This document shows, piece by piece, positions 1 to 64,000 of a DNA stretch of 64,000 bases. Origin of the DNA: Micromonospora sp. WMMD812 (GTDB lineage Bacteria; Actinomycetota; Actinomycetes; Mycobacteriales; Micromonosporaceae); assembly GCF_027497215.1 (NCBI RefSeq), contig NZ_CP114904.1, positions 248,001-312,000 on the forward strand, given 5' to 3'. A model generated the notes under the pieces. That model did no database searches and had not been told where the DNA came from. It worked only from the letters and a program-made list of their open reading frames with translations. The first letter of the stretch is position 1. Each line of letters opens with the position of its first letter. Both the position numbers and the translations under genes were made by a program.

Positions 1-353
1 TCCTCATGGCGCTGCTCGGCGGGGTGCGCAACCTGTTCGGTCCGCTGCTCGGCGCCGTGGTCGTGGGCACCGCGCTGGAGTACTTCAAGGTCGAGTACGG
101 CAACACCCCGCTGCACCTGGTCGCGACCGGCCTGCTGCTCGCCCTCGTCGTGCTCTTCATGCCCGACGGCGTGCTGCCGGCGATCGCCGCGCTGCTCGAC
201 CGGTTCCGGCCGGCCCAGCACTCGATCCGTGAGGTGACCGCCGCCGAGTTGCGCGACCAGCGCGAGCGCGGCGACACGGGCGAGGCACCACCCGAGCTGG
301 CGGCGGCCGGCAACGGCGGACCGGGTGCGGAGCGAAGCGAGGGGCGGTCATGA
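1..353 (+). CDS. livM: Branched-chain amino acid-type ABC transporter permease LivM, C-terminal part
   Basis: This is the 3' end of an inner-membrane permease of the LivM type; the start lies left of the window, and the frame is open from the first bases. The visible part begins with a GGVRNLFGPLLGAVV segment typical of the last permease loop. It is followed by a hydrophobic helix (about LVATGLLLALVVLFM) and then a long polar tail of about 60 residues, which is unusual for LivM. The tail ends AERSEGRS, and its DNA matches the 3' end of an intergenic repeat seen elsewhere in the window. The stop overlaps the start of livG (ATGA), so the genes are translationally coupled. The substrate could be a branched-chain amino acid, an amide or urea; the sequence alone does not decide. 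Confidence 0.85.
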   Translation, partial: LMALLGGVRNLFGPLLGAVVVGTALEYFKVEYGNTPLHLVATGLLLALVVLFMPDGVLPAIAALLDRFRPAQHSIREVTAAELRDQRERGDTGEAPPELAAAGNGGPGAERSEGRS

Positions 354-1090
354 GCGACGGGCAGGCACTGCGGACGGACGCCCTGACCAAGGCGTTCGGG
401 GGCGTGGTGGCCCTCGACGGCGCGAGCGTGGCCTTTCAGCACGGCAAGGTCAACGCGCTCATCGGGCCCAACGGCTCCGGCAAGACGACGTTCTTCAACT
501 GCGTCACCGGCCTGATCCGGCCCGACTCCGGCCGGACGACGTACCGGGGGCGGGACATCACCCGCGCCGCGCCGCACGCGATCGCCCACGCCGGCGTCGG
601 CCGTACCTTCCAGCTGTGCCGGGTGTTCCCGCGGATGTCGGCGCTGGACAACGTGCTCGCCGCCGTACGCCCGGCGGGCCTGCTCGGGCAGCTGCGCGGC
701 GCGCACGGCCGGTCCGAGGTCGACCGGGCGCGCGGCTGGCTGACCCGGTTGGGCATCGAGCACCTCGTCGACGTCGAGGCCCGCAACATGTCCTGGGGGC
801 AGCAGAAGCTGCTCGAGCTGGCCGGCGTGCTGATGAGCGACCCGGAGACGGTCCTGCTGGACGAGCCGGCCGGCGGGGTCAACCCGGCGCTGCTCGACCG
901 CATCGGCAGCCTGGTCCGCGAGCTCAACGCCGAGGGCCGGACGTTCGTGATCGTCGAGCACAACATGGACCTGGTCATGAGCATCAGCGACCACATCGTG
1001 GTCTTCGACCGCGGCCGGCCGATCGCCGAGGGTCCGCCGTCAGTCATCCGCTCCGACGAACGCGTGCTGGGGGCCTACCTTGGCGTCTGA
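350..1090 (+). CDS. livG: Branched-chain amino acid-type ABC transporter ATP-binding protein LivG
   Basis: Cytoplasmic ATPase subunit (246 aa) of the LIV-I-type importer. Walker A is GPNGSGKTT near residues 39-47. The signature region reads MSWGQQK, a variant of the LS(Y/G)GQQ motif usual in this family. Walker B and D-loop read VLLDEPAGGVNP, and the H-loop is in VIVEHNMDL, the hallmark of LivG rather than LivF. The ATG overlaps the upstream livM stop by 4 bases and the gene overlaps livF by 11 bases. It pairs with livF as an ATPase heterodimer. Confidence 0.93.
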   Translation: MSDGQALRTDALTKAFGGVVALDGASVAFQHGKVNALIGPNGSGKTTFFNCVTGLIRPDSGRTTYRGRDITRAAPHAIAHAGVGRTFQLCRVFPRMSALDNVLAAVRPAGLLGQLRGAHGRSEVDRARGWLTRLGIEHLVDVEARNMSWGQQKLLELAGVLMSDPETVLLDEPAGGVNPALLDRIGSLVRELNAEGRTFVIVEHNMDLVMSISDHIVVFDRGRPIAEGPPSVIRSDERVLGAYLGV

Positions 1091-1829
1091 GATCGAACTC
1101 ATCGACATCCAGGCCGGCTACGGGCGCGCGGCCCCGGTGCTGCGCGGCCTCAGCGTCGCCGTGCCGGCCGGCACCATCGTCTGCCTGGTCGGGCCGAACG
1201 GCGCCGGGAAGTCGACCGTGCTGAAGGTCGCCAGCGGGCTGCTCTCCCCGCGGTCGGGTCGGATCCTGGTCGGCGGGCGGGACGTCACCGGCCAGGGTCC
1301 GAAGCGGATGCTCGCCGCCGGCGTGGCGCACGTCCTCCAAGGGCACAGCGTGTTCCGGGAGATGACCGTGGCCGAGAACGTGCTGCTCGGTGGCTACACG
1401 CTCAAGGACAAGGCGTTCATCGCCAGGCGGGTCGAGTTCGTCCGGGAACTCTTCCCGGTCGTGGCCGAGCGTTGGGACAGCCTCGCCGGACTGCTCTCCG
1501 GCGGCCAGCAGAAGCAGGTCGAGTTCGCCCGCTCGCTCATGGTGGACCCGAAGGTGGTCCTGCTGGACGAGCCGTCCATGGGTCTCGACCCGAAGGCGAC
1601 GGCCACCGTCTTCGAGCAGGTCGTCCGGATGCGGGACGCCGGCACCGCCGTGCTGCTGGTCGAGCAGAACGCGCGGCGGGCGCTGGAGACCGCGGATCTC
1701 GGCTGCGTGCTCGACCTCGGCCGCGTGCACATCTCCGGCCCGGCGTCCGAACTGCTGGCCGACCCGCAGCTCGGCGAGCTCTACCTCGGCGGACGGCCCG
1801 CCGAGCCACCGGTCACCCCGAAACGCTGA
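1080..1829 (+). CDS. livF: Branched-chain amino acid-type ABC transporter ATP-binding protein LivF
   Basis: Second ATPase subunit (249 aa) of the importer. Walker A is GPNGAGKST, the signature is LSGGQQKQV, and Walker B is VVLLDEPSMGLDP. LLVEQNARRAL is the Q-E-N H-loop region typical of LivF. Translation most likely starts at the TTG at 1080, inside the end of livG, giving MASEIELIDIQAG. This is the last gene of the cluster in the window. The C-terminus (after LYLGG) is a short polar tail. About 150 bp of non-coding sequence carrying a LacI-type palindrome follows. Confidence 0.92.
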   Translation: MASEIELIDIQAGYGRAAPVLRGLSVAVPAGTIVCLVGPNGAGKSTVLKVASGLLSPRSGRILVGGRDVTGQGPKRMLAAGVAHVLQGHSVFREMTVAENVLLGGYTLKDKAFIARRVEFVRELFPVVAERWDSLAGLLSGGQQKQVEFARSLMVDPKVVLLDEPSMGLDPKATATVFEQVVRMRDAGTAVLLVEQNARRALETADLGCVLDLGRVHISGPASELLADPQLGELYLGGRPAEPPVTPKR

Positions 1830-1913
1830 GCCCCGCGTCGGCGTCGAGCGCGCCGAGCCCGCGGGCGCCAGCAGGCGAACGGCACCACCGCACCACCGAC
1901 ATAGTGAGACCCG

Positions 1914-1936
1914 GCGCTTCCGGGAAGCGCTTACCG
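1914..1936. promoter_or_regulatory. LacI-family operator upstream of the LamG gene
   Basis: The core GGGAAGCGCTTACC (from 1922) is centred on the CG at 1928-1929, the usual CG-centred LacI/GalR half-site architecture. It shares AAGCGCTTACCG exactly with the reverse complement of the site at 6402-6415. A second overlapping inverted repeat, GCGCTTCC-G-GGAAGCGC (1914-1930), is perfect. The site is about 50 bp before the LamG gene start, where a repressor would block transcription. Confidence 0.65.
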
Positions 1937-1981
1937 CAGGCGTCGGGTCGGCGAAGTTCGTGGCACAGAGAGGTGTACGCG

Positions 1982-2947
1982 ATGTCGAGACCACGACGCG
2001 TCGCCGCCGCCACCGCCGCCCTCCTGGCGGCCGGTGTGCTGGCGGGCGCCGCGGCGCCACCCGCGGCGGCCGGCTGGCCCGGCCCGCGCGGCGTCCACCC
2101 GTCCCTACGAGAGAACCTGGTCTCCTTCTACGACTTCGACCACCCGGTGACCGGCGACCCGGCGCTGGAACGCGACCAGGGCCGGTCGGGCACCGAGATC
2201 GAACTGGTCAACGGCGGCGCGGCGATGCGTGTCCGGGACCGCGCGTACGCCGGCAGCGGCCGGGCGCTGCAGACCCGGCAGGTCGAGCCGACGGTCGCCG
2301 GCAACGACGACTGGAAGGCCGGCATCTGGTCGGCCAGCGGCGTGCGCACGCTGCGCCCGTTCAACGCCGTCGCGGGCACCACCGTGATGGGCTGGTTCAA
2401 GGTCGAGATGACCAGCCCTCGGCCCAACTCCCACACCGCCAACCCCGACGACCTGTTCAACGCCATCGGGCTCGCCGGCGTGCTCACCGGCGACTCCGAC
2501 GGCCACGGCGTCCGCGCGCTGCTGGAACTCATCGACGTCAACGGGGAACTTCGCCTGGTCGCGCTCGGCCGGCGCCTCGACGGGGGCAACTCGCAGACGT
2601 TCGCGGCGAACGAGGACTGGCGGACGCTGCTGCCGGTGGGCGAGTGGGTGCACCTGACCGCCACCTTCGACTTCGCCACTGGCGCGATGGCCCTCTACCG
2701 CAACGGCAAGCCGCTGGCCGGCTTCTACACCCGCACCGACGACCCGTGGCTGGTGAGCGGCCCGGGCCCGCACGTCACCACCGCCACCGATCCCCGCGGC
2801 ATCAAGATCGGCGGCAGCTACCCGCAGGACACCCGCGAGCAGAACCCGTGCGACTGCCGCATGGATTCGCTGATGTTCCTCGACCGCGTCGTCTCGGCGC
2901 GCGACGTCGAGAAGCAGTACCGGCACATGACCGCCCGCGGGCACTGA
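1982..2947 (+). CDS. Secreted LamG-like (concanavalin A-fold) domain protein
   Basis: A 321-aa exported protein. The chosen ATG at 1982 gives a Sec signal peptide (MSRPRR, then an Ala/Leu-rich core ending about residue 30), preceded by the purine-rich stretch agagagg. The mature part has the LamG/pentraxin-like jelly-roll pattern: FYDFDHPVTGDPALERD near the start, VMGWFKVEM, the typical GEWVHLTATFDFATGAMALYRNGK strand pair split around the middle, and a closing LFLDR-type strand (SLMFLDRVVSARDVEKQY). Such domains bind carbohydrate; no catalytic domain is visible. It sits directly upstream of a secreted sugar dehydrogenase with a 38-bp gap, so the two are probably co-transcribed under the LacI-type operator. 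Confidence 0.82.
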   Translation: MSRPRRVAAATAALLAAGVLAGAAAPPAAAGWPGPRGVHPSLRENLVSFYDFDHPVTGDPALERDQGRSGTEIELVNGGAAMRVRDRAYAGSGRALQTRQVEPTVAGNDDWKAGIWSASGVRTLRPFNAVAGTTVMGWFKVEMTSPRPNSHTANPDDLFNAIGLAGVLTGDSDGHGVRALLELIDVNGELRLVALGRRLDGGNSQTFAANEDWRTLLPVGEWVHLTATFDFATGAMALYRNGKPLAGFYTRTDDPWLVSGPGPHVTTATDPRGIKIGGSYPQDTREQNPCDCRMDSLMFLDRVVSARDVEKQYRHMTARGH

Positions 2948-2985
2948 CCCGCCCCGCCACCCGTCCCCCGAGAATGGAGTGACCC

Positions 2986-5082
2986 GTGCGCATCTCCACT
3001 CGCAGCGTACGCAGATCGGCGACGACCGCCGTGCTCGCGGCCGCCACCCTCACCCTGTCGTTGCTGGTCGCGCCGCCCGCCCAGGCCGCCGACCCGATCT
3101 ACGACCCGGTCCCCGAGGCGCAGATCCAGAGCCGGCTCGGGCTCGTCCTGAGCGAGTACACCTCGTTCCCCAAGTCCGAGCCGACCCCGGCGCCGACCGA
3201 CCAGCGGCTCATGCGGCAGGCCCGGATCAACACGATCATGGAGATCCCGGACGGCTCCGGCCGCCGGGCGGTGCCTGACCTCAACGGCAAGCTCTACGTC
3301 GTCGAGAACGGCGTGCCGCACGTCTACCTCGACGTCGCGGCCACCTTCGCGCCGAAGTTCTTCTCCGGCCGCGGCCTCGGCCAGGGCTTCGGTTACGTGG
3401 CCTTCCACCCGGACTTCAAGCGCAGCGGCAAGTTCTACACCGTCCACACCGAGCAGGCGTCGCTGGCGACCGAGGTGCCGGACTGGTCGCAGACCGGCAC
3501 CATCTTCCACGGCATCATCACCGAGTGGACGGCCAGCGACCCTGCCGCCGACACCTTCGCCGGTACCCGGCGGGAGGTGCTGCGCCTCGGCTTCGGCGGT
3601 CAGGTGCACGGCATCCAGGAGATCAACTTCAACCCGACGGCCAAGAAGCACGACGCCGACTACGGGAATCTCTACATCGCCGCCGGCGACGGCGGTCTCG
3701 GCGTCCGCAACACCGACCCGCAGAACCTCGCCCTCCCGCACGGCAAGCTGCTGCGGATCGACCCGCTGGGCACCAACGCCGCCGGCGGGCGGTACGGCGT
3801 GCCGCCCTCGAACCCGTTCGTCGGTCGCGCGGGCGCGCTCGGCGAGATCTACGCGGTCGGCTTCCGCGATCCGCACCGGTTCAGCTGGGACCGGCAGACC
3901 GGACGGATGTACCTCGGCCACATCGGCGAGCACGCCATCGAGGCGATCTACGAGGTGCGCGCCGGCGACAACTTCGGCTGGAGTGAGCGCGAGGGGGCGT
4001 TCGTCTTCGACAAGGCGTCGACGCGTCCGTGCGACAAGCTCTTCCCGCTGCCCGAGGACGACGCACAGTACGGCTACACCTACCCGGTCGCCGCGTACGA
4101 CCACGACCCGGCTCCGGGCTGGAACTGCACCTCGGACGTCGGTGTCGCGGTGGCCGGCGGGTTCGTCTACCGCGGCCGGGACGTGCCCGCCCTGCGGGGC
4201 AAGTACGTCTTCGGCGACCTGGTCGACGGGCGGGTGCTCTACACCGAGGCCAAGGAGATGCGGCGTGGGCAGGACCCGGCTCCGATCCACCGGCTGGCTC
4301 TCTTCGACGCCGCCGGCAACTCGGTGCGCATGCAGGACCTCTCCGGTCCCGGCGCGCCCGGCGACCCGAACCGGGTCGACCTGCGCTTCGGCACGGACGC
4401 GCAGGGCGAGCTGTACATCCTGGCCAAGGCCAACGGCAAGATCTGGAAGGTGACCGGCACCCGCGAGTTCGCGGACGGGACGGTCGGCGACACCAAGGTC
4501 CGGGACACCATGCGGCCGACCAACTGGGCGCCGGTGACCCCGTCGAAGTGGCAGTTCACCGGCAAGCAGGTGATCCTGGCCGAGGCGGGCGTGCAGCGGC
4601 CCGGCCCGCGCCGGCCGTTCGAGTACGCGGTGCTCACCGCCGGACCGAAGTTCGGGGCCGTCGACGTCACGGCCGAGGTGCGACTGGACACCCCGGTCGA
4701 GGTGACCAACCGGGACGTGATCATCGTCTTCGGCTACCGGTCGGACACGGAGTTCTACTACGCCCACGTGTCGACCGACAACACGATCCTGCCGCACAAC
4801 GGCATCTTCAAGGTCAACAACGCGGACCGGGAGCGGATCGACTACCAGTGGAACGGCCGGTCCCGTGGCGCCGCGCCGGCCATCGTGGACGCGGACTGGC
4901 ACACGGTCCGGGTCCGGCACCTGCCGGCGACCGGGGAGATCGCCGTCTACATCGACGGGGCGAAGGACCCGTTGATGACCGCGAAGGACACCACCTTCGA
5001 CTCGGGCCGGGTGGGCTTCGGCTCGTTCGACAACGTCGGGCGGATGCGTGACCTCACCGTACGCGGCACGCCGGCGGCCTGA
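2986..5082 (+). CDS. Secreted PQQ-dependent sugar dehydrogenase (glucose/sorbosone dehydrogenase type) with C-terminal jelly-roll domain
   Basis: A 698-aa exported protein starting at a GTG (gaatggag upstream). The Sec signal is MRISTRSVRRSATTAVL... with a probable cleavage after AQAA, about residue 34. The central 90-500 region has the beta-propeller signatures of soluble glucose/sorbosone dehydrogenases: GFGYVAFHPDFKRSGKFYTVHTE, GDGGLG, HGKLLRIDPLG, GFRDPHRFSWDR and GDNFGWSEREG. The C-terminal 200 residues (WAPVTPSKWQF...VGFGSFDNVG) resemble a DUF1080/LamG-like jelly roll. It probably oxidises an extracellular sugar. Its place beside a LacI regulator and a Gfo/Idh oxidoreductase supports a sugar pathway. 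The substrate is not known. Confidence 0.87.
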   Translation: MRISTRSVRRSATTAVLAAATLTLSLLVAPPAQAADPIYDPVPEAQIQSRLGLVLSEYTSFPKSEPTPAPTDQRLMRQARINTIMEIPDGSGRRAVPDLNGKLYVVENGVPHVYLDVAATFAPKFFSGRGLGQGFGYVAFHPDFKRSGKFYTVHTEQASLATEVPDWSQTGTIFHGIITEWTASDPAADTFAGTRREVLRLGFGGQVHGIQEINFNPTAKKHDADYGNLYIAAGDGGLGVRNTDPQNLALPHGKLLRIDPLGTNAAGGRYGVPPSNPFVGRAGALGEIYAVGFRDPHRFSWDRQTGRMYLGHIGEHAIEAIYEVRAGDNFGWSEREGAFVFDKASTRPCDKLFPLPEDDAQYGYTYPVAAYDHDPAPGWNCTSDVGVAVAGGFVYRGRDVPALRGKYVFGDLVDGRVLYTEAKEMRRGQDPAPIHRLALFDAAGNSVRMQDLSGPGAPGDPNRVDLRFGTDAQGELYILAKANGKIWKVTGTREFADGTVGDTKVRDTMRPTNWAPVTPSKWQFTGKQVILAEAGVQRPGPRRPFEYAVLTAGPKFGAVDVTAEVRLDTPVEVTNRDVIIVFGYRSDTEFYYAHVSTDNTILPHNGIFKVNNADRERIDYQWNGRSRGAAPAIVDADWHTVRVRHLPATGEIAVYIDGAKDPLMTAKDTTFDSGRVGFGSFDNVGRMRDLTVRGTPAA

Positions 5083-5109
5083 CCGGCCACCGGTCGGCGG
5101 TTCCGGGCA

Positions 5110-5141
5110 GGGGAGCGGCGGCAGCGTGGCCGCCGCTCCCC
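5110..5141. terminator. Bidirectional terminator hairpin between convergent genes
   Basis: A perfect 13-bp inverted repeat, GGGGAGCGGCGGC and GCCGCCGCTCCCC, is separated by a 6-base loop (agcgtg). It lies between the plus-strand dehydrogenase and the minus-strand LacI gene. There is no T-run, as is usual in GC-rich actinobacteria. Confidence 0.7.
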
Positions 5142-5176
5142 ACCAGAACCGGCACGCCGGGGGCCGGCACGTCGGC

Positions 5177-6205
5177 TCAGGACGGCCCGCGGGGGGTGCT
5201 GGCGCGGACCACCACCTCGCCGCCGACGCGACGCAGGCGGGGCCGTTCGACCTCGTCGTCGAGGGCCAGCTGGACGGCCAGTGCCCCGATCTCCTCGAGG
5301 GGGATCCGTACGGTGGTCAGCCCCGGGTTCACGTCGCGCAGGGTGGCGATGTCGTCGAAGCCGGCGATCGCCATCCCCGAGGGTGGTTCCACGCCCCGGT
5401 CGCGCATCGCGGCCATCGCGCCCACCGCCATCACGTCGTTGACGGCGAACACGCAGCTGACGTCGGGCTCACGGTCGAGCAGTCGACTCATGGCGTCGTA
5501 GCCGCCGTCCCGGGTGAACGGGCCGGGCACGACGTGCTCCGGGGCGAGCCGGCCGCCCCGTCGGGCCAGCGCCTGCCGGAAACCGGCCACCCGCTCGGTC
5601 GCGGTGAGCAGGTCGGGCGGCCCGCCGAGCACCGCGAACCGGTGGTGCCCGAGGTCGTGCAGGGCGTGGCCGAGGTCGCGCGCACCGGCCTGGTTGTCGA
5701 TGGAGATGGTGTCGACCGGAAGGCGTGGTTGGCTCACCGCCACCGCCCGGCCGCCCTCGGCCTCGAACGCGGCCAGCTCCTCGGCGAGTTGGTCGGTGGC
5801 GGCGCGGTCGTCGGTGCGACTGCCGACGACGATGACGACGCTGGCCCAGTGCCGGCGGAACGCGCCGACGTAGTCGGTCTCGGCCCCCGGCCGGCGCTCG
5901 GTGCTCGCCATGGTGACCAGCAGCCCGTGCGCCCCGGCCTCCCGCATCACGCCGGCGGCGACGGCGGAGAAGTAGGGGTCGGCGATGTCGTGCAGCGACA
6001 GGCCGACGATGTTGGTCCGCCCCCGGGCCATCGCCTGGGCGTGCGCGTTGGGGGAGTAGCGGAGCTCGGCCGCCGCGCGCAGCACCCGCTCGCGCAGCTT
6101 CTCGCCCACCACCCGGTTGGCGCTGCCGTTGAGAGCACGGGAGGCGGTGGCCAGCGACACCCCGGCGCGGCGCGCCACGTCGTGCAGCGTGACGGAACCG
6201 GTCAC
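5177..6205 (-). CDS. LacI-family transcriptional regulator
   Basis: A 342-aa DNA-binding repressor. The N-terminal LacI helix-turn-helix is clear (VTLHDVARRAGVSLATASRALN, residues about 5-26) with the hinge helix region NAHAQAMARGRT. A periplasmic-binding-protein-like effector domain follows (DPYFSAVAAGVMREA, FAVNDVMAVGAM, IAGFDDI, LTTVRIPLEEIG). The start is GTG at 6205. The gene lies between the secreted sugar dehydrogenase and the divergent oxidoreductase operon. CG-centred palindromes occur in front of it (6235-6254), in front of the oxidoreductase (6402-6415) and in front of the LamG gene (1914-1936). It is therefore likely autoregulatory and the local sugar-responsive repressor. Confidence 0.93.
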   Translation of the reverse strand: MTGSVTLHDVARRAGVSLATASRALNGSANRVVGEKLRERVLRAAAELRYSPNAHAQAMARGRTNIVGLSLHDIADPYFSAVAAGVMREAGAHGLLVTMASTERRPGAETDYVGAFRRHWASVVIVVGSRTDDRAATDQLAEELAAFEAEGGRAVAVSQPRLPVDTISIDNQAGARDLGHALHDLGHHRFAVLGGPPDLLTATERVAGFRQALARRGGRLAPEHVVPGPFTRDGGYDAMSRLLDREPDVSCVFAVNDVMAVGAMAAMRDRGVEPPSGMAIAGFDDIATLRDVNPGLTTVRIPLEEIGALAVQLALDDEVERPRLRRVGGEVVVRASTPRGPS

Positions 6206-6234
6206 GAAACCTTTCCTTCCCGAACTCGACCGCG

Positions 6235-6254
6235 GGCGGAAATCGTTTCCCGCC
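6235..6254. promoter_or_regulatory. LacI-type operator at the lacI promoter (probable autoregulation)
   Basis: GGCGGAAATCGTTTCCCGCC is a 20-bp near-perfect palindrome centred on CG (8 of 10 pairs match). It lies 30 bp upstream of the lacI start codon, in the lacI/oxidoreductase intergenic region. It fits the AANCGNTT core of LacI-family sites. Confidence 0.6.
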
Positions 6255-6401
6255 AGCGTAGGAAGCCGCCGATCACCCCGTCAAACCCGGCACCGGGCCG
6301 GTGGCCTGCGGATCCGCCCCCCGGTCACGCCGTCGTCGCCGATGGTGACCGGCCGGTGTGGACGGGGCTTGCACCGGTGACAGACTCTGCCATACCGTTT
6401 C

Positions 6402-6415
6402 GGTAAGCGCTTTCC
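6402..6415. promoter_or_regulatory. LacI-type operator before the Gfo/Idh operon
   Basis: GGTAAGCGCTTTCC carries the AAGCGCTT core centred on CG at 6408-6409. It directly precedes the AAGGAGG ribosome binding site of the oxidoreductase gene, so a bound repressor would sit on the transcription start region. Confidence 0.7.
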
Positions 6416-6430
6416 CAAGGAGGTTCGTCG

Positions 6431-7582
6431 ATGTCCGCTCGCAAGCTCGGTGTGGTGATGAACGGGGTGACCGGCCGGATGGGCTACCGGCAGCACCTCG
6501 TGCGATCCGTCCTCGCCATCCGGGAACAGGGCGGCGTGACACTCTCCGACGGCACCCGCGTGCAGCTCGAACCGCTGCTGGTCGGGCGGAACGAGACGAA
6601 GTTGCGGGAGATCGCCGAGCGGCACGACCTGCCCCGCTGGACCACCGACCTGGACGCCGCGCTGGCCGACGCCGACCACCCGGTCTACTTCGACGCCCAG
6701 CTGACCCAGGTCCGGGAGAAGTCACTGATCAAGGCCATGGACGCCGGCCGGCACGTCTACACCGAGAAGCCGACCGCCGAGTCGTTCGCCGGGGCGCTCG
6801 AACTCGCCCGGCACGCCCGACGGGCCGGGGTGAAGAACGGGGTGGTGCACGACAAGCTCTACCTGCCCGGGCTGATGAAGCTCAAGCGTCTGGTCGACGG
6901 GGGCTTCTTCGGCCGGATCCTCTCGGTGCGCGGCGAGTTCGGCTACTGGGTGTTCGAGGGCGACTGGCAGCCCGCGCAGCGCCCCAGCTGGAACTACCGC
7001 GCGCAGGACGGTGGCGGCATCGCGTTGGACATGTTCCCGCACTGGAGCTACGTGCTGGAGAACACCTTCGGCGCGGTACGGGCGGTCACCGCCCGGGTCG
7101 TCACGCACATCCCCCAGCGCTGGGACGAGAACGGCCAGCGCTACGACGCGACCGCCGACGACGCCGCGTACGCCATCTTCGAACTCGACGGGGGGATCGT
7201 CGCCCAGGTGAACTCGTCCTGGGCCGTCCGGGTCAACCGGGACGAGCTGGTCGAGTTCCAGGTGGACGGCACCGACGGCAGCGCGGTGGCCGGGCTGCAC
7301 CGCTGCCGGGTGCAGCCGCGGGCGGTCACCCCGAAGCCGGTGTGGAACCCGGACCTCGTGGAGACCCAGCGGTTCCGCGACCAGTGGCACGAGGTGCCGG
7401 ACAACGCCGTGTTCGACAACGGCTTCAAGGCCCAGTGGGAGCAGTTCGTCCGGCACGTCGTGGAGGACGCGCCGAACCCGTACGACCTGCTCTCCGGTGC
7501 CCGTGGGGTGCAGCTCGCCGACGCCGGGCTGCGCTCCTCCCGGGAGGGCCGTCGCATCGAGCTGCCGGAGCTGACGGCATGA
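6431..7582 (+). CDS. Gfo/Idh/MocA-family NAD(P)-dependent sugar oxidoreductase
   Basis: A 383-aa cytoplasmic dehydrogenase. It has an N-terminal Rossmann fold (LGVVMNGVTGRMGYRQHL) with an atypical MNGVTGRMG nucleotide loop in place of the usual GxGxxG. The EKPTAESF motif (about residues 111-118) carries the conserved family lysine. The C-terminal half is the alpha/beta substrate domain (GGGIALDMFPHWSY). A strong AAGGAGG lies 7 bases before the ATG. It is the first gene of a coupled three-gene operon with DUF993 and a TIM-barrel isomerase, behind a LacI operator. That order is typical of actinobacterial pathways for keto- or inositol-like sugars; the exact substrate is not shown. The stop overlaps the start of a 24-codon mini-ORF. 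Confidence 0.9.
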   Translation: MSARKLGVVMNGVTGRMGYRQHLVRSVLAIREQGGVTLSDGTRVQLEPLLVGRNETKLREIAERHDLPRWTTDLDAALADADHPVYFDAQLTQVREKSLIKAMDAGRHVYTEKPTAESFAGALELARHARRAGVKNGVVHDKLYLPGLMKLKRLVDGGFFGRILSVRGEFGYWVFEGDWQPAQRPSWNYRAQDGGGIALDMFPHWSYVLENTFGAVRAVTARVVTHIPQRWDENGQRYDATADDAAYAIFELDGGIVAQVNSSWAVRVNRDELVEFQVDGTDGSAVAGLHRCRVQPRAVTPKPVWNPDLVETQRFRDQWHEVPDNAVFDNGFKAQWEQFVRHVVEDAPNPYDLLSGARGVQLADAGLRSSREGRRIELPELTA

Positions 7583-7653
7583 GCGAGCGAATCATCAGGA
7601 TCCGCGCGTGCGAGCCTCGGGCCGGCGCCGACCGGACGGAGGTGGCGGCATGA
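7579..7653 (+). repeat. Intergenic repeat carrying a coupled 24-codon mini-ORF (copy A)
   Basis: Between the oxidoreductase and DUF993 genes lies a short element beginning with ATGAGCGAG at the oxidoreductase stop and ending at the DUF993 start. It encodes a 24-aa frame beginning MSERIIRIR. Both its start and its stop overlap the flanking genes by ATGA. A related element with the same start and the same coupling lies at 31541-31624 (MSERGERIIGL...), and a partial 3' copy lies at about 325-353. I read it as a dispersed repeat that preserves translational coupling, not as a true protein gene. Confidence 0.6.
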
Positions 7654-8813
7654 GCGCGACGGTGCGGTTGCCGCGCGCCGACGGCACGCTGGAGGAGCGC
7701 CGGCTGGCCGAGCCGGCCCGGTGGGAGCGGCCCGCCAGCGCGATCGCCTCCCGCGTCGCGTTCGCCGCCGCGCACGTGGTCGCCGACCCGTTCGGTGACA
7801 ACGTGCCCGGCGCCCCGGCGGTGGTGGACTGGGAGTCCACCCTGGCGTTCCGCCGGCACCTCTGGTCGTACGGGCTCGGGGTGGCCGAGGCGATGGACAC
7901 CGCTCAGCGCGGCATGGGACTCGACTGGGCCACCACCCGCCAGCTCATCGACCGCAGCGCCGCCGCCGCGCGCGAGGCGGGCGGCCGGATCGCGGCCGGC
8001 GCCGGCACCGACCACGTGCCGGCCGACGTCGCCTCGCTCGACGACGTCACGGCCGCGTACGAGGAGCAGGTCGAGGTGGTGGAGGCCAGCGGCGCGCAGG
8101 TCATCCTGATGGCGAGCCGGCAGCTGGCCCGGCTGGCCCGCGGGCCCGAGGACTACGCCAAGGTGTACGAGCGGCTGCTCGCCCAGGTGTCCCGACCGGT
8201 GATCCTGCACTGGCTGGGGCCCATGTTCGACCCGGCGCTGCACGGCTACTGGGGCTCGGCGGAAGTTCCGACGGCCAGCACCGCGTTGCTCGACCTCATC
8301 GGCCGGCACGCGGCCAAGGTCGACGGGGTGAAGGTGTCGCTGCTCGACGCCGACCACGAACGGGCGCTGCGGGCCGCGCTGCCGGCCGGCGTACGCCTCT
8401 ACACCGGCGACGACTTCAACTACCCGGAGCTGATCCGGGGCGACGGGACGCACCACAGCGACGCCCTGCTCGGCATCTTCGCCGCGATCGCACCGGCCGC
8501 CTCGGGCGCCCTCCAGGCCCTCGACCGAGGCGACCCGCTCGGCTACGACGCGGCCTTCGCGCCGACGCTGCCGCTGGCCCGGCACATCTTCGCCCCGCCG
8601 ACCTGGTACTACAAGACCGGCATCGCCTTCCTGGCCTGGCTCAGCGGCCACCAGCCCGGCTTCACCATGGTGGGCGGCCTGGAGAGCGCCCGCGGCGTGG
8701 TCCACCTGGCCGAGCTGGCGCGGCTCGCCGACGAGGCCCGGCTGCTACCCAATCCCGACCTCGCCGCCGCGCGGCTGCGCGCGTTCCTCGACGTCGCCGG
8801 GGTTCCCCGGTGA
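7650..8813 (+). CDS. DUF993 dihydrodipicolinate synthase-like protein
   Basis: A 387-aa cytoplasmic protein of the DUF993 group, which has a class I aldolase-like TIM barrel. The chosen ATG at 7650 (MSATVRLPRADG) overlaps the stop of the preceding mini-ORF, and GGAGGTGG lies just upstream. Family-like segments are VDWESTLAFRRHLWSYGLG, VILMASRQLARLARG, VILHWLGPMFDPALHGYWG and VDGVKVSLLDADHE; the last carries the lysine expected near the barrel centre. It is the middle gene of the LacI-controlled operon, between the dehydrogenase and the isomerase. The reaction is unknown; a retro-aldol or dehydratase step on an oxidised sugar is an inference. Confidence 0.85.
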   Translation: MSATVRLPRADGTLEERRLAEPARWERPASAIASRVAFAAAHVVADPFGDNVPGAPAVVDWESTLAFRRHLWSYGLGVAEAMDTAQRGMGLDWATTRQLIDRSAAAAREAGGRIAAGAGTDHVPADVASLDDVTAAYEEQVEVVEASGAQVILMASRQLARLARGPEDYAKVYERLLAQVSRPVILHWLGPMFDPALHGYWGSAEVPTASTALLDLIGRHAAKVDGVKVSLLDADHERALRAALPAGVRLYTGDDFNYPELIRGDGTHHSDALLGIFAAIAPAASGALQALDRGDPLGYDAAFAPTLPLARHIFAPPTWYYKTGIAFLAWLSGHQPGFTMVGGLESARGVVHLAELARLADEARLLPNPDLAAARLRAFLDVAGVPR

Positions 8814-9727
8814 GCGGCGCGAACCGGTCCACCGTGGACCGGGCCGTGGACGTGCCGTCGGGCCGGCCGGCCGAGGTCGCCACGCCGCAGCCGGGCGACC
8901 CGGCGCTCGCCCGGCTGTCGCTGAACCAGAAGACCACCGACCGGTGGTCGGTGGCCGAGGCGGTCGACGGGTGCGTCCGGGCCGGCCTGCCGGCGATCGG
9001 TCTCTGGCGCGAGCCCGTCCAGGCGATCGGCGCCGGCGCCGCCGCCCGCCTCGTCGCCGACGCCGGGCTGCGGGTGTCCTCCCTGTGCCGGGGCGGGTTC
9101 CTGACCGCCGTCGACCCGGCCGCCCGGCGCCGTGCGCTCGACGACAACCGCCGGGCGATCGAGGAGACCGCCGAGGTCGGCGCGGCCTGCCTGGTGATGG
9201 TGGTCGGCGGTCTGCCGGAGGGCTCCCGTGACCTGGCCGGCGCGCGGGAGCGGGCGGCCGACGGGATCGCCGACCTGGTGCCGCACGCGGCGCAGCACGG
9301 CGTACGGCTCGCGCTGGAACCCATGCATCCGATCTTCTGCGCGGACCGCGGGGTGCTCTCCACCCTCGGCCAGTCGCTCGACCTCGCCGAGCGGTTCCCC
9401 GCCGAGCACGTGGGCGTCGTGGTCGACACGTACCACGTCTGGTGGGACCCGGACGTCCTGGGCCAGATCCAACGCGCCCGCGGCCGGATCGCGAGTTTCC
9501 AGGTCTGCGACTGGATCACCCCGCTGCCGCCCGACGCCCTGCTCTCCCGGGGCATGATGGGCGACGGGCACATCGACTTCCGGCTGCTCCGCCGGGCCGT
9601 CGAGCAGGCCGGTTACACCGGCGACATCGAGGTGGAGATCTTCAACGCCGACGTGTGGGCCGCCGACCCGGACGCGGTCGTCGCCACGATGGCCCGCCGC
9701 CATCTCGCCCACGTGCTAGGCGACTGA
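8810..9727 (+). CDS. Sugar phosphate isomerase/epimerase family TIM-barrel protein
   Basis: A 305-aa xylose isomerase-like TIM-barrel protein. The GTG start overlaps the DUF993 stop (GTGA). Typical metal-site features are visible: LALEPMHP (Glu), VGVVVDTYHVWWDP (Asp-x-x-His), ASFQVCDW, GDGHIDF and GDIEVEIFN (Glu). This is the last gene of the oxidoreductase operon. Members of the family interconvert keto/aldo sugars or inositol derivatives, matching the neighbouring Gfo/Idh enzyme. The first 35 residues are a poorly conserved extension. Confidence 0.88.
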   Translation: MSGANRSTVDRAVDVPSGRPAEVATPQPGDPALARLSLNQKTTDRWSVAEAVDGCVRAGLPAIGLWREPVQAIGAGAAARLVADAGLRVSSLCRGGFLTAVDPAARRRALDDNRRAIEETAEVGAACLVMVVGGLPEGSRDLAGARERAADGIADLVPHAAQHGVRLALEPMHPIFCADRGVLSTLGQSLDLAERFPAEHVGVVVDTYHVWWDPDVLGQIQRARGRIASFQVCDWITPLPPDALLSRGMMGDGHIDFRLLRRAVEQAGYTGDIEVEIFNADVWAADPDAVVATMARRHLAHVLGD

Positions 9728-9766
9728 GCGGCGGAGCGCCACGGGGCCGCGCCCGGGCCGGGCGGG

Positions 9767-10510
9767 TCACAGCACCTGGGCGAGGAACTGGCGCAGGCGC
9801 GGGTGCTCGGGCGCCCCGAAGACCGCGGCCGGCTCACCGACCTCCAGCACAACCCCACAGTCCATGAAGGCCACCGTGTCGGCGACCTCGCGGGCGAAGC
9901 CCATCTCGTGGGTGACCACCACCATGGTCATCCCGCCGGACGAGAGGTCCGCCATCACTCCGAGCACCCCCTTGACCAGTTCGGGGTCGAGGGCGCTGGT
10001 GGCCTCGTCGAAGAGCATCACCTGCGGCTGCAGGGCCAAGGCCCGGGCGATCGCCACCCGCTGCTGCTGCCCGCCGGACAGGTGCGCCGGTCGGGCGTCG
10101 GCCTTGCCGGCCAGCCCGACGAGGTCCAACTGGGCCCGGGCGACGGCCACCGCCTCCTCCTCGGGCAGCCGCTTGATCCGGCGCAGCGCCAGCGTGACGT
10201 TACGCAGCACGCTCATGTGCGGAAACAGGTTGAACTGCTGGAAGACCATGCCGACGCGTTGCCGCAGGGCGTCCGGGTCGTCGGTCAGCACGCTGCGTCC
10301 GTCGAACAGCACGTCACCGCGATCCGGCTCGATCAGCCGGTTGATCGTCCGCAGCAGCGTGGACTTGCCGGAGCCGGACGGCCCGATGACGCAGGCGGTC
10401 GCGCCCCGCGCCACGTCCAGGTCCACGCCACGGAGCACCCGGTTCGCCCCGAAGGCGAGGTGCACGTCGCGGACGCCCAGGCTCACCGAGGTCGTGGTGT
10501 CGATGCTCAT
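9767..10510 (-). CDS. Polar amino acid ABC transporter ATP-binding protein (GlnQ/TcyC type)
   Basis: A 247-aa ATPase of the polar amino acid uptake family. Walker A is GPSGSGKST (43-51), the Q-loop region is [17 protein letters not shown], the signature is LSGGQQQR, and Walker B is [13 protein letters not shown]. The switch histidine is in VVTHEMGFA. The ATG at 10510 overlaps the permease stop by 4 bases. It is the last gene of the operon read from the SAM-IV riboswitch (12.6 kb), which suggests the imported substrate is methionine, cystine or a relative. Without that context it would only be called a glutamine-type ATPase. Confidence 0.92.
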
Positions 10511-11283
10511 CGCTGGCTCCCTCCGGCCGCGCCCGGCAGTGTCAGGTCGGCGTCGTCGATGTCCTCGGCCGGCGCGGCCTGCCGGCCGTGCCGCAGCCGC
10601 CGGTCGATCGCGTTGACCGCGTGCGTGAGCGGAACGGTGAGCGCCAGGTAGAAGAGCCCGGCCAGCAGCAACGCGGACTCGTTGCCGGTGGTGGCGGCGT
10701 AGTCCTGACCGATCCGGAACAGCTCCCGCTGGCTGGCCACCAGGCCGAGGAAGTACACCAGGCTGGAGTCCTTGATCAGGGCGATGAGCTGGTTGACCCA
10801 CGCCGGCAGCACCCGGCGTACGCCCTGCGGGATGATGACCACCCGCATCGCCTCGCCCCAGGAGAGGCCGAGCGCCCGGGCGCCCTCCAACTGGGCCGCC
10901 TCCACCGACTGGATGCCGGAGCGGAAGATCTCCCCGATGTAGGCGGCCGCGATCAACGAGAGCGCCAGGATGCCCAACGGGTACGGGTCCGGGCCCCACA
11001 CCTGCATGCCGAGCGGCGCCAGCCCCACGCCGATGAGCAGGATCGTCGCGGCGGCCGGCAGGCCCCGGAACACGTCGGTGTAGACGCGCGCCGGCCAGCG
11101 TAGCCAGCGGGTGCGGGCGATGCCGGCGACGGCCAGCAGCATGCCCAGCACCGAGCCGAGCAGGGCGGCGGAGACCGCCAGGATCAGCGTGTTGGGCAAC
11201 CCGACGGTCACCATCTCGGGTAGCGCCTCGCGCATCGACTCCCAGTCGAAGAACGTCTCCCAGAGGGTGCGCAACGGATCCAT
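10507..11283 (-). CDS. Polar amino acid ABC transporter permease (HisM/GlnP type)
   Basis: A 258-aa inner-membrane permease. About five hydrophobic segments are visible ([84 protein letters not shown]). The EAA loop reads [22 protein letters not shown], which docks the ATPase. The C-terminal 35 residues are cytoplasmic and acidic. It lies between the binding protein and the ATPase in the SAM-IV-controlled operon. Confidence 0.92.
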
Positions 11284-11326
11284 CAGTCGCCTCTCCTACC
11301 GCCCCGCTCGCTCGTCAGCACCACCG

Positions 11327-12196
11327 TCAGGACGCGGCCGAGGCCGACGCCGTCGCGGCTGGGACCGCCACGGTGCCGCTGCCCGGCTTGAAGTCCGCCG
11401 GGATCGGCCGGCCCGGGTAGTACTGGTCCTGCAGGCGGCTCCACGTGCCGTCCGCGATCACCTCGTCGAGGCCCTTGTTCAGCGCCTCGCGCAGCTTGTC
11501 GTTCCCCTTGGCCACCGCGTACGCGGTCGGCGCCGGGCTGAGCTGCTTCGCCGCCACGGTGATCTTGCCGCTGCTGTCCGCCGCCGACTTCTCGCCGATC
11601 TCGGCCGGGGCGATCCAGGCGTCCGCGGTGCCCGCCTTCAGCTGGTTGATCGCGCCGTTGTAGTCCGGCACCCGGACCGGGTTGAGCCCCTTGCCGGTGG
11701 CGTAGTCGTCCTGGACCGTGCCCTGCACGACCACGACCCGCTTGCCCGCGAGCTGGTCGAAGCCCGTGATCGGCGAGCCGGCCGGTACGTCGAGTCCGAA
11801 GTAGCCGAAGTCGTAGCCGTTGCCGAAGTCGACCGTCTTCTTGCGAGCCTCGGTGATGGTGATCGATGAGCTGCCGACGTCGAACTTCCGGTTGTTGACC
11901 TGCGAGAGCAGCGCGGAGAAGTCGGTGCCGACGAACTCCACCTTCAGACCGACCTTTCCGGCGACCGCGGTGAGCAGGTCGTTGTCGAAGCCGGTGAACC
12001 GGCCGTCCTTCAGGTACACGTTCGGCGGCGCGTCGGTGAGCGTGCCGGCGCGCAGCACGCCGGCCTGGAGCAGGCCGTAGGGGTTGTCCGCCGCGCTGGA
12101 CGAGGCGTCGTCGCCGCAGGCGGTGAGAGTGGCGGCGCCGAGGACGGCGGCCACGCCGAGGGCGGCCACCCGGGTCAGGGCAGGAAGAAGTCGCAC
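11327..12196 (-). CDS. Amino acid ABC transporter substrate-binding lipoprotein
   Basis: A 289-aa exported binding protein (SBP family 3). A lipoprotein signal with the lipobox LTAC lies at about residues 24-27, so the mature protein is anchored by Cys27. The family-3 signature is seen in GVLRAGTLTDAPPNVYLKDGRFTGFDNDLL and in KVGLKVEFVGTDFSALLSQV. The ITITEARKKTVDF segment corresponds to the ligand-binding hinge. It is the first full gene after the leader peptide and riboswitch. A sulfur amino acid ligand is inferred from that regulation only. Confidence 0.92.
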   Translation of the reverse strand: MRLLPALTRVAALGVAAVLGAATLTACGDDASSSAADNPYGLLQAGVLRAGTLTDAPPNVYLKDGRFTGFDNDLLTAVAGKVGLKVEFVGTDFSALLSQVNNRKFDVGSSSITITEARKKTVDFGNGYDFGYFGLDVPAGSPITGFDQLAGKRVVVVQGTVQDDYATGKGLNPVRVPDYNGAINQLKAGTADAWIAPAEIGEKSAADSSGKITVAAKQLSPAPTAYAVAKGNDKLREALNKGLDEVIADGTWSRLQDQYYPGRPIPADFKPGSGTVAVPAATASASAAS

Positions 12197-12302
12197 AGGT
12201 GTCTCCGGGGATGGTGTCAGCGGCGGCGCACGGGCGTACGCCGCCGACGGCGCGCCCGACGGGCGTACCGCTGGATAGATCAGGGAAGCGGGGAAGGGCG
12301 CG

Positions 12303-12443
12303 TCAGCGACCGGCGCTGGGCCGACACGCGGCGCTGCAGACCCACATCATGTCGACGTGCCGGCGCCGGGTCAGTGCCGGCGGTGTGGGCCGGTGGGCCG
12401 ACGCGGCGGGGTCGAGCGGTGGGATGGTGATGCGAGACGACAT
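12303..12443 (-). CDS. Putative regulatory leader peptide (cysteine/sulfur type)
   Basis: A 46-aa small ORF starting at the ATG at 12443, with an AGGAGAG Shine-Dalgarno 3 bases away. It lies downstream of the SAM-IV aptamer and 106 bp before the binding-protein gene. Its C-terminal part RRRHVDMMWVCSAAC matches the short actinobacterial leader peptides (RRHVDL.RVCSA.C pattern) found before sulfur metabolism genes. It contains two Met and two Cys codons clustered near the end, so ribosome stalling could sense Met/Cys supply. The attenuation mechanism is an inference. Confidence 0.75.
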   Translation of the reverse strand: MSSRITIPPLDPAASAHRPTPPALTRRRHVDMMWVCSAACRPSAGR

Positions 12444-12452
12444 GGCTCTCCT

Positions 12453-12478
12453 AGGTCGTTGCTGACCTGGGAACCAGG
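12453..12478 (-). promoter_or_regulatory. Pair of mutually exclusive hairpins next to the leader-peptide ribosome binding site
   Basis: On the minus strand CCTGG-TTC-CCAGG (12466-12478) and AGGTC-AGCAAC-GACCT (12453-12468) share three bases, so only one can form. The second ends directly at the AGGAGAG of the leader peptide. This could be the expression platform of the riboswitch. It is inferred from base pairing only. Confidence 0.4.
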
Positions 12479-12486
12479 CCACGCTT

Positions 12487-12590
12487 GCACCGGAGAACAC
12501 TCCGGTGCCCGGTCTTCACCCGGGGCACCCCACCGCGGAGGAGGGTTGCCGGCCAGCGAGCCGGGGCTTGACGCTGGCGCTCATGACCTG
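12487..12590 (-). promoter_or_regulatory. SAM-IV riboswitch
   Basis: Read on the minus strand, the stretch carries the conserved SAM-IV blocks in order: GGTCATGAG, CAGCGTCAAGCCCCGGCT, GCTGGCCGGCAACCCTCC, CGCGGTGGGGTGCCCCGGGT and a closing GACC that pairs with the opening GGTC. A perfect 9-bp hairpin, GCACCGGAG-TGTT-CTCCGGTGC (12487-12508), follows. SAM-IV aptamers bind S-adenosylmethionine and occur in actinobacteria before sulfur amino acid genes. Here the aptamer precedes a leader peptide and a polar amino acid importer. Confidence 0.93.
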
Positions 12591-12761
12591 CGCCGAGGTT
12601 AGCAGCCCGTGGCGGTACACCGTCCAGCCGTTATGACCACCCTCACGCGGGCCCGCCGGGCGACCCGCCGAACAGGGCAAACCCACCACGGCCGCGCGCC
12701 GGTGGTGACACGATCACCGAGTGGTCGGCCGGCGCGGGCCGACCGGGCGGGAGTCGGTGCG

Positions 12762-13205
12762 GTGAGGGACGTCGAGCTGCACGAGGACGGCCGACGAGTG
12801 GTCGTGGTCGTCCTCGACAAGGGCGAGGACCCGGTGACGGTGATCAACCAGGTGGCCGTGGACCGGAACATCCGGGGCGCCTCGGTGACCGCGGTGGGCG
12901 GCTTCCAGGCCGCCGAGCTGGGCTACTTCGACCGGGAGCGACGCGAGATCCGGCCGATCCCGGTGACCGAGCAGGTGGAGGTGCTCAGCATCCTGGGGGA
13001 CATCGCCGAGGACTCCGGCCGCCCCGCCCTGCACGTGCACGCGGTGCTCGGCCGCCGGGACGGCAGCACGGTCGGCGGCCACCTGCTGCGCGGCGAGGTC
13101 TGGCCGACCCTCGAGGTGGTGATCACCGAGGTCGGCGCGAGCCTCGCCAAGAAGGTGGATCCGGAGACCGGCCTGGCGCTGCTCAGCGGCGAGACCGGAC
13201 GATGA
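12762..13205 (+). CDS. PPC/DUF296-domain protein
   Basis: A 147-aa protein with the plant-and-prokaryote-conserved (PPC, DUF296) fold. Family features are VVVVLDKGEDPVTVINQVAVDRNI near the start, the SVTAVGGFQAAELGYFD strand, and the metal-type histidines of RPALHVHAVLGRRDG followed by GGHLLRGEVWPTLEVVI. I chose the GTG at 12762 because GGGCGGGAG lies just upstream and the family start aligns there; longer in-frame starts would add a low-complexity extension. The function of bacterial PPC proteins is not settled; some act with DNA or small ligands. It stands alone, divergent from the SAM-IV transcript. Confidence 0.82.
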   Translation: MRDVELHEDGRRVVVVVLDKGEDPVTVINQVAVDRNIRGASVTAVGGFQAAELGYFDRERREIRPIPVTEQVEVLSILGDIAEDSGRPALHVHAVLGRRDGSTVGGHLLRGEVWPTLEVVITEVGASLAKKVDPETGLALLSGETGR

Positions 13206-13278
13206 CCGGGCGGAAGCGGTTGGCGTAGCGGGCGGGGGCGCGGGTACTCCCGGGGCGACACCGCCGAGGGGGTGCGTT

Positions 13279-13787
13279 GTGCCGGACAAGCACGAGCAGG
13301 CCGAAGAGATGCGACACGACGTGCCGTCGACGATCGCCCGCTCCGACGACAAGGCGGTGCGGACCTACAAGAAGACGCTCGAGGCGGCCGAGGAGACCTA
13401 CGGCGACGGCGAACGGGCGCACCGCACGGCGTACTCCTCGCTCAAGCACACCCATGAGAAGGTCGGGGACCACTGGGAGCCCAAGGAGCGTCCGGGGCCG
13501 TCCGACCCACAGGCCGCGCTGGGCACCCCGCCTCCCGTGCCCGACCTCGGGAGACCGCCCAGGGGGTGGACGCCAACGCCAGCCGGGGCCACCTCGACGA
13601 GGTGGCCCGCAAGGTGGGCATCGACCGCCCGCAGGAGCTGGACCGGGACGACCTGGTCCGCGCGATCGAGAAGGCCAACGCCCGGGCCACCGCCCGCGCC
13701 CGCCGGCGAGGTCGGGAACAGCCCCGACCAGGCGGCTGTCCGTCGACCGACCTCGGCCGCTCCCGCCCGTCGCTAGAGTGGCGGTGA
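13279..13787 (+). CDS. chaB: ChaB family protein, apparently frameshifted
   Basis: Residues 1-75 from the GTG at 13279 match the ChaB fold (VPSTIARSDDKAVRTYKKTLEAAEE, then AHRTAYSSLKHTHEKVGDHWEPK). The C-terminal half expected in actinobacterial members (VDANASRGHLDEVARKVGI...DDLVRAIEKANARATARAR) lies in a different frame between about 13550 and 13787. The switch lies between about 13520 and 13550 and equals loss of one base. Left as read, the first frame continues with unrelated Pro/Arg-rich sequence to 13776. The gene is therefore either a recent frameshift or carries a sequence error. ChaB proteins are small and of uncertain function, once linked to cation transport regulation. Confidence 0.7.
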
Positions 13788-13853
13788 ACGCCGATGGCAT
13801 GGGCGATCACGCCGACGCCCCTGGTCGTAGGCCCGCAGAGAGGTGGTCACGCC

Positions 13854-14270
13854 ATGACGGCGAACCGGGACATCGTCGCCCGCGCCTTCGCGGACTGGTC
13901 CGCCGGCACCGGCGCCATCAGCGACATCTTCGCCCCGCGCATGCGGTGGGAGGTCGTCGGCAACTCGGTGGTGGCCGGCACGTACCACAGCGCCGACGAC
14001 TTCCTCACCCAGGCGATGCGACCGTTCAACGCGCGGTTCGACCCGGACAGCCCGTACCGGCCGGTGAACCTCCGGGCGATCTACGAGGACGCCGACGCGA
14101 ACACGGTCGTCGCCGTCTTCGACGGCGCCGGCGTCACCCGTGACGGCTCGACGTACGAGAACACCTACGCCTGGATCCTGACCTTCTCGGACGGCAAGGT
14201 GGTGGACGGGACCGCCTTCTTCGACAGCCTGGCCTTCAACGAGCTGTGGAAGACCCCGCCGGCGGCCTGA
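13854..14270 (+). CDS. NTF2-like/SnoaL-type protein
   Basis: A 138-aa protein with the NTF2/SnoaL cone fold. Helix NRDIVARAFADWSAGTGAISDIFAPRMRWEVVG is followed by the strand-rich NTVVAVFDGAGVTRDGSTYENTYAWILTFSDGKVVDGTAFFDSLAFNELW. The ATG at 13854 follows the purine stretch agagagg. Such folds serve as small hydrolases, isomerases or ligand pockets; no catalytic set can be assigned here. It converges on the debranching-type enzyme with only 10 bp between stops. Confidence 0.8.
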   Translation: MTANRDIVARAFADWSAGTGAISDIFAPRMRWEVVGNSVVAGTYHSADDFLTQAMRPFNARFDPDSPYRPVNLRAIYEDADANTVVAVFDGAGVTRDGSTYENTYAWILTFSDGKVVDGTAFFDSLAFNELWKTPPAA

Positions 14271-14280
14271 CCGCTGCCGC

Positions 14281-16440
14281 TCAGGAGGCGGGCCGGACGG
14301 TGGATTTGCTGCCGTCGGCGTGCACGTCCCACCGGCGGCCGAACGCCGGCACCCCGGCCAGCCGGATCCAGTCGAGCGACTCCGGGAGGTGCGGGTCGAC
14401 GACCAACCGGCCGTCGACGGCGTCCAGCCCGAGCAGCGTCCGCAGGAACAGCAGGGGCGCTCCGCTGGCCCACGCCTGCGGGTTGCAGGCGGTGGGGTAG
14501 GGGACCGGTCGCAGGCCGAACGCGCGGTCGTAGCCGGAGAACGCCTCGGGCAGCCGGTGCTCGGAGTAGGCGGACGCCTCCAGCATGGCCAGGATGATGC
14601 GGTGCGCGTCGTCGTGGTGGCCGTAGCGGGCGAGGCCGGCGGCGATGAGGGCGTTGTCGTGCGGCCAGACCGTGCCGAGGTGATATCCGATGGGGTTGTA
14701 GCCGCGGTCGGTGGTCGAGAGGGTCCGCACCCCCCATCCGGAGAACATCTCCTCGGACATCAGTTGGGCGGCCACCAGGTCGGCCCGCTCCTGCGGCACG
14801 ATCCCGCTCCACAGCAGGTGACCCATGTTCGACGTCATCGAGTCGATCGGGCGTCCGTCGCCGTCCAGGCCGATCGCGTAGTAGCCGCCCCGCTCGGGGA
14901 TCCAGAAGTCACGGTTGAACCGGTCGCGCAGCGCGGCCGCCTCCGCCCGCAGCCGTTCGCCGAGCGGACAGTCCCGCCAGGGCCCGTCGGCGAGTTCCGC
15001 CATGCGCAGCTTGGCGTCGTACGTGTAGCCCTGCGTCTCGCAGGTCGCGATGGGCAGCACCGGAATGGTCCCGTCGGCGAACTGGACGCCGTCGCTCGAG
15101 TCCCGCCAGCACTGGTTGCCCAGCCCCTGGGTCGAGCGGGTCGCGTAGCCCACGTAGCCGGTGCCGTGCAGGTCGCCGAACTCGTCGATCCACCGCAGCG
15201 CCGCCTCGGCGTTCGGTCGCAGCTCGCGGACCAGGTCGTCGTCCCCGGTCCAGCGCCAGTACTCGGAGAGCAGCACCAGCCACAGCGGCGTGGTGTCGGC
15301 CCCGCCGTAGTAGGGCTGGTAGGGCTTGATGCCGAGCTGGGTCAGCTCCCCGGTCCGGTACTCGTGGAAGATCTTGCCCGGCTCCCGGTCGGTGAAGTCG
15401 TCGTGCTCGTCGGCCTGGTGGGCGGCGAGCACCAGCAGGGCGCCCCGCGCGAGCTGTGGGCCGAACGCCACGCTCTGGTACGAGGTGATCAGGGTGTCCC
15501 GGCCGAACACCGTCATGAACCACGGCAGCCCGGCCGCGAGCAGCACCACCGGCTCGCCCCGGATGTCCTTCTCGATCCGCATCGACACCAGGTCCGCGCC
15601 GGCCTTGCGGCACACCGCCACCAGTCGGTCGGACTGGCTGGTCAGCATGGGCGCGTCGGCCAGCCAGCGGGTGGACGGATCCTCGGCGTCCCGTTCGAAG
15701 ACGTCGCCGAAGCCGCGGGGCATCGGCTCCAGATGTGACCCGCCGCAGCGCAGCGGCACCCGCAGCTCGCACTCCCACGCCTGCCCCCGCTCGAGCCGCA
15801 GGTGCCAGACCAGCGAGTCACCGTCGACCCGGTCCGCGGCCGGATCGGCCCGTACGCGCACCATCGTCTGGTAGTGGCCGTTGCGGTAGGCGAAGCAGAG
15901 TGACGACCCGTCGGCCGCGTGATCGCGGACGATCTCGGCCGACCGGTCCCGTCCGGACTCCTTGATCTCGAACAGGTCCGCGAAGTCGGTGCCGACGGCG
16001 AGCCGCAGCTGGAACTCGACCGGTTCGAGGCCGAAGTAGCGCAGCTCGATCCGCTCGTACAGGCCGTCGCCGACGAAGCGTTGCCGGCGTACCCCGACCC
16101 GGTTCGGGGCCAGGCCCGGCAGGTCGGCGTTGGCCAGGAAGAACGCGGCGGAGAAGGGGTCGACGGTGCCGGACCCGAGCACCAGCAGCGGGGCGTCGTC
16201 GATGGTCAGTTCCCACCGGTCGAGGAAGCGGGTGTCGTCGTGCACCAGCCCACCGATGGAACCCCTCGGCACGTCACCGAGCGCGTTGGAGAACATGAAG
16301 GTGCGGCCCTCGAGCACGCTGACGGCGTCCGGCCCCAGCTCCGGCGGGAGGTCCCGGCACGCGCCGCTGCCGGCCAGCTGCTCACCGGTCGTGTCCGGCC
16401 ACGGCTGCGCCGGCGTGCGTCGTCGTTCCGCGGCCGTCAC
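14281..16440 (-). CDS. Amylo-alpha-1,6-glucosidase family protein (glycogen debranching type)
   Basis: A roughly 719-aa cytoplasmic glycoside hydrolase. The N-terminal domain (VLEGRTFMFSNALGDVPRGSIGGLVHDDTRFLDRWEL) is the GDE N-terminal bis domain. The C-terminal part is an (alpha/alpha)6 barrel with PWFMTVFGRDTLITSYQ, KIFHEYRTGEL, YYGGADTTPLWLVLL and TVWPHDNALIAAGLARYG, the last two holding the likely acid residues. I chose the GTG at 16440 with a G-rich stretch upstream; ATG at 16467 is also possible. It may trim branches of glycogen-like glucan or oligosaccharides. No glycogen genes are adjacent. Confidence 0.85.
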   Translation of the reverse strand: MTAAERRRTPAQPWPDTTGEQLAGSGACRDLPPELGPDAVSVLEGRTFMFSNALGDVPRGSIGGLVHDDTRFLDRWELTIDDAPLLVLGSGTVDPFSAAFFLANADLPGLAPNRVGVRRQRFVGDGLYERIELRYFGLEPVEFQLRLAVGTDFADLFEIKESGRDRSAEIVRDHAADGSSLCFAYRNGHYQTMVRVRADPAADRVDGDSLVWHLRLERGQAWECELRVPLRCGGSHLEPMPRGFGDVFERDAEDPSTRWLADAPMLTSQSDRLVAVCRKAGADLVSMRIEKDIRGEPVVLLAAGLPWFMTVFGRDTLITSYQSVAFGPQLARGALLVLAAHQADEHDDFTDREPGKIFHEYRTGELTQLGIKPYQPYYGGADTTPLWLVLLSEYWRWTGDDDLVRELRPNAEAALRWIDEFGDLHGTGYVGYATRSTQGLGNQCWRDSSDGVQFADGTIPVLPIATCETQGYTYDAKLRMAELADGPWRDCPLGERLRAEAAALRDRFNRDFWIPERGGYYAIGLDGDGRPIDSMTSNMGHLLWSGIVPQERADLVAAQLMSEEMFSGWGVRTLSTTDRGYNPIGYHLGTVWPHDNALIAAGLARYGHHDDAHRIILAMLEASAYSEHRLPEAFSGYDRAFGLRPVPYPTACNPQAWASGAPLLFLRTLLGLDAVDGRLVVDPHLPESLDWIRLAGVPAFGRRWDVHADGSKSTVRPAS

Positions 16441-16609
16441 GTACACCCCCAGCCGACAACCGGACATGCCGTCACCGACGACCAGCCTATGTGCGGTCCC
16501 GCCGACGGCGCTGCGGCATTGACCAACATGGCCCCGAGACCGATCATGTTCATAGATGTCTCCGACTGTCTCGGTGGGGCCGCGTGGCCGCACCGGATCG
16601 GGAGGTCCG

Positions 16610-16930
16610 ATGAGTCGACCGGTGACCCGGTTCGCCGCCGTCCTGGCGGCCACGGTGGTGGCGGCCCCGCTCGGGGCGAGCGCCGCGCACGCCGACCCGG
16701 TGGTGCCCCGGCACGCCGTGGTCATCTGCCAGACCGCCAGCTTCTACGCCAACTACGACTCCGCCGGCGGCCCGCACGGCCTGAAGCGGGTGCTGGAGTA
16801 CGGCAACAAGATCGGCCACACCCCCGGCGCCCACCCCGTCTACAACGGCTGGGCGGCGGCCTTCGACTTCGGTCCGAACGACTGGGGTTACCTGCGCATC
16901 GAGTGCATCGGAGGGTACGACTCGTGGTGA
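16610..16930 (+). CDS. Small secreted protein, SH3-like
   Basis: A 106-aa protein with a Sec signal peptide (MSRPVTRFAAVLAATVVAAPLGASAAHA, cleavage about residue 28). The mature part has two cysteines (VVICQTASFYANYD and RIECIGGYDSW) framing a probable SH3-like beta barrel. A GGAGG lies just upstream of the ATG. The stop overlaps the GTG of the next gene (GTGA), which encodes another small secreted protein of similar layout. Function unknown. Confidence 0.7.
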   Translation: MSRPVTRFAAVLAATVVAAPLGASAAHADPVVPRHAVVICQTASFYANYDSAGGPHGLKRVLEYGNKIGHTPGAHPVYNGWAAAFDFGPNDWGYLRIECIGGYDSW

Positions 16931-17211
16931 GGATCCGACGGCGGGTCGGCGTGGTGGTCGTGGTGGCGATCCTGGCGGCCGCCGCGCCGGCCGGGCCCGC
17001 GCGCGCGGCGAACGGCACCATCGGCGAGCGGGAGACCGTCTGCGCCGCCGACCTGTTCGTCCGCACCCAGCCGAACGGCGCCTGGATGGGGACGCTGTAC
17101 CAGGGCCAGACCTTCCTCGTCGAGGGGCCGCGCAGCGGCGGCTACGTCTACGGCTTCGCGTACGGGCACATCAACCGGCGCGGCTGGGTCCAGGACGGCT
17201 GGTTCTGCTGA
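16927..17211 (+). CDS. Small secreted SH3-like protein
   Basis: A 94-aa exported protein translated from the GTG that overlaps the upstream stop by 4 bases. The signal peptide runs to about residue 28 (VVVVVAILAAAAPAGPARA). The mature domain (ETVCAADLFVRTQPNGAWMGTLYQGQTFLVEG...GWVQDGWFC) has the strand order of a bacterial SH3 domain, with a Cys near each end that could form a disulfide. Paired with the previous gene, possibly by old tandem duplication. Its role might be cell-wall or surface binding, which is inference. Confidence 0.7.
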   Translation: MRIRRRVGVVVVVAILAAAAPAGPARAANGTIGERETVCAADLFVRTQPNGAWMGTLYQGQTFLVEGPRSGGYVYGFAYGHINRRGWVQDGWFC

Positions 17212-17321
17212 CCCACCCCACGCCCGGGAACTGAGCCCGTTCCGCCTCCGCGACCCGTCTCCAGCCGCGACAGTGGAGGCGGGGCGCCGGCAGGTCGCCG
17301 GGGGACGGCGGGGGGTGCGAC

Positions 17322-18911
17322 GTGAAGGGGGGTGTGGAAGCACTCGTCCTGCTCGTGGTGCTGGGTGCCACCGTCCTCGTCGGCACCACGATCGGAGGGC
17401 GCTACCGCGTCGCGCCGCCGGTCCTGCTCATCGGCATGGGTGCGCTGCTGGCCCTCATCCCACCGCTGTCGCACGTGGTGCTCGAGCCCGAGGTCGTGCT
17501 GGTGCTCTTCCTGCCGGCGATCCTCTACCGCGAGGCGCTGACCACCAGCCTGCGGGAGATCCGGAACAATCTCGGGGTCATCGCCCTGCTCGCGGTGGTG
17601 CTCGTGGGGCTCACGATGTTCACCGTGTCGATCACCGCGCAGGCGTTCGGCGTCAATCCGGCGGCGGCCTGGGTGCTCGGCGCCGTGTTGGCGCCGACCG
17701 ACGCCGCCGCGGTCTCCGGCCTCGCGAAGCGGATGCCCCGCCGGCTGCTCACCACCCTGCACATGGAGAGCCTGATCAACGACGGCACGGCGCTGGTGCT
17801 CTTCGCCGTCACGGTCGGCCTGCTCGCCGGTGGCACGGTGCCGACACCGCTGCACCTTGTCGGAGAACTCAGCCTCTCGTTCGTCGGTGGCATCGCCGCC
17901 GGGCTGGCGGTCGGCCTCATCGTGGTCATGGTGCGCCGGCACATCGACGACCCGCTACGGGAGGGCGCGCTCAGCGTCCTCACCCCGTTCGCCGCGTTCC
18001 TGCTCGCGGAGGAGATCCACGCCAGCGGGGTGCTGGCGGTGGTGGTGGCCGGTCTGGTGCTCGCCTACGCGGGCCCACGGGTGATCCGGGCCCCGTCCCG
18101 GGTGCTGGCCCTCGGATTCTGGGACCTCTCCACCTTCATCATCAACGGTGGACTGTTCGTGCTGCTCGGGATGCAGATCCCCCGCGCGGTCCGCAGCGTC
18201 AGCAGCGTCTCGCCCCACCGTGCGCTCGTCATCGCGATAGTGGTCACCCTCGTGGTGGTCGCGACCCGGCTGGCGTGGGTGTTGTTCACCCCGTACCTGT
18301 TCCGGCTGTTCTACCGCGGCGAGTCGGCGCGCGAGAACCGGATCTCGTGGCGGGTGCGGACCGTCGCCGGGTGGGCCGGCTTCCGCGGCGCCGTGTCCCT
18401 CGCGGCGGCGCTGGCGGTGCCGCTGGCCATGTCGAGCGGCCAACCCGTCCGGGAACGCGATCTGATCATCTTCTGTACCGCGGTGGCGATCCTGTCGATC
18501 ATGCTGGTGCAGGGCACCACCCTGCCGCTGGTGGTCCGCTGGGCCGGCCTCGTCGGCGACCAGCAGCGCGTCGACGAGGTGCGGCAGGCCCGGATCCAGG
18601 CCGGCAAGGTGGGCCTGGCGGCGCTGCCCGAGGTGGCCGCCGAGGTCGGCGCCGGCGAGGACGTGGTCAGCCGCGTGCGGACCGACTACGAGGCGCTGCT
18701 CGAGGACGTCCGCGCCGCCGAGCAGGAGGAGGGGCTGCCGCGGGTCCGCGAACTCGAGCGGCAACTACGGCTCGGCCTGCTCGAACGCAAACGTCGGGAG
18801 ATCACCCGGATGCGGGACGCCAACGAGATCGACGACGTGGTGCTGCGCGACCTCCAGGCCGTCATGGACATCGAGGAGATCCGACTGCTCGGACCCACCG
18901 CGTCGGAGTAG
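17322..18911 (+). CDS. Na+/H+ antiporter, CPA1 (NhaP) family
   Basis: A 529-aa membrane protein starting at the GTG at 17322 after a G-rich stretch. About 12 hydrophobic segments fill the first 410 residues. Diagnostic CPA1 segments are LGAVLAPTDAAAVSGL (the ND-type ion site region), MESLINDGTALVLF and TVAGWAGFRGAVSLAAALAVPL. The last 110 residues are a charged cytoplasmic helix-rich tail. It exchanges Na+ or K+ for protons in pH or salt balance. It stands alone and ends at a strong hairpin. Confidence 0.92.
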   Translation: MKGGVEALVLLVVLGATVLVGTTIGGRYRVAPPVLLIGMGALLALIPPLSHVVLEPEVVLVLFLPAILYREALTTSLREIRNNLGVIALLAVVLVGLTMFTVSITAQAFGVNPAAAWVLGAVLAPTDAAAVSGLAKRMPRRLLTTLHMESLINDGTALVLFAVTVGLLAGGTVPTPLHLVGELSLSFVGGIAAGLAVGLIVVMVRRHIDDPLREGALSVLTPFAAFLLAEEIHASGVLAVVVAGLVLAYAGPRVIRAPSRVLALGFWDLSTFIINGGLFVLLGMQIPRAVRSVSSVSPHRALVIAIVVTLVVVATRLAWVLFTPYLFRLFYRGESARENRISWRVRTVAGWAGFRGAVSLAAALAVPLAMSSGQPVRERDLIIFCTAVAILSIMLVQGTTLPLVVRWAGLVGDQQRVDEVRQARIQAGKVGLAALPEVAAEVGAGEDVVSRVRTDYEALLEDVRAAEQEEGLPRVRELERQLRLGLLERKRREITRMRDANEIDDVVLRDLQAVMDIEEIRLLGPTASE

Positions 18912-18935
18912 CGCCCGCCGGATCGGGGTACGCGG

Positions 18936-19003
18936 CGACCACGCGGTTGTGGTGGGGGCGGACGGCGCGAACCGCCGTACCCGGCACCACAACCGCGTGG
19001 TCG
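18936..19003. terminator. Large perfect inverted repeat between convergent genes
   Basis: A 19-bp perfect inverted repeat (18936-18954 against 18985-19003; arm CGACCACGCGGTTGTGGTG) flanks a 30-base loop. It lies between the antiporter (+) and the beta-helix protein (-), so it can terminate both. The arm is longer than needed for a terminator, so it could also be a dispersed palindromic repeat. Confidence 0.65.
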
Positions 19004-19020
19004 ACCGCGACGGGCGTCGG

Positions 19021-21063
19021 CTACCAGCGGGTGGGCGGTGGTGGGGGCACCACCGGTGGGCGGTCGTCGCAGGTGATGGTGTTCGGCAACTGCCAGTCGG
19101 CGAGCCAGCCCCCGTCGTTGCCGCCGAGATCGGTCAGGCCGAACTCGGAGCCGGCCGGGGTGAAGTGGAACGACCCGCAGTTGTTGACCCCGACCGCGCC
19201 CACGTTCCGGGCGTCCACGTTCTGGAAGGACGCGGCACCGGCGGTCCGGGCGCTCACCACCGACGTCCCGGTTCCGTCGACGCGGATGTCACGGAAGTGC
19301 ACGTTGTCGATCGAGTAGAGGTCCTTCACCGACCACTCGCTGACCAGCATGATCGCGTTGTAGGTGCTGTCCAGGTACGCGTCACCCACCACCTCGATCC
19401 GCGCGTCGATGCTGCGGTCGAGCGCGTAGAGCCAGATGGCGCCGAGACCGATGTTCCAGTTCAGCTCGTACGTGCCGGCGCGGGCCGTGGTGTTGCCGGT
19501 GATCCACAGGTGCCCGGTGAACGGCTCCGCGCCGAAGCGGGAGCCGACCTGCAGGGCGCTGCCCTCGCGGACCGGGTCGGCGACCAGGTTGTTCGAGACG
19601 GTGTTGTCCGTGCCGCCGTAGATCGCGATGCCGTTGGCCAGCACCGGCGACTGCACGGTGTTGTGGTCGAAGGTGTTGCGCGCGTTCGCCGTCGCCTCGG
19701 ACCACATGGCCAGGCCGTCGTCCCCGGTGTTGCGGACGAAGTTGTGCGCGACCAGCGAGTCGGTCACGCCGGTGTGGAAGTTCAGCGCGTCCGCGATCTG
19801 GTCGACGACGATGTTGTTGGTGACCCGGACGTTGCGCATCGGGCCGTCGAACCACAGGCCCACCTTGGTGTGCCGGATGTGCAGGCCGTCGATGGTGGAG
19901 TCGCTCATCGCGCCGCCGATGCCGTTGACCTGGTCGGTGTCGATCCGCTCCCGCACGTCGCCCTCGATGGCGAAGCCGGAGAGGTGCACGTCGCGGCTGC
20001 CGCCGTCGGCGGCGTCCCGGCCGTAGAAGCCGACGCCGGTGTGCACCGAGCCGTCCGGCGCGGGGTTCGGCAGGGTGACCTCGCGACCCTTGATGATCGT
20101 GTACCAGTTGCCGGCGCCCTCGATCGTCACGTCGTCGACGATGATGTGCCGGTTGACCTGGAAGGTGCCGGGCGGCAGGTAGACGTCCAGCCCGGTGCGC
20201 CGGGCGAAGGCGATGGCCCGTTCGATCGCCGGGGCCGAGTCCCGCCGGCCGGTGGGGTCGGCGCCGAAGGCCAGCACGTTCGCGGCGAGCAGCCGCACCC
20301 GGGGCGGGGCGACCAGCTCGGAGTCGAGCAGGTCGATGACCGTCCACGCGGCGTTGCTGCCGGCCGGCGCGGTGAGCCGGATCCGGTCGCCCGCCCGGTA
20401 GGTGCGGCCGAGCAGCAGGCGCTGCTCGTCGTAGAAGTGGCTGGGTCGGAACGGCTTCTGGATGGTCGGGTACGGAGAGGTGGCGGCGGGGACGCAGGAG
20501 CACTCGGTGATCCACCAGTCCGGGTGCAGCAGGTCGGCATCGGGGTCGTTGCTGAAGGGGTACTGGTTGTAGAGCCAGGCGTACTCCGAGGTGAGCGTCA
20601 TGCTCCGGACCCGTTTGCCGTTGACCGCCACGTCCAGCGGCGCGGTGATGCCGCCGCCGGAGGGCGCGTCCGGGATGCTGTAGCGCACGGTGATGGCGTT
20701 GGCCGCCGCCGGCAGGGTGAACTCGACGTGCCGGCCGGGGACCAGCTTGACCGCACGCCGTCCGGAGGCCTCCGACGGCAGCGTGTACGCCGTCCGGTCC
20801 GGGCCGATGACCTCGCCGTTCGTCACCGCGTTCTCCGCCTCCTGCTCCAGGAAGCCGACCCGGGCGCCCTTGCCGGCGACCAGTTGCGGATCGAGGGCGG
20901 CCCGGGTCACCACCGGAGCGGGCGCGGTACCGTGCTTGCCGGTGGCGGCGGCCGGTGCCCCGGCCAGGATGCCGACGGCGGTGACGAGCGCCGTGGCGGC
21001 GGCGACCGCCGCGGTGGATCGGCGTCGGGTGCGCGGCAGCGCTGCGCGGATGCTTCGGTTCAT
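19021..21063 (-). CDS. Secreted right-handed beta-helix glycosidase/lyase-like protein
   Basis: A 680-aa exported protein from the ATG at 21063, with a twin-arginine-rich long signal to about residue 42 (ending PAAATG). Residues about 75-250 form a CBM35-like beta-sandwich (GRHVEFTLPAAANAITVRYSIPD). The rest is a pectate-lyase-type parallel beta-helix (VLAFGADPTGRRDSAPAIERAIAFARRTGLDVYLPPGTFQVNR, then many N-rich rungs such as VTNNIVVDQIADALNFHTG). The combination resembles GH87-like alpha-1,3-glucanases, but I cannot fix the family. Downstream of the GH71/99-like gene with a 63-bp gap, so probably one operon for an extracellular polysaccharide. Confidence 0.8.
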   Translation of the reverse strand: MNRSIRAALPRTRRRSTAAVAAATALVTAVGILAGAPAAATGKHGTAPAPVVTRAALDPQLVAGKGARVGFLEQEAENAVTNGEVIGPDRTAYTLPSEASGRRAVKLVPGRHVEFTLPAAANAITVRYSIPDAPSGGGITAPLDVAVNGKRVRSMTLTSEYAWLYNQYPFSNDPDADLLHPDWWITECSCVPAATSPYPTIQKPFRPSHFYDEQRLLLGRTYRAGDRIRLTAPAGSNAAWTVIDLLDSELVAPPRVRLLAANVLAFGADPTGRRDSAPAIERAIAFARRTGLDVYLPPGTFQVNRHIIVDDVTIEGAGNWYTIIKGREVTLPNPAPDGSVHTGVGFYGRDAADGGSRDVHLSGFAIEGDVRERIDTDQVNGIGGAMSDSTIDGLHIRHTKVGLWFDGPMRNVRVTNNIVVDQIADALNFHTGVTDSLVAHNFVRNTGDDGLAMWSEATANARNTFDHNTVQSPVLANGIAIYGGTDNTVSNNLVADPVREGSALQVGSRFGAEPFTGHLWITGNTTARAGTYELNWNIGLGAIWLYALDRSIDARIEVVGDAYLDSTYNAIMLVSEWSVKDLYSIDNVHFRDIRVDGTGTSVVSARTAGAASFQNVDARNVGAVGVNNCGSFHFTPAGSEFGLTDLGGNDGGWLADWQLPNTITCDDRPPVVPPPPPTRW

Positions 21064-21126
21064 CAAGGACTCATCTCTGTTCGGCGGTGGGCGGCGCGGC
21101 GCGCCGGCGTACGCCGGCCGCCGCGG

Positions 21127-23508
21127 TCAGGCGGCGTAGACCTCGAGCTGGGAGAGCTGGCCTGCGGGCCAGCCGGTGTTGCCGGTGACCTGGACCCGCA
21201 CGTGGCGGGTGGCGGTCGCGGCGAAGGTCAGCGTCACCTGGTTGCCGGTCGCCGGGTCGAACAGCCGGCCCGCCGAGGCGACGAGGGTGCTCCAACTCGT
21301 GCCGTCCGCGCTGCCCTGCACCGAGAGCGTCTGGGTCCGGGTCTGCCAGGCCGGCGACGGGGGCAGCCGCAGCACGACGCGCCCGACCGTGGTGGGGGCG
21401 CCGAGGTCGACCCGCACCCACTGCGGGAAGGCGTTGTTGGCGCTCTCCCAGTAGGTGTCCGGGTTGCCGTCGACGGTGTTTGCGCTGCCGTAGCTCTGGG
21501 TGTGGCTGCTCTCCGCGGTCGGCCGGCCCCGCGCCAGGTCGGTCTGGGCGGTCGGGTTGGTGGTCGCGGTGACCGCGTTCGAGGGCGCGGACGGGGTGCC
21601 GCCGGTGTCCAGGGCGATGACGGTGAAGGTGTACGTGGTGGCCGGGGTGAGTCCGCTGACGGTGGCCGAGGTGCCGGTGACCGAGGCGACCGTCTGGCCG
21701 CCCTGGCGGACCTGGTAGCCGGCGATCCCGTCGGCGTCGGTCGAGGCGGTCCAGGCCAGCGACACGCTGGTCGCGGTGCGCCCGGTCACCGACAGGTTGC
21801 CCGGGGCGGTCGGCGGGGAGGGGTTGCTCCCGGTGGCGGCGTACACCTCGACCTGGGCCAGTTGCGCGGCGGGCCAGGCGGTGTTGCCGGTGACGGTCAC
21901 CCGGACGTGGCGGGCGACGGTGGCCGGCACCGTGATCGTGGCCGTGTTGCCGGCTGCCGGGTCGAAACGGATCCCGGCCGGCGCGGCCAGCGTGGTGAAC
22001 GTGGCGCCGTCGGCGCTGCCCTGCACCGACAGCGTCTGGGTACGCGCCTCCCAACCGGTGGGCAGGGCGAGGATGAGCCGGTTCACCGCGTGGCTGGCCC
22101 CGAGGTCGACCTGCCACCACTGCGGGAACGCGTTGTTGGTGCCCTCCCAGTAGCTGCCCCGGTCGCTGTCGACGGCGTTACCGGCCGCGAACGGGCCGTT
22201 CTGGCTGCTCGCCGTGGCGGGCCGGCCGGCGGCCAGGTTGCCGCTCGGCGGCGGCCCGCCACCGACGACCGGGGGAGTGGGCCGGACCGGCGTGAGTGCG
22301 AGCTGGCCCTTGAGCATCTTGCCGCCGTCGGCGGTGATCCGCAGGTAGTAGTCGGCGGAGCAGACGGTGCCGTCCTCGTCGAGCGCCCGGATTCCGGCGC
22401 CGGCGGGCGTGGTCGCCTGCGTCTCGCTGGTCTTCGCGATCTGGTTGCCCTCGTTGTACTCGTCGAACATCGAGACGTAGAGGCCCTGCGAGCCGAGACG
22501 GATCATGTTGTAGAGGTGCCGCCAGTAGAAGTCGCCGTGCCGGCGGTGCCCGGCCGACAGGTCGCCCGGCATGACGCAGGGCTGGTAGTCGATGCCGTGG
22601 GCGACGCAGTCGGCCAGGTCGGGGATGTTGACGTTGGTGTAGTAGTCGTCCAGGCCCTGCAGCGTGGTGGCGCGCCAGATCATCCACGGCGAGATCATGT
22701 GGAAGGCGTGGTAGACCTCGGAGAAGCCGGGCCGGGAGTCCTCGACGCCGCGTCGCCAGTGGGTGGGGACGCCGCCGATGACGTAGCACCCCTGCGCCTT
22801 GAACCAGTTGACCACGTCGAGGCAGGGCTCCGGGGCGAACGGGCGACTGGGTTCGCTGAACCCGAAGCCCCAGATGCAGACCACCGGCTTGCCGTTCTGC
22901 CGGGCGTACGCCGGTGACGCGGTGTGTGCCGACATCTTGGTCGTCCAGTCCTGCTTGATCTGGGACTGCATCGCCGTCCAGTCGGTGACGTCGTACATGA
23001 TGTAGAACTTGCGCCCGAACCGCTCGGCCGCGCCGCGGACCTTCACCGCCATCGCGTCGCGGGTCGGCCCCTCGTCGCCGAACGGGTTGAACCGCTGCAA
23101 CGCCGCGGTGTCGCAGCCGTACTCCTGCATCCAGCGGAAGTGGGTGTCCACGGTCTGCTGGTCGTAGGACGAGAAGAGCTGGGCGGGCTGGCCGTTGCCG
23201 AGGTTGGGGTAGGCCGTGGTGTAGCCGTGGGCGTACTCGCGCATGTCCGGCCAGGAGATGATGGTGGTGTTGGCCGGTGACGGAGGCTGGAACCGGTCCC
23301 GGCTCCAGTGCCACCAGCCGCCGATCGGTGCGCCGTCGCCTGGGCAGCTGAACCAGCCCTGGTAGCCGACGGTGATCTTGCCGACCACGTCACCGGGCGG
23401 ACTGGCCGCGACGGCGGGCCGGGCGAGGGTGGGAGCCAGGTCGGGGAGCGCGGCGAGCGCGGACCCCGCCGCCACGGACCCGATCAGTGAGCGGCGGGTG
23501 AGCGCCAT
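21127..23508 (-). CDS. Secreted GH71/99-like glycoside hydrolase with two discoidin (CBM32) domains and one Fn3 domain
   Basis: A 793-aa protein starting at the ATG at 23508 with GAAGGAG upstream. It has a Tat signal (TRRSLIGSVAAGSALAAL). The catalytic region, about residues 45-400, matches GH71/99-like proteins: KITVGYQGWFSCPGDGAPIGGWWHW, RFNPFGDEGPTRDAMAVKV, YIMYDVTDWTAM and LYVSMFDEYNEGNQI. Then come an F5/8-type C domain (about 445-570), a fibronectin type III domain (about 580-665) and a second F5/8-type C domain to the end; the two discoidin copies are clearly duplicated (YWEGTNNAFPQWWQVDLGA and YWESANNAFPQWVRVDLGA). It likely attacks a fungal or plant polysaccharide. Confidence 0.87.
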   Translation of the reverse strand: MALTRRSLIGSVAAGSALAALPDLAPTLARPAVAASPPGDVVGKITVGYQGWFSCPGDGAPIGGWWHWSRDRFQPPSPANTTIISWPDMREYAHGYTTAYPNLGNGQPAQLFSSYDQQTVDTHFRWMQEYGCDTAALQRFNPFGDEGPTRDAMAVKVRGAAERFGRKFYIMYDVTDWTAMQSQIKQDWTTKMSAHTASPAYARQNGKPVVCIWGFGFSEPSRPFAPEPCLDVVNWFKAQGCYVIGGVPTHWRRGVEDSRPGFSEVYHAFHMISPWMIWRATTLQGLDDYYTNVNIPDLADCVAHGIDYQPCVMPGDLSAGHRRHGDFYWRHLYNMIRLGSQGLYVSMFDEYNEGNQIAKTSETQATTPAGAGIRALDEDGTVCSADYYLRITADGGKMLKGQLALTPVRPTPPVVGGGPPPSGNLAAGRPATASSQNGPFAAGNAVDSDRGSYWEGTNNAFPQWWQVDLGASHAVNRLILALPTGWEARTQTLSVQGSADGATFTTLAAPAGIRFDPAAGNTATITVPATVARHVRVTVTGNTAWPAAQLAQVEVYAATGSNPSPPTAPGNLSVTGRTATSVSLAWTASTDADGIAGYQVRQGGQTVASVTGTSATVSGLTPATTYTFTVIALDTGGTPSAPSNAVTATTNPTAQTDLARGRPTAESSHTQSYGSANTVDGNPDTYWESANNAFPQWVRVDLGAPTTVGRVVLRLPPSPAWQTRTQTLSVQGSADGTSWSTLVASAGRLFDPATGNQVTLTFAATATRHVRVQVTGNTGWPAGQLSQLEVYAA

Positions 23509-23590
23509 GTCGACCGCTCCTTCGGGGGTAGGAGGGAATTGACGGCCATCATGCCAGCCATCGACACAGCACCGCAATACTTTGACTGCT

Positions 23591-23622
23591 CTCTGAAAGA
23601 TCGCGGCTACGACTCTGTAAGA
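23591..23622. promoter_or_regulatory. Phased direct repeats in a divergent promoter region
   Basis: CTCTGAAAGA (23591-23600) and CTCTGTAAGA (23613-23622) are direct repeats 22 bp apart, two helical turns, in an AT-richer stretch between divergent genes. An upstream TTTGACT could be a -35 element. A regulator could bind here; none is identified. Confidence 0.35.
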
Positions 23623-23698
23623 AGTGGATGGTAAGGGTCCCGGCGGACCGTGGGCCGTAACGTCGGTCGGGGACGGGCGGCGGGGCCGGGTGGGCGCG

Positions 23699-24889
23699 AT
23701 GGCGATGGCAGCGGGTGGTGACGCCGAGGCGGCGGCTTCCCTCGCGCGGGCGCGGGGCCGCCCGGCCTTCCTCGAACTCTTCTTCGACCTGGTCTACGTC
23801 TTCGCGCTGATCTCCCTCGTGAAGACGCAGGCCGAGAACCTGACCTGGACCGGTGTGGTCGGAACGCTGGTGCTGCTGCTCGCGTTCACCCTGGTCTGGG
23901 CGATCACCACGTGGGCCGCGGACAGCCTCGACCTCTCCCGGCCGCTGGTCCAGGTGCAGCTCATCGCGGTGGCGGCGGCCAGCCTGTTGCTGGCGGCCGC
24001 GACGCCCCAGGCGTACGACGGGCGGGGCTTGCTCTTCGCGGTCACCTACCTGACCATCCACCTCGGCTCGTCCAGCTACTACCTGCTGTTCGACCGGAAG
24101 GCGCCCGAGCCGCGGCGCAGCGGCCGGATCTTCTTCTGGTACACGATCGTCGCCGTCGCCTGGGTCGGCGGAGGACTGGCCGGCGGCCCCGTCCGCCTGG
24201 CGCTCTGGGCGACGGCCGTGACGGTGGAGTACACCGCCGCCTCACTCGGCTGGCCGGTGCCCCGGTTCGGGCGCTCGCAGCCGCAGGAGTGGCGGCTGGT
24301 CGGTGAGCGGGTGGCCGAGCGGTACCGGCAGTTCGTCATCATCGCGCTCGGCGCGGCGCTCTTCGTCCTCGGGACGAGGTTCAGCCTGAACGACGGGGCG
24401 AGCCACGTTGTCGCCCTGGTGGTGATGTTCACGGGCGTGGTGCTGATGTGGCGGATCTACATCTACCGCGCGGGGGAGCTGCTGACCGAAGCGATCGCCC
24501 GGGCGACGAACCCGTCGCTGCTCACCCAGTTCGCGGCGGTCACCCATCTGATCATGGTGGCCGGCATCGCCGGGATGGCGGTCACCAGCCACCTGGTCGT
24601 GGTCCGCCCGTTCGGGCCGACGCCGCCGTCGTGGGCCGCGGTGATCCTCGGTGGACCGGCGCTCTTCCTGATCGGCCGCGGGGTGCTCGACTACACGGTG
24701 TTCGCAAGGATCTCCCGGTCCCGGCTCGTCGGGCTGGCGCTGCTGGCCGCCGTGGCGCCGGTCGCGACACGCCTGCCGCCGGTCGGGGTCGCCCTGCTCG
24801 CCGTGATCGTCCTGCTGCTCATCGCCGCGGCGAACCTGGTGAGCACCCGCAGGCACGCCCGGACGCCCAGGCCACCCGCGCGCCGCTGA
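23699..24889 (+). CDS. Low temperature requirement protein A (LtrA) family membrane protein
   Basis: About 396 aa if started at the ATG at 23699 (a start further upstream at 23624 is open but lacks conserved sequence). The LtrA signature FLELFFDLVYVFALISL is near the N-terminus, followed by about ten membrane helices. The last is ALLAVIVLLLIAAANL, and then a basic tail. The conserved central GERVAERYRQFVIIALGAALFVLG matches the family E-R-x-x-x-F-x-I-I-x-L-G motif. LtrA was named from a cold-sensitive Listeria mutant; the biochemical role is unknown. A paralogue converges on it. Confidence 0.83.
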   Translation: MAMAAGGDAEAAASLARARGRPAFLELFFDLVYVFALISLVKTQAENLTWTGVVGTLVLLLAFTLVWAITTWAADSLDLSRPLVQVQLIAVAAASLLLAAATPQAYDGRGLLFAVTYLTIHLGSSSYYLLFDRKAPEPRRSGRIFFWYTIVAVAWVGGGLAGGPVRLALWATAVTVEYTAASLGWPVPRFGRSQPQEWRLVGERVAERYRQFVIIALGAALFVLGTRFSLNDGASHVVALVVMFTGVVLMWRIYIYRAGELLTEAIARATNPSLLTQFAAVTHLIMVAGIAGMAVTSHLVVVRPFGPTPPSWAAVILGGPALFLIGRGVLDYTVFARISRSRLVGLALLAAVAPVATRLPPVGVALLAVIVLLLIAAANLVSTRRHARTPRPPARR

Positions 24890-24939
24890 CGCCGACCGCG
24901 CCGACGCGGCTTGCCCGCCGGCGGGCGCCTCGCCGATGC

Positions 24940-26124
24940 TCAGCGCGCGGGCGCGGGCGTGCGGACCGGTCGCAGGCGAGGCGCCCACGTCTCACCGACC
25001 AGGAGGAGCAGCAGGACCAGGTTCGCCACGACCTGCACGGCCAGCGGCGGGAGCGGGATCACCGCGGGCACCAGCGCACCCAGCAGCACCACACCCACCG
25101 CCCGGGACCACAGGAGTCGACCGGTGACGACGGCGTCGAACAGCGCGCCGCCGAGCAGGAACAGCGCCGGCCCGCCGAGGATGATCGCCGCCCAGCCGGC
25201 CGGCGTCGGCCCGAACGGCCGATCGGTGACCAGCGAGACGCTCGTCGACACCACCAGCACCCCGGCCACCATGACCAGGTGGCTGTACGAGGTGGAGGTG
25301 CCGGGGCGGACGCGCTCCACCACCCCGACGTTCGACGGTGCGAGAAGCTGCCGCACACGGTGGAAGTACAGCAGGAACAGCAGCACCGCGCTGGCGAACC
25401 CGAGCGCGCTCGCCGCCACCCGGCCGGCCTGGAAGTCGCTGAGGGACAGCCCTCGGCCGGTGGTCAGGACCAGCTCGCCGAGCGCGATGATGAAGATCGC
25501 CCGGTGCCGCTCGGAGAGGTGCGTCCCGGTGAAGATCTGGCTGGCCAGTTCGGTGCGCCCGAGCCGTGGCGTCGGCCAGCCGGCCCGGGCCGAACCGAGG
25601 TCGATCGCCACCGCCAGGGCCCACAGGAGGAGCCGGGCGGTCCCCTCCACGAACACGCCGGCCACCCAGGGCGCGGCGGTGACGCCGAACCAGAAGAGCA
25701 CCCGGATGCTCCTCGCCTGGATCGACGGGTTCACCCGCGTGCCGGGGATGAGCACGGCGTCCCGCACCAGATGGATGCCGAAGTACGCCGCGACGAAGAG
25801 CCACCCGTAGCGGCCGAAGGCCTGCGGCACCGCGATCGCCATGAGCAGGGTGCCGAACATGACCGCCAGGACGGTGGCCTGGATGACCGGCAGCCGCGGG
25901 TTGAACAGGTCGGTGAGCCACGCGGTCAGCACCCAGACCCACCAGGCCGCCATCAGCAGGACGGCGGTCTGCGCCGCGCCGCGGACGGTGAGGTCCTCGG
26001 CCAGCCCGGCGGCGAGCCGGGAGAGCATGAAGACGTAGACCAGGTCGAAGAAGAGTTCCAGGAACGTCGGATACTCGGGCTCGCCACGCCGGCGGAGGAT
26101 GCGGGGGAGCGGACCGGACGTCAC
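24940..26124 (-). CDS. LtrA family membrane protein, paralogue
   Basis: A 394-aa polytopic membrane protein with the same architecture as its convergent neighbour. It begins PEYPTFLELFFDLVYVFMLSRL, has THLSERHRAIFIIALGELVLTTG in the middle, and RPFGPTPAGWAAIILGGPALFLLGG late; the neighbour has RPFGPTPPSWAAVILGGPALFLIG. The two genes end 50 bp apart on opposite strands, an inverted tail-to-tail duplicate pair. This copy keeps ALGELVL, the usual form of the motif. No biochemical function is established for the family. Confidence 0.87.
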   Translation of the reverse strand: MTSGPLPRILRRRGEPEYPTFLELFFDLVYVFMLSRLAAGLAEDLTVRGAAQTAVLLMAAWWVWVLTAWLTDLFNPRLPVIQATVLAVMFGTLLMAIAVPQAFGRYGWLFVAAYFGIHLVRDAVLIPGTRVNPSIQARSIRVLFWFGVTAAPWVAGVFVEGTARLLLWALAVAIDLGSARAGWPTPRLGRTELASQIFTGTHLSERHRAIFIIALGELVLTTGRGLSLSDFQAGRVAASALGFASAVLLFLLYFHRVRQLLAPSNVGVVERVRPGTSTSYSHLVMVAGVLVVSTSVSLVTDRPFGPTPAGWAAIILGGPALFLLGGALFDAVVTGRLLWSRAVGVVLLGALVPAVIPLPPLAVQVVANLVLLLLLVGETWAPRLRPVRTPAPAR

Positions 26125-26486
26125 CGCGGCTGCCTCCTTCCGGCGCCGGCGGCGAGGAAGCCGCGACGGTCTCGGCCACCCGCCACGCTAGCGGCCGGGT
26201 CGGCCGGACGAGCCGGAACGGACGGGTCGTCACCCCATGGGGCGGTTCCGACGGTCGGGCCACGCGCGACGCTGACCCGGAGTGGCCGCGTCGGTCGCCC
26301 TGCCGGTCGCGGGAGGCCGCGCGCGGCGGCGCTTCCGGTCTTCGACGGTTACGACCGGCCTGGTGGGGTAGATCCGGGTCTGCCCACGCGGGTGGCGGGC
26401 GCATCTCGGCCGGATCGCCTGGTGAGGGCTACCGAGACGCCTCGAGGGCGGTGCCGGATGGAACAGGTCGGTTGAGCGGGCCAGGA
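26125..26486. other. Intergenic region between divergent genes
   Basis: About 360 bp between the LtrA paralogue (-) and the membrane hydrolase (+). No convincing small gene, RNA or strong palindrome is visible. It presumably holds both promoters. Confidence 0.5.
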
Positions 26487-28703
26487 ATGCCGGACCACGT
26501 GGTCGAGCTGCGGGTGCACGGGATCGTCGGCGCGAGCGCCGACCGGGTGCTGACCCAGCCGCAGGCGGAGCAGGTCGCGGGCGACCGCAGCGGGGGCTTC
26601 TACCGGCGCCGTGCCCGGTCCGCCGGCGCCGAGGGCGTGGACGGGGTGACGCCGGAGGCGTACCGGTGGGGCGACCTGCCCTCCGGGAGCGTGGTCCGCA
26701 CCCTGTCGCTGGTGTTCCTGCTGCCGTTCATGCTGGTCAACGTGGCGACCTGGATGCGTCCGGCGGACCCGGGCTCCGACGCGGTCGTCAAATCCCTGTG
26801 CCGGCTGTTGGCGCTCACGCTCACCGCGCTGTACGTCCTCACCGTCGCCGGCACCGCCCTTGACCTGGTCGCCTGGAAGTGCCTGCCCTCGCCGGGCTGT
26901 CTGGCCGGGCGCAGCTGGTTGTCCTGGTTGGGCGGGCAACCGACCGGACCACGACTGGCGGAGTTCGCGCTGATCCCGATCGCCGCGATCGGCCTGGTCT
27001 GGTGGCTCAGCACGCGTCCGGGGCGGGCGTTCGCCGCGTTTCGCGCTCCGGAGGAGAGCGCCTCGGGGCATCCGCTCAGCGCGGTCGGTCGGTGGGACGC
27101 CGAGCCGCTGGTGGGCCGGCTGCGCGCCATCCACGTCGCGGCGGCGTTCGCGACGCTGGACGTCACCCTGCTCGCCGCCCGGGCCTCGAGCGGCGCCTCC
27201 GCGGCCACGACCACGCTGGCGGTGGTCACCGGGACGGTCCTCGCGGCCTGCGTGGTCCTGCTCTGTACCCCCCGGCTGACCGACCGGGCCGACACGGACC
27301 GGCGGCTCGACGGGATCACCCGGGCGCTGCGGACGATCGCCGTCGTCCTGACCGTCGCGGTCGTGGCCCACGTGCTGACCAGCCCGGCGCCGTGGCGCGA
27401 GGGGGCGAGTCTGCCCGGCTACGCGCCGACCCTCGCCGCCCTGTTCGTCGCCCAGACGGCGCTGCTGGCCGCCCTGGGGGCGATGCTGCTCCGGCGTTGG
27501 CGCCGAGAGCCGCGGGCCAGGCCGTTGCTCGGGCTCGGAGCGCTGGTGATGGCGGCCGCGGCGATCAGTCTGGCCGTGGCGTTCTCCGCCGAACTGGTCT
27601 ACCGGGTGGCGGACTTCCTGGACCGCGACACGCCGACCGGCGAGGGCATCGCCACGGGCCCGCCGCCGGCGTACACCTGGGCGATCTACGGCTTCTTCCG
27701 AGCGGTACTGGTCACGCTGGTCGTCGCGGCAGTGATGATCCTGATCTCGCGGCGGCGCCGGTACCGCGCCGCGGCGATGATCGTCGCGCGTGATCACCCG
27801 GACGCCCCGGCGGAGGCCGGGACCCGACTGCGACAGGTGGAGCGGGCGGTGGCGCGGGCACGCCTCACCGACAGCCTGGTGCCGATGGCGGTGGTGTACG
27901 GCTGCCTCGCCGGGCTCGCCACGGCCACCACGACCCTCGGGCTGCTGGGATTGCTTCCGGCCGACGCCATCGAGCGGTACGCACGGGTGCCCGGCGGCCT
28001 CGTCACGTTCGGCGTGGCGTTCGGCAGTTGGGTGATCGCGGGGATCATCCTCGGCCTGATCGTCGGCGCGCTCTTCGCCTATCGGACCATCGAGTTCCGG
28101 CGCCACGTCGGCATCCTGTGGGACCTGGGCACCTTCTGGCCCCGGGCCGCCCACCCGTTCGCGCCACCCTGCTACGCCGAGCGGGCGGTGCCGGAGCTGG
28201 CCCGACGAATCACGTACCTGGTCGCGCGCGGCAACGGCGTGCTGCTCACCGGGCACAGCCATGGTTCGGTCCTGCTCGCCGCGACGGTGCTCCAGTTACC
28301 GGCCCAGATCAGCAGCCGGGTCGCCCTGCTCACCTACGGGTCGCCGCTGCGCCGGCTCTACGCCCGGCTCTTCCCCGCCTACGTCGACGACGCGGCGCTG
28401 CGCGAGATCGGCGACCGGGTCGGCTGGCGGTGGCTGAACCTGTGGCGCGACACGGATCCCATCGGCGGCTGGATCTTCTCGGCCCACCGGCCGTCCGCGC
28501 CGGCCACCGTCGGCGGCCCGGAGGCCACCGTGGACCGCCGGCTGCGAGATCCCCGCGACGTGGTGCCGCCACCCGGTGACAGCACCCCACCCCCGATCCG
28601 GGGGCACTGGCTGGCCGAGTCCGAGGCGCCGTACGCCCAGGCGGTTCGCGAGTTGGCGGAGCGGCTCCGTGAGCCGGCGGATCCGACCGCCGGGCCGACG
28701 TAG
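26487..28703 (+). CDS. Large polytopic membrane protein with alpha/beta-hydrolase-type nucleophile elbow
   Basis: A 738-aa protein from the ATG at 26487 (MPDHVVELRVHGIVGAS). The N-terminal VVELRVHGI is the first strand of an alpha/beta hydrolase. It is followed by about ten membrane helices (from VVRTLSLVFLLPFMLV to VIAGIILGLIVGALFAY, residues about 70-540). The lipase-like GHSHG elbow is in LVARGNGVLLTGHSHGSVLLAA near residue 590, followed by YGSPLRRLYARLFPAY and WRWLNLWRDTDPIGGW, which supplies likely Asp residues. The hydrolase core is thus split by a membrane block. Similar actinobacterial proteins have no known substrate; a lipid or ester is the best guess. Confidence 0.75.
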   Translation: MPDHVVELRVHGIVGASADRVLTQPQAEQVAGDRSGGFYRRRARSAGAEGVDGVTPEAYRWGDLPSGSVVRTLSLVFLLPFMLVNVATWMRPADPGSDAVVKSLCRLLALTLTALYVLTVAGTALDLVAWKCLPSPGCLAGRSWLSWLGGQPTGPRLAEFALIPIAAIGLVWWLSTRPGRAFAAFRAPEESASGHPLSAVGRWDAEPLVGRLRAIHVAAAFATLDVTLLAARASSGASAATTTLAVVTGTVLAACVVLLCTPRLTDRADTDRRLDGITRALRTIAVVLTVAVVAHVLTSPAPWREGASLPGYAPTLAALFVAQTALLAALGAMLLRRWRREPRARPLLGLGALVMAAAAISLAVAFSAELVYRVADFLDRDTPTGEGIATGPPPAYTWAIYGFFRAVLVTLVVAAVMILISRRRRYRAAAMIVARDHPDAPAEAGTRLRQVERAVARARLTDSLVPMAVVYGCLAGLATATTTLGLLGLLPADAIERYARVPGGLVTFGVAFGSWVIAGIILGLIVGALFAYRTIEFRRHVGILWDLGTFWPRAAHPFAPPCYAERAVPELARRITYLVARGNGVLLTGHSHGSVLLAATVLQLPAQISSRVALLTYGSPLRRLYARLFPAYVDDAALREIGDRVGWRWLNLWRDTDPIGGWIFSAHRPSAPATVGGPEATVDRRLRDPRDVVPPPGDSTPPPIRGHWLAESEAPYAQAVRELAERLREPADPTAGPT

Positions 28704-28784
28704 CGGACGCCGAGACGGGCCGGGCGGCAGGAACCGGAAGGACGCGGAGCGCCGGCGGGCGACCCGGCGCGCGACAATGCCCGG

Positions 28785-29519
28785 ATGGACGCCGAAGCGG
28801 TCGCGGTCGAGGCCACCCGGCCACTGCGCCGGCCGCTGCTCGTCCAGCGCTGGGCGGACCTCGCCTTCCTGCACTGGGCGGTGGACCCGGGAGTGGTGGC
28901 CCCGCTGCTGCCGCCCGGGACGCGGCCGGACATCCTGGCCGGCCGGACCTACGTCGGACTGGTCGCGTTCCGCATGGTGCGGCTCGGTCTGCTCGCCGGG
29001 CCGGGGCTGCCCTACCTGGGCACGTTCGGCGAGACCAACGTCCGGTTGTACAGCGTCGACACCGCCGGCCGGCGGGCCGTCGTGTTCCGGTCCCTGGACG
29101 CCGCCCGGTTGGTGCCCGTGCTGACCGCGCGGGCCAGCCTGCGACTGCCCTACATGTGGTCGCGGATGCGCCTGCGCCGCGACGGTGACCTGCGGACGTA
29201 CACCTGCCGCCGACGCTGGCCCGGCCCGCGCGGAGTGACCAGCACGGTCAGCGTACGGGTCGGCGCGGCGATCCCCGAGCCGAGCGCGCTGGAGCACTTC
29301 CTGACCGCGCGCTGGGGCCTGCACACCCGCGCGTACGGGCGGACCCTGCACCTGCCCAACGTCCATCCACGCTGGCCGCTGCACCGGGCGGAGCTGGTGC
29401 ACCTCGACGACCACCTGATCCGCGCGGCCGGGCTGCCCGCGGCGGAGTCGCCGCCGGTGAGCGTGCTCTGGTCGCCGGGCGTGCCGGTGCGCTTCGGCGC
29501 GCCCGCCGCCGTGCGCTGA
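28785..29519 (+). CDS. DUF2071 (YqjF-type) protein
   Basis: A 244-aa soluble protein. DUF2071 hallmarks are LVQRWADLAFLHWAVDPGVVAPLLPPGTRPDILAGRTYVGLVAFRM (split over residues 20-65), LGTFGETNVRLYS and VFRSLDAARLVPVLTARASLRLPYMW. It lies in the acetoacetate-decarboxylase-like fold group but has no proven activity. The ATG at 28785 has no strong Shine-Dalgarno. It stands alone and is followed by a short tandem repeat. Confidence 0.83.
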   Translation: MDAEAVAVEATRPLRRPLLVQRWADLAFLHWAVDPGVVAPLLPPGTRPDILAGRTYVGLVAFRMVRLGLLAGPGLPYLGTFGETNVRLYSVDTAGRRAVVFRSLDAARLVPVLTARASLRLPYMWSRMRLRRDGDLRTYTCRRRWPGPRGVTSTVSVRVGAAIPEPSALEHFLTARWGLHTRAYGRTLHLPNVHPRWPLHRAELVHLDDHLIRAAGLPAAESPPVSVLWSPGVPVRFGAPAAVR

Positions 29520-29526
29520 CCCGGCG

Positions 29527-29610
29527 CCGGCCGTCCTGCCCGGATCCCGCGCCGACCGTCCTGCCCGGATCCCGCACCGACCATCCTGCCCAGATCCCGC
29601 ACCGACCGCG
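29527..29610. repeat. 25-bp tandem repeat, about 3.4 copies
   Basis: Three 25-bp units (29527-29551, 29552-29576, 29577-29601) plus a partial fourth follow the DUF2071 stop. They are built on CCGACCGTCCTGCCCGGATC followed by CCGCA, with one to three changes per unit. It is non-coding and probably a local expansion of an actinobacterial intergenic repeat. Confidence 0.75.
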
Positions 29611-29702
29611 CCGGGACTGGTGATTTCGCCGATGCGGCGGTCGAGGGGCACGTCAAAGACTGACCCACGTCGATATATCCCGACCATGAGGGAGCGCCCG
29701 AC

Positions 29703-30605
29703 GTGTCGTCACCAACCACCACCACCCGTCCCCGCCGCGTCGCGGGCCGCGCCGTACGCCTCGGAGCGGCCGCCGCCCTGGCCATCACCGGCGCGCTGGC
29801 CGTACCGTCCGCGGCCCAGGCCGCCGAGAACCCGTACGAGCGGGGCCCGGCCCCGACCGTCTCCGTGCTCGAGGCCAGCCGCGGCCCGTTCGCCACCGCG
29901 CCCCAGAGCGTCTCCTCGCTGAGCGTCACGGGCTTCGGCGGCGGCGTCATCTACTACCCCACCGACACCAGCCAGGGGACCTTCGGCGCCATCGCCATCT
30001 CACCCGGCTACACCGCGGCCTGGTCGAGCATCAGCTGGCTCGGCCCCCGGATCGCCTCGCACGGCTTCGTGGTGATCGGCATCGAGACCAACAGCCGGCT
30101 CGACCAGCCGGACAGCCGGGGGCGGCAGTTGCTCGCCGCGCTCGACTACCTCGTGCAGCGCAGTTCGGTGCGGACCCGGATCGACGGCACCCGTCTCGCC
30201 GTGGCCGGCCACTCGATGGGCGGCGGAGGGAGTCTGGAGGCGGCGGTGAGCCGACCGTCGTTGCAGGCGGCCGTGCCGCTCGCACCGTGGAATCTGGACA
30301 AGACCTGGTCCGACGTCCGGGTGCCGACCCTGATCATCGGTGGGGAGTCGGACTCCGTCGCCCGGGTCGCCTCGCACTCGGAGCCGTTCTACAACACCAT
30401 CCCGGCGTCCGCGGAGAAGGCGTACCTGGAGCTCAACGGGGCGAGCCACTTCTTCCCGCAGACGGTCAACACGCCCACCGCACGGCAGATGGTGGCGTGG
30501 CTCAAGCGGTTCGTCGACAACGACACCCGCTACGAGCAGTTCCTCTGCCCGGGGCCGAGCGGTCTGGCGATCGAGGAGTACCGCAACACCTGTCCCAGCG
30601 CCTGA
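29703..30605 (+). CDS. Secreted cutinase/polyester hydrolase (Thermobifida-type, PET-hydrolase-like)
   Basis: A 300-aa exported alpha/beta hydrolase from the GTG at 29703 (GAGGGAG upstream), with a signal peptide to about residue 41 (AAQAAEN). The mature start [21 protein letters not shown] is that of actinobacterial type I polyester hydrolases. The triad is Ser171 in GHSMGG, Asp217 in GESDSVA and His249 in NGASHFF. The oxyanion-hole and aromatic-clamp residues are Tyr103 (SPGYT), Met172 and Trp196 (PWNLDKTW). A C-terminal disulfide is Cys282-Cys297. It hydrolyses cutin or aliphatic polyesters, and relatives act on PET; the activity here is inferred. It stands alone with its own terminator. 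Confidence 0.93.
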
Positions 30606-30610
30606 CGGCG

Positions 30611-30646
30611 ACGGCGGGACGGCCGCGTGGGCGGTCGTCCCGCCGT
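30611..30646 (+). terminator. Terminator hairpin after the cutinase gene
   Basis: A perfect 11-bp inverted repeat, ACGGCGGGACG and CGTCCCGCCGT, has a 14-base loop and is followed by TTTC. It starts 6 bp after the cutinase stop. Confidence 0.75.
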
Positions 30647-30690
30647 TTCGGCGGCCCGCCTTCCGCGACCCGATCGATACATCGAAGGTA

Positions 30691-30727
30691 TTGACGCGGT
30701 AACCCGGAAATGTACACTGCGAGTGTA
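30691..30727 (+). promoter_or_regulatory. liv operon promoter with overlapping TetR-type operator
   Basis: TTGACG (30691-30696), a 16-base spacer and TACACT (30713-30718) form a sigma-70-type promoter. The palindrome TACA-CTGCGAG-TGTA (30713-30727) covers the -10 element. Related TGCA-N7-TGCA sites occur at the tetR promoter (35846-35860) and at the LuxR gene start (36744-36769), so the downstream TetR is the likely repressor. Confidence 0.65.
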
Positions 30728-30758
30728 AATAACACCCGCCACGACCGAGGGATGGGTG

Positions 30759-31544
30759 ATGGACGACGGGCTCGCACTGCACCAGGTCGGAGTGCGTTTC
30801 GGGGGCCTGACCGCCCTCGACGACGTCTCGCTGCGGGTGCCCCCCGGTCGGGTCGTGGGGGTGATCGGCCCCAACGGTGCCGGCAAGACCACCCTGTTCA
30901 ACGTGATCTGCGGCTTCATCCGGCCGGAGTCGGGTTCGCTCACCCTGGACGGTCGACCGCTGCGTCCGCGACCGCACCAGCTCACTCGGCTCGGCATCGC
31001 CCGCACGCTGCAGGGGACCGGCCTCTTCGCCGGGTTGACCGTGCTGGAGAACGTGATGGCCGGCGCGTCGCACACCGCACGGGCCGGCTTCCTCCCCGCG
31101 CTGCTCGGGCTGCCGAGCAGCGACCGGGACGAGGCGCGGCTGCGCCGGCACGCCCTCGACGTCCTCGACGGCCTGGGCATCGCCGACCACGCCAACGCCG
31201 TGCCGGGCACGCTGCCCTTCGCCGTACGCCAGCGGGTGGCGTTGGCCCGGGCGCTCGCCGCCCGACCCCGCCTGCTCCTGCTCGACGAACCGGCGGGCGG
31301 GTTGGGCGCCGACGACATCGCCGACCTGGCGGAGCTGATCCGGCAGCTGCCCCGCCGTGACCCCGACCCGTGCGCGGTGCTGCTGGTCGAGCACCACATG
31401 GACCTGGTGATGGCCGTCTGCGACGAGCTCGTGGTGCTCGACTTCGGCCGGGTGATCGCCGCCGGCACACCCGACGAGGTCCGCGACGATCCTGCCGTCA
31501 CCGACGCCTACCTCGGCGCCGCCGTCGACGAGGCGGCCGCATGA
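30759..31544 (+). CDS. livG: Branched-chain amino acid-type ABC transporter ATP-binding protein LivG
   Basis: A 261-aa ATPase, first gene of a complete LIV-type importer. Walker A is GPNGAGKTT, and Walker B is LLLLDEPAGGLGADD. The LLVEHHMDLVM H-loop region is typical of LivG. The signature region is weak (LPFAVRQRVALARAL in place of LSGGQ), which is unusual and could affect ATPase control. I use the ATG at 30759 behind GAGGGATG; an adjacent GTG at 30756 is equally in frame. The stop overlaps the mini-ORF repeat at 31541. Confidence 0.9.
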   Translation: MDDGLALHQVGVRFGGLTALDDVSLRVPPGRVVGVIGPNGAGKTTLFNVICGFIRPESGSLTLDGRPLRPRPHQLTRLGIARTLQGTGLFAGLTVLENVMAGASHTARAGFLPALLGLPSSDRDEARLRRHALDVLDGLGIADHANAVPGTLPFAVRQRVALARALAARPRLLLLDEPAGGLGADDIADLAELIRQLPRRDPDPCAVLLVEHHMDLVMAVCDELVVLDFGRVIAAGTPDEVRDDPAVTDAYLGAAVDEAAA

Positions 31545-31624
31545 GCGAGCGTGGCGAGCGAATCATCGGGCTCTGTGCGTTGGTGCCTCATGGTGCCGTC
31601 GAGCGGAGCGAGGCGGTGACATGA
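31541..31624 (+). repeat. Intergenic repeat carrying a coupled 27-codon mini-ORF (copy B)
   Basis: This lies between livG and livF and begins ATGAGCGAGC at the livG stop. It encodes a 27-aa frame MSERGERIIGL...VERSEAVT and ends in an ATGA overlap with livF. It matches copy A at 7579-7653 in start, coupling and scattered interior identity, including GAGCGAATCATC. It differs by a 6-base insert (GTGGCG) and several changes. Confidence 0.6.
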
Positions 31625-32337
31625 GCGACTTGTTGGAGGTGCGCGGGCTGGTGGTGGGCTACGGCGCCGCGCCCGTGCTGCACGCCGTCGACCTCTCCGT
31701 CCCGGCCGGCACCATCGCCGCGGTGGTCGGGGCCAACGGCGCCGGCAAGACCACCCTGCTGCGCGCGGTCTCCGGCATGCTGCGCCCGCTGGCCGGCCAG
31801 ATCCTGCTCGCCGGCGAGGACCTGCGCGGCACGCCGGTGGAGCAGCTCGTCCGCCGGGGCATGGCGCACGTGCCGGAGGGGCGCGGCGTGATCGGCGAGC
31901 TCACCGTGGACGAGAACCTCCGCCTCGGAGGGCTGTGGCGGCGGGACCGGGCCGACGCCGCGCGGGCCCTCGACGAGGTCTACGAGCTCTTCGAGCCGCT
32001 GGCCCGGCGCCGGCGGTACCTCGGGCACCAGCTCTCCGGCGGCGAGCGGCAGATGCTCGCGCTCGGCCGGGCGCTGGTCGGCCGGCCCCGGCTGCTGCTG
32101 CTCGACGAGCCGTCGCTCGGCCTGGCGCCGCGGGTGGTCGCCCGGACCATGGCCCTGCTGCGGCAGTTGCGCGACCGCACCGGCCTGACCGTGCTGCTGG
32201 TCGAGCAGAACGTGCGCAGCGCGCTGGGGATCGCCGACCAGGGTGTGGTGATGTCCCTCGGTCGGGTGATCACCAGCGCACCGGCGGCCGACCTGCGCGA
32301 CGACGTCGACCTGCGCCACGCCTACCTCGGTTTCTGA
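31621..32337 (+). CDS. livF: Branched-chain amino acid-type ABC transporter ATP-binding protein LivF
   Basis: A 238-aa ATPase. Walker A is GANGAGKTT, the signature is LSGGERQMLALGRAL, Walker B is LLLLDEPSLGLAP, and LLVEQNVRSAL is the LivF-type H-loop region. The ATG is coupled through the mini-ORF to livG. It is followed after 21 bp by livH. It dimerises with LivG on the cytoplasmic face. Confidence 0.93.
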   Translation: MSDLLEVRGLVVGYGAAPVLHAVDLSVPAGTIAAVVGANGAGKTTLLRAVSGMLRPLAGQILLAGEDLRGTPVEQLVRRGMAHVPEGRGVIGELTVDENLRLGGLWRRDRADAARALDEVYELFEPLARRRRYLGHQLSGGERQMLALGRALVGRPRLLLLDEPSLGLAPRVVARTMALLRQLRDRTGLTVLLVEQNVRSALGIADQGVVMSLGRVITSAPAADLRDDVDLRHAYLGF

Positions 32338-32358
32338 CCGCCCTCGGAGGGAGAACAG

Positions 32359-33237
32359 TTGGACCGCTTCGTCTTCCTCACCCTGGACGGCCTGTCGCGG
32401 GGCGCCGTCTACGCCGCGTTCGCGCTGGCTCTGGTGCTGATCTGGCGGGCCGCGCGGGTCGTCAACTTCGCCCAGGGTGCCATGGCCGTCGCCGCGGCGT
32501 ACGTCGCCTACAGCGTCTCCGCGGCGACCGGCTCCTACTGGCTGGGTTTCCTGGCCGCACTCGCCGCCGGGCTGCTGCTCGGCGCGGTGGTGGACCGGGC
32601 GGTGATGCGTCACGTCGACCACGCGTCGCCGCTCAACCCGGTGATCGTCGCGCTCGGGCTGGTGCTGCTGATCCAGGCCGTCCTCGGCATGGTCTACGGC
32701 AGCGAGTTCCGGCCCGCGGGGACACCCTTCTCCCGTGGCGCGTTCACCGTGGGCGGGCTCGCTCTCCTGTCGCCGTACGACCTGTTCGTCTTCGCCACCA
32801 TCGGGGTGGTGGTCGGCGCGCTCGCCTGGATCTTCGCCCGGACGGCGGTCGGCCTGCGGATGCGGGCCGCGGCGTTCGCCCCCGAGGTCTCCCGTCTGCT
32901 CGGGGTGAACGTCGGCGGCATGCTCACCCTCGGCTGGGCGCTCGCCTCCGGCGTCGGCGCGCTGGCCGCGATGCTGGTGATCCCGACCGAACTCGGGCTG
33001 CATCCGCACGCGATGGACCTGGTCTTCGTCTCGGCGTTCACCGCGGCCGTGGTCGGCGGGTTGGACAGTCCACCCGGGGCGGTGGTCGGCGGGCTCGTGG
33101 TCGGCCTGGTGCTCTCCTACGTCAGCGGCTACGCCGGCAGCGACCTCACCCCGCTCGCGGTGCTGGTCCTGCTGCTGGCGGTGCTGCTGGTCCGTCCGGG
33201 CGGGCTGTTCGCCCCCGTCGCGGCGAGGCGGGTGTGA
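32359..33237 (+). CDS. livH: Branched-chain amino acid-type ABC transporter permease LivH
   Basis: A 292-aa inner-membrane permease with a TTG start behind GGAGGGAG. It has about eight hydrophobic segments. LivH features are GLSRGAVYAAFALALVLIWRAARVVNFAQGAMAV at the start, RAAAFAPEVSRLLGVNVGGM (the ATPase-docking loop) and VVGGLDSPPGAVVGGLVVG near the end. It overlaps livM by 4 bases (GTGA). Confidence 0.92.
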   Translation: MDRFVFLTLDGLSRGAVYAAFALALVLIWRAARVVNFAQGAMAVAAAYVAYSVSAATGSYWLGFLAALAAGLLLGAVVDRAVMRHVDHASPLNPVIVALGLVLLIQAVLGMVYGSEFRPAGTPFSRGAFTVGGLALLSPYDLFVFATIGVVVGALAWIFARTAVGLRMRAAAFAPEVSRLLGVNVGGMLTLGWALASGVGALAAMLVIPTELGLHPHAMDLVFVSAFTAAVVGGLDSPPGAVVGGLVVGLVLSYVSGYAGSDLTPLAVLVLLLAVLLVRPGGLFAPVAARRV

Positions 33238-34346
33238 GCGCCACCCGGGCGGACGCGCCGCCCCGCGACCGGACGGCCGGGCCGGGCCTGCTCCGGACGG
33301 CCCCGCGCCCTGGCGGCACGCTGCTGCGGCACCTCGCCGTCGTGGCGGTCGCCGGGCTGCTGGTGCTCGGGGTGAGCTACGCCGTCGAGCCGTTCCGCAA
33401 CTTCCAGCTCGCCACCGTGGCGGCCTACCTCTGCGCCACCGCCGGGCTCACCGTGCTCACCGGTCTCAACGGCCAGCTCTCGCTGGGGCACGGCGCGCTG
33501 ATGGCGACCGGTGCCTACACGGTCGCCTTCTGCCAGAACGCGTTCCTCGACAACGGGCTGACCGGCGGCTGGCTGCTCGCCGTCTCGCTGGTCGCGGCGG
33601 TCCTGGCCGCGGTGGCGGTCGGCGCCGTGGTGGGGGTGGCCGCCGCCCGGCTGCGCGGCCCGTACCTGGCCGGGGTGACCCTGGCGGTCGCGGTCGTGGT
33701 ACCGGCGCTGACCGTCACCTTCGACGGCGTATTCAACGGCGAGCAGGGATTGTCGGTACCGGTCGAGCCGCCCCCGCTCGCGCTCGGCCCGTACTTCCCG
33801 TACGAGCGGTGGCAGCTCTGGATCACCGCCGCGGCCACCCTGCTCGCGATGCTGCTGCTCGCCAACCTGGTCCGCAGCCGGTACGGCCGTACCTTCCGGG
33901 CGGTCCGCGACGACGAGGTGGCGGCCCGGCTCGCCGGCATCCACGTGGCGCGTACGCAGGTCCTCGCGTTCGTGGTCAGCGCCGCCACCGCCGGGCTCGG
34001 CGGCGGCCTGCTCGCGGTGCTCGCGCAGAGCGTGTCGCCCGGCGCGTTCTCGCTGACCCTGTCGCTCTTCCTGCTCATGGCCGTGGTGATCGGCGGCCTC
34101 GGGCGGCTCGCCGGCGCGCTGTGGGGCGCCGTCCTGCTGGTCGCGCTGCCCGACCTCAGCCACTCGGTGACCGAGTTGCTCACCCTCTCGCCGTCGGCGG
34201 CACAGCGGCTGGAGGGGAACCTCCCGCTGGCGATCTTCGGGATCACGCTGGTCGTCGTCATGATCGCCGCGCCCGGCGGCGTGCAGGGGTTGCTGTCCCG
34301 GCTCGGCCGCGCCGTGCTCGCCCGATGGCCGCTCCGGCGGTCCTAG
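33234..34346 (+). CDS. livM: Branched-chain amino acid-type ABC transporter permease LivM
   Basis: A 370-aa permease from the GTG overlapping the livH stop. A polar N-terminal stretch of about 35 residues precedes the first helix (HLAVVAVAGLLVLGVSYAV). The LivM signature GLNGQLSLGHGALMATGAYTVA is present, as is the docking loop VRDDEVAARLAGIHVARTQVLAF, then GGLGRLAGALWGAVLLVALPDL. It pairs with LivH to form the membrane channel. Confidence 0.92.
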   Translation: MSATRADAPPRDRTAGPGLLRTAPRPGGTLLRHLAVVAVAGLLVLGVSYAVEPFRNFQLATVAAYLCATAGLTVLTGLNGQLSLGHGALMATGAYTVAFCQNAFLDNGLTGGWLLAVSLVAAVLAAVAVGAVVGVAAARLRGPYLAGVTLAVAVVVPALTVTFDGVFNGEQGLSVPVEPPPLALGPYFPYERWQLWITAAATLLAMLLLANLVRSRYGRTFRAVRDDEVAARLAGIHVARTQVLAFVVSAATAGLGGGLLAVLAQSVSPGAFSLTLSLFLLMAVVIGGLGRLAGALWGAVLLVALPDLSHSVTELLTLSPSAAQRLEGNLPLAIFGITLVVVMIAAPGGVQGLLSRLGRAVLARWPLRRS

Positions 34347-34418
34347 CTCCCGGTCCGGCCCCGGCCGGGCGTTCCACCCCCACCACCGAAACCACACCGA
34401 GGAAAGGCCGGTGTCCCC

Positions 34419-35702
34419 ATGCACCGTTCGGCACGAGGCGGTCTCGCGATCGCCAGCACCATCGCTCTGCTCATCGCTGCCGCCGGCTGCGGCGGCGACG
34501 GCGGTTCCGGCCCCGGACGCGGGGCGGTGCCCGGCGTCACCGACACGGAGATCGTGGTCGGCACCCACATGCCGCTGACCGGGCCGGCCTCGGCCGGCTA
34601 CTCGAAGATCGCTCCCGCGACGAAGGCGTACTTCGACTTCGTCAACGCCAACGGCGGTGTGCACGGCCGGAAGATCACCTACAAGATCATGGACGACGGG
34701 TACAACCCGGCGAACACCCAGCAGGTGGTCCGCCAACTGGTCCTCCAGGACAAGGTGTTCGCGATCCTCAACGGGCTGGGCACCCCGACGCACACCGGCG
34801 TGCTGGACTTCCTCAAGAGCAACCGGGTGCCCGACCTCTTCGTCGCCTCCGGCAGCCGCAGCTGGGACCAGCCGGAGAAGTATCCCGGCACGTTCGGGTT
34901 CAACCCCGACTACACCGTCGAGGGCAAGATCCTCGCCAACCATGTGAAGACGAACCTGGCCGGCCGCAAGGTCTGCTTCCTCGGCCAGGACGACGACTTC
35001 GGCCGGGACAGCCTCGCCGGCGTGGAGAAGGTGCTCGGCGCCGCGGCGGTGGCGGTCAAGCAGACCTACGTCACCAGCAACACCAACGTGGCTCCGCAGA
35101 TCGGCGCGTTCAAGTCGGCCGGGTGCCAGGTCGTCATCCTCGCCACCGTGCCGGGCTTCACCGCGCTCTCCATCGGCACGGCCGCCCGGCTCGGCTTCCG
35201 GCCGCAGTGGCTGGTCTCCAACGTGGGCGCCGACCACCCCACCCTCGCGAAGCAGCTCGGTGAGGCCGCTCCGCTGCTCGAGGGCATGATCGGCACCAAC
35301 TACCTGCCGATGCAGAACGACACCGCCAACCCGTGGATCCAACTCTTCACGCGGATCAACAAGGAGCACAACGGGGACGCGCCGTTCGACGGCAACACCG
35401 TCTACGGGATGGCCGTCGGTTACCTCTTCGTGCAGGCGTTGCTGGCCGCCGGCAAGGACCTCACCCGGGAGTCGGTGCTCGAGGCGGTCGGCAAGGGCGG
35501 CTTCCAGGGGCCCGGCCTGGCCCCGCTGCGCTTCTCCGCGACCGACCACTCCGGATACGGCGGGCAGCGGCTGACCCGGGTCAGTGGGGGAGTGCAGAGC
35601 TACTTCGGGCCGACGTACGAGACCGACGAGGCGGACGGCCCGGTGAACGAGTACGCCGCCGCGCCGGTGCCGCCGCCGGCCAACGGTGTCCCGATCACCT
35701 GA
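34419..35702 (+). CDS. livK: Branched-chain amino acid-type ABC transporter substrate-binding lipoprotein (LivK)
   Basis: A 427-aa exported binding protein. The signal carries a lipobox ending AAGC, at about residue 25 (IALLIAAAGCGGDGG). Type 1 periplasmic-binding features are EIVVGTHMPLTGPASAGYSKIAPATKAYFDFVNANGG, split over residues 45-85, then KITYKIMDDGYNPANTQQVVRQLV and GQDDDFGRDSLAGVEKVL. It resembles binding proteins of actinobacteria that take aromatic or short-chain acids as well as amino acids, so the ligand is open. It is the last gene of the operon, closed by a strong hairpin. Confidence 0.92.
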   Translation: MHRSARGGLAIASTIALLIAAAGCGGDGGSGPGRGAVPGVTDTEIVVGTHMPLTGPASAGYSKIAPATKAYFDFVNANGGVHGRKITYKIMDDGYNPANTQQVVRQLVLQDKVFAILNGLGTPTHTGVLDFLKSNRVPDLFVASGSRSWDQPEKYPGTFGFNPDYTVEGKILANHVKTNLAGRKVCFLGQDDDFGRDSLAGVEKVLGAAAVAVKQTYVTSNTNVAPQIGAFKSAGCQVVILATVPGFTALSIGTAARLGFRPQWLVSNVGADHPTLAKQLGEAAPLLEGMIGTNYLPMQNDTANPWIQLFTRINKEHNGDAPFDGNTVYGMAVGYLFVQALLAAGKDLTRESVLEAVGKGGFQGPGLAPLRFSATDHSGYGGQRLTRVSGGVQSYFGPTYETDEADGPVNEYAAAPVPPPANGVPIT

Positions 35703-35727
35703 CCACGACCTCAGCATCGGCATCCAC

Positions 35728-35770
35728 CCGCCGGGTCCGGTCATGGCGACGCCGTGACCGGACCCGGCGG
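35728..35770 (+). terminator. Terminator hairpin after the liv operon
   Basis: A perfect 16-bp inverted repeat, CCGCCGGGTCCGGTCA and TGACCGGACCCGGCGG, has an 11-base loop and lies 25 bp after the livK stop. Confidence 0.82.
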
Positions 35771-35815
35771 TCGTGCGCGGCCGGTCGGGTCCGACCGGGC
35801 CGGATGTCCCGGTCG

Positions 35816-35860
35816 TTGACCGGACTGAGAGGCGGCAATACTATATGCACTGTGAATGCA
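35816..35860 (+). promoter_or_regulatory. tetR promoter and operator
   Basis: TTGACC (35816-35821), a 17-base spacer and TACTAT (35839-35844) form a good sigma-70 promoter. The palindrome TGCA-CTGTGAA-TGCA (35846-35860) covers the expected transcription start. The same TRCA-N7-TGYA form occurs at the liv promoter and at the LuxR gene, which fits autoregulation by the downstream TetR. Confidence 0.65.
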
Positions 35861-35910
35861 GATTCACGGCTCGACGGTCGGGTGGCCGCGCTGACCGGGT
35901 GGGCCGCCGG

Positions 35911-35994
35911 ATGACCGCGCCCGACACCTCCGCTGCGCTGATCACCGCGCGTCTAGACTCGCCGGTGCCCGTGGGTGGGCCGCGGCGGTGGTGA
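35911..35994 (+). other. Possible 27-codon upstream ORF in the tetR leader
   Basis: The tetR promoter lies about 160 bp upstream of the tetR start. This leader holds an ATG-initiated 27-codon frame (MTAPDTSAALITARLDS...) whose stop overlaps the GAGAGG ribosome binding site of tetR. It could couple translation or be chance; there is no homology that I recognise. Confidence 0.25.
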
Positions 35995-36008
35995 GAGGGC
36001 GGGGACGG

Positions 36009-36620
36009 ATGGGCAGGGCGGAAGCGCCGGCACGGGTCGACGGACGGACCGCCCGCGCCGAACGCACCCGCGCGGCCATCGTCGAGGCGCATCTCGCCCT
36101 CATCTCAGAGGGGGACCTCCGGCCGACCGGCGAGCGGATCGCCGAGCGGGCCGGCATCTCGCTGCGCACCCTGTGGACCAACTTCAAGGACATGGAGACC
36201 CTCTTCGAGGCCAGCGGCGCGGAGGTGCTCCGGCAGCAGGACGCCGCGTACCGGCCGATCTCAGCCGACCAGCCGCTCGGCAAGCGGGTCGACGCGTACT
36301 GCCGGCAGCGCGCCCGACTGCTCCAGCTCATCGCGCCGTCGGCGCGGGCCGCGCAGATGCGCGAGCCGGTCTCCGAGCAGTTGCACCGCAACCGGCTCAA
36401 GCACATCGAGCGGGTCCGCGACGAGGTCGACCAGCTCTTCGCCGCCGAGCTGGCGCAGGCCGGGCCGGGGCGGAAGCAGTTGGTGGACGCCATCGTCGCG
36501 GCCAGCATGTGGCCGGCCTGGTCGATGCTGCGCTACGGCCTGGGGCTGGGCGTGGACCCGGCGCGTGCGGTGATGACCCGCACGGTGGGCGCGCTGCTGG
36601 CCGAGGTCGCCACCGGCTGA
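36009..36620 (+). CDS. TetR-family transcriptional regulator
   Basis: A 203-aa regulator. The ATG at 36009 is preferred because GAGAGG and GGGGAC lie just upstream; the GTG at 35988 would add 7 residues. The N-terminal helix-turn-helix is RAAIVEAHLALISEGDLRPTGERIAERAGISLRTLWTNFKDMETLFEAS, residues about 20-68. The rest is a helical ligand domain. It sits between the liv operon and a large LuxR regulator, and matching palindromes lie at the promoters of all three. It is probably a ligand-released repressor of the importer. Confidence 0.9.
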   Translation: MGRAEAPARVDGRTARAERTRAAIVEAHLALISEGDLRPTGERIAERAGISLRTLWTNFKDMETLFEASGAEVLRQQDAAYRPISADQPLGKRVDAYCRQRARLLQLIAPSARAAQMREPVSEQLHRNRLKHIERVRDEVDQLFAAELAQAGPGRKQLVDAIVAASMWPAWSMLRYGLGLGVDPARAVMTRTVGALLAEVATG

Positions 36621-36658
36621 CGAGCGGTCACGCGCGGACGCGGGACCGTCGTGCGACC

Positions 36659-36692
36659 GGCTCCGGCGTGGGAGCGGCTCCGGCGCGGGAGC
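36659..36692. repeat. 17-bp tandem repeat with hairpin potential
   Basis: GGCTCCGGCGTGGGAGC is repeated at once as GGCTCCGGCGCGGGAGC, one difference in 17 bases. Each unit can fold with a GCTCC/GGAGC stem. It lies between tetR and the LuxR gene and may act as a weak terminator. Confidence 0.5.
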
Positions 36693-36743
36693 GGCCGGCG
36701 GTCGCCACCCCTTTCCAACCGGTTACCGATAGGTGACACTGAA

Positions 36744-36769
36744 TGCATGGTTAGTGCATCAAGAGTGCA
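36744..36769. promoter_or_regulatory. Two overlapping TGCA-N7-TGCA operator sites at the LuxR gene start
   Basis: TGCA occurs at 36744, 36755 and 36766, exactly 11 bp apart, giving two overlapping copies of the TRCA-N7-TGYA site seen at the liv and tetR promoters. The stretch GAGTGCAAATAAC here also nearly repeats GAGTGTAAATAAC at the liv site (30721-30733). The array covers the first codons of the LuxR gene. Confidence 0.55.
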
Positions 36770-39533
36770 AATAACCGTGCTGCGGGGCCGGGTCGAGGAG
36801 CGCCGGGCGATCGGCCGGGTGCTCGACGGCGGGGGCGCGCTGGTCCTCCACGGCGAGCCGGGATCGGGCCGGACCGCGCTGGTCGGCCACGCCCACCGAC
36901 GTGCCGAGGGCCACGCCGTCCTCGCCGGGACCGGGCTCGCGGAGGAGGCCGCACTGCCGTACGCCGGGCTGCAGCGGCTCCTCGACCCGGTGCTCGACCG
37001 CGCCGGGGCGCTGCCCGGCCCGCAGGCCCGCCTGCTGCGCCGGGTGCTGGCCGGCGCCGGCTGCCCGGCCGGCCGTCGGCTGGCACTGAGCCTGGCCGTG
37101 CTGCGGCTGCTCGCCGCCGTCTCCGGGGAGCGCCCGCTGCTGTGCACCATGGACGACCTCGACCGGGGCGACCGGCCGACCGCGGAGACCCTCGCCTTCG
37201 TCGCGCGTCGGCTGCGTCGGCTACCGGTCGCCGTCCTGCTCACCACGGCGGCCGTGCCGCCCGCCGGGCTGCCGAGCCTTCGCCTTCGTCCGTTGACCGA
37301 GCGGGACAGCTTGGCTCTGCTCGCCGACCGGCTGCCCGAGCCGCCGACCCCGCTGGTGGCGGCCGCGCTGATCGCGGTCGCGAACGGCAATCCGCAGGCC
37401 CTGGTCGACCTCGCGGACGCCGTCACCCCCGGGCAGTGTCGAGGCGACGAGCCGCCGCCCGCCGAGCCGCCGGTCGACGGTGTGCTGGGCCGCGCGTACC
37501 GGGCGCGGCTGGACCAGTTGCCCGCCGACACCCGCCGGGTGCTGCTGCTCACCGCCCTCGACGAGGACGGTGACCCGGACACCCTGGTGCGGGCCGCCCT
37601 GGCGGGCGGGACGACGATCGCGGCGCTCGCGCCGGCCGAGGTCGCCGGCCTGGTCCGGGTCGAGGCGCACCGGATCACCTTCCCGCAGCCGGTGACGCGG
37701 GCGGTGGTCGCGTCCGCCGCGCCGGTCGGCGACCGACGCGCGGCGCACCTGCTGCTGGCTGGCGTGCTGACCGACGGCGGCCAGCGGTTGCGCCGGGCGA
37801 TGCACCGGGCGGCCGCCGCGGCCGGCCCGGACCCGGCGCTCGCGGCCGAACTGGAGGAAGCGGTGGCAGCGGCCGTGCCCGCCGAGCATCGGCCCGGGCT
37901 GGCGACGGACACCGCCGGTGAAGGCGGCTGGGCGGCCCGCGCCTCGGTGGCCCTGGAACGGGCCGCCGAACTCACCGACGACCCGGCCCGCGCCGCCGAC
38001 CGTCGGCTGGCCGCCGCCCGGTACGCCTGGTGGGCCGGGTCGTCGAAGCGTGCCCGGCGACTGCTGGCCGGCCTCGCCGCCGGGCCGGTCCCGCCGCCCG
38101 CCGCGGCCCGGGCCGAGCTGCTGCGCGGTGAGGTCGAGCTGCGGTGCGGCCGCGTCCCGGCGGCGGTGCCCACGCTGCGGACCGCGGCGGACACACTGGC
38201 CGGTGCCGACCGGCAGCTGGCCCTGGCCGCGCTCGCGCGTGCCGGCGAGGCGGCCTGCTTCTCGGGTGAGCAGTACCGGTACGCCGACCTGGCCCGCCGG
38301 TCCCGTCCGTTGACCCGCCCCGGCGACCCGCCGGCCACCGAACTGATCGGCGCCTATCTCACCGGGGTGGCCGCGACGCTGCGCGGCGACCACGTGCGGG
38401 CCGGTCCCGCGCTGCGTAGGGCAGTCGTGCTCGGCGGCCAGTTGTCCGGTCCCGCGCTCACCCCGGCCGGGTTGGCCTGGGCCGCCTCGGCCGGTCTGCT
38501 GGTCGCCGTGGACGGCGCGGCGTACCGGCTCGCCGACCGCGCGGTCGAGCTGGCGCGGGCCCGCGGCGAGCGGTCCGCGCTGCCCCGGGCGCTGGAGCTG
38601 CGTGCGGTCGCCGAGTACTGGCTGGGGCGGCACGAGGCGGCCGCGGAGACCTCCCGCGAAGGGCTGCGGACGGCCCGAGCCACCGGCCAGGTCAACTGCG
38701 CCGACGTCCACCTGGGCATGCTCGCCGTGCTCGCCGCCGTCCGCGCCGACCGCGACGCCAGCCTGCGCCGCATCCGGGAGATCGGCGTCGAACCGGCGCC
38801 CGGTAGCCGCCCGCACGCGCTCGCCGCCTGGGCCCTGGCCGTGCTCGACCTGGTCGACGGACGGCACGAAGAGGCCGCGGCCCGACTGGCGTCGCTGGCC
38901 CGGCCCGGCACCGGCCGGGGACAGATCCTGGTCCAGGTGATGGCCACCCCGTACCTGGTGGAGGCCGCCGCCCACCTGGCGCACCGGCCGGCGGCGAGCG
39001 CGGCGCTCGCCGTCTTCGACCGCTGGGCCAGCAGCACCGCCAGCCCGTCGCGGCGGGCCCTGTCGGCCCGCTGCCACGCCCTGCTCGCCCGCCGGGGCAG
39101 CGCGGCGGCCGAGGCGGGGTTCCGGACGGCGCTACGGCTGCACCCGGCGGAGGCCGGAACCTTCGAGCGCGCGCGTACCGCGCTCCTGTTCGGTCGGGAG
39201 CTGCGCCGGGGCCGGCGACCCCGTGACGCCCGGCCACACCTGCACGACGCCTGGGGCGCGTTCACGCTGCTCGGCGCGACCGCCTGGGCCGAGCAGGCCA
39301 CCGCCGAGCTGCGCGCGGCGGGCGAGTCGGTGGGCGCGCCGGACCCGGCCGCGGCGCGGCTGCTGACCGGCCAGCAGATGCGGATCGCGCAACTCATCGC
39401 CGAGGGCGCCACCAACCGGGAGGTCGCCGCGCGGATGTTCCTCTCCACCCGGACCGTCGACCACCACCTGCGCAACATCTTCCACCGGCTCGGCGTCCGG
39501 TCCCGCACCGAACTCGCCCGCGCCCTCACCTGA
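36747..39533 (+). CDS. Large LuxR-family (LAL-type) ATP-binding transcriptional regulator
   Basis: About 928 aa from the ATG at 36747 (AGGTGA about 10 bases upstream). The GTG at 36777 (LRGRVEERRAI) would fit the usual start of the family better and free the operator from the coding region. The AAA-type P-loop is GEPGSGRTAL near residue 36, and TMDDLDR is a Walker B-like segment. A long helical, TPR-like middle follows. The C-terminal LuxR helix-turn-helix is MRIAQLIAEGATNREVAARMFLSTRTVDHHLRNIFHRLGV. LAL regulators switch on transport, degradation or secondary metabolism genes. The target is probably the liv operon or the adjacent catabolic cluster. Confidence 0.87.
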   Translation: MVSASRVQITVLRGRVEERRAIGRVLDGGGALVLHGEPGSGRTALVGHAHRRAEGHAVLAGTGLAEEAALPYAGLQRLLDPVLDRAGALPGPQARLLRRVLAGAGCPAGRRLALSLAVLRLLAAVSGERPLLCTMDDLDRGDRPTAETLAFVARRLRRLPVAVLLTTAAVPPAGLPSLRLRPLTERDSLALLADRLPEPPTPLVAAALIAVANGNPQALVDLADAVTPGQCRGDEPPPAEPPVDGVLGRAYRARLDQLPADTRRVLLLTALDEDGDPDTLVRAALAGGTTIAALAPAEVAGLVRVEAHRITFPQPVTRAVVASAAPVGDRRAAHLLLAGVLTDGGQRLRRAMHRAAAAAGPDPALAAELEEAVAAAVPAEHRPGLATDTAGEGGWAARASVALERAAELTDDPARAADRRLAAARYAWWAGSSKRARRLLAGLAAGPVPPPAAARAELLRGEVELRCGRVPAAVPTLRTAADTLAGADRQLALAALARAGEAACFSGEQYRYADLARRSRPLTRPGDPPATELIGAYLTGVAATLRGDHVRAGPALRRAVVLGGQLSGPALTPAGLAWAASAGLLVAVDGAAYRLADRAVELARARGERSALPRALELRAVAEYWLGRHEAAAETSREGLRTARATGQVNCADVHLGMLAVLAAVRADRDASLRRIREIGVEPAPGSRPHALAAWALAVLDLVDGRHEEAAARLASLARPGTGRGQILVQVMATPYLVEAAAHLAHRPAASAALAVFDRWASSTASPSRRALSARCHALLARRGSAAAEAGFRTALRLHPAEAGTFERARTALLFGRELRRGRRPRDARPHLHDAWGAFTLLGATAWAEQATAELRAAGESVGAPDPAAARLLTGQQMRIAQLIAEGATNREVAARMFLSTRTVDHHLRNIFHRLGVRSRTELARALT

Positions 39534-39559
39534 CCCAGGGCGGTGGGCCCGGGGCGAGG

Positions 39560-40342
39560 TCAGGCAGGCGGGCGGGCGGCGTCGACGCGGTCGTCCGAGC
39601 GGTAGTGGTAGCCGGCGAGCTCGTGGAAGCCGGTGCGCGCGTACAGCCGCAGCGCCGCGGCGTTGTCGCGCTCCACCTGCAGATACATCCCGGCGGCCCG
39701 GCGCGCGTCCGCCCACCCGGCCAGCGCGGCCAGCATGCCGCGCGCCGCGCCCTGTCCGCGCGCCGCGGGGATCGTGGCGAGGCCGAAGACGCCCACCCAA
39801 CCGGTGTCGGCGACGGCGCGACCCGATGCGACGACCTCGTCCCCGATCGCCGCGCGGACGTACGCCGAGTCGCCCGGCACCCGGGCGAGCATCCCGCGCT
39901 CCGGGCCGGCGTCGGACCCCTCCCGGCGCACGGCGTGCCAGGCGTCCCACCACGCCTTCGTCGGGCGGTCGTCCACCCGCACCCGCACCGTGCTCGCCGG
40001 GGGCTGCGCCACGACCCGCGCGGTCGGCGCCACCTGCAACGACATCGCGCTGTGCCGGCGGTAGCCGCGCTCGGCCAGCAGCGCGTCGAGCCCGGCCGGG
40101 CACGCTCCCGGGGTGATCTGGAAGCGCGCGACCGCCCGGCGACGCGCGTAGAAGTCCTCCGCCGCCACGACCCGCTCCGGCAGTCGGTCCGCGGTGACCG
40201 CCCCGTGCGGCAGCACCGAACCCAGCCACCACGAGCCCTGCGGAAAGTGGCGCAGCCACCACCCGCCGACCTCCTCGACGTACGCGGCCGGCTGGGCGCG
40301 CGCCGCTCGCTCCTGGAGGGCCCGCACCAGCTCGGAACTCAT
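39560..40342 (-). CDS. GNAT-family N-acetyltransferase
   Basis: A 260-aa protein. The C-terminal GNAT domain (from about residue 130) has VFGLATIPAARGQGAARGMLAALAGWADARRAAGMYLQVERDNAAALRLYARTGFHELAGYHYR, split here over residues about 180-250, with RGQGAARG as the acetyl-CoA pyrophosphate loop. The N-terminal half is a degenerate second GNAT-like module. The gene lies 16 bp downstream of the alcohol dehydrogenase and is probably the last gene of the ALDH-ADH operon. The acceptor is unknown. Confidence 0.85.
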   Translation of the reverse strand: MSSELVRALQERAARAQPAAYVEEVGGWWLRHFPQGSWWLGSVLPHGAVTADRLPERVVAAEDFYARRRAVARFQITPGACPAGLDALLAERGYRRHSAMSLQVAPTARVVAQPPASTVRVRVDDRPTKAWWDAWHAVRREGSDAGPERGMLARVPGDSAYVRAAIGDEVVASGRAVADTGWVGVFGLATIPAARGQGAARGMLAALAGWADARRAAGMYLQVERDNAAALRLYARTGFHELAGYHYRSDDRVDAARPPA

Positions 40343-40358
40343 ACCGGCCGACCCCGGG

Positions 40359-41432
40359 TCAGGGCAGGACGACGGTGCGGGCGCCCTCGCCCCGCGCCAT
40401 CCGCGCGAACGCCTCCGGCGCGCCGTCCAGAGTGGTGCGATCCGTGATCAGGGGCGTGAGGTCGAGGGTGCCGTCGAGCACCGCCCGGGCCAGCTCGGGA
40501 AGGTCCCGGTCGGGGTCGGACGAGCCGTAGACCGACGAGCGTAGGGTGCGGGCCGAGTGGAAGATCTCCAGCGCGCTGAGCGGCACCACGTCGTCCCGCG
40601 CCCCCATCCCCACCACGGTCACCTGGCCGCCGCGCCGGGCGGCCCGCCACGCGGTGCGGATGGTGGCGCTCCGCCCGACGCACTCGAACGCGTGGTCCAC
40701 GCCGCGGCCGCCGGTGCGCTCCCGCACCGCGCGGCTGAGCGAGTCGTCGGCGGGCAGGAACTCGGTGGCGCCCGCCGCCAGCGCCAGCTCCGCCTTCGCC
40801 GGTGAGAGGTCGACGGCCAGCACCGGGTCGGCCCCGGCGGCCCGCGCGGCGCCGACCACCGACAGCCCCACCCCGCCGAGGCCGACCACGACCACCGACT
40901 CGCCCGGAGCCACCGTCGCCGTCCGCCGGACCGCGCCGACCCCGGTGAGCACCGCGCAGCCGAGCAGCGCGGCCGCCTCGAAGGGCAGCTCGGTGGGGAC
41001 CGGGATCACCGCCGCCTCGGGCACCACCACCTCCTCGGCGAGGGCGCCGAGGCCGAGCGTGACGTGCAGTTGCTCGCCGGAAGCCGTGCGGCCCCGGGCC
41101 GCGGCGGGAGTCCCGCCGCGCTCGCAGAGCCACGGCTCGCCGTGCCCGCAGTACCAGCAGGACCGGCAGGGCGGCGCCCAGTTCAGCACCACGGACATGC
41201 CGGCCGCGACCCGGGACACGCCCGCGCCGACCTCGGCCACCACGCCGGCCGCCTCGTGGCCGAGCGCCAGCGGGTACGGCGCCGCGAGCGTGCCGTTCAC
41301 CATGGACAGGTCGGAGTGGCAGACTCCGGCGGCCCGGACGACGACGCGTACCTCGCCCGGCCCCGGGTCGGGCAGCTCGACCTCCTCCACCCGTGGCAGC
41401 TCGCCGACGCCGCGCACCACCAGCGCCCTCAC
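40359..41432 (-). CDS. Zinc-dependent alcohol dehydrogenase (MDR family)
   Basis: A 357-aa medium-chain dehydrogenase. The GTG at 41432 overlaps the ALDH stop (GTGA). Catalytic zinc ligands are Cys38 (AAGVCHSDL) and the His59-Glu60 pair (LGHEAAG). The structural zinc cysteines are in PPCRSCWYCGHGEPWLC (Cys89, 92, 95, 103). The nucleotide loop is GLGGVGLSVVG, near residue 182. It oxidises an alcohol to an aldehyde with NAD(P), feeding the ALDH encoded just upstream. The class is that of aryl or long-chain alcohol dehydrogenases; the substrate is unproven. Confidence 0.92.
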   Translation of the reverse strand: MRALVVRGVGELPRVEEVELPDPGPGEVRVVVRAAGVCHSDLSMVNGTLAAPYPLALGHEAAGVVAEVGAGVSRVAAGMSVVLNWAPPCRSCWYCGHGEPWLCERGGTPAAARGRTASGEQLHVTLGLGALAEEVVVPEAAVIPVPTELPFEAAALLGCAVLTGVGAVRRTATVAPGESVVVVGLGGVGLSVVGAARAAGADPVLAVDLSPAKAELALAAGATEFLPADDSLSRAVRERTGGRGVDHAFECVGRSATIRTAWRAARRGGQVTVVGMGARDDVVPLSALEIFHSARTLRSSVYGSSDPDRDLPELARAVLDGTLDLTPLITDRTTLDGAPEAFARMARGEGARTVVLP

Positions 41433-42841
41433 CGCTGGATCGCCTTGGTCTGGAGGAACTCGTCCAGCCCGTACCGGCCCAGCTCCCGGCCGACGCCGGA
41501 CTGCTTGTAACCACCGAACGGCGCGAGCGGGTTGAACGGCGCGCCGTTGACGTCGACCGCGCCGGTACGCATCCGTCGGGCCACCCGCAGCGCCCGCTCC
41601 TCGTCGGCCGACCAGACCGCGCCGGCGAGCCCGTAGCGAGAGTTGTTCGCCACCGCGACGGCCTGGTCGTCGTCGTCGACCGGGATCACCGCGAGCACCG
41701 GGCCGAAGACCTCCTCCTGGGCCAGCGCGCTGTCCGGGTCGACGTCGGCGATGACGGTGGGCGCGACGAACCAGCCGCGGTCGGGCACCGACGCGTCCGG
41801 ACCGCCGGCGACCAACCGCCCGCCGTCGGCCAGCCCGCGGGTCACGTGGCCGCGCACCCGGTCCCGCTGGGCGGCCGAGACGAGCGGGCCCAACCGGGTG
41901 GCCGGGTCGAACGGGTCGCCGAGCCGGTAGCCCTCGGCGGCCTTGGCCGCCAGCGCCAGCGCCTCGTCGTAGCGGGACCGGTGCACCACCATCCGGGTCC
42001 ACGCAGTGCAGGTCTGCCCCGAGTTGAGGAAGGCGTTGCCGACGCCGACCTTGACCGCGGTGACCAGATCGGCGTCGTCGAGGACCACGTTCGCGGACTT
42101 GCCGCCCAACTCCAGGGCGACCCGGGCGATCCGGTCGGCCGCCAGACGGGAGATCCGCCGGCCGGTCGCGGTGGAGCCGGTGAAGGAGATCATGTCGACG
42201 TCCGGGTGGGCGGCGATGGCCTCGCCGACCACCGGGCCGGTGCCGGTGACCAGGTTGACCACGCCGGGCGGGAAGCCGGCCTCGTGGATCGCGTCGAAGA
42301 GCAGGTACGACACCAGCGGGGTGAGCTCGCTCGGCTTGAGCACGACCGGGCAACCGGCCGCCAGGGCGGGGGCGAGCTTCGCCACCACCTGGTGCAGCGG
42401 GTAGTTCCAGGGTGTGATCGCGCCGACGACGCCGACCGGCTCCCGCACCACCACCGAGTTGCCCACCGTCTCCTCGGCCGGCGGGCGGGCGGCCAGTTCC
42501 ACGTAGCTGTGCAGCACGGTGAGCGGCAGGCCGGCCTGGACGCGGGTGGCCACCTTCAGCGGCGTGCCCAACTCCAGGGCCACCGTGCGGGCGATGTCGT
42601 CGGCCCGGGCGGAGAGGGCGGCGTGCAGCCGGTCCAGGTGGGCCGCGCGTGCCGCCGGGGCGGTCGCGGCCCAGCCGTCGAAGGCGGCCCGGGCGGCGGC
42701 CACGGCGCGGTCGACGTCGGCGGCGTCGCCGGCCGGCACGGCCGCGATGATCTCTTCGGTCGCCGGGTTGTGCACCGGGAGGGTCGCCGCCCCGGAGGGG
42801 GTGACCCAGCGGCCGTCCAGGTAGAAGTCGGTGCGATCCAT
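41429..42841 (-). CDS. NAD(P)-dependent aldehyde dehydrogenase
   Basis: A 470-aa enzyme of the ALDH superfamily with the full active site. Asn146 is in PWNYP, Lys169 in LKPSE, the general base Glu244 in ELGGKSA, and the nucleophile Cys278 in NSGQTCTA. It converts aldehydes to acids. It is the first gene of the operon, with an AAACT-N9-AGTTT operator (42864-42886) 23 bp upstream; the same site precedes the acyl-CoA dehydrogenase operon. The ATG follows a GGAAGGGGC stretch. Confidence 0.94.
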
Positions 42842-42863
42842 CGCGCCCCTTCCGTACGTCCCC

Positions 42864-42886
42864 CGAAACTAGCAGTGCAAGTTTCG
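42864..42886. promoter_or_regulatory. TetR operator before the ALDH operon
   Basis: CGAAACT, a 9-base spacer and AGTTTCG form a perfect 7-bp inverted repeat. The AAACT-N9-AGTTT core is identical in form to the operator at 43671-43693. It lies between the tetR stop (42890) and the ALDH start (42841), where the ALDH promoter must be. Confidence 0.72.
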
Positions 42887-42889
42887 ACC

Positions 42890-43555
42890 CTAGTACGGGG
42901 CGGCGGCCGGCGGGAGGGGCGGCAGCGGCCCGACCTGTTGCTCGTAGGTGCGGGACAGTCCGTCGATGAGCGTGTCGAGGCCGAGCGCGAACGCGCCCTC
43001 GTCCACCTGCTGCTGGCGTTCGGCGAGCCGGTGCGCCTGGGTCAGGTGCGGGTACTGCTCGGCGTAGAGGCTCGGATCCTCGACGAAGCCGCGGGCGAAG
43101 GAGCCCAGCGCCGACCCGGCGACGAAGTACCGCATCAGCGCGCCGATGTGGGTGGCCCGGGCGGGCGGCCAGCCGGCGTCCACCAGGCCGCCGTAGACCG
43201 CGTCCGCCATGGCCAGCGCGGCCGGTCGGCGCCCGGGGCCGCGGGCCAGGTACGGCACGATGTTCGGGTGCGCGGCGAGCGCCGCCCGGTACGAGTGCCC
43301 CCACCGGCGCAGCGCCTCCCGCCAGTCGACCCGGCCGAAGAACGACACGTCGACCTGGCCGGTGACGCTGTCGGCGACCGCGTCGAGGATCTCGTCCTTC
43401 GTGGCGAAGTGGTTGTAGAGCGAGGGCCCGCGCACCCCGAGCTCGGCGGCGAGCCGGCGGGTGGAGAACCCCTCCAGCCCCTCGGCGTCGATCAGCGCGG
43501 CGGCGGCCTCGACGATCCGCTGCCGGCTGAGCAGCGCCTGCCGCGGCCGGGGCAT
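42890..43555 (-). CDS. TetR-family transcriptional repressor of the alcohol/acyl-CoA module
   Basis: A 221-aa regulator from the ATG at 43555 with GAGGAGGA upstream. The helix-turn-helix is RQRIVEAAAALIDAEGLEGFSTRRLAAELGVRGPSLYNHFATKDEILDAV, residues about 10-60. The C-terminal part resembles the TetR_C ligand domain (YRAALAAHPNIVPYLARGPGRRPAAL). It lies between the two gene sets that carry the AAACT-N9-AGTTT operators, so it most likely represses both and responds to a pathway acyl-CoA or aldehyde. Confidence 0.92.
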   Translation of the reverse strand: MPRPRQALLSRQRIVEAAAALIDAEGLEGFSTRRLAAELGVRGPSLYNHFATKDEILDAVADSVTGQVDVSFFGRVDWREALRRWGHSYRAALAAHPNIVPYLARGPGRRPAALAMADAVYGGLVDAGWPPARATHIGALMRYFVAGSALGSFARGFVEDPSLYAEQYPHLTQAHRLAERQQQVDEGAFALGLDTLIDGLSRTYEQQVGPLPPLPPAAAPY

Positions 43556-43670
43556 CGCGTCCTCCTCTGCTCGGTGCTCCGCCGGACGCGCGCCGCGCCG
43601 CCGGTGCTCGCTGGCCCGCCGGGGCGCCGGAGGGCCGCCGGAAACTCTGCCACAGCGGGTCTGGACGGAA

Positions 43671-43693
43671 TTAAACTTCCAGCGATAGTTTAA
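43671..43693. promoter_or_regulatory. TetR operator before the acyl-CoA dehydrogenase operon
   Basis: TTAAACT, a 9-base spacer and AGTTTAA form a perfect 7-bp inverted repeat, ending 4 bases before the ATG of the first acyl-CoA dehydrogenase. The spacer length and core match the site at 42864-42886. Such closeness implies a leaderless or very short-leader transcript. Confidence 0.75.
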
Positions 43694-43697
43694 CGCC

Positions 43698-44846
43698 ATG
43701 GACCTCGCGCTCTCCGCGGAACACGCCGCGGTCCGCCGGCTCGCGGCCGAGTTCGTCGACCGGGAGGTGCGGCCGCACGCGGCGGACTGGGACCGGCGTG
43801 AGGCGGTCGACCCGGCCGTCGTCGGCGCCCTCGGCGAGCTGGGGTTCCTCGGTCTCACCATCCCCGAGCCCGACGGCGGCTCGGGCGGCGATCACCTCTC
43901 GTACTGCCTGGTGCTGGAGGAGTTGGGCCGGGGGGACTCGGCCGTCCGGGGCATCGTGTCGGTCTCGCTCGGCCTGGTCGCCAAGGCGGTCGCCGCGCAC
44001 GGCACGCCGGTGCAACGGGCCGAGTGGCTGCCCCGGCTCTGCGCCGGGACCGCCCTCGGCTGTTTCGCGCTCACCGAACCGGACAGCGGCTCGGACGCCG
44101 CCGCGCTCACCACGCGGGCCGTCCGCGACGGCGGCGACTGGCTGCTCACCGGCACGAAGACGTTCATCACCAACGGCACCACCGCCGACATCGCGCTGGT
44201 CTTCGCCCGCACCGGCGGGCCCGGGCACCGGGGGATCACGGCGTTCCTGGTGCCCACCGCGAGCGCCGGGCTGAGCCGCCGGGAGATCCACGGCAAGCTC
44301 GGCCTGCGCGGACAGGCCACCGGCGAGCTGCGCCTCGACGGGGTACGGGTCCCCGACACCGCCCGCCTCGGCGAGGAGGGCGCTGGCTTCCGGCTGGCGC
44401 TCGCCACCCTCGCCAAGGGGCGGATGTCGGTCGCCGCCGGTTGCGTCGGCATCGCCCAGGGCTGCCTGGACGCCGCGGTCGGTTACACCGGGCAGCGCAC
44501 GCAGTTCGGCAAGCCCATCGCCGGCCACCAGCTGGTGCAGCAGCTCCTCGCGGCCATCGCGGTCGACACCGCCGCCGCCCGGCTGCTGGTGTGGCAGGTG
44601 GCCGACCTGGTCGACCGGGGCCTGCCGTTCGCCACCGAGGCGTCGATGGCCAAGCTCTTCGCCAGCGAGGCCGCCGTCCGGGCGGCCAACAACGCGGTGC
44701 AGGTCTTCGGCGGGTACGGCTACATCGACGAGTACCCCGTCGGCAAGTACCTGCGCGACGCCCGCGTCGCCACGCTCTACGAGGGCACCAGCCAGATCCA
44801 GCAGCTTCTCATCGGACGCGCGCTCACCGGCGTCAACGCCTTCTAG
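43698..44846 (+). CDS. Acyl-CoA dehydrogenase (first copy)
   Basis: A 382-aa FAD enzyme that makes the alpha-beta double bond in an acyl-CoA. Family signatures are FALTEPDSGSDAAAL, TGTKTFITNGTTAD, the LGLRGQATGELRLDGVRVP segment and GGYGYIDEYPVGKYLRDARV. The catalytic Glu is in YEGTSQIQQ, near residue 366. The ATG lies 4 bases after the TetR operator and there is no clear Shine-Dalgarno, so leaderless translation is likely. It is first in the acyl-CoA operon. Confidence 0.92.
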   Translation: MDLALSAEHAAVRRLAAEFVDREVRPHAADWDRREAVDPAVVGALGELGFLGLTIPEPDGGSGGDHLSYCLVLEELGRGDSAVRGIVSVSLGLVAKAVAAHGTPVQRAEWLPRLCAGTALGCFALTEPDSGSDAAALTTRAVRDGGDWLLTGTKTFITNGTTADIALVFARTGGPGHRGITAFLVPTASAGLSRREIHGKLGLRGQATGELRLDGVRVPDTARLGEEGAGFRLALATLAKGRMSVAAGCVGIAQGCLDAAVGYTGQRTQFGKPIAGHQLVQQLLAAIAVDTAAARLLVWQVADLVDRGLPFATEASMAKLFASEAAVRAANNAVQVFGGYGYIDEYPVGKYLRDARVATLYEGTSQIQQLLIGRALTGVNAF

Positions 44847-44885
44847 GCCCCCGCACAGGGGCACCGCCACCAGATTGGAGGGACC

Positions 44886-46058
44886 ATGGACTTCGCGCTA
44901 TCCGACGAGCAGCGAGCCATCCGTGACACCGCCCGCGACTTCATCACCCGCGAGGTCATGCCGCTCGAGCAGGAGCTGCTGCGCCGGGAGCGGGCGCACC
45001 AGCCCGGCCTGGACCGCGCCGAGCTGCGCGAGCTGCAGCTGAAGGCGCGCAAGTTCGGCTTCTGGGGGCTCGCCACTCCCGAGGCGTACGGCGGCATGGA
45101 CCTGCCGGCGGTCACCCAGTCGCTGATCTGGACCGAGATCGGCCGCTCGTTCGTGCCGTTCCGGTTCGGCGGCGAGGCCGACAACATCCTGTTCCACGCC
45201 AACGAGGAGCAGAAGCGGGAGTACCTGCTGCCCACCATCGAGGGCGAGCGGTTGAGCTGCTTCGCCATCACCGAGCCGGGCGCCGGATCGGACGCGGCCA
45301 ACATCAGGCTCAGCGCCCGCCGGGACGGCGGCGACTGGGTGCTCAACGGCGAGAAGACCTTCATCACCGGGGGCAACGACGCCGACTTCGCCATCGTCAT
45401 CGCGGTCACCGACCCCGAGAAGGGGGCACGGCGCGGCGGCGCCACCGCGTTCCTCGTGGACCGGGAGATGGGCTGGCGGTCCGAGTTCATCCAGACCATG
45501 GGGGAGGGCGGCCCGGCCTCGCTCATCTTCGACGACGTGCGGGTGCCCGAGCGGAACATTCTCGGCGAGCCGGGTCAGGGCTTCGCGCTCGGCATGGAGT
45601 GGATCGGCAAGGGCCGTTACACCATCCCGTCGCACGCCGTGGGCATCGCCGAACGAGCCCTGGGCATGGCGATCGCGTACGCCAACACCCGGGAGACCTT
45701 CGGCCGGCCGATCGGCGAGAACCAGGCGATCCAGTGGATGATCGCCGACTCGGAGACCGAGCTGGAGGCGGCCCGCTGGCTCATCCTGCGAGCCGCCTGG
45801 ACGGTGGACCAGGGCCTGGACCCGCGGCACGCCTCCTCCATGGCGAAGCTCTACGGCGCCGGCATGGTCAACCGGGTGGTGGACCGGGTGCTCCAGATCC
45901 ACGGCGGCATGGGCTACACCCGCGAGCTGCCCGTCGAGCGGTGGTACCGGCAGGTCCGGCTGTACCGGATCTTCGAGGGCACCGACGAGATGCAGCGACT
46001 GATCCTCTCCCGCGACCTGCTGCGCGGCTACACCAAGCTGGGAGGGCACCTGGCATGA
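44886..46058 (+). CDS. Acyl-CoA dehydrogenase (second copy)
   Basis: A 390-aa FAD enzyme of the same superfamily but a different subgroup. It has CFAITEPGAGSDAANIRLSAR, NGEKTFITGGNDADFAIVI, GGMGYTRELPVERWYRQVRLYR and FEGTDEMQRLI with the catalytic Glu. TTGGAGGGACC precedes the ATG. It couples to the MaoC gene by ATGA. Two different dehydrogenases suggest two substrates or a heteromeric enzyme, as in some branched or sterol side-chain pathways. Confidence 0.92.
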   Translation: MDFALSDEQRAIRDTARDFITREVMPLEQELLRRERAHQPGLDRAELRELQLKARKFGFWGLATPEAYGGMDLPAVTQSLIWTEIGRSFVPFRFGGEADNILFHANEEQKREYLLPTIEGERLSCFAITEPGAGSDAANIRLSARRDGGDWVLNGEKTFITGGNDADFAIVIAVTDPEKGARRGGATAFLVDREMGWRSEFIQTMGEGGPASLIFDDVRVPERNILGEPGQGFALGMEWIGKGRYTIPSHAVGIAERALGMAIAYANTRETFGRPIGENQAIQWMIADSETELEAARWLILRAAWTVDQGLDPRHASSMAKLYGAGMVNRVVDRVLQIHGGMGYTRELPVERWYRQVRLYRIFEGTDEMQRLILSRDLLRGYTKLGGHLA

Positions 46059-46519
46059 GGACGTTCGCCTCCATCGACGACCTGGCCGCGGCCGTCGGCG
46101 AGACCGTCGGCCCCGGCCCGTGGCAGCGGGTCGACCAGCAGCGGGTCGACCTCTTCGCCGACGCCACCGACGACCACCAGTGGATCCACGTCGATCCCGA
46201 ACGGGCCGCCGCCGGCCCGTTCGGCGGGACCGTCGCCCACGGCTACCTGACACTGTCCCTGCTGCCGGCGCTGGTCGGCGCGCTCTACCGGGTGGAGGGC
46301 GTGCGGATGGGCGTCAACTACGGCCTCAACCGGGTGCGCTTCCCCGCGCCGGTGCGGGTCGGCAGCGCGGTGCGCGCCTCGGCGACCGTCGCCGAGGTGT
46401 CCCCGGTCGACGGTGGAGTGCAGGTGGTCACGCAGGTGACCGTGGAGAGCGACGCGGGCGGCAAGCCCGTCTGCGTCGCCGAGACGGTCAGCCGCCTCTA
46501 CCCGGGCCCGGCCCGGTGA
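46055..46519 (+). CDS. MaoC-family dehydratase/enoyl-CoA hydratase
   Basis: A 154-aa hot-dog-fold protein from the ATG at 46055, overlapping the upstream stop. The hydratase-2 active site is FADATDDHQWIHVDPERA, with the catalytic Asp/His pair, followed by GPFGGTVAHGYLTLSLLP. It would hydrate the enoyl-CoA made by the dehydrogenases. The stop overlaps the ligase start (GTGA). Confidence 0.92.
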   Translation: MRTFASIDDLAAAVGETVGPGPWQRVDQQRVDLFADATDDHQWIHVDPERAAAGPFGGTVAHGYLTLSLLPALVGALYRVEGVRMGVNYGLNRVRFPAPVRVGSAVRASATVAEVSPVDGGVQVVTQVTVESDAGGKPVCVAETVSRLYPGPAR

Positions 46520-48066
46520 CCGCCCTGTCGCTGGCCACGGTGCTGGCCGAGGCGGCCCGCCGGCACGCCGACACGGTCGCCGTGGTGGACGGGGAGATCC
46601 GGGTGACGTACGCCGAGCTGTGGCTGGAGGCCCGCAGCTACGCGGCCGGGCTGCGGGACCTGGGCATCGCGCCGGGCGACGCCGTGGCGCTGCTCGCCCC
46701 GAACGTCGTCGACTTCCCCCGGGTCTACTACGGCGCCCTGGCCGCCGGCGCGGTGCTGGTGCCCGTGCACCTGCTGCTCACCGCCGACGAGGCCACGCAC
46801 GTGCTGCGCGACAGCGGCGCGAAGCTGCTGGTCTGCCACACCTCGCAGCTCGCCCTGGGGGCCGCGGCGGCGGCCGCGGCCGGTGTCCCGCTGGTGACGG
46901 TCGGTCCGGCCGCCGCCGGCACCATCGCGCCCCGCCTGGAGGACCTGAGCGATCCGCTGCCGGCGGTGCCGTCCTACGTGACCCGGTCCGCCGAGGATCC
47001 CGCCGTGGTGCTCTACACCAGCGGCACCACCGGCGTGCCCAAGGGCGCCGTGCTCACGCACCTCAACCTGGTCATGAACGCCACCGTCAACGTCTTCGAC
47101 GCGAACGACGCGCGGAGCACCGACGTGGTCCTCGGCTGCCTGCCGCTGTTCCACAGCTTCGGCCAGACCGTGGCGATGAACGGCACGTTCCGGATCGGCG
47201 CGACCCTGGTGCTGTTGAGCCGGTTCACCGGGCCGGAGGCCGTCGACCTCATGCTGCGCGAGGAGGTGACCGTCTTCCACGGCGTGCCGACCATGTACGT
47301 GGCGCTGCTCGACGCGGCCCGGGACCGGCCCGTCCTGCCCCGGCTGCGGCTGTGCGTCTCCGGCGGCGCGTCGCTGCCGGTCGCCGTCCTGGAACGCTTC
47401 CACGCCGCGTTCGACACGACGATCTTCGAGGGGTACGGCCTCTCCGAGACCTCGCCCACCGCGACCACGAACCAGCCGCACTTCGGCACGCGGGCCGGCA
47501 CGATCGGTCACCCGGTCTGGGGGGTCGAGGTGGAGATCGCCCGTGCCGACCTGGACGACCGGGTCGAGCTGCTGCCGACCGGCGAGCTGGGCGAGATCGT
47601 CATCCGCGGGCACAACGTCTTCGCCGGCTATCTCGGCCGGCCGGAGGCCACGGCGGAGGCCGTGGTCGACGGCTGGTTCCGCAGCGGCGACCTCGGGCGC
47701 AAGGACGACGACGGGTTCATCACCATCGTCGACCGGAAGAAGGACCTGATCATCCGCGGCGGCTTCAACGTGTACCCGCGGGAGGTCGAGGAGGCGCTTG
47801 TCCGGCACCCCGCGGTCGGCCAGGTCGCGGTGATCGGCGTGCCCGACCCACGACACGGTGAGGAGATCTGCGCGGTGGTGGTGCCGGACCCGGCCGGCCC
47901 GGGAGCGCCGAGCGAACAGGAGCTGATCGACTGGGCGCGCGAGCACCTGGGCCGGCACAAGTACCCGCGCCAGGTCCGCTACGTCGAGACGCTGCCGATC
48001 GGGCCCAGCCACAAGGTGCTCAAGCGTGAGCTGCGCCGGACCATGTCGGCGGCGCCGACGGAGTGA
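46516..48066 (+). CDS. Fatty acid/aryl-type acyl-CoA ligase (AMP-forming)
   Basis: A 516-aa ANL-superfamily ligase from the GTG overlapping the MaoC stop. The phosphate loop is LYTSGTTGVPKGAVLTH, followed by YGLSETSPTATTN. RSGDLGRKDDDGFITIVDRKKDLIIRGGFNVYPREVEE (about residues 393-430) contains the hinge and the Lys-Lys-Asp. The C-terminal catalytic lysine region is GPSHKVLKRELR. It activates a carboxylic acid, probably the product of the ALDH encoded across the TetR gene, to its CoA thioester. Confidence 0.93.
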   Translation: MTALSLATVLAEAARRHADTVAVVDGEIRVTYAELWLEARSYAAGLRDLGIAPGDAVALLAPNVVDFPRVYYGALAAGAVLVPVHLLLTADEATHVLRDSGAKLLVCHTSQLALGAAAAAAAGVPLVTVGPAAAGTIAPRLEDLSDPLPAVPSYVTRSAEDPAVVLYTSGTTGVPKGAVLTHLNLVMNATVNVFDANDARSTDVVLGCLPLFHSFGQTVAMNGTFRIGATLVLLSRFTGPEAVDLMLREEVTVFHGVPTMYVALLDAARDRPVLPRLRLCVSGGASLPVAVLERFHAAFDTTIFEGYGLSETSPTATTNQPHFGTRAGTIGHPVWGVEVEIARADLDDRVELLPTGELGEIVIRGHNVFAGYLGRPEATAEAVVDGWFRSGDLGRKDDDGFITIVDRKKDLIIRGGFNVYPREVEEALVRHPAVGQVAVIGVPDPRHGEEICAVVVPDPAGPGAPSEQELIDWAREHLGRHKYPRQVRYVETLPIGPSHKVLKRELRRTMSAAPTE

Positions 48067-48118
48067 CGACGCGCCAGCGGGGGTGCGCGTCGTCGGCCGC
48101 GGTGCCGCCGCGAGCGGT

Positions 48119-48151
48119 GTGCCGCAGAGGCGTCTTATGACCCTGCGGCAC
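48119..48151. terminator. Terminator hairpin between convergent genes
   Basis: A perfect 9-bp inverted repeat, GTGCCGCAG and CTGCGGCAC, has a 15-base loop. It lies between the ligase (+) and the acidic small protein (-). Confidence 0.65.
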
Positions 48152-48194
48152 GACGCGGGCGGGGGTGATCGCTCCCGCATCGGGCCGCGCGTGC

Positions 48195-48470
48195 TCAGGT
48201 TCGGTAGTCCTCGTCGGCCGGGATGATCGACTCGCGCTGCTCGACGGCGTCCGCCGGGTTCGCGTCCTCCGGCAGGGCGGTCAGCAGATCCTGCTCGCCG
48301 GCCGGTGGGGAGCCCTGCTCGGCCACGTCCGCCTCGCTGGCCTCGAGCGGCGGGGCGGTCGGCGTGACGTCCTGCTCCGCGTCGTCGACCACCGTCTGGC
48401 GCTGTTCCAGCGCGTCGGCCTCCGGCGGTTCGCGCAGTGGGTCGTCCGGGCCGTTCCAGTTGACGGTCAT
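48195..48470 (-). CDS. Small acidic repeat protein, conserved hypothetical
   Basis: A 91-aa soluble, strongly acidic protein without signal or membrane segment. Three imperfect repeats are visible: EADALEQRQTVVDD, EADVAEQ and PADAVEQRESIIPADED. Similar short Asp/Glu-Gln proteins with (A/L)EQ repeats occur in actinobacteria and are often annotated as hypothetical. The ATG at 48470 fits the conserved start VNWNGPDDP. Function unknown; the low complexity suggests a disordered protein. Confidence 0.65.
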   Translation of the reverse strand: MTVNWNGPDDPLREPPEADALEQRQTVVDDAEQDVTPTAPPLEASEADVAEQGSPPAGEQDLLTALPEDANPADAVEQRESIIPADEDYRT

Positions 48471-48551
48471 GTCAGATCCTCTCCGGCGGCGTCGGGCACC
48501 TGCGTTCCCCGATGGCGAGCCGGAAACCCGGTCCCGTCGCCACCCTCACTT

Positions 48552-48625
48552 CCGCGATCTTGCACTTCCTGCCCCGGCATACCCCCAAAAATCCCGAAAC
48601 GGCGGCCGAAAGTGCAAGGTCGCGG
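48552..48625. repeat. Long inverted repeat element
   Basis: Arms CCGCGATCTTGCACTT (48552-48567) and AAGTGCAAGGTCGCGG (48610-48625) match at 15 of 16 positions around a 42-base loop. The sequence resembles a dispersed palindromic repeat that I recall from Micromonospora intergenic regions. It lies between the acidic protein and padR promoters. Confidence 0.65.
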
Positions 48626-48662
48626 GGGTTGACGGCGGGGGACGTGCGGGCGGGGTAGGTGG

Positions 48663-48691
48663 TTGCGCTAGCTAGGTGGCGGTACTAGTGT
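48663..48691 (+). promoter_or_regulatory. padR promoter with CTAG-rich operator-like stretch
   Basis: TTGCGC (48663-48668), a 17-base spacer and TAGTGT (48686-48691) form a candidate promoter. Three CTAG tetramers (48668, 48672, 48685), rare in such GC-rich DNA, lie within it and could be the PadR binding site. Confidence 0.45.
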
Positions 48692-48732
48692 CCGGTCGGG
48701 CGGGCCGGTGGGCGGGCGCGGTGGGAGCGGCA

Positions 48733-49071
48733 ATGGATCAGGAGCGGCGGGGGCAGTGGCTGCGCGGGGTGCTCGACCTCTGCGTGCTCGGGCTGCTCAG
48801 CCGGGGGGAGTCCTACGGCTACGAGCTGTCGCAGGCGTTGAAGGCCAGCGGACTCGGCGCTGTGCAGGGCGGCACCCTCTACCCGGTGCTGCTGCGGCTG
48901 CAACGCTCCGGCCTGCTCACGGCCCACTGGCGGGAGGGCGAGACCGGCCCCGCCCGGAAGTACTACCGGATCAGCCCGGCCGGCAGCGCGGCGCTGCGCA
49001 CGGCCGCCACCGACTGGACCGCCTTCGCCGGGAGCGTGGGCGCCATACTGAGCGAGGAGCCGAAGCGGTGA
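48733..49071 (+). CDS. PadR-family transcriptional regulator
   Basis: A 112-aa winged-helix regulator from the ATG at 48733. The PadR pattern is GVLDLCVLGLLSRGESYGYELSQALKASGLGAVQGGTLYPVLLRLQRSGLLTAHWREGETGPARKYYRISPAG, covering residues about 10-85. The stop overlaps the ABC ATPase start (GTGA), so the three genes form one operon. It most likely represses the ABC exporter and is released by its substrate. Confidence 0.92.
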   Translation: MDQERRGQWLRGVLDLCVLGLLSRGESYGYELSQALKASGLGAVQGGTLYPVLLRLQRSGLLTAHWREGETGPARKYYRISPAGSAALRTAATDWTAFAGSVGAILSEEPKR

Positions 49072-49895
49072 ACCACAACGCCTGGCTCGCCGCCCTCACC
49101 GGCGAGCTGCGCCGGCACGGGGTGGGGCCCGATCTGACCGGCCACGTCGTCGCCGAGGCGGCCACCCACCTGCGGGAGAGCGGGGAACCGCCGCTGCGGG
49201 TGTTCGGCGCGCCGGAGGCGTACGCCCGGGCGGTGGCCGACAGCCTCGGCGGGCCGGACGTCCGCCCGCCCCGACGGCGGCCGGGCCCGGTGCGGCTGGC
49301 CGCGACGGGCATCACCAAGCGCTACCGGGGGCGGACCGTCCTCGACCGGGTCGACCTCACCGTGCGGGCGGGAGAGATCGCGGCGGTGGTCGGCGCGAAC
49401 GGGGCCGGCAAGAGCACCTTCCTGCGGATCTGCGCCGGCCTCCTGAGCCCGGACGCCGGCACGGTGGACGTCCACGGCACGCTCGGCTACTGCCCGCAGG
49501 ACGGCGGCACCGCCGAGTTCCTCGACCCCGACGAGCACTTCGTGCTGGTCGGCGCGGGTCGCGGGCTGACCCGGGGTGCCGCCCGCCGGGCCGGCCGGGC
49601 CGGGGCCGCGGCGCTGGACTGGTCGCCGCCGGCGCGCACCCAGGCGCGGCACCTCTCCGGGGGCACCCGGCAGAAGCTCAACCTCGTGCTCGCCCGCCTC
49701 GGCGAGCCGGACGTGCTGTTGCTCGACGAGCCCTACCAGGGCTTCGACCGGGGCACCTACCTCGACTTCTGGCACGAGGTGTGGCGGTGGCGCGACGCCG
49801 GGAAGGCGATCGTCGTCGTCACCCACCTGCTCAACCAGCTCGACCGCGTCGACATCGTGCTCGACCTGACCGCCGCGAGGGAGCACCGCGCATGA
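49068..49895 (+). CDS. ABC transporter ATP-binding protein with N-terminal HAAS-like domain
   Basis: A 275-aa protein. The first 70 residues (AWLAALTGELRRHGVGPDLTGHVVAEAATHLRESGEPPLRVFGAPEAYARAVADSL) look like the HAAS/DUF1700 helical module often found as a separate gene next to padR. The ATPase follows. Walker A is GANGAGKST, the signature is LSGGTRQKLNLVLARL, Walker B is VLLLDEPYQGFD, and the switch His is in VVTHLLNQL. A short Q-loop segment (CPQDGG) and a compact helical domain are typical of ABC-2 exporters. It is coupled to the permease by ATGA. Confidence 0.9.
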   Translation: MNHNAWLAALTGELRRHGVGPDLTGHVVAEAATHLRESGEPPLRVFGAPEAYARAVADSLGGPDVRPPRRRPGPVRLAATGITKRYRGRTVLDRVDLTVRAGEIAAVVGANGAGKSTFLRICAGLLSPDAGTVDVHGTLGYCPQDGGTAEFLDPDEHFVLVGAGRGLTRGAARRAGRAGAAALDWSPPARTQARHLSGGTRQKLNLVLARLGEPDVLLLDEPYQGFDRGTYLDFWHEVWRWRDAGKAIVVVTHLLNQLDRVDIVLDLTAAREHRA

Positions 49896-50581
49896 CGAAG
49901 ATCCTCGTGGTGGCCGAGAGCGCGCTGCGCGAACTGCTGCGCCGGCGCTCCGTGCTGCTCATCCTGCTGCTGTTGCCGCTGGCCTTCTACCTCAGCCGCC
50001 GGGGCGACCATCTCGGCCAGTCGATCCGTTTCGTCTGCCTCGGGTTGGGTTGGGCGCTGAGCACCGCCGCGCTCTTCGCCGGCAGCGCGGCGCGCGGGAT
50101 GGAACCCCGACTGCGGCTGTCCGGCTACGGCAGCCTGCACCTGGTGCTCGGCCGGCTGCTCGCGCTGTGGACGGTGGGCGTGCTGCTCTCCGCGCCGTAC
50201 TACGGGCTCATCCTCGTCGACCAGCACGACGTCCGGTACGGCGCGATCGCGTTCATCATGGCGCTGATGGTCGCCGTGGCCGCGCCGTTCGGCCTGCTGC
50301 TGAGCGCGGTGCTGCCCCGCGAGCTGGAGGGCACGCTGGTCCTGCTGACGGTGGTCGGCCTGCAGATGGTGATGGACCCCGCGGACACCGCCTCCCGGGC
50401 GCTGCCGTTCTGGTTCAGCCGCGAGATCGGCACGTACGCGATCGACCACACCGACGGCGGTTACCTCGCCCGCGGGCTGGCCCAGGGCGTCGGGTTCGCG
50501 GTCGCGCTCACCGTGCTGGTGGCCGTGGCCGCCGCGGTCCGGCTCCGCCAGCGGCGTCACCTGCGGTTCGCCGGCGCGTAG
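49892..50581 (+). CDS. ABC-2-type transporter permease
   Basis: A 229-aa membrane protein with about six hydrophobic segments (from VLLILLLLPLAFYLS to GVGFAVALTVLVAVAAAV). The ATG at 49892 overlaps the ATPase stop. With the ATPase it forms an exporter of unknown substrate, commonly an antibiotic or lipid, under PadR control. It converges on the ECF sigma gene. Confidence 0.87.
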   Translation: MTKILVVAESALRELLRRRSVLLILLLLPLAFYLSRRGDHLGQSIRFVCLGLGWALSTAALFAGSAARGMEPRLRLSGYGSLHLVLGRLLALWTVGVLLSAPYYGLILVDQHDVRYGAIAFIMALMVAVAAPFGLLLSAVLPRELEGTLVLLTVVGLQMVMDPADTASRALPFWFSREIGTYAIDHTDGGYLARGLAQGVGFAVALTVLVAVAAAVRLRQRRHLRFAGA

Positions 50582-50647
50582 CCGAACGCGGAGCCGGTCG
50601 CCCTCGATCTCCGCCGGGCGCGGCCGGCCGGCCCGCTCCGGGTCGGC

Positions 50648-51871
50648 TCAGGGGCCGCTCCGGGCCAGCTCGGCGGCGCGGGCGGTGAGCGCCCGGCGTT
50701 CGGCCGGCGCGTCGGTCATCGCGGCGGCCTCCCGGAACAGCGCCGCGGCGCGGGCCCGGTCGCCCTGGTGGACGGTCAGCTCCGCCTCGACCGCGAGCGC
50801 CGACGGGTAGCCGTCGAGCGCGCCGCCGGCGCGGGCCTCGGCGAGCAGCGCCAGACCGCGCGCCGGCCCGTACGCGAAGCCGTGCGCCACGGCCCGGTTC
50901 AGCCGCACCACCGGTGACGGATGCCGCTCGGCCAGCTGGTCGTACCAGCCGGCGATGGCCGGCCAGTCGGTCTCCGCGCTGCTGGGTGCCATGGCGTGGC
51001 ACGCGGCGATGCGGGCCTGAAGGGCGTACGGGCCGTCCGCGCCGGCGCGGTCCAGCACGTCGAGCCCCTCGGCGACGGCGGCCCGGTCCCAGCGCGACCG
51101 GTCCTGCCGGTCTAGGGTGACCAGGTCGCCGGCGGCGTCCCGCCGGGCGGCGTGCCGGGAGTGCTGGAACAGGAAGAGCGCGAGCAGCCCGGCGACCTCC
51201 GGCTGGCCGGGCATCAGCCGCTCGACCAGCCGGGCCAGCCGGATCGCCTCGTCCGCGAACGCCGGCTCGCCGTCCGCGTCGTACCCCCGGGTGAAGAGCA
51301 GGTAGAGCACGGCCAGCACGCCGGGCAACCGCTCCACCAGCGCCGACCCGCTCGGCACCCGGTACGGGATGCGGGCCTGGGCGATCTTCGTCTTCGCCCG
51401 GGTCAGCCGCCGGGTCATCGTCGACTCGCTGACCAGGAACGCGTGCGCGATGTCGGCGGTGCTCACCCCGCAGACGGTGCGCAGGGTGAGCGCGACCCGC
51501 GCCTCCATCGCCAGCGCCGGGTGGCAACAGGTGAAGATGAGCCGCAGCCGGTCGTCCACCACGTCCTCCTCCCCGGCCACGGGCGGTCCCGCCGCCCGCT
51601 CGGTGAGCAGCGCCAACTCGCGCAGCTTGCGGCGCTCGGTGTCGGCCCGGCGCAGCACGTCGACGGCCCGGTTCCGGGCGACCGTCATCAGCCAGCCGCC
51701 CGGATTCGCGGGCACCCCGTCCCGGGGCCAGCGCTCCATGGCGAGCGCCAGCGCTTCCTGGGCGCAGTCCTCGGCGAGCGTCCAGTCGCCGGTGACACGG
51801 ATCAGCGTGGCCACGATCCGCGCGAACGACTCCTGGCCCGCGCTGGCCACAGCCCGGGACGGGTCCGTCAC
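50648..51871 (-). CDS. ECF sigma factor, ECF42 type (DUF6596-containing)
   Basis: A 407-aa extracytoplasmic-function sigma factor from the GTG at 51871. Sigma region 2 covers about residues 12-75 (RIVATLIRVTGDWTLAEDCAQEALALAMERWP...ARNRAVDVLRRA). Region 4 is TLRTVCGVSTADIAHAFLVSESTMTRRLTRAKTKI, near 130-165. The long C-terminal half (DUF6596 plus TPR-like helices, e.g. LYLLFTRGYDADGEPAFADEAIRLARLVERLMP) is diagnostic of ECF42. ECF42 factors lack a classical anti-sigma factor and are encoded next to DGPF proteins, as here (4 bp away). Confidence 0.93.
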   Translation of the reverse strand: MTDPSRAVASAGQESFARIVATLIRVTGDWTLAEDCAQEALALAMERWPRDGVPANPGGWLMTVARNRAVDVLRRADTERRKLRELALLTERAAGPPVAGEEDVVDDRLRLIFTCCHPALAMEARVALTLRTVCGVSTADIAHAFLVSESTMTRRLTRAKTKIAQARIPYRVPSGSALVERLPGVLAVLYLLFTRGYDADGEPAFADEAIRLARLVERLMPGQPEVAGLLALFLFQHSRHAARRDAAGDLVTLDRQDRSRWDRAAVAEGLDVLDRAGADGPYALQARIAACHAMAPSSAETDWPAIAGWYDQLAERHPSPVVRLNRAVAHGFAYGPARGLALLAEARAGGALDGYPSALAVEAELTVHQGDRARAAALFREAAAMTDAPAERRALTARAAELARSGP

Positions 51872-51875
51872 CGGA

Positions 51876-52214
51876 TCAGGCGTCCGGGTCCGTGTAGAAG
51901 GGGCGCAGCTCGATGCGGCCGGCGTACGCCATCGGGTGGTTGCGGGCCACCTCGATCGCCGCGTCCAGGTCGGCGCACTCCAGCAGGTCGAAGCCCACGA
52001 TCACCTCCTTGGTCTCGGCGAACGGCCCGTCGCTGACGAGCAGCTCGCCGCTGCGGACGCGGACCGTGGTCGCCGCGTCCGGCGCGGCCAGCCGGTCGCC
52101 GGCGAGGCGCTGGCCGCGGGCGTCCCGCTCGGCGACCCACCGCTCGATGTCGAGCGCCGCGGTCGGGTCGGTGTCCGGCTCGGTGTCCGTGCAGACGAAC
52201 ATCATGTACTTCAT
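51876..52214 (-). CDS. DGPF/YCII-related protein, ECF42 partner
   Basis: A 112-aa protein with the YCII-like fold. It carries the eponymous motif in LLVSDGPFAETKEVIVGFDLLECADLDAAIEVARNHP, and a conserved MKYMMFVC start. It is in one operon with the ECF42 sigma factor (4 bp gap). In Streptomyces, DGPF genes are targets of ECF42, so this gene is probably both partner and target; its chemistry is unknown. Confidence 0.92.
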   Translation of the reverse strand: MKYMMFVCTDTEPDTDPTAALDIERWVAERDARGQRLAGDRLAAPDAATTVRVRSGELLVSDGPFAETKEVIVGFDLLECADLDAAIEVARNHPMAYAGRIELRPFYTDPDA

Positions 52215-52293
52215 GTCGCACTCCTCAGTGTGGTGACTCCACCAGGGTGACGATCGGGCTGGCCGGTTCCGGACGGCCCTGCGCGGAATTTTT

Positions 52294-52861
52294 TCAGACC
52301 CGGGTCCGGGCCAGCACGTCGATGATCTCCGCCGGTGCCGCCGGTCTCGCCGAGCCGGGGGAAGATCCGCTCGACGCTGTTGCGGTGCGCCTCCGCGTCG
52401 AGGTCGGCCATCGCGTCGACCGCCAGGGTGACGTGGTAGCCGTGCTCGTACGCGGCCTGGGCGGTGGACTCCACGCCGATGCCACCGAGCACGATCTGGT
52501 TGACGCCCGGTGGCGCAGCTGGAGGTCGAGGTCGGTGCCGTGGAAGGCGCCCCAGTTGCTCTTGGTCACCACGAGTCGTCCGGATTCCCGCCGACCTCGT
52601 CGACGAGCACGTCCCAGCCGGCCGGCGGGCGCCGGCCGGGCGCTTCTGCTCGGCGCGGGCGGGTACGGCGTCCGACCCGTCGGGGCGGCGGTGATCCGGA
52701 CCAGCACCACCGGACGCCGTGCGCACGGAAGGAGTCGGCGAGCCGGGTGGCGCGGGCCACCACGTCGGCAGCGGGGTACGGGACGGCCGGGCGGCCACGA
52801 TGCCACGCTGGAGGTCGATGAGGACGAGGGCGGTGCGAGGGTCGAGCGTGCTGAGCGCCAT
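52294..52861 (-). pseudogene. Isochorismatase-family hydrolase broken by multiple frameshifts
   Basis: Read on the minus strand, the pieces of an isochorismatase-family (cysteine hydrolase) protein follow each other but in changing frames. They are MALSTLDPRTALVLIDLQRGIVA, RPAVPYPAADVVARATRLADSFRAHGV, VVLVRITAAPTG, SDAVPARAEQKRPAG, GWDVLVDEVGGNPDD, LVVTKSNWGAFHGTDLDLQLRH, GVNQIVLGGIGVESTAQAAYEHGYHVTLAVDAMADLDAEAHRNSVERIFPRLGETG and AEIIDVLARTRV. Six successive changes are each equivalent to loss of one base; the last is in the opposite sense. The family's usual GVxTxxCV cysteine site reads GIGVESTAQAAYEHG, lacking Cys. Decay or sequence error are both possible. Confidence 0.8.
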
Positions 52862-52911
52862 CTCCTTCGTGGTGGTACGTCGTGACAACCCCAGGGAAAC
52901 GCTGACTAGGG

Positions 52912-52922
52912 GTGACTGTCAC
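52912..52922. promoter_or_regulatory. Small perfect palindrome upstream of the isochorismatase remnant
   Basis: GTGAC-T-GTCAC is a perfect inverted repeat about 50 bp before the remnant's start codon. A related CGTGACAACC lies at 52881. It may be an operator or promoter element. Confidence 0.3.
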
Positions 52923-52960
52923 GAGGAGCGACGGCCCCGCTCCTTCACCGCATCAGACGG

Positions 52961-53596
52961 TCATGACGCCAGCGCAGGCGTCGCGGTCACCGATCTGATG
53001 ACCTCGACGTAGTCGTAGAAGCGCTGCGTTCGTTGCCCCGAGTCTCGCATCTTTCGGGACAAGTCCCCGTGGGGGAAGAACGACTTGCGGAGGGCGTGAG
53101 AGAGCTCTAGCTGCACACCCGCTCCTCGCTGGTTCTTGTTGCAAATGTTGCCGCGGTAGGTGCCCGCTACCTCGCTCGAGGCCGATGTGACACTGAACCC
53201 CCTGTCGGCCAGCCCGGCCGCGATACTTCCTCCGAGGTCCGTGTCCAGTCCACCGACGGCGGTTTCGGCCTGGTCGCCCGTGCCGGCGTAGCCGTGAAAG
53301 GAGATGGTCCGGTCTACCGCTCCCAGTAGGGCCAGACACTGTGGCTCGTCGAAGTGCGTGGCGGTGATGTGCAGGTCGGAGTTGTGGCTGGCTTTGATGC
53401 CAGCGAACACGTAGGTTTTCATGAGGCCGTCGCCTACGGTCAGCGCCAACTCTCCGCTACCAGCTTCTATGCCCCCGCCGTGAATTGCGATGGATGCCCA
53501 CGACGTCGTGGGCAGGTCAAGCGCGGTACGGGTGTAGGCAACGCCCTCCTCCTCGGCGGCAGCCAATTGGGCGTAGTTGTCATACAGGTTGCCCAC
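52961..53596 (-). CDS. Poly-gamma-glutamate hydrolase family protein (phage-type PGA depolymerase)
   Basis: A 211-aa metal-dependent peptidase-like protein of the PghP family. It carries the pattern VGNLYDNYAQLAAAEEEGVAYTR, ASIAIHGGGIEAGSGELA (His39 and Glu44), SDLHITATHFDEPQCLALL, TISFHGYAG (His101) and VQLELSHALRKSFF. I chose the GTG at 53596 because GGGAGG lies 6 bases upstream; the longer frame to 53770 runs across the neighbouring gene and has no homology. There is no signal peptide, as in phage homologues. It cleaves gamma-glutamyl bonds of poly-gamma-glutamate. It is the promoter-distal gene of the minus-strand run that holds pgsB and pgsC. Confidence 0.9.
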   Translation of the reverse strand: MGNLYDNYAQLAAAEEEGVAYTRTALDLPTTSWASIAIHGGGIEAGSGELALTVGDGLMKTYVFAGIKASHNSDLHITATHFDEPQCLALLGAVDRTISFHGYAGTGDQAETAVGGLDTDLGGSIAAGLADRGFSVTSASSEVAGTYRGNICNKNQRGAGVQLELSHALRKSFFPHGDLSRKMRDSGQRTQRFYDYVEVIRSVTATPALAS

Positions 53597-53624
53597 CAAC
53601 GACCTCCCGCTCAGGACGCCCGCC

Positions 53625-54152
53625 TCAGCGGCGAGCAGCGACGCTGCCCCGGCTCGGCGAACCAGGAGTCGCGAAAAGCTGGGCCGCCTGGCCGGCGAAC
53701 CCCGCGTCGACAAGGACGTCGTAGCTGTCAGCTCGCATGCCGGCGACCGAGCTGAAATCGCGACGCCCACCGGTCAGCACGTGCGCGAGAAGACCGAGCA
53801 GCCCACCGACGATCGCGCCGAAGATCGCGCCGTAGAGGGCGAGCAAGACGCTGGAGATCAGCGGGTCGATCCAGTCGAACAGCCCGAACAGCCAACCGAA
53901 CAACGCACCCAACACGAACCCGGCGGCCGCAGCCTGGGCGGCCGCGCTGCCCATGCCCAAACGGCCAGTGACCTGCTCGTAGCTGCTGAGGCCACGACCG
54001 ACGATTGCCACATGCTCTACTGGGAACCGCTGGTCGGCCAGGTAGTCCACCGCCTGTTCGGCGTCCGGGTGTGTCGCGTACGAGGCAATCACGACCTGAC
54101 CTTCGGACGAGGACGGCGCGGCCCCCGAGCGGTCAAACGATGACTGGGCCAC
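53625..54152 (-). CDS. General stress protein 17M-like membrane protein
   Basis: About 175 aa. The GSP17M-type start is VVIASYATHPDAEQAVDYLADQRFPVEHVAIVGRGLSSYEQVTGRL (residues about 20-65). A glycine-rich hydrophobic hairpin follows (AAAAGFVLGALFGWLFGLFDWIDPLISSVLLALYGAIFGAIVGGLLGLLAHVL). The GTG at 54152 has GAGGAAGGG about 10 bases upstream; a TTG at 54161 would overlap the upstream small frame. It probably resides in the membrane and its function is unknown. It lies 28 bp before the PGA hydrolase. Confidence 0.82.
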   Translation of the reverse strand: MAQSSFDRSGAAPSSSEGQVVIASYATHPDAEQAVDYLADQRFPVEHVAIVGRGLSSYEQVTGRLGMGSAAAQAAAAGFVLGALFGWLFGLFDWIDPLISSVLLALYGAIFGAIVGGLLGLLAHVLTGGRRDFSSVAGMRADSYDVLVDAGFAGQAAQLFATPGSPSRGSVAARR

Positions 54153-54157
54153 AGCGA

Positions 54158-54370
54158 TCAATCCCTTCCTCTGCCGATCGTCGTGCCGTGTTCTTCCCGC
54201 TCCAAGGCGATGTACTCATGCAGCGACCTCGGATCGGCCGGGCGGGCGACGAAGGCGGGATCCTTCCCGGCCAGGAGGGCGACCTGCGGCGGGTCGCCGC
54301 TACCCGGTGAGTGACGGCGCTGAGACCGAGCCGCGGACACCGACTGTCGGGCCGGTACTGGTGACCTCAA
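54158..54370 (-). CDS. Possible small hypothetical protein
   Basis: A 70-codon TTG-initiated frame between the two flanking genes. The last 40 residues (PPQVALLAGKDPAFVARPADPRSLHEYIALEREEHG) look protein-like. Its stop overlaps the TTG of the downstream gene (TTGA), which hints at coupling. The true start may be the GTG at 54340. I recognise no family; it may be chance. Confidence 0.35.
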   Translation of the reverse strand: MRSPVPARQSVSAARSQRRHSPGSGDPPQVALLAGKDPAFVARPADPRSLHEYIALEREEHGTTIGRGRD

Positions 54371-54386
54371 CGGCCGTTACTGCCGG

Positions 54387-55169
54387 TCAACGGCGAGCTT
54401 TGAGCCGCTGCCGGGCGGTCAGCATGTTGCCGGTGACGAAGGCCAGATCGATGGCAGGTTCGGTGACGGTTATCGGGTTCGGCACCTTGGTAGAGATGCC
54501 GTCGGGTAGCGGCTGGTGCGGCGTCAGCTCGATCTCGATGCCGAGCAGCTGGCCGACAATGCGGGTGGCATACAAGGCGACGTCCCCCTGGATGGTCAAT
54601 CGGTCGGTCGTGAGCGGCATGGTCCGGTCCGTCGGCATGGATGAGCGTAGAAGGACGTCGTCGGTGACGACGCGGTCCATGGTCAGCTTCAACGCCGTCA
54701 CGGTGCCACCGTTGGTGGGCAGGTCGACGACGCCGTCGAAACGCAGCCCGGTCATGGTGATGGTGGCGGCGGTCAGCGTCGACGGGGTCGCCGCCACGAC
54801 TGGCTGTCCCGGATCGGCGGAGATCCGTGCCAAGGGCTTCCGCGCTCCGCGGCCGCCGCCGGCGCGCGGTGTCTGCTGTCCGGCGTCGCATTCAGCAGCG
54901 GGACCCGTTGACTGGTCGGTGGCTGCACCGGCCGACACCGGAGCGGGCGACACCGGTGCGCAGGCCCGTGCCGCGCTGGGCGCGTTTATGGCTACGGCCG
55001 CTGAGAGTCCGAACATGCCGAGCAGCGCCACGTAGAGGCGCGGGTGTCGGCCCGCGGACAGCGTCCGTCGGTCATCCGGCCGTCCGGCTCGCCCCGTCAT
55101 GATGGGCGTGGCTCCTCGGACGCGACAGACACCGGCTACCGGCCGGCGGGTATCGTCTCCGTCCGACAT
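54387..55169 (-). CDS. Exported hypothetical protein of the DUF6114/DUF6230 locus
   Basis: A 260-aa protein starting at an ATG that overlaps the DUF6114 stop (TGATG). After about 35 residues there is a membrane/signal segment (LYVALLGMFGLSAAVAINAPSAARA). The mature region has two cysteines (ACAPVSP, ECDAGQQ) and a beta-rich part (LTAATITMTGLRFDGVVDLPTNGGTVTALKLTMDRVVTDDV, then LTIQGDVALYATRIVGQLLGI). The latter resembles the beta-sheet repeats of DUF6230 proteins. It ends MLTARQRLKARR. It is co-transcribed with DUF6230 and DUF6114, and its role at the cell envelope is unknown. Confidence 0.75.
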   Translation of the reverse strand: MSDGDDTRRPVAGVCRVRGATPIMTGRAGRPDDRRTLSAGRHPRLYVALLGMFGLSAAVAINAPSAARACAPVSPAPVSAGAATDQSTGPAAECDAGQQTPRAGGGRGARKPLARISADPGQPVVAATPSTLTAATITMTGLRFDGVVDLPTNGGTVTALKLTMDRVVTDDVLLRSSMPTDRTMPLTTDRLTIQGDVALYATRIVGQLLGIEIELTPHQPLPDGISTKVPNPITVTEPAIDLAFVTGNMLTARQRLKARR

Positions 55170-55846
55170 CAGCTCGTTGATGAGGGCCGCGTGCTCGTGA
55201 TCGGCGCCTCGTCGTTGACCGATAGCTTGCGGACCCCATCATGTGATGGCTCGCCAGGTATCGCGCGTTCGTCGGCGGGCTCGTTCTTCGCCGTTGGCGC
55301 CTCGACCGACTCGCTCCCCAGTGTGTGGACCTGACCCGGCTCGTTCCCGGCCGTTCGGTCCTCGGCCGGCTCGTCCTCGGCGGTGGGATCGTTGGCCGGC
55401 TCGTTCGGTAGCTTCCCGCTTGCGCTCGACGCCTCCTCGCGTGAGGCCGCCGGTCGATCGCCTGGTACCCAGGCGAAGCCGAGGGCGCTACCTACAATGC
55501 CGAGCAGCAGGCCGAGGAAGAAGCCGCCGAGATTCACTCCAATCAGGGAGAAGAGCGCGGTCACCGCAGCGACTACAGCGTAGAACGTCCGCTCCCGCGG
55601 CCTGAACCACATCAGCAACCCGCAGGTTAGGAGAATGGTGGGGACCAGCCAGGAGAGGAAACCGGTCGGGCCCATCTGAAACGTAAGACCAGCGAGCGAC
55701 ATCTGGGTGGTGCCGAATATCTCCAGACCGGCCAGTGCGGTGACCGTGCCTCCCCAGAACGGTCGCGTCCGCCGCCACCGGCGGGCGCCGCCCCATGCAT
55801 AGCGGAACCTTTTCGGCTGCTCGTGTCGCGGTTTGACGGTTGACAC
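55169..55846 (-). CDS. DUF6114 membrane protein
   Basis: A 225-aa membrane protein. A basic N-terminus (RFRYAWGGARRWRRTRPFWGG) precedes four hydrophobic segments in residues 30-130 (TVTALAGLEIFG, TGFLSWLVPTILLTCGLLMWF, TFYAVVAAVTALFSLIGVNLGG, FFLGLLLGIVGSALGFAWVPG). This is the DUF6114 pattern. A long acidic tail follows with repeats of the form (N/D)EPA(N/E)D and NEPG/NEPA, probably disordered. In actinobacteria DUF6114 genes sit next to DUF6230, as here. Function unknown. Confidence 0.87.
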   Translation of the reverse strand: MSTVKPRHEQPKRFRYAWGGARRWRRTRPFWGGTVTALAGLEIFGTTQMSLAGLTFQMGPTGFLSWLVPTILLTCGLLMWFRPRERTFYAVVAAVTALFSLIGVNLGGFFLGLLLGIVGSALGFAWVPGDRPAASREEASSASGKLPNEPANDPTAEDEPAEDRTAGNEPGQVHTLGSESVEAPTAKNEPADERAIPGEPSHDGVRKLSVNDEAPITSTRPSSTS

Positions 55847-55923
55847 ATATGCCTCCTGCCAGGTAGGAGTCGCGGGCAGGGACGTGGCCGGGGAAGACGC
55901 CGTTCCGGCGGCCGGCGATCAGC

Positions 55924-56535
55924 TCAGAAACATTCCTTGGCGGCGGCACCGACATTGACCTTCAGCTTGAGTCCCGTCAGGTTGAACCTCCCCGCGTGAG
56001 TTGCGCGAGCTACTTGGCGGAGGTTCTTGATGTTCACCCTCTCGGCCTGCTGACCGAAGGACTTCGGCTCGCCCCGGGCTCCGGCTGGACCCCCCTCAAG
56101 CGTCGACGCGTCCTGTCCGATGTTGATGCCGTCGAAGACGACATCACCTTCAAGCGATTCCGTATCGATCAGCAGGTCGTCCGCTGTTGCGGGCTTGCCG
56201 CCACCGCCAGCGGTGATGGTGAGCACCACGGGGGCCCCTGGCGCCTTCACTGACTGGCAGAGATCGAAGAGCTGTGCGTTTCGGATGCCCGTCACCGCTA
56301 CGGGTTGGCTTGTGCCGTCAATCTGCCTTGTGACGCCGCCGAATTGGACGAAGCCCTCCCCGCGCAGCTCGGAGGCGGAAACCTTGAAAGTCTGGCCGGA
56401 GACCGCGAACGAAGCTGCCAGCGCACCATTGCTGATGCTGAGCACGATCGCGCCGGCGGCCACGGTGGCTGGCACGATAAGGGCGGCGAAGCGGCCCCAG
56501 CGTGTATGGCCTGGAGAGTCGGACCGTTCCGGCAC
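55924..56535 (-). CDS. DUF6230 family exported protein
   Basis: A 203-aa protein from a GTG with GAAGGAGG upstream. The family start TRWGRFAALIVPATVAAGAIVLSISNGALAASFAVSGQTFKVSASELRGEGFVQFGG is present (residues about 11-67), with an uncleaved-looking signal anchor. The rest is beta-rich (VLTITAGGGG, DLLIDTESLEGDVVFDGINIG) and ends AAAKECF. DUF6230 proteins are envelope proteins of unknown role and co-occur with DUF6114. It stands between a C39 peptidase and DUF6114. Confidence 0.87.
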   Translation of the reverse strand: MPERSDSPGHTRWGRFAALIVPATVAAGAIVLSISNGALAASFAVSGQTFKVSASELRGEGFVQFGGVTRQIDGTSQPVAVTGIRNAQLFDLCQSVKAPGAPVVLTITAGGGGKPATADDLLIDTESLEGDVVFDGINIGQDASTLEGGPAGARGEPKSFGQQAERVNIKNLRQVARATHAGRFNLTGLKLKVNVGAAAKECF

Positions 56536-56765
56536 GATTCCTCCTTCAGGTGGATGTCGCGCAGGTTAGCCGGATGAACGTGGCGGCTCGCTTGGCTCAT
56601 ATGTGTTGTCTGTTGCTAGCGAGCTCGGTGAAGGTGGCGCGTTGGTGTCGCACCGCTGCACCCCGCCGAACTGACGATAACACGAGCCTTACTCAACGTG
56701 GTGCCGCAACTGCAGACCGTCCGCAAGCTATCAGCGTCCACCCTCAGCACCGGGAGTCGAATGGG

Positions 56766-56799
56766 CGCTGGCCGGGCCCCGTAGGAAACCCGGCCAGCG
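56766..56799 (-). terminator. Terminator hairpin after the C39 peptidase gene
   Basis: A perfect 11-bp inverted repeat, CGCTGGCCGGG and CCCGGCCAGCG, has a 12-base loop. It lies 17 bp past the C39 peptidase stop in the direction of transcription, so DUF6230 probably has its own promoter within 56536-56765. Confidence 0.72.
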
Positions 56800-56815
56800 G
56801 CAGCGTTCAGGTTCA

Positions 56816-57523
56816 TCAGCTGGAGTAGCCGCGCTCGGCGATCCAACTCGCGACCTTCTTGCCGCGCATCCAGTAGTGCTCGTCAGGCGAGTACGGGTCC
56901 GCGATCTTGACGCTCTTGCCGCCATTGCGGTAGCCAATGATGGTCAGGTAGTGCCCGCCCTCGTATGAACGCCAGTTGCCACGTGTGTCAGCTGCGGTGC
57001 CCGTGATGTTCGCAACGACGCCCCGCTCGGCATCGACCGCCTCGACGACGTCTTCGCGCAGCTCCTCAACCTGTTCTCGCCTCGCCGTCGAGCCGTCAAT
57101 CTCGGTCGTCTCGTATCCGCCGCCGGTCATCTCGTTGAGCACCCTTGTCGTGTCGTCGGCCGATTTGGTGCCGGCCTTGGTGGTGCCCAACTTGTCGGCA
57201 ATCTCGTTCTGGCTCGCGGTCTTGCCCTGAGTCGATAGGGCGATCCGGGTGGCGGCCGGAGCACAGTAGTAGGAGTTCCGCTGCCGCTGGTAGTCGTGGT
57301 CGAGCACTCGCTTGCCCCCACCTCGAGGCTCGGTCGGCGGGGGATGGGCGGGCGCGGGCGAGGCCGGCGCCGGTTCGGGCGGCGCGGTTTGGGGCGGCTT
57401 CGGGTCGACGGGCTTCGGATCAGCCGCGGGTACCTCGGCGGCCATGGCCGGGCCGGCCACAGTGCCTCCGGTGATCAGGAGACCGGCTGCGGACAGCAGG
57501 CCCACACGGGAAATCGAGTTCAT
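56816..57523 (-). CDS. Secreted C39-family (papain-like) peptidase
   Basis: A 235-aa exported protein from the ATG at 57523 (GGGAGC upstream), with a signal peptide to about residue 29 (GPAMAAE). A Pro-rich linker (about 35-68) precedes a C39-like domain. Cys87 is in RNSYYCAPAATRIAL, His191 in YEGGHYLTIIGY and Asp209 in KIADPYS, forming a complete triad. C39-type domains cleave Gly-Gly leaders when fused to transporters; free secreted ones have unclear substrates. Its place in the PGA locus suggests cell wall or capsule processing. Confidence 0.85.
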   Translation of the reverse strand: MNSISRVGLLSAAGLLITGGTVAGPAMAAEVPAADPKPVDPKPPQTAPPEPAPASPAPAHPPPTEPRGGGKRVLDHDYQRQRNSYYCAPAATRIALSTQGKTASQNEIADKLGTTKAGTKSADDTTRVLNEMTGGGYETTEIDGSTARREQVEELREDVVEAVDAERGVVANITGTAADTRGNWRSYEGGHYLTIIGYRNGGKSVKIADPYSPDEHYWMRGKKVASWIAERGYSS

Positions 57524-57920
57524 CGTGAAGCTCCCATCGGGTTTGACACCGTTAGGACTCGGAAGCGCAAGCACTAGGGGCGGGACCATCGCGCTACCCA
57601 GCAGGTCGCCCCGGACGCTCCCGGGTTCCCGGGCTTTCGATCGGCTTCCCGGGCTCTCGGCTGTCGAATACCCGGCTGGAGTGCATAAAAACGCGGGAGC
57701 CTACCGCACTGATCGCGGAACCGGCGCCAGATCGGCCAGAAGGCCTGCACGTCTGGCATCGGCGCCGGCTGACTGGGAACGTGGCGCACCGTTGGCCCGC
57801 CGGCGTGCTCGCTGACCGTCCGACCTCCTCGAGGCGCCGACCGCAGGTTTGGTCGCGCGCCAGCTCGGCGCGCAACCACGGCGGCAGCCTCCTTCCGCAG
57901 GCTCTTTTACCAGGGCCGAG
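57524..57920. other. Intergenic region between the NlpC/P60 and C39 peptidase genes
   Basis: About 400 bp. No convincing gene is visible on either strand. Three CCCGGG hexamers between about 57619 and 57655 could form hairpins that end the upstream transcript. A TTTTTATGCA stretch near 57680-57690 (minus strand) and TTGCGC near 57570 are possible promoter parts for the C39 gene. Confidence 0.4.
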
Positions 57921-58973
57921 TCAGACTCGGCGAGCTGTGCGCCACCGGTCCGGCCAGTAGCCGGCACCGTCCAGGATTGATTCACCCGCCAGATCGCCCA
58001 TCGTCGGCCCGTCTGCCTGTGAGCGACTGGAGATGAAGCGGTGATGGCCGCTGTCGTCGATGCCCAGGTAGATGCCCGAGTGCTCAATGTTGGCGCCCAC
58101 CACCGGCCCGGCATTGAAGAACAAGAGGTCGCCCGGGAGCAGACGATCCAAGCCGCGTGCTCGCTGCCCAGAATTCGGCATCAACTGAACACCCGGACCC
58201 ACTTCGGCCATCGCGTAGGCCCGGCGTGGAAGCCCCTCTCCCGGGTTGTTCGTGCCGAGCAGCGGATACCCGAGTCGATGTCCGTACACCATCCGCAGGA
58301 AGCCAGAGCAGTCCAGAGCCAGAACACGCTCCGGCTCGGGCACCACGTTCTTGCCGTCAAGAAACGACCATGGCACGCCGAGGTAGTCGTAGAAGTCAGA
58401 TTTCTCCGCACGGCCATCGGGATCCAGGGGGTCCAACGGCCCGAACGATGCGTCACCCGAATACTGCTGTCCCTGGTTGTCCTTCTTCACCGGAGACTCG
58501 TCGGTGTACTCCATCGCGATCGCCAGCGCGTCGGGCGAGCGGTCGTTGCGGGCGGCGGCGAGCCAGTCGGTGAACCACTTCTCGTGCTCCGCGCCCGCGC
58601 GCCACTCCTGTGGTGCGAGCCGGGCCCAGACATTCGTCTCCACCTTTGCCGCCGTGTACCGTGGCTCCTCGAATGTGCGGAGTGGACCGTAGAGCTGCAC
58701 CGTTCGCGCGCCGTCGGTCATGGTCGCGACCGGGTGACCGGACGAGTCGGTGATCTGTGTGCGATCTGGCGCGGTCAATCGATGGTAGCTGAAGCCGGAC
58801 GACCCGCGCGCCTGACTCTGGGCCGACTTCCCCGAGCCCAACGTCAGCACCGGTTGGTCCCCTGGCGAGGGGCGCACGACGACATAGGTGATCGCGCTCG
58901 CGACGACTAGCAGCGCGACCCCGGCAATGGTCAGCAGGACGCTGGGCCTGCGGAAGTACGTCCGGTAGTTCAT
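57921..58973 (-). CDS. Membrane-anchored NlpC/P60 (C40) peptidase
   Basis: A 350-aa protein from the ATG at 58973 with AAAGGAGAAG upstream. An N-terminal anchor helix (VLLTIAGVALLVVASAITYVVV, residues 12-33) puts the rest outside. The C-terminal C40 domain has Cys222 in LALDCSGFLRMVYG, His298 in NIEHSGIYLG and a third polar residue near His310/311. The middle (about 60-180) is unique. C40 enzymes cut gamma-D-glutamyl bonds in peptidoglycan, and PgdS of Bacillus uses the same fold to cut poly-gamma-glutamate. Located 36 bp after pgsC, it is the likely PGA-trimming or -releasing enzyme. Confidence 0.87.
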   Translation of the reverse strand: MNYRTYFRRPSVLLTIAGVALLVVASAITYVVVRPSPGDQPVLTLGSGKSAQSQARGSSGFSYHRLTAPDRTQITDSSGHPVATMTDGARTVQLYGPLRTFEEPRYTAAKVETNVWARLAPQEWRAGAEHEKWFTDWLAAARNDRSPDALAIAMEYTDESPVKKDNQGQQYSGDASFGPLDPLDPDGRAEKSDFYDYLGVPWSFLDGKNVVPEPERVLALDCSGFLRMVYGHRLGYPLLGTNNPGEGLPRRAYAMAEVGPGVQLMPNSGQRARGLDRLLPGDLLFFNAGPVVGANIEHSGIYLGIDDSGHHRFISSRSQADGPTMGDLAGESILDGAGYWPDRWRTARRV

Positions 58974-59009
58974 GCCGCTTCTCCTTTCGCGACTTGTCCA
59001 AGACAACGG

Positions 59010-59495
59010 TCAGGTCACCGGCACGAAGCCGGCGACGACCCCGCTGTACGCCACGCCGAACGTGATCCCGGTGACGATGAGGGTCGCGAGGATGGTGGCC
59101 TTGGCCGGCTGACGTACGAGCTGGTACGCGATTAGCCCAGGGATGACGAAGCCCAGCGTCTGGTGGGCAAACAGCAGCGGAAGGTCCCGCTGGACGATGA
59201 CGAACAGTGTCAGCTGCAGCAGGACGCTGAGCAATACGATCGCCGCGAACAACCGCTTTCCGTAGAGGATGACCACCCGCTGCATCAACTTGGTGAGCAG
59301 ATAGGTCAGGACTGTCATCCCCAGGATGATTCCTGCCTGCAGCTGGTCCTCGATCAGTGTCAGCGCGATCCAGCCGGGTGTGATCATGCCGCCGGGCGAG
59401 AGATTGGTGGTCAGGTAGCACAGCAGCGCGAACACCAGCCCGATGCCGAGGCTCGCGGTGGCCAACTGGGCACTGAGTTCTCCGCCGAAGGTCAT
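59010..59495 (-). CDS. pgsC: Poly-gamma-glutamate biosynthesis protein PgsC/CapC
   Basis: A 161-aa integral membrane protein with four to five helices covering nearly its whole length. PgsC-like features are LGIGLVFALLCYLTTNLSPGGMITPGWIAL at the start and LTLFVIVQRDLPLLFAHQTLGFVIPGLIAYQLVRQ in the second half. Its length matches the family (about 150 aa). The ATG overlaps the pgsB stop (ATGA). In Bacillus PgsB and PgsC form the core of the PGA synthase/export complex. Confidence 0.92.
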   Translation of the reverse strand: MTFGGELSAQLATASLGIGLVFALLCYLTTNLSPGGMITPGWIALTLIEDQLQAGIILGMTVLTYLLTKLMQRVVILYGKRLFAAIVLLSVLLQLTLFVIVQRDLPLLFAHQTLGFVIPGLIAYQLVRQPAKATILATLIVTGITFGVAYSGVVAGFVPVT

Positions 59496-60733
59496 CGTTC
59501 GATCCCTTCTCCCGTCTGCGTACGGATCATGGACGCTCCCTGCGAGCCGTCCTCACAGGACCAGCTCGGCAGCTGGGCCAGGGCCTGGATCAACACCTCA
59601 CCCTGTCCATGGATGTTTCCGACGGCGACGATGGAGGAACCGTCCGGTACCTCTGCCGCCACGTCGTCCAGGAGCCGCTCGGAGTCGAGCTTGCCGCCGA
59701 GATCGACAACCCGGTCCTGAAGCTCCGTCGGCACGTTCGTACGCGCGCTCTTGGTGACCTCGCCGATCAACACGATCTTCTCCGGCTGTACCTGGCCGCT
59801 GAGTTCGCCCATCTGTCCGTTGCGTTCGATCCGGTCCGGCCGGCAGTTGATCACCATTGTCAGCGGGCGAGTGACGAGCTGTTGACGCTCCAACTGTTGA
59901 ATGTTCATGAGGGTGGACTCGGGATCGTTTGCCGCGAAGATGTTCGCAAACCGCATCCGCTTGGTGCCGTGCATGACCCGTTCCACGGAGAGCACACCCG
60001 GGTCGGGGGGTGACTCCCACATGCCCTTGAGGGCGCTCTGCCGGTCCACGCCGAGTTGTTCGGCAACAGCTAGGGCGATGGCCACATTCTCCTTGAAGGT
60101 GATCCAGCCAAAGCCGTTCATCTCGCTGTCGGTCACCGACTCCGGGTCCACCGAGATGAGGTGGCAGTCGCGCTTGTCGGCCTCCTCCTGCAGGATCGCC
60201 AGCCGCTCTCGTTCCGCGGTGATGCAGACTCCTCCCACCGGCATGGATAGGCTCAGGGACCGGGCGACGTCATCAAGCGTCGGTCCCATCTCGGCGAGGT
60301 GGTCCTCGCGCACGTTGCAGAGCACTCCGATGTTGGATTGAATCAGCTTGCTCTGATTGTGGTCCTGCAGCGCCGGCATCACCGCCATGCACTCGATGAC
60401 CAGAGCGTCCGGGTGGTAGACGGCGGCTCGTCTTACGATTCCGATCTGCTCGACCACGTTGGCAATGCCAAACTTGCGGTGCACCGGTTCTTCGCTCGCG
60501 TCCGGAAAGATGAACCGGGCGGCGGTGCCGGTGGTCTTCGCCACCACCACCCGACCGCCCCCGCGCAAGGCGCCGGCCGCGAGCCGGGTGATCGAGCTCT
60601 TGCCCCGGATGCCGTTCACAAGCACCCGGTCCGGAATCATCTTCAGGTTGCCGTAGTGGTTGCGCTGTTCGACGATCCCGGCGACGAGCAGAGCCAGGCA
60701 GCAAAGGACAAACACCATGTAGAGGTACGCCAC
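59492..60733 (-). CDS. pgsB: Poly-gamma-glutamate synthase PgsB/CapB
   Basis: A 413-aa membrane-bound amide ligase from the GTG at 60733 (AAAGGGG upstream). An N-terminal helix (YLYMVFVLCCLALLVAGIV) is followed by the Mur-ligase-like ATP loop GIRGKSSITR (41-50). PgsB segments follow: VVVAKTTGTAARFIFPDGS-type (here FIFPDASEEP), CMAVMPALQDHNQSKLIQSNIGVLCNVREDHLAEMG and INCRPDRIERNGQM. Its length fits the family (about 390-460). It polymerises glutamate through gamma-carboxyl amide bonds with ATP. It is preceded by the sensor gene and coupled to pgsC. Confidence 0.95.
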   Translation of the reverse strand: MAYLYMVFVLCCLALLVAGIVEQRNHYGNLKMIPDRVLVNGIRGKSSITRLAAGALRGGGRVVVAKTTGTAARFIFPDASEEPVHRKFGIANVVEQIGIVRRAAVYHPDALVIECMAVMPALQDHNQSKLIQSNIGVLCNVREDHLAEMGPTLDDVARSLSLSMPVGGVCITAERERLAILQEEADKRDCHLISVDPESVTDSEMNGFGWITFKENVAIALAVAEQLGVDRQSALKGMWESPPDPGVLSVERVMHGTKRMRFANIFAANDPESTLMNIQQLERQQLVTRPLTMVINCRPDRIERNGQMGELSGQVQPEKIVLIGEVTKSARTNVPTELQDRVVDLGGKLDSERLLDDVAAEVPDGSSIVAVGNIHGQGEVLIQALAQLPSWSCEDGSQGASMIRTQTGEGIER

Positions 60734-60734
60734 G

Positions 60735-63062
60735 TCAGCCCCTTTCGTTTCGGCCGGCAGGGGGAGGATCGGGGTCATCGCCACCTGACGGCGTACCTCG
60801 ATCAGTATTGGCCTGCGGCGGGATCTCGGGGAGCACCGCCGTGGCGTCGTCCTCCGCACCGCGTGACTGTGTTGCACCGCGAAGTCGTGGCGCGCCGCCC
60901 AACCGGGCCGAGCCGGTGTTGCGCGCCTGGCGGCAGACTTCCAGACAGACGGCCAGAGCGCCGATGTCATCGTGTCGTTGCGGCGGGATCGGTACGTCCG
61001 TCTCACCACGGCTGATCCGGTCGGCCTCGCCGGCCAACCGCCGCAGCGGCCGAGCGAAGACGTAGTACTGCCAAACCTGGGTGAGCACCACGACGCCCGC
61101 TGCAGCGGCGGCGACCAGCAGAGTCCACCGTCGGCCGTCGCTCTCGGGCAATCGCAGCCCGTTGAGGTCCTGCTCCACCACAAGCGACCACTTCAAGGGA
61201 GTAACGGTGTTGGGCTTGTTCAGGCCAGTCGCGGCGATGAGGGCCGGTCTGCCGTCGGGTGTCCTTGCCTGCCCGACCGTGCCGCCCTTCAGCGCCTCGG
61301 CTGCGGCGCTACGTGCGCTACCTTCCAACTGCTCGAAAGCGCGGAAACCCTCTGAGTCGAAGACGGTGCGCAGGTCTTCGTCCACGACCCGCACCTGGCC
61401 GTCCACCTCGCGCAGCATTCCCAGTAGGTAGTCGATGCTGTACTCGCCGACGACGCCGACGCCGTTGGCAGCGACCCGGTAGGCGTAGACCACTGGGAGG
61501 CGCGCCGTGTTGTTGTCCAGGTCGATGCCAGCCTCACCCCGGAGCGGTTCCTTTCGGAGCGGCTCACGCCCGGCGGAACTGATCACCGACCCTTGCGGGT
61601 CGACGACGTAGAGACTGCGGAAGCGCTGTTTGTCCGCCAACTCATGCTCCAGGAGTGGCTTCGTCGTCTGGGCAGGATCGCCGGCCTCGGTCGCCTGCGA
61701 GATGCGGATAATGGTCTGCAGGCCGTTGTTCAGCGCCTTGCCCATCAGAGTGCCCGCCGCCGCTGCCCGACTCTCCTCGTCCCGCACGAGCTGGTCGGGA
61801 ATGGCCGGCTCAGGCGCACGCAGAGTAATGGCAGCAGCCGCCGCCGGCCAGATCAGAGCCACCAATGTCGCCAGGGCGAGACCTTGCATCACGGTTGGTC
61901 GTCGCCATCGCCACCAACGGCGCGGGGCGGTAGACGACGACGGGTTGCCGGACGTGAGAGCCAGAGCGTGCGCAATGCGGTGCGCCTCCGCGATGCGCAG
62001 AGGTTGCCGCCTGGTGGCGGCGCCGCTGGCGTTTGCCCTGGCCTGCGTCAACAGCGACCGAACCGGGCTCGCCAACGCCAGCCGCATCAGCAGAAAACTC
62101 GGAATCGCCATCGCCAGCAAGGTCAGGCCGAGCACGGCACCCTGCGTGGTGGAGGTGCCGCCGGTCTCGTCTGCGACGATCAAGGTAGCGAGCGTCACTC
62201 CGGTGTTGCCCAGGGGTGCGGAGGACACGACGAGTTGCTTGTCCGGCCATTCGGTGACCCGGATCGGTTGGCCCGCACTGGACTGGGACTGCGCCAAGCC
62301 GTGGAAGACGGTCGGCAAATGAATCTGGTCGACCGCGCTGATCCCCTGCAGGAGGGTGCTCTTGCCGTCCGGAGTGATCGCGAAAACGCCCTGTCGGGCG
62401 TCGGGGCTGAGGCGCAACTCGTCAATGCTCAGCGGTTGAGTCGCCAACAGGGTCCGCGAGTTGTCCAGCGGGATGCTCCGGACCAGGGTCGGGCCGTCGT
62501 GGGTGCTGATCGGGAACACGTTCGCCGGAAACGCCGGCGGCAGCAGCTCAATGGGCAGCGCGGGGCCGAGCGTCGCGGCCGGACGGCGGGTGGCCGTCTC
62601 GATGATCGTGGCTCCGTTCCAGATCGACGCGTCACCCAGCACCTGCTTGAGAAGCTCTGGATCCGGGGTCCCCGGGGCTCGAGTCGCGACCCGCTGGTCG
62701 AGTTCCTCCACAGAGTGCTGAACACTCAGTCGCGTGCTGGATGCCACCTTCGTCAGGTTGTCCCGCTGCGATTCGACCACCGCCGGGGGTACGCCCCGCT
62801 GACTGTGAATGGCAAAGCCCAGCACAATTGCGGCCGCGAGGACCATCGTCGCCCAGAGGTACACCAGGGACGGCTTACCCGATCCTGCCGGGAACCCGGC
62901 GGCCGGTAGTTGCTGATCAAGCGCCCGTTGGCGCCAGGTAACCATTTGCTCTTGCGACAGCTTGTCCGTCGGCGATGCTGCTACCGAAGCGCGTCCGCGA
63001 AACCCATTGCGATCGGTCCGCCCGTTGGCCGCAGGGTCTTCCCCTCTGCCTCTCATCCTCAT
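60735..63062 (-). CDS. Tandem extracellular sensor protein with HAMP domain, no output domain
   Basis: A 775-aa membrane protein from the ATG at 63062 (AAGGAAAGGGG upstream). A polar N-terminus of about 65 residues precedes the first helix (LVYLWATMVLAAAIVLGFAI). An extracellular module follows (about 88-305), then a second helix (GAVLGLTLLAMAIPSFLLM), a loop, and a third helix (GLALATLVALIWPAAAAAI). A second PDC/Cache-like module (about 410-670) and a fourth helix (LLVAAAAAGVVVLTQVW) complete the array. It closes with a HAMP region (PLRRLAGEADRISRGETDVPIPPQRHDDIGALA). It lacks kinase, cyclase and MCP domains and ends in an acidic Pro-rich tail. It ends one base before pgsB, so it probably belongs to the PGA complex. 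Confidence 0.82.
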   Translation of the reverse strand: MRMRGRGEDPAANGRTDRNGFRGRASVAASPTDKLSQEQMVTWRQRALDQQLPAAGFPAGSGKPSLVYLWATMVLAAAIVLGFAIHSQRGVPPAVVESQRDNLTKVASSTRLSVQHSVEELDQRVATRAPGTPDPELLKQVLGDASIWNGATIIETATRRPAATLGPALPIELLPPAFPANVFPISTHDGPTLVRSIPLDNSRTLLATQPLSIDELRLSPDARQGVFAITPDGKSTLLQGISAVDQIHLPTVFHGLAQSQSSAGQPIRVTEWPDKQLVVSSAPLGNTGVTLATLIVADETGGTSTTQGAVLGLTLLAMAIPSFLLMRLALASPVRSLLTQARANASGAATRRQPLRIAEAHRIAHALALTSGNPSSSTAPRRWWRWRRPTVMQGLALATLVALIWPAAAAAITLRAPEPAIPDQLVRDEESRAAAAGTLMGKALNNGLQTIIRISQATEAGDPAQTTKPLLEHELADKQRFRSLYVVDPQGSVISSAGREPLRKEPLRGEAGIDLDNNTARLPVVYAYRVAANGVGVVGEYSIDYLLGMLREVDGQVRVVDEDLRTVFDSEGFRAFEQLEGSARSAAAEALKGGTVGQARTPDGRPALIAATGLNKPNTVTPLKWSLVVEQDLNGLRLPESDGRRWTLLVAAAAAGVVVLTQVWQYYVFARPLRRLAGEADRISRGETDVPIPPQRHDDIGALAVCLEVCRQARNTGSARLGGAPRLRGATQSRGAEDDATAVLPEIPPQANTDRGTPSGGDDPDPPPAGRNERG

Positions 63063-63361
63063 GGCGACCCCTTTCCTTCCGCGAACATCGGAAGCTGTAC
63101 GGTCAGTCTCGATCATGGAACTCGGGGGGGTGAGCGAACATCACCCGGCCGAGATGAACCAGAGGCGCGGTGACCTTCGTCGGTCTCGCTTCGCCTGGGC
63201 ATGGGGTCATGACTTCCACCGTCGACCCCCCGTGGGTGAGGACGCCTCACCCGGTGAAGATGAAGGGACATGCAGGGCCACCGATTACGCATATGTCCAC
63301 GTGGCCGCGTTGCGGCGGATGGGCATCGTGACGGCCGCGGCCGCGGATGATCAGGCAGACG
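63063..63361. other. Intergenic region between the gamma-glutamyltransferase and sensor genes
   Basis: About 300 bp. It holds the terminator hairpin at 63234-63252 and presumably the promoter of the sensor-pgsB-pgsC operon. I see no gene in it. Confidence 0.5.
63234..63252 (-). terminator. Terminator hairpin after the gamma-glutamyltransferase gene
   Basis: A perfect 8-bp inverted repeat, GGGTGAGG and CCTCACCC, has a 3-base loop, about 110 bp past the gene's stop. It separates it from the sensor-pgsBC operon. Confidence 0.5.
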
Positions 63362-64000
63362 TCACTCGCCGATCGCCACACCGTCCCGACGTCGGTCGGC
63401 CGCCCCGAGAAGCTGGTCTCCGCGAATCTGGATTGCGGTGGACCCGGAATCCAGTGCGATGACTCGTGGGCAAGGGTGGTCGAGTTGTACGAGGCTCGGC
63501 AGACGCGTCGCGACCCGCCTACCTGCTTCAATCTCTGAGGGGGCGTCCCGTTTCCCAGCGCAATCCCGTGTGATGTCCTGCCCGCTGAAGTGCCCCTGGT
63601 CGAGAGCCTGCGCCGGCGTCTGGCCGTCGACGAGGAGGCCCACCAGTGCTTGGGCCACGTAGTCAGGGATGTGTGAGCCTCCCGCTGCGCCCACGACAAG
63701 TTGTAGATTCTTCCCCTCGCCATCAAGGACCAAGGTCGGCGCCATGGAGGCGGTGGGTCGTTTCTTTGGCTTCATGACGTTCACCGGCTTGCCCGGTGAC
63801 ACCGATGACGTGTCGGTGAAGTTGTTCATCGAGTTGTTGAGAATTATCCCTCGTGCCTCGAGGTGCGAGCCGAAGTGGCTGTTGTTGGTGGTGGTCATGG
63901 AGGCGGCATTGCCGTCGGCGTCGACGATGCTGACGTTGCTCGTCGGATCGCCGACGTCCACCGTGGCGGGCTCGTCACTGATGGAGGGCGCGGGCGGGGG
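63362..64000 (-). CDS. ggt: Gamma-glutamyltransferase (GGT/CapD type), C-terminal part
   Basis: The 3' 212 codons of a gene whose start lies right of the window. The sequence is the small-subunit part of GGT. The nucleophile region DPTSNVSIVDADGNAASMTTTNNSHFGSHLEARGIILNNSMNNF (about the first 60 visible residues) would be exposed by self-cleavage at the Thr of PTSNVS. The PTASMAPTLVLDG and VGAAGGSHIPDYVAQALVGLLVDG segments follow, and it ends GAADRRRDGVAIGE. Where standard GGTs have TTH, this has TSN. In Bacillus anthracis the GGT-fold enzyme CapD cuts PGA and links it to peptidoglycan; adjacency to pgsBC suggests the same here. Confidence 0.9.
   Translation of the reverse strand, partial: PPPAPSISDEPATVDVGDPTSNVSIVDADGNAASMTTTNNSHFGSHLEARGIILNNSMNNFTDTSSVSPGKPVNVMKPKKRPTASMAPTLVLDGEGKNLQLVVGAAGGSHIPDYVAQALVGLLVDGQTPAQALDQGHFSGQDITRDCAGKRDAPSEIEAGRRVATRLPSLVQLDHPCPRVIALDSGSTAIQIRGDQLLGAADRRRDGVAIGE

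Follow-up and report, generated by a model that had tools for sequence, protein, structure and literature searches.

A soil bacterium of the genus Micromonospora probably carries genes which make and trim a glutamate polymer, with a putative membrane receptor directly in front of the synthase genes. That this is a locus of the poly-gamma-glutamate (PGA) synthase type is very likely, while we give somewhat better than even weight to the fuller reading, a PGA locus of an actinobacterial type that pairs the synthase genes with a dedicated receptor, through whose HAMP domain and tail a ligand most likely switches synthesis. PGA is a commercial polymer, and its synthesis is known mainly from Bacilli. 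The sequence analysed (the window, 64,000 nucleotides) covers 248-312 kb (bases 248001-312000) of a complete, single-contig genome of 7.13 Mb, and all the PGA-locus genes named in an earlier note on this DNA were recovered within positions 52961-64000, on the minus strand, where the GC content is 0.64-0.69 (2-kb bins, 52-64 kb) versus 0.70-0.79 up to 52 kb. The genes are, in their 5' to 3' order:

63362..64000, minus strand: C-terminal 212 residues of a GGT; the whole gene (627 aa) ends outside the window, at window coordinate 65245 (L005:3362-5245)
60735..63116, minus strand: tandem dCache-HAMP membrane receptor without output domain (the tandem sensor), predicted, 793 aa; an alternative start 18 codons further in is possible
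59492..60733, minus strand: pgsB, encoding a Mur-ligase-like subunit of the PGA synthase; 413 aa when started at GTG 60733, upstream of which the frame stays open
59010..59495, minus strand: pgsC, membrane subunit, PF14102 at 117.8 bits versus a cut-off of 27
57921..59006, minus strand: NlpC/P60 (C40) peptidase, PF00877 at 31.5 bits versus a cut-off of 23; a start at 58973 fits the relatives
56816..57589, minus strand: C39-like peptidase, PF13529 at 75.7 bits, with an endolysin PHROG match
55924..56535, minus strand: DUF6230 protein, PF19741 at 168.9 bits, a neighbour in the window's clade
55169..55846, minus strand: DUF6114 protein, PF19609 at 115.7 bits, likewise a neighbour in that clade
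54387..55169, minus strand: 260-aa protein, no Pfam family above cut-off, found near this clade's loci with DUF6230/DUF6114
53625-54161, minus strand: YflT-like gene
52961..53770, minus strand: PghP-type PGA hydrolase, PF05908 at 182.9 bits

Upstream of the GGT gene the gene kinds are different ones, with a weak sulfatase match and a CDP-alcohol phosphotransferase.

The assignment of the synthase genes rests mainly on PgsB, which scores 384.6 bits versus an equivalog cut-off of 222.7 (TIGR04012, on the longer frame to 60778), and in which the P-loop NGIRGKSS and the motifs NCRPDR and GNIHG are conserved across 16 aligned sequences; the Pfam Mur_ligase_M model gives 21.2 bits versus a cut-off of 24. 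PgsC stays under its own equivalog cut-off (TIGR04011, 76.8 vs 96.45 bits), and neither protein matched the PDB by sequence. The overlap of pgsB and pgsC by ATGA described before is as stated, with the pgsB stop ending at 59492 and the pgsC ATG at 59495. A pgsB start further upstream, overlapping the sensor gene, had also been considered, but alignment places the start of the relatives at GTG 60733, one base past the sensor stop codon (60737-60735). Five loci of the genus (L070, L073, L075, L076 and L077) have PgsB calls of 597-702 aa; in the L075 copy, the one aligned, the C-terminal tail is long and proline-rich.

The protein encoded directly before pgsB models as a dCache-type receptor with HAMP, two extracellular sensor domains and a short conserved tail. 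The model contains two ectodomains and long helices, four of which can be read as putative membrane helices, and dCache matches mostly align with the second ectodomain, some ranges spanning both, with the whole model used for the comparison. HAMP was recognised by Pfam in the window sensor and in 20/21 members, whereas nothing was found in Pfam after HAMP at E 0.01 in the 21 members, nor a kinase, cyclase or chemotaxis domain in the sensor; residues 738-793 have a pLDDT under 50. The R-x-W-Y motif, which we take to be the ligand motif of amino-acid-binding dCache domains (dCache_1AA), is absent from all 21 sensor sequences, leaving an amino-acid ligand unsupported. Compared with the dCache-HAMP chemoreceptors PctA, PctC and CtaA, the window sensor thus differs in its two tandem sensor units, in having no methyl-accepting or other output domain, and in the missing R-x-W-Y (checked in the 21 sequences).

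We searched 300 genomes of the window's family, in which PgsB is found above cut-off in 39, at 43 loci; genes at the window and the 42 other loci were called with our own script, which gives rough starts. A sensor precedes PgsB in 34 of these loci, with 1-5 bases between the two genes in 25 according to these calls, and a 35th (L074, with a broken frame) was detected by tblastn and counted as lacking. Eight of the 43 loci are without a sensor, and therefore PgsB does not need it everywhere. Scanning the contigs of 84,980 species for a single peptide pattern returned 41 stretches, of which 21 are sensor relatives (11 from Micromonospora, three each from Phytohabitans and Virgisporangium, two from one Micromonosporaceae MAG, and one each from Pilimelia and Haloechinothrix, the latter a member of the Pseudonocardiaceae with 25% identity), and in 21/21 the sensor is adjoined by PgsB and PgsC, followed by C40. 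As 16 of these loci were already in the family set, five are independent (L084, L086, L088, L090 and L103). A comparison of PgsB neighbourhoods across the Micromonosporaceae, proposed in the earlier note, gives sensor-PgsB-PgsC, mostly with C40, as the conserved core in family and named-species loci alike. When 270 genomes were searched with the first ectodomain, which does not depend on PgsB, 26 of them gave hits, at 27 places, all at PgsB loci and within about 3 kb; this query misses distant sensors (of the two sensor loci in G062 it found one), so that the result holds only for sensors within its reach. Two PgsB loci each are present in 4/39 genomes (G229, G062, G027 and G091), G229 and G091 having one sensor-type and one sensor-less locus.

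By this distribution the sensor is a putative dedicated partner of PgsB. As the sensor was found only beside PgsB, its acting on PgsB and PgsC is the most likely reading: PgsB, as an ATP-dependent ligase, and PgsC, as its membrane partner, would polymerise glutamate and pass the polymer out, as their families suggest, and binding of a ligand outside the cell would shift HAMP and tail, which would act on the two synthase subunits and so switch polymer synthesis. A more specific version, in which the output-less receptor would be a fixed polymerase subunit whose HAMP and tail pass an outside signal directly to PgsB/PgsC and would thereby determine when PGA is made, and perhaps how long, is offered tentatively. 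A role of the sensor as scaffold or anchor would fit the linkage equally well. We are doubtful of the alternative that it serves an unlinked partner, such as a kinase or regulator encoded elsewhere, or only anchors the complex, HAMP not gating PgsB/PgsC: the conserved tail after HAMP could bind anything, but the sensor adjoins PgsB at every place where it was found, and does so with 1-5 bases between them in 25/34 loci.

With regard to the wider phylum, 21 of 396 genomes contain PgsB, at 22 loci, of which 20 were read (G356 was left out and the window's own locus not repeated). A sensor is present in six of these. Of the others, twelve show the order pgsB-pgsC-capA-GGT and gave no sensor match, and two lack GGT and match CapA weakly. 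The PgsB tree (63 rows, all of them PgsB, and built without L138, where frame extension gave 10 residues; L101, which has a broken frame, was left out of alignment A3) places the 12 classic operons in a single group with a support of 100/100; L143 and L144 have long branches and fall elsewhere. Support is weak (88/90) for the branch shared by the sensor-type PgsBs, which includes one sensor-less locus, L072, while seven sensor-less loci form a neighbouring group (100/96), and the window PgsB groups with those of the four other GGT-bearing loci (100/99). Judged by gene order and this tree, the receptor-linked locus is a predicted second actinobacterial PGA operon type beside the classic one (L126-L133, L135, L140-L142). 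The classic operon shares PgsB, PgsC and a GGT with the window, but its PgsB is only 33-38% identical, it contains CapA, it has no sensor match at E 0.01, and it forms a separate group in the tree.

The absence of CapA/PgsA from the window, as remarked in the earlier note, agrees with a profile search of the whole genome, which found no CapA (PF09587) in the window or within 20 kb. The suggestion that the gene may lie just past 64000 did not hold, as the flanking sequence and the genome-wide search rule it out: the four PF09587 genes of the 7.13 Mb genome are at 182.9, 998.9, 1522 and 4975 kb, the nearest of them about 124-125 kb from pgsB. In the family, CapA (PF09587 in the two members tested) is positioned before the sensor in 21/34 sensor loci, missing from the stretch examined in 13/34, and present in 6/8 sensor-less loci, there after C40. 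Within the window's clade, the window, L043 and L046 are without CapA, and L057 and L064 have it between GGT and sensor; the CapA of these two is 70-85% identical to that of five sensor-less operons versus about 51% to the best of the other sensor operons, and so seems to have been exchanged. In M. phytophila (L086) a CapA relative, at about position 1.4 kb of that stretch, is encoded on the strand opposite to the sensor, roughly 10 kb upstream of it.

The earlier suggestion that the tandem sensor takes the place of CapA is weakened by the 21/34 sensor loci which carry both genes, and is therefore not kept as our main reading. In its full form, with the sensor-like protein as a structural CapA/PgsA replacement (a scaffold, exporter or stereochemistry factor) and not a signalling receptor, we regard it as improbable: the 13/34 loci without CapA and the missing output domain are in line with it, but the co-occurrence in 21/34, the dCache-type receptor with HAMP predicted from the model, and the presence of a CapA-like gene elsewhere in 10/15 genomes with a CapA-less PgsB locus, versus 64/261 without PgsB (Fisher p 0.001, kinship ignored), argue against it. 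Without the three genomes in which a second PgsB locus carries CapA, the comparison becomes 7/12 versus 64/261 (Fisher p 0.016, kinship again ignored). The 182.9 kb paralogue of the window's genome is 51-53% identical to the nearest operonic CapAs and 46-47% to those of L064 and L057, and has relatives in 98/300 genomes at E 1e-40, 64 of these without PgsB. With the receptor as a switch of synthesis, the missing CapA would mean either that help comes in trans from a CapA-like paralogue at a distance of 125 kb, or that synthesis is CapA-free; in the latter case the polymer would be L-rich, as it is in B. subtilis when pgsA is absent. According to PMC6029982, B. subtilis PgsBC without PgsA makes L-rich PGA with a D/L ratio of 5/95, compared with 75/25, and in the CapsuleFinder models (PMC5542703) CapA and CapE count as accessory components.

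The GGT and C39 genes are limited to the window's clade (five of the 43 family loci and four named loci), and relatives of the GGT with at least 70% identity occur in 5/300 genomes, in 5/5 cases at PgsB loci, so that the GGT is, as far as gene content indicates, tied to this clade. The whole gene scores 375 bits with PF01019 and encodes a probably secreted protein with a hydrophobic N-terminus, in which T435 aligns with residue 1 of several GGT small chains (e.g. 2dbu_B), as expected from a GGT fold with an autocatalytic threonine, the feature it has in common with CapD. The earlier description as a GGT/CapD-type enzyme is borne out as far as the GGT family is concerned, but its identity as a CapD orthologue is unsupported, as the sequence is nearer to Bacillus-type GGTs: large-chain scores are 155.1 bits for 4ott_A, 142.3 for 2v36_A, 115.2 for 2dbu_A and 112.1 for CapD (3g9k_L), and small-chain scores 55.0 for 2dbu_B, 34.9-36.9 for 2v36_B and 4ott_B, and 29.4 for CapD. 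The C40 enzyme has a PgdS-like NlpC/P60 catalytic domain (PF00877) preceded by a hydrophobic N-terminal stretch and a conserved N-terminal region, and its C222 and H298 (numbered from the 58973 start) are conserved in 95% or more of the 38 C40 proteins called at over 300 aa. The C39-like peptidase is probably secreted as well. Judged by their families, C40 and GGT would act outside the cell and trim, release or attach the chain.

The PghP-type enzyme gives 129 bits with the phage PM1 PGA hydrolase 21dc and 117 bits with 3a9l, with aligned HxxxxE and HG motifs, the residues of which we take to be metal-site motifs; its true start is uncertain because the longest frame overlaps the YflT-like gene. 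It shares PF05908 and these motifs with the phage PghP and YndL hydrolases but is chromosomal, and may degrade the polymer, as its family suggests, although its linkage is not conserved. A gene of this type is near PgsB in only 1/39 PgsB genomes and not in the other 38, and the family is not clearly enriched (11/39 PgsB genomes vs 44/261 others, Fisher p 0.12), and hence it was rejected as a conserved part of the locus. Instead, 23/34 sensor loci carry c5, a gene of roughly 290 aa positioned convergently downstream of C40 (represented by L066:6950-7825, with 22 relatives, and with no Pfam match in the two members tested). The c5 model best matches PGA hydrolases by VIA (Z 14.0 and 13.8, with tied rows down to 13.1), a PGA-hydrolase-like predicted fold, whereas in the Foldseek ranking aminopeptidase and metallopeptidase folds come ahead of PGA hydrolases; c5 has no match in the PDB by sequence, and was not found in the window's genome in a search without positive control. 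The DUF6230-DUF6114-260-aa set (54387-56535 in the window, minus strand) is near all five family GGT loci and four named GGT loci, with varying sides and strands. A PGA-specific role for DUF6230 was rejected, as the family is present in 88/121 genus genomes, and the window's genome has a second copy at 4.87 Mb.

That PgsB and PgsC make another gamma-linked product, either with a different amino acid or as short glutamyl tails attached to a lipid or to the cell wall instead of free PGA, has little probability in our view: PgsC is below its equivalog cut-off and the literature matches listed include no PGA producer of this family, but PgsB is far above its cut-off and the clade-specific GGT, PghP and c5 belong to or resemble gamma-glutamyl enzymes. 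The Bacillus operons pgsBCAE and capBCADE have PgsB, PgsC, a GGT-fold enzyme, a C40 enzyme and a PghP-type enzyme acting on PGA in common with the window (for Bacillus, see PMC5751247 and PMC4497714), whereas the window is without CapA in the locus and without a recognised PgsE, and has its GGT at the upstream end, a predicted dCache-HAMP receptor before PgsB and the C40 gene after PgsC. The view of a PGA system with a gene set unlike that of Bacillus therefore stands with regard to the different genes and the missing CapA, but that of one complete system comprising all listed genes does not, since the conserved core is sensor-PgsB-PgsC-C40, GGT and C39 are clade-limited, and PghP and DUF6230 are not PGA-specific.

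The presence of the sensor beside the synthase in Micromonosporaceae and some distant actinobacteria suggests that environmental signals may be sensed by the synthase itself; such a receptor would offer a protein handle for tuning PGA, and the natural CapA-free loci are a place to test what CapA does. In Bacilli, the pgs operon is under control of DegS-DegU and ComP-ComA according to PMC5751247. PMC4497714 refers to 250 species with PgsB/PgsC, named in its supplement, which may include actinobacteria, and there was no paper on a Micromonospora PGA operon or on a HAMP receptor with PgsB among the literature matches listed.

A decaying locus, with CapA lost, the hydrolase swapped and no polymer made, would fit the absence of CapA, the c5 gene not found in the genome (in the search without positive control) and a split isochorismatase gene at the border, but is very improbable, as GGT, sensor, PgsB, PgsC and C40 are open, full-length frames by alignment or family match and PgsBC without PgsA suffices in B. 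subtilis (PMC6029982). The isochorismatase-type gene (52211-52888, minus strand), which borders the low-GC island on its downstream side, is probably broken because its PF00857 domain is split across two frames: the pieces were matched in two ORFs that overlap, one match being below cut-off. Beyond it, at 50648-52214 on the minus strand, is an ECF-type sigma factor with DUF6596, adjoining a YCII-domain protein.
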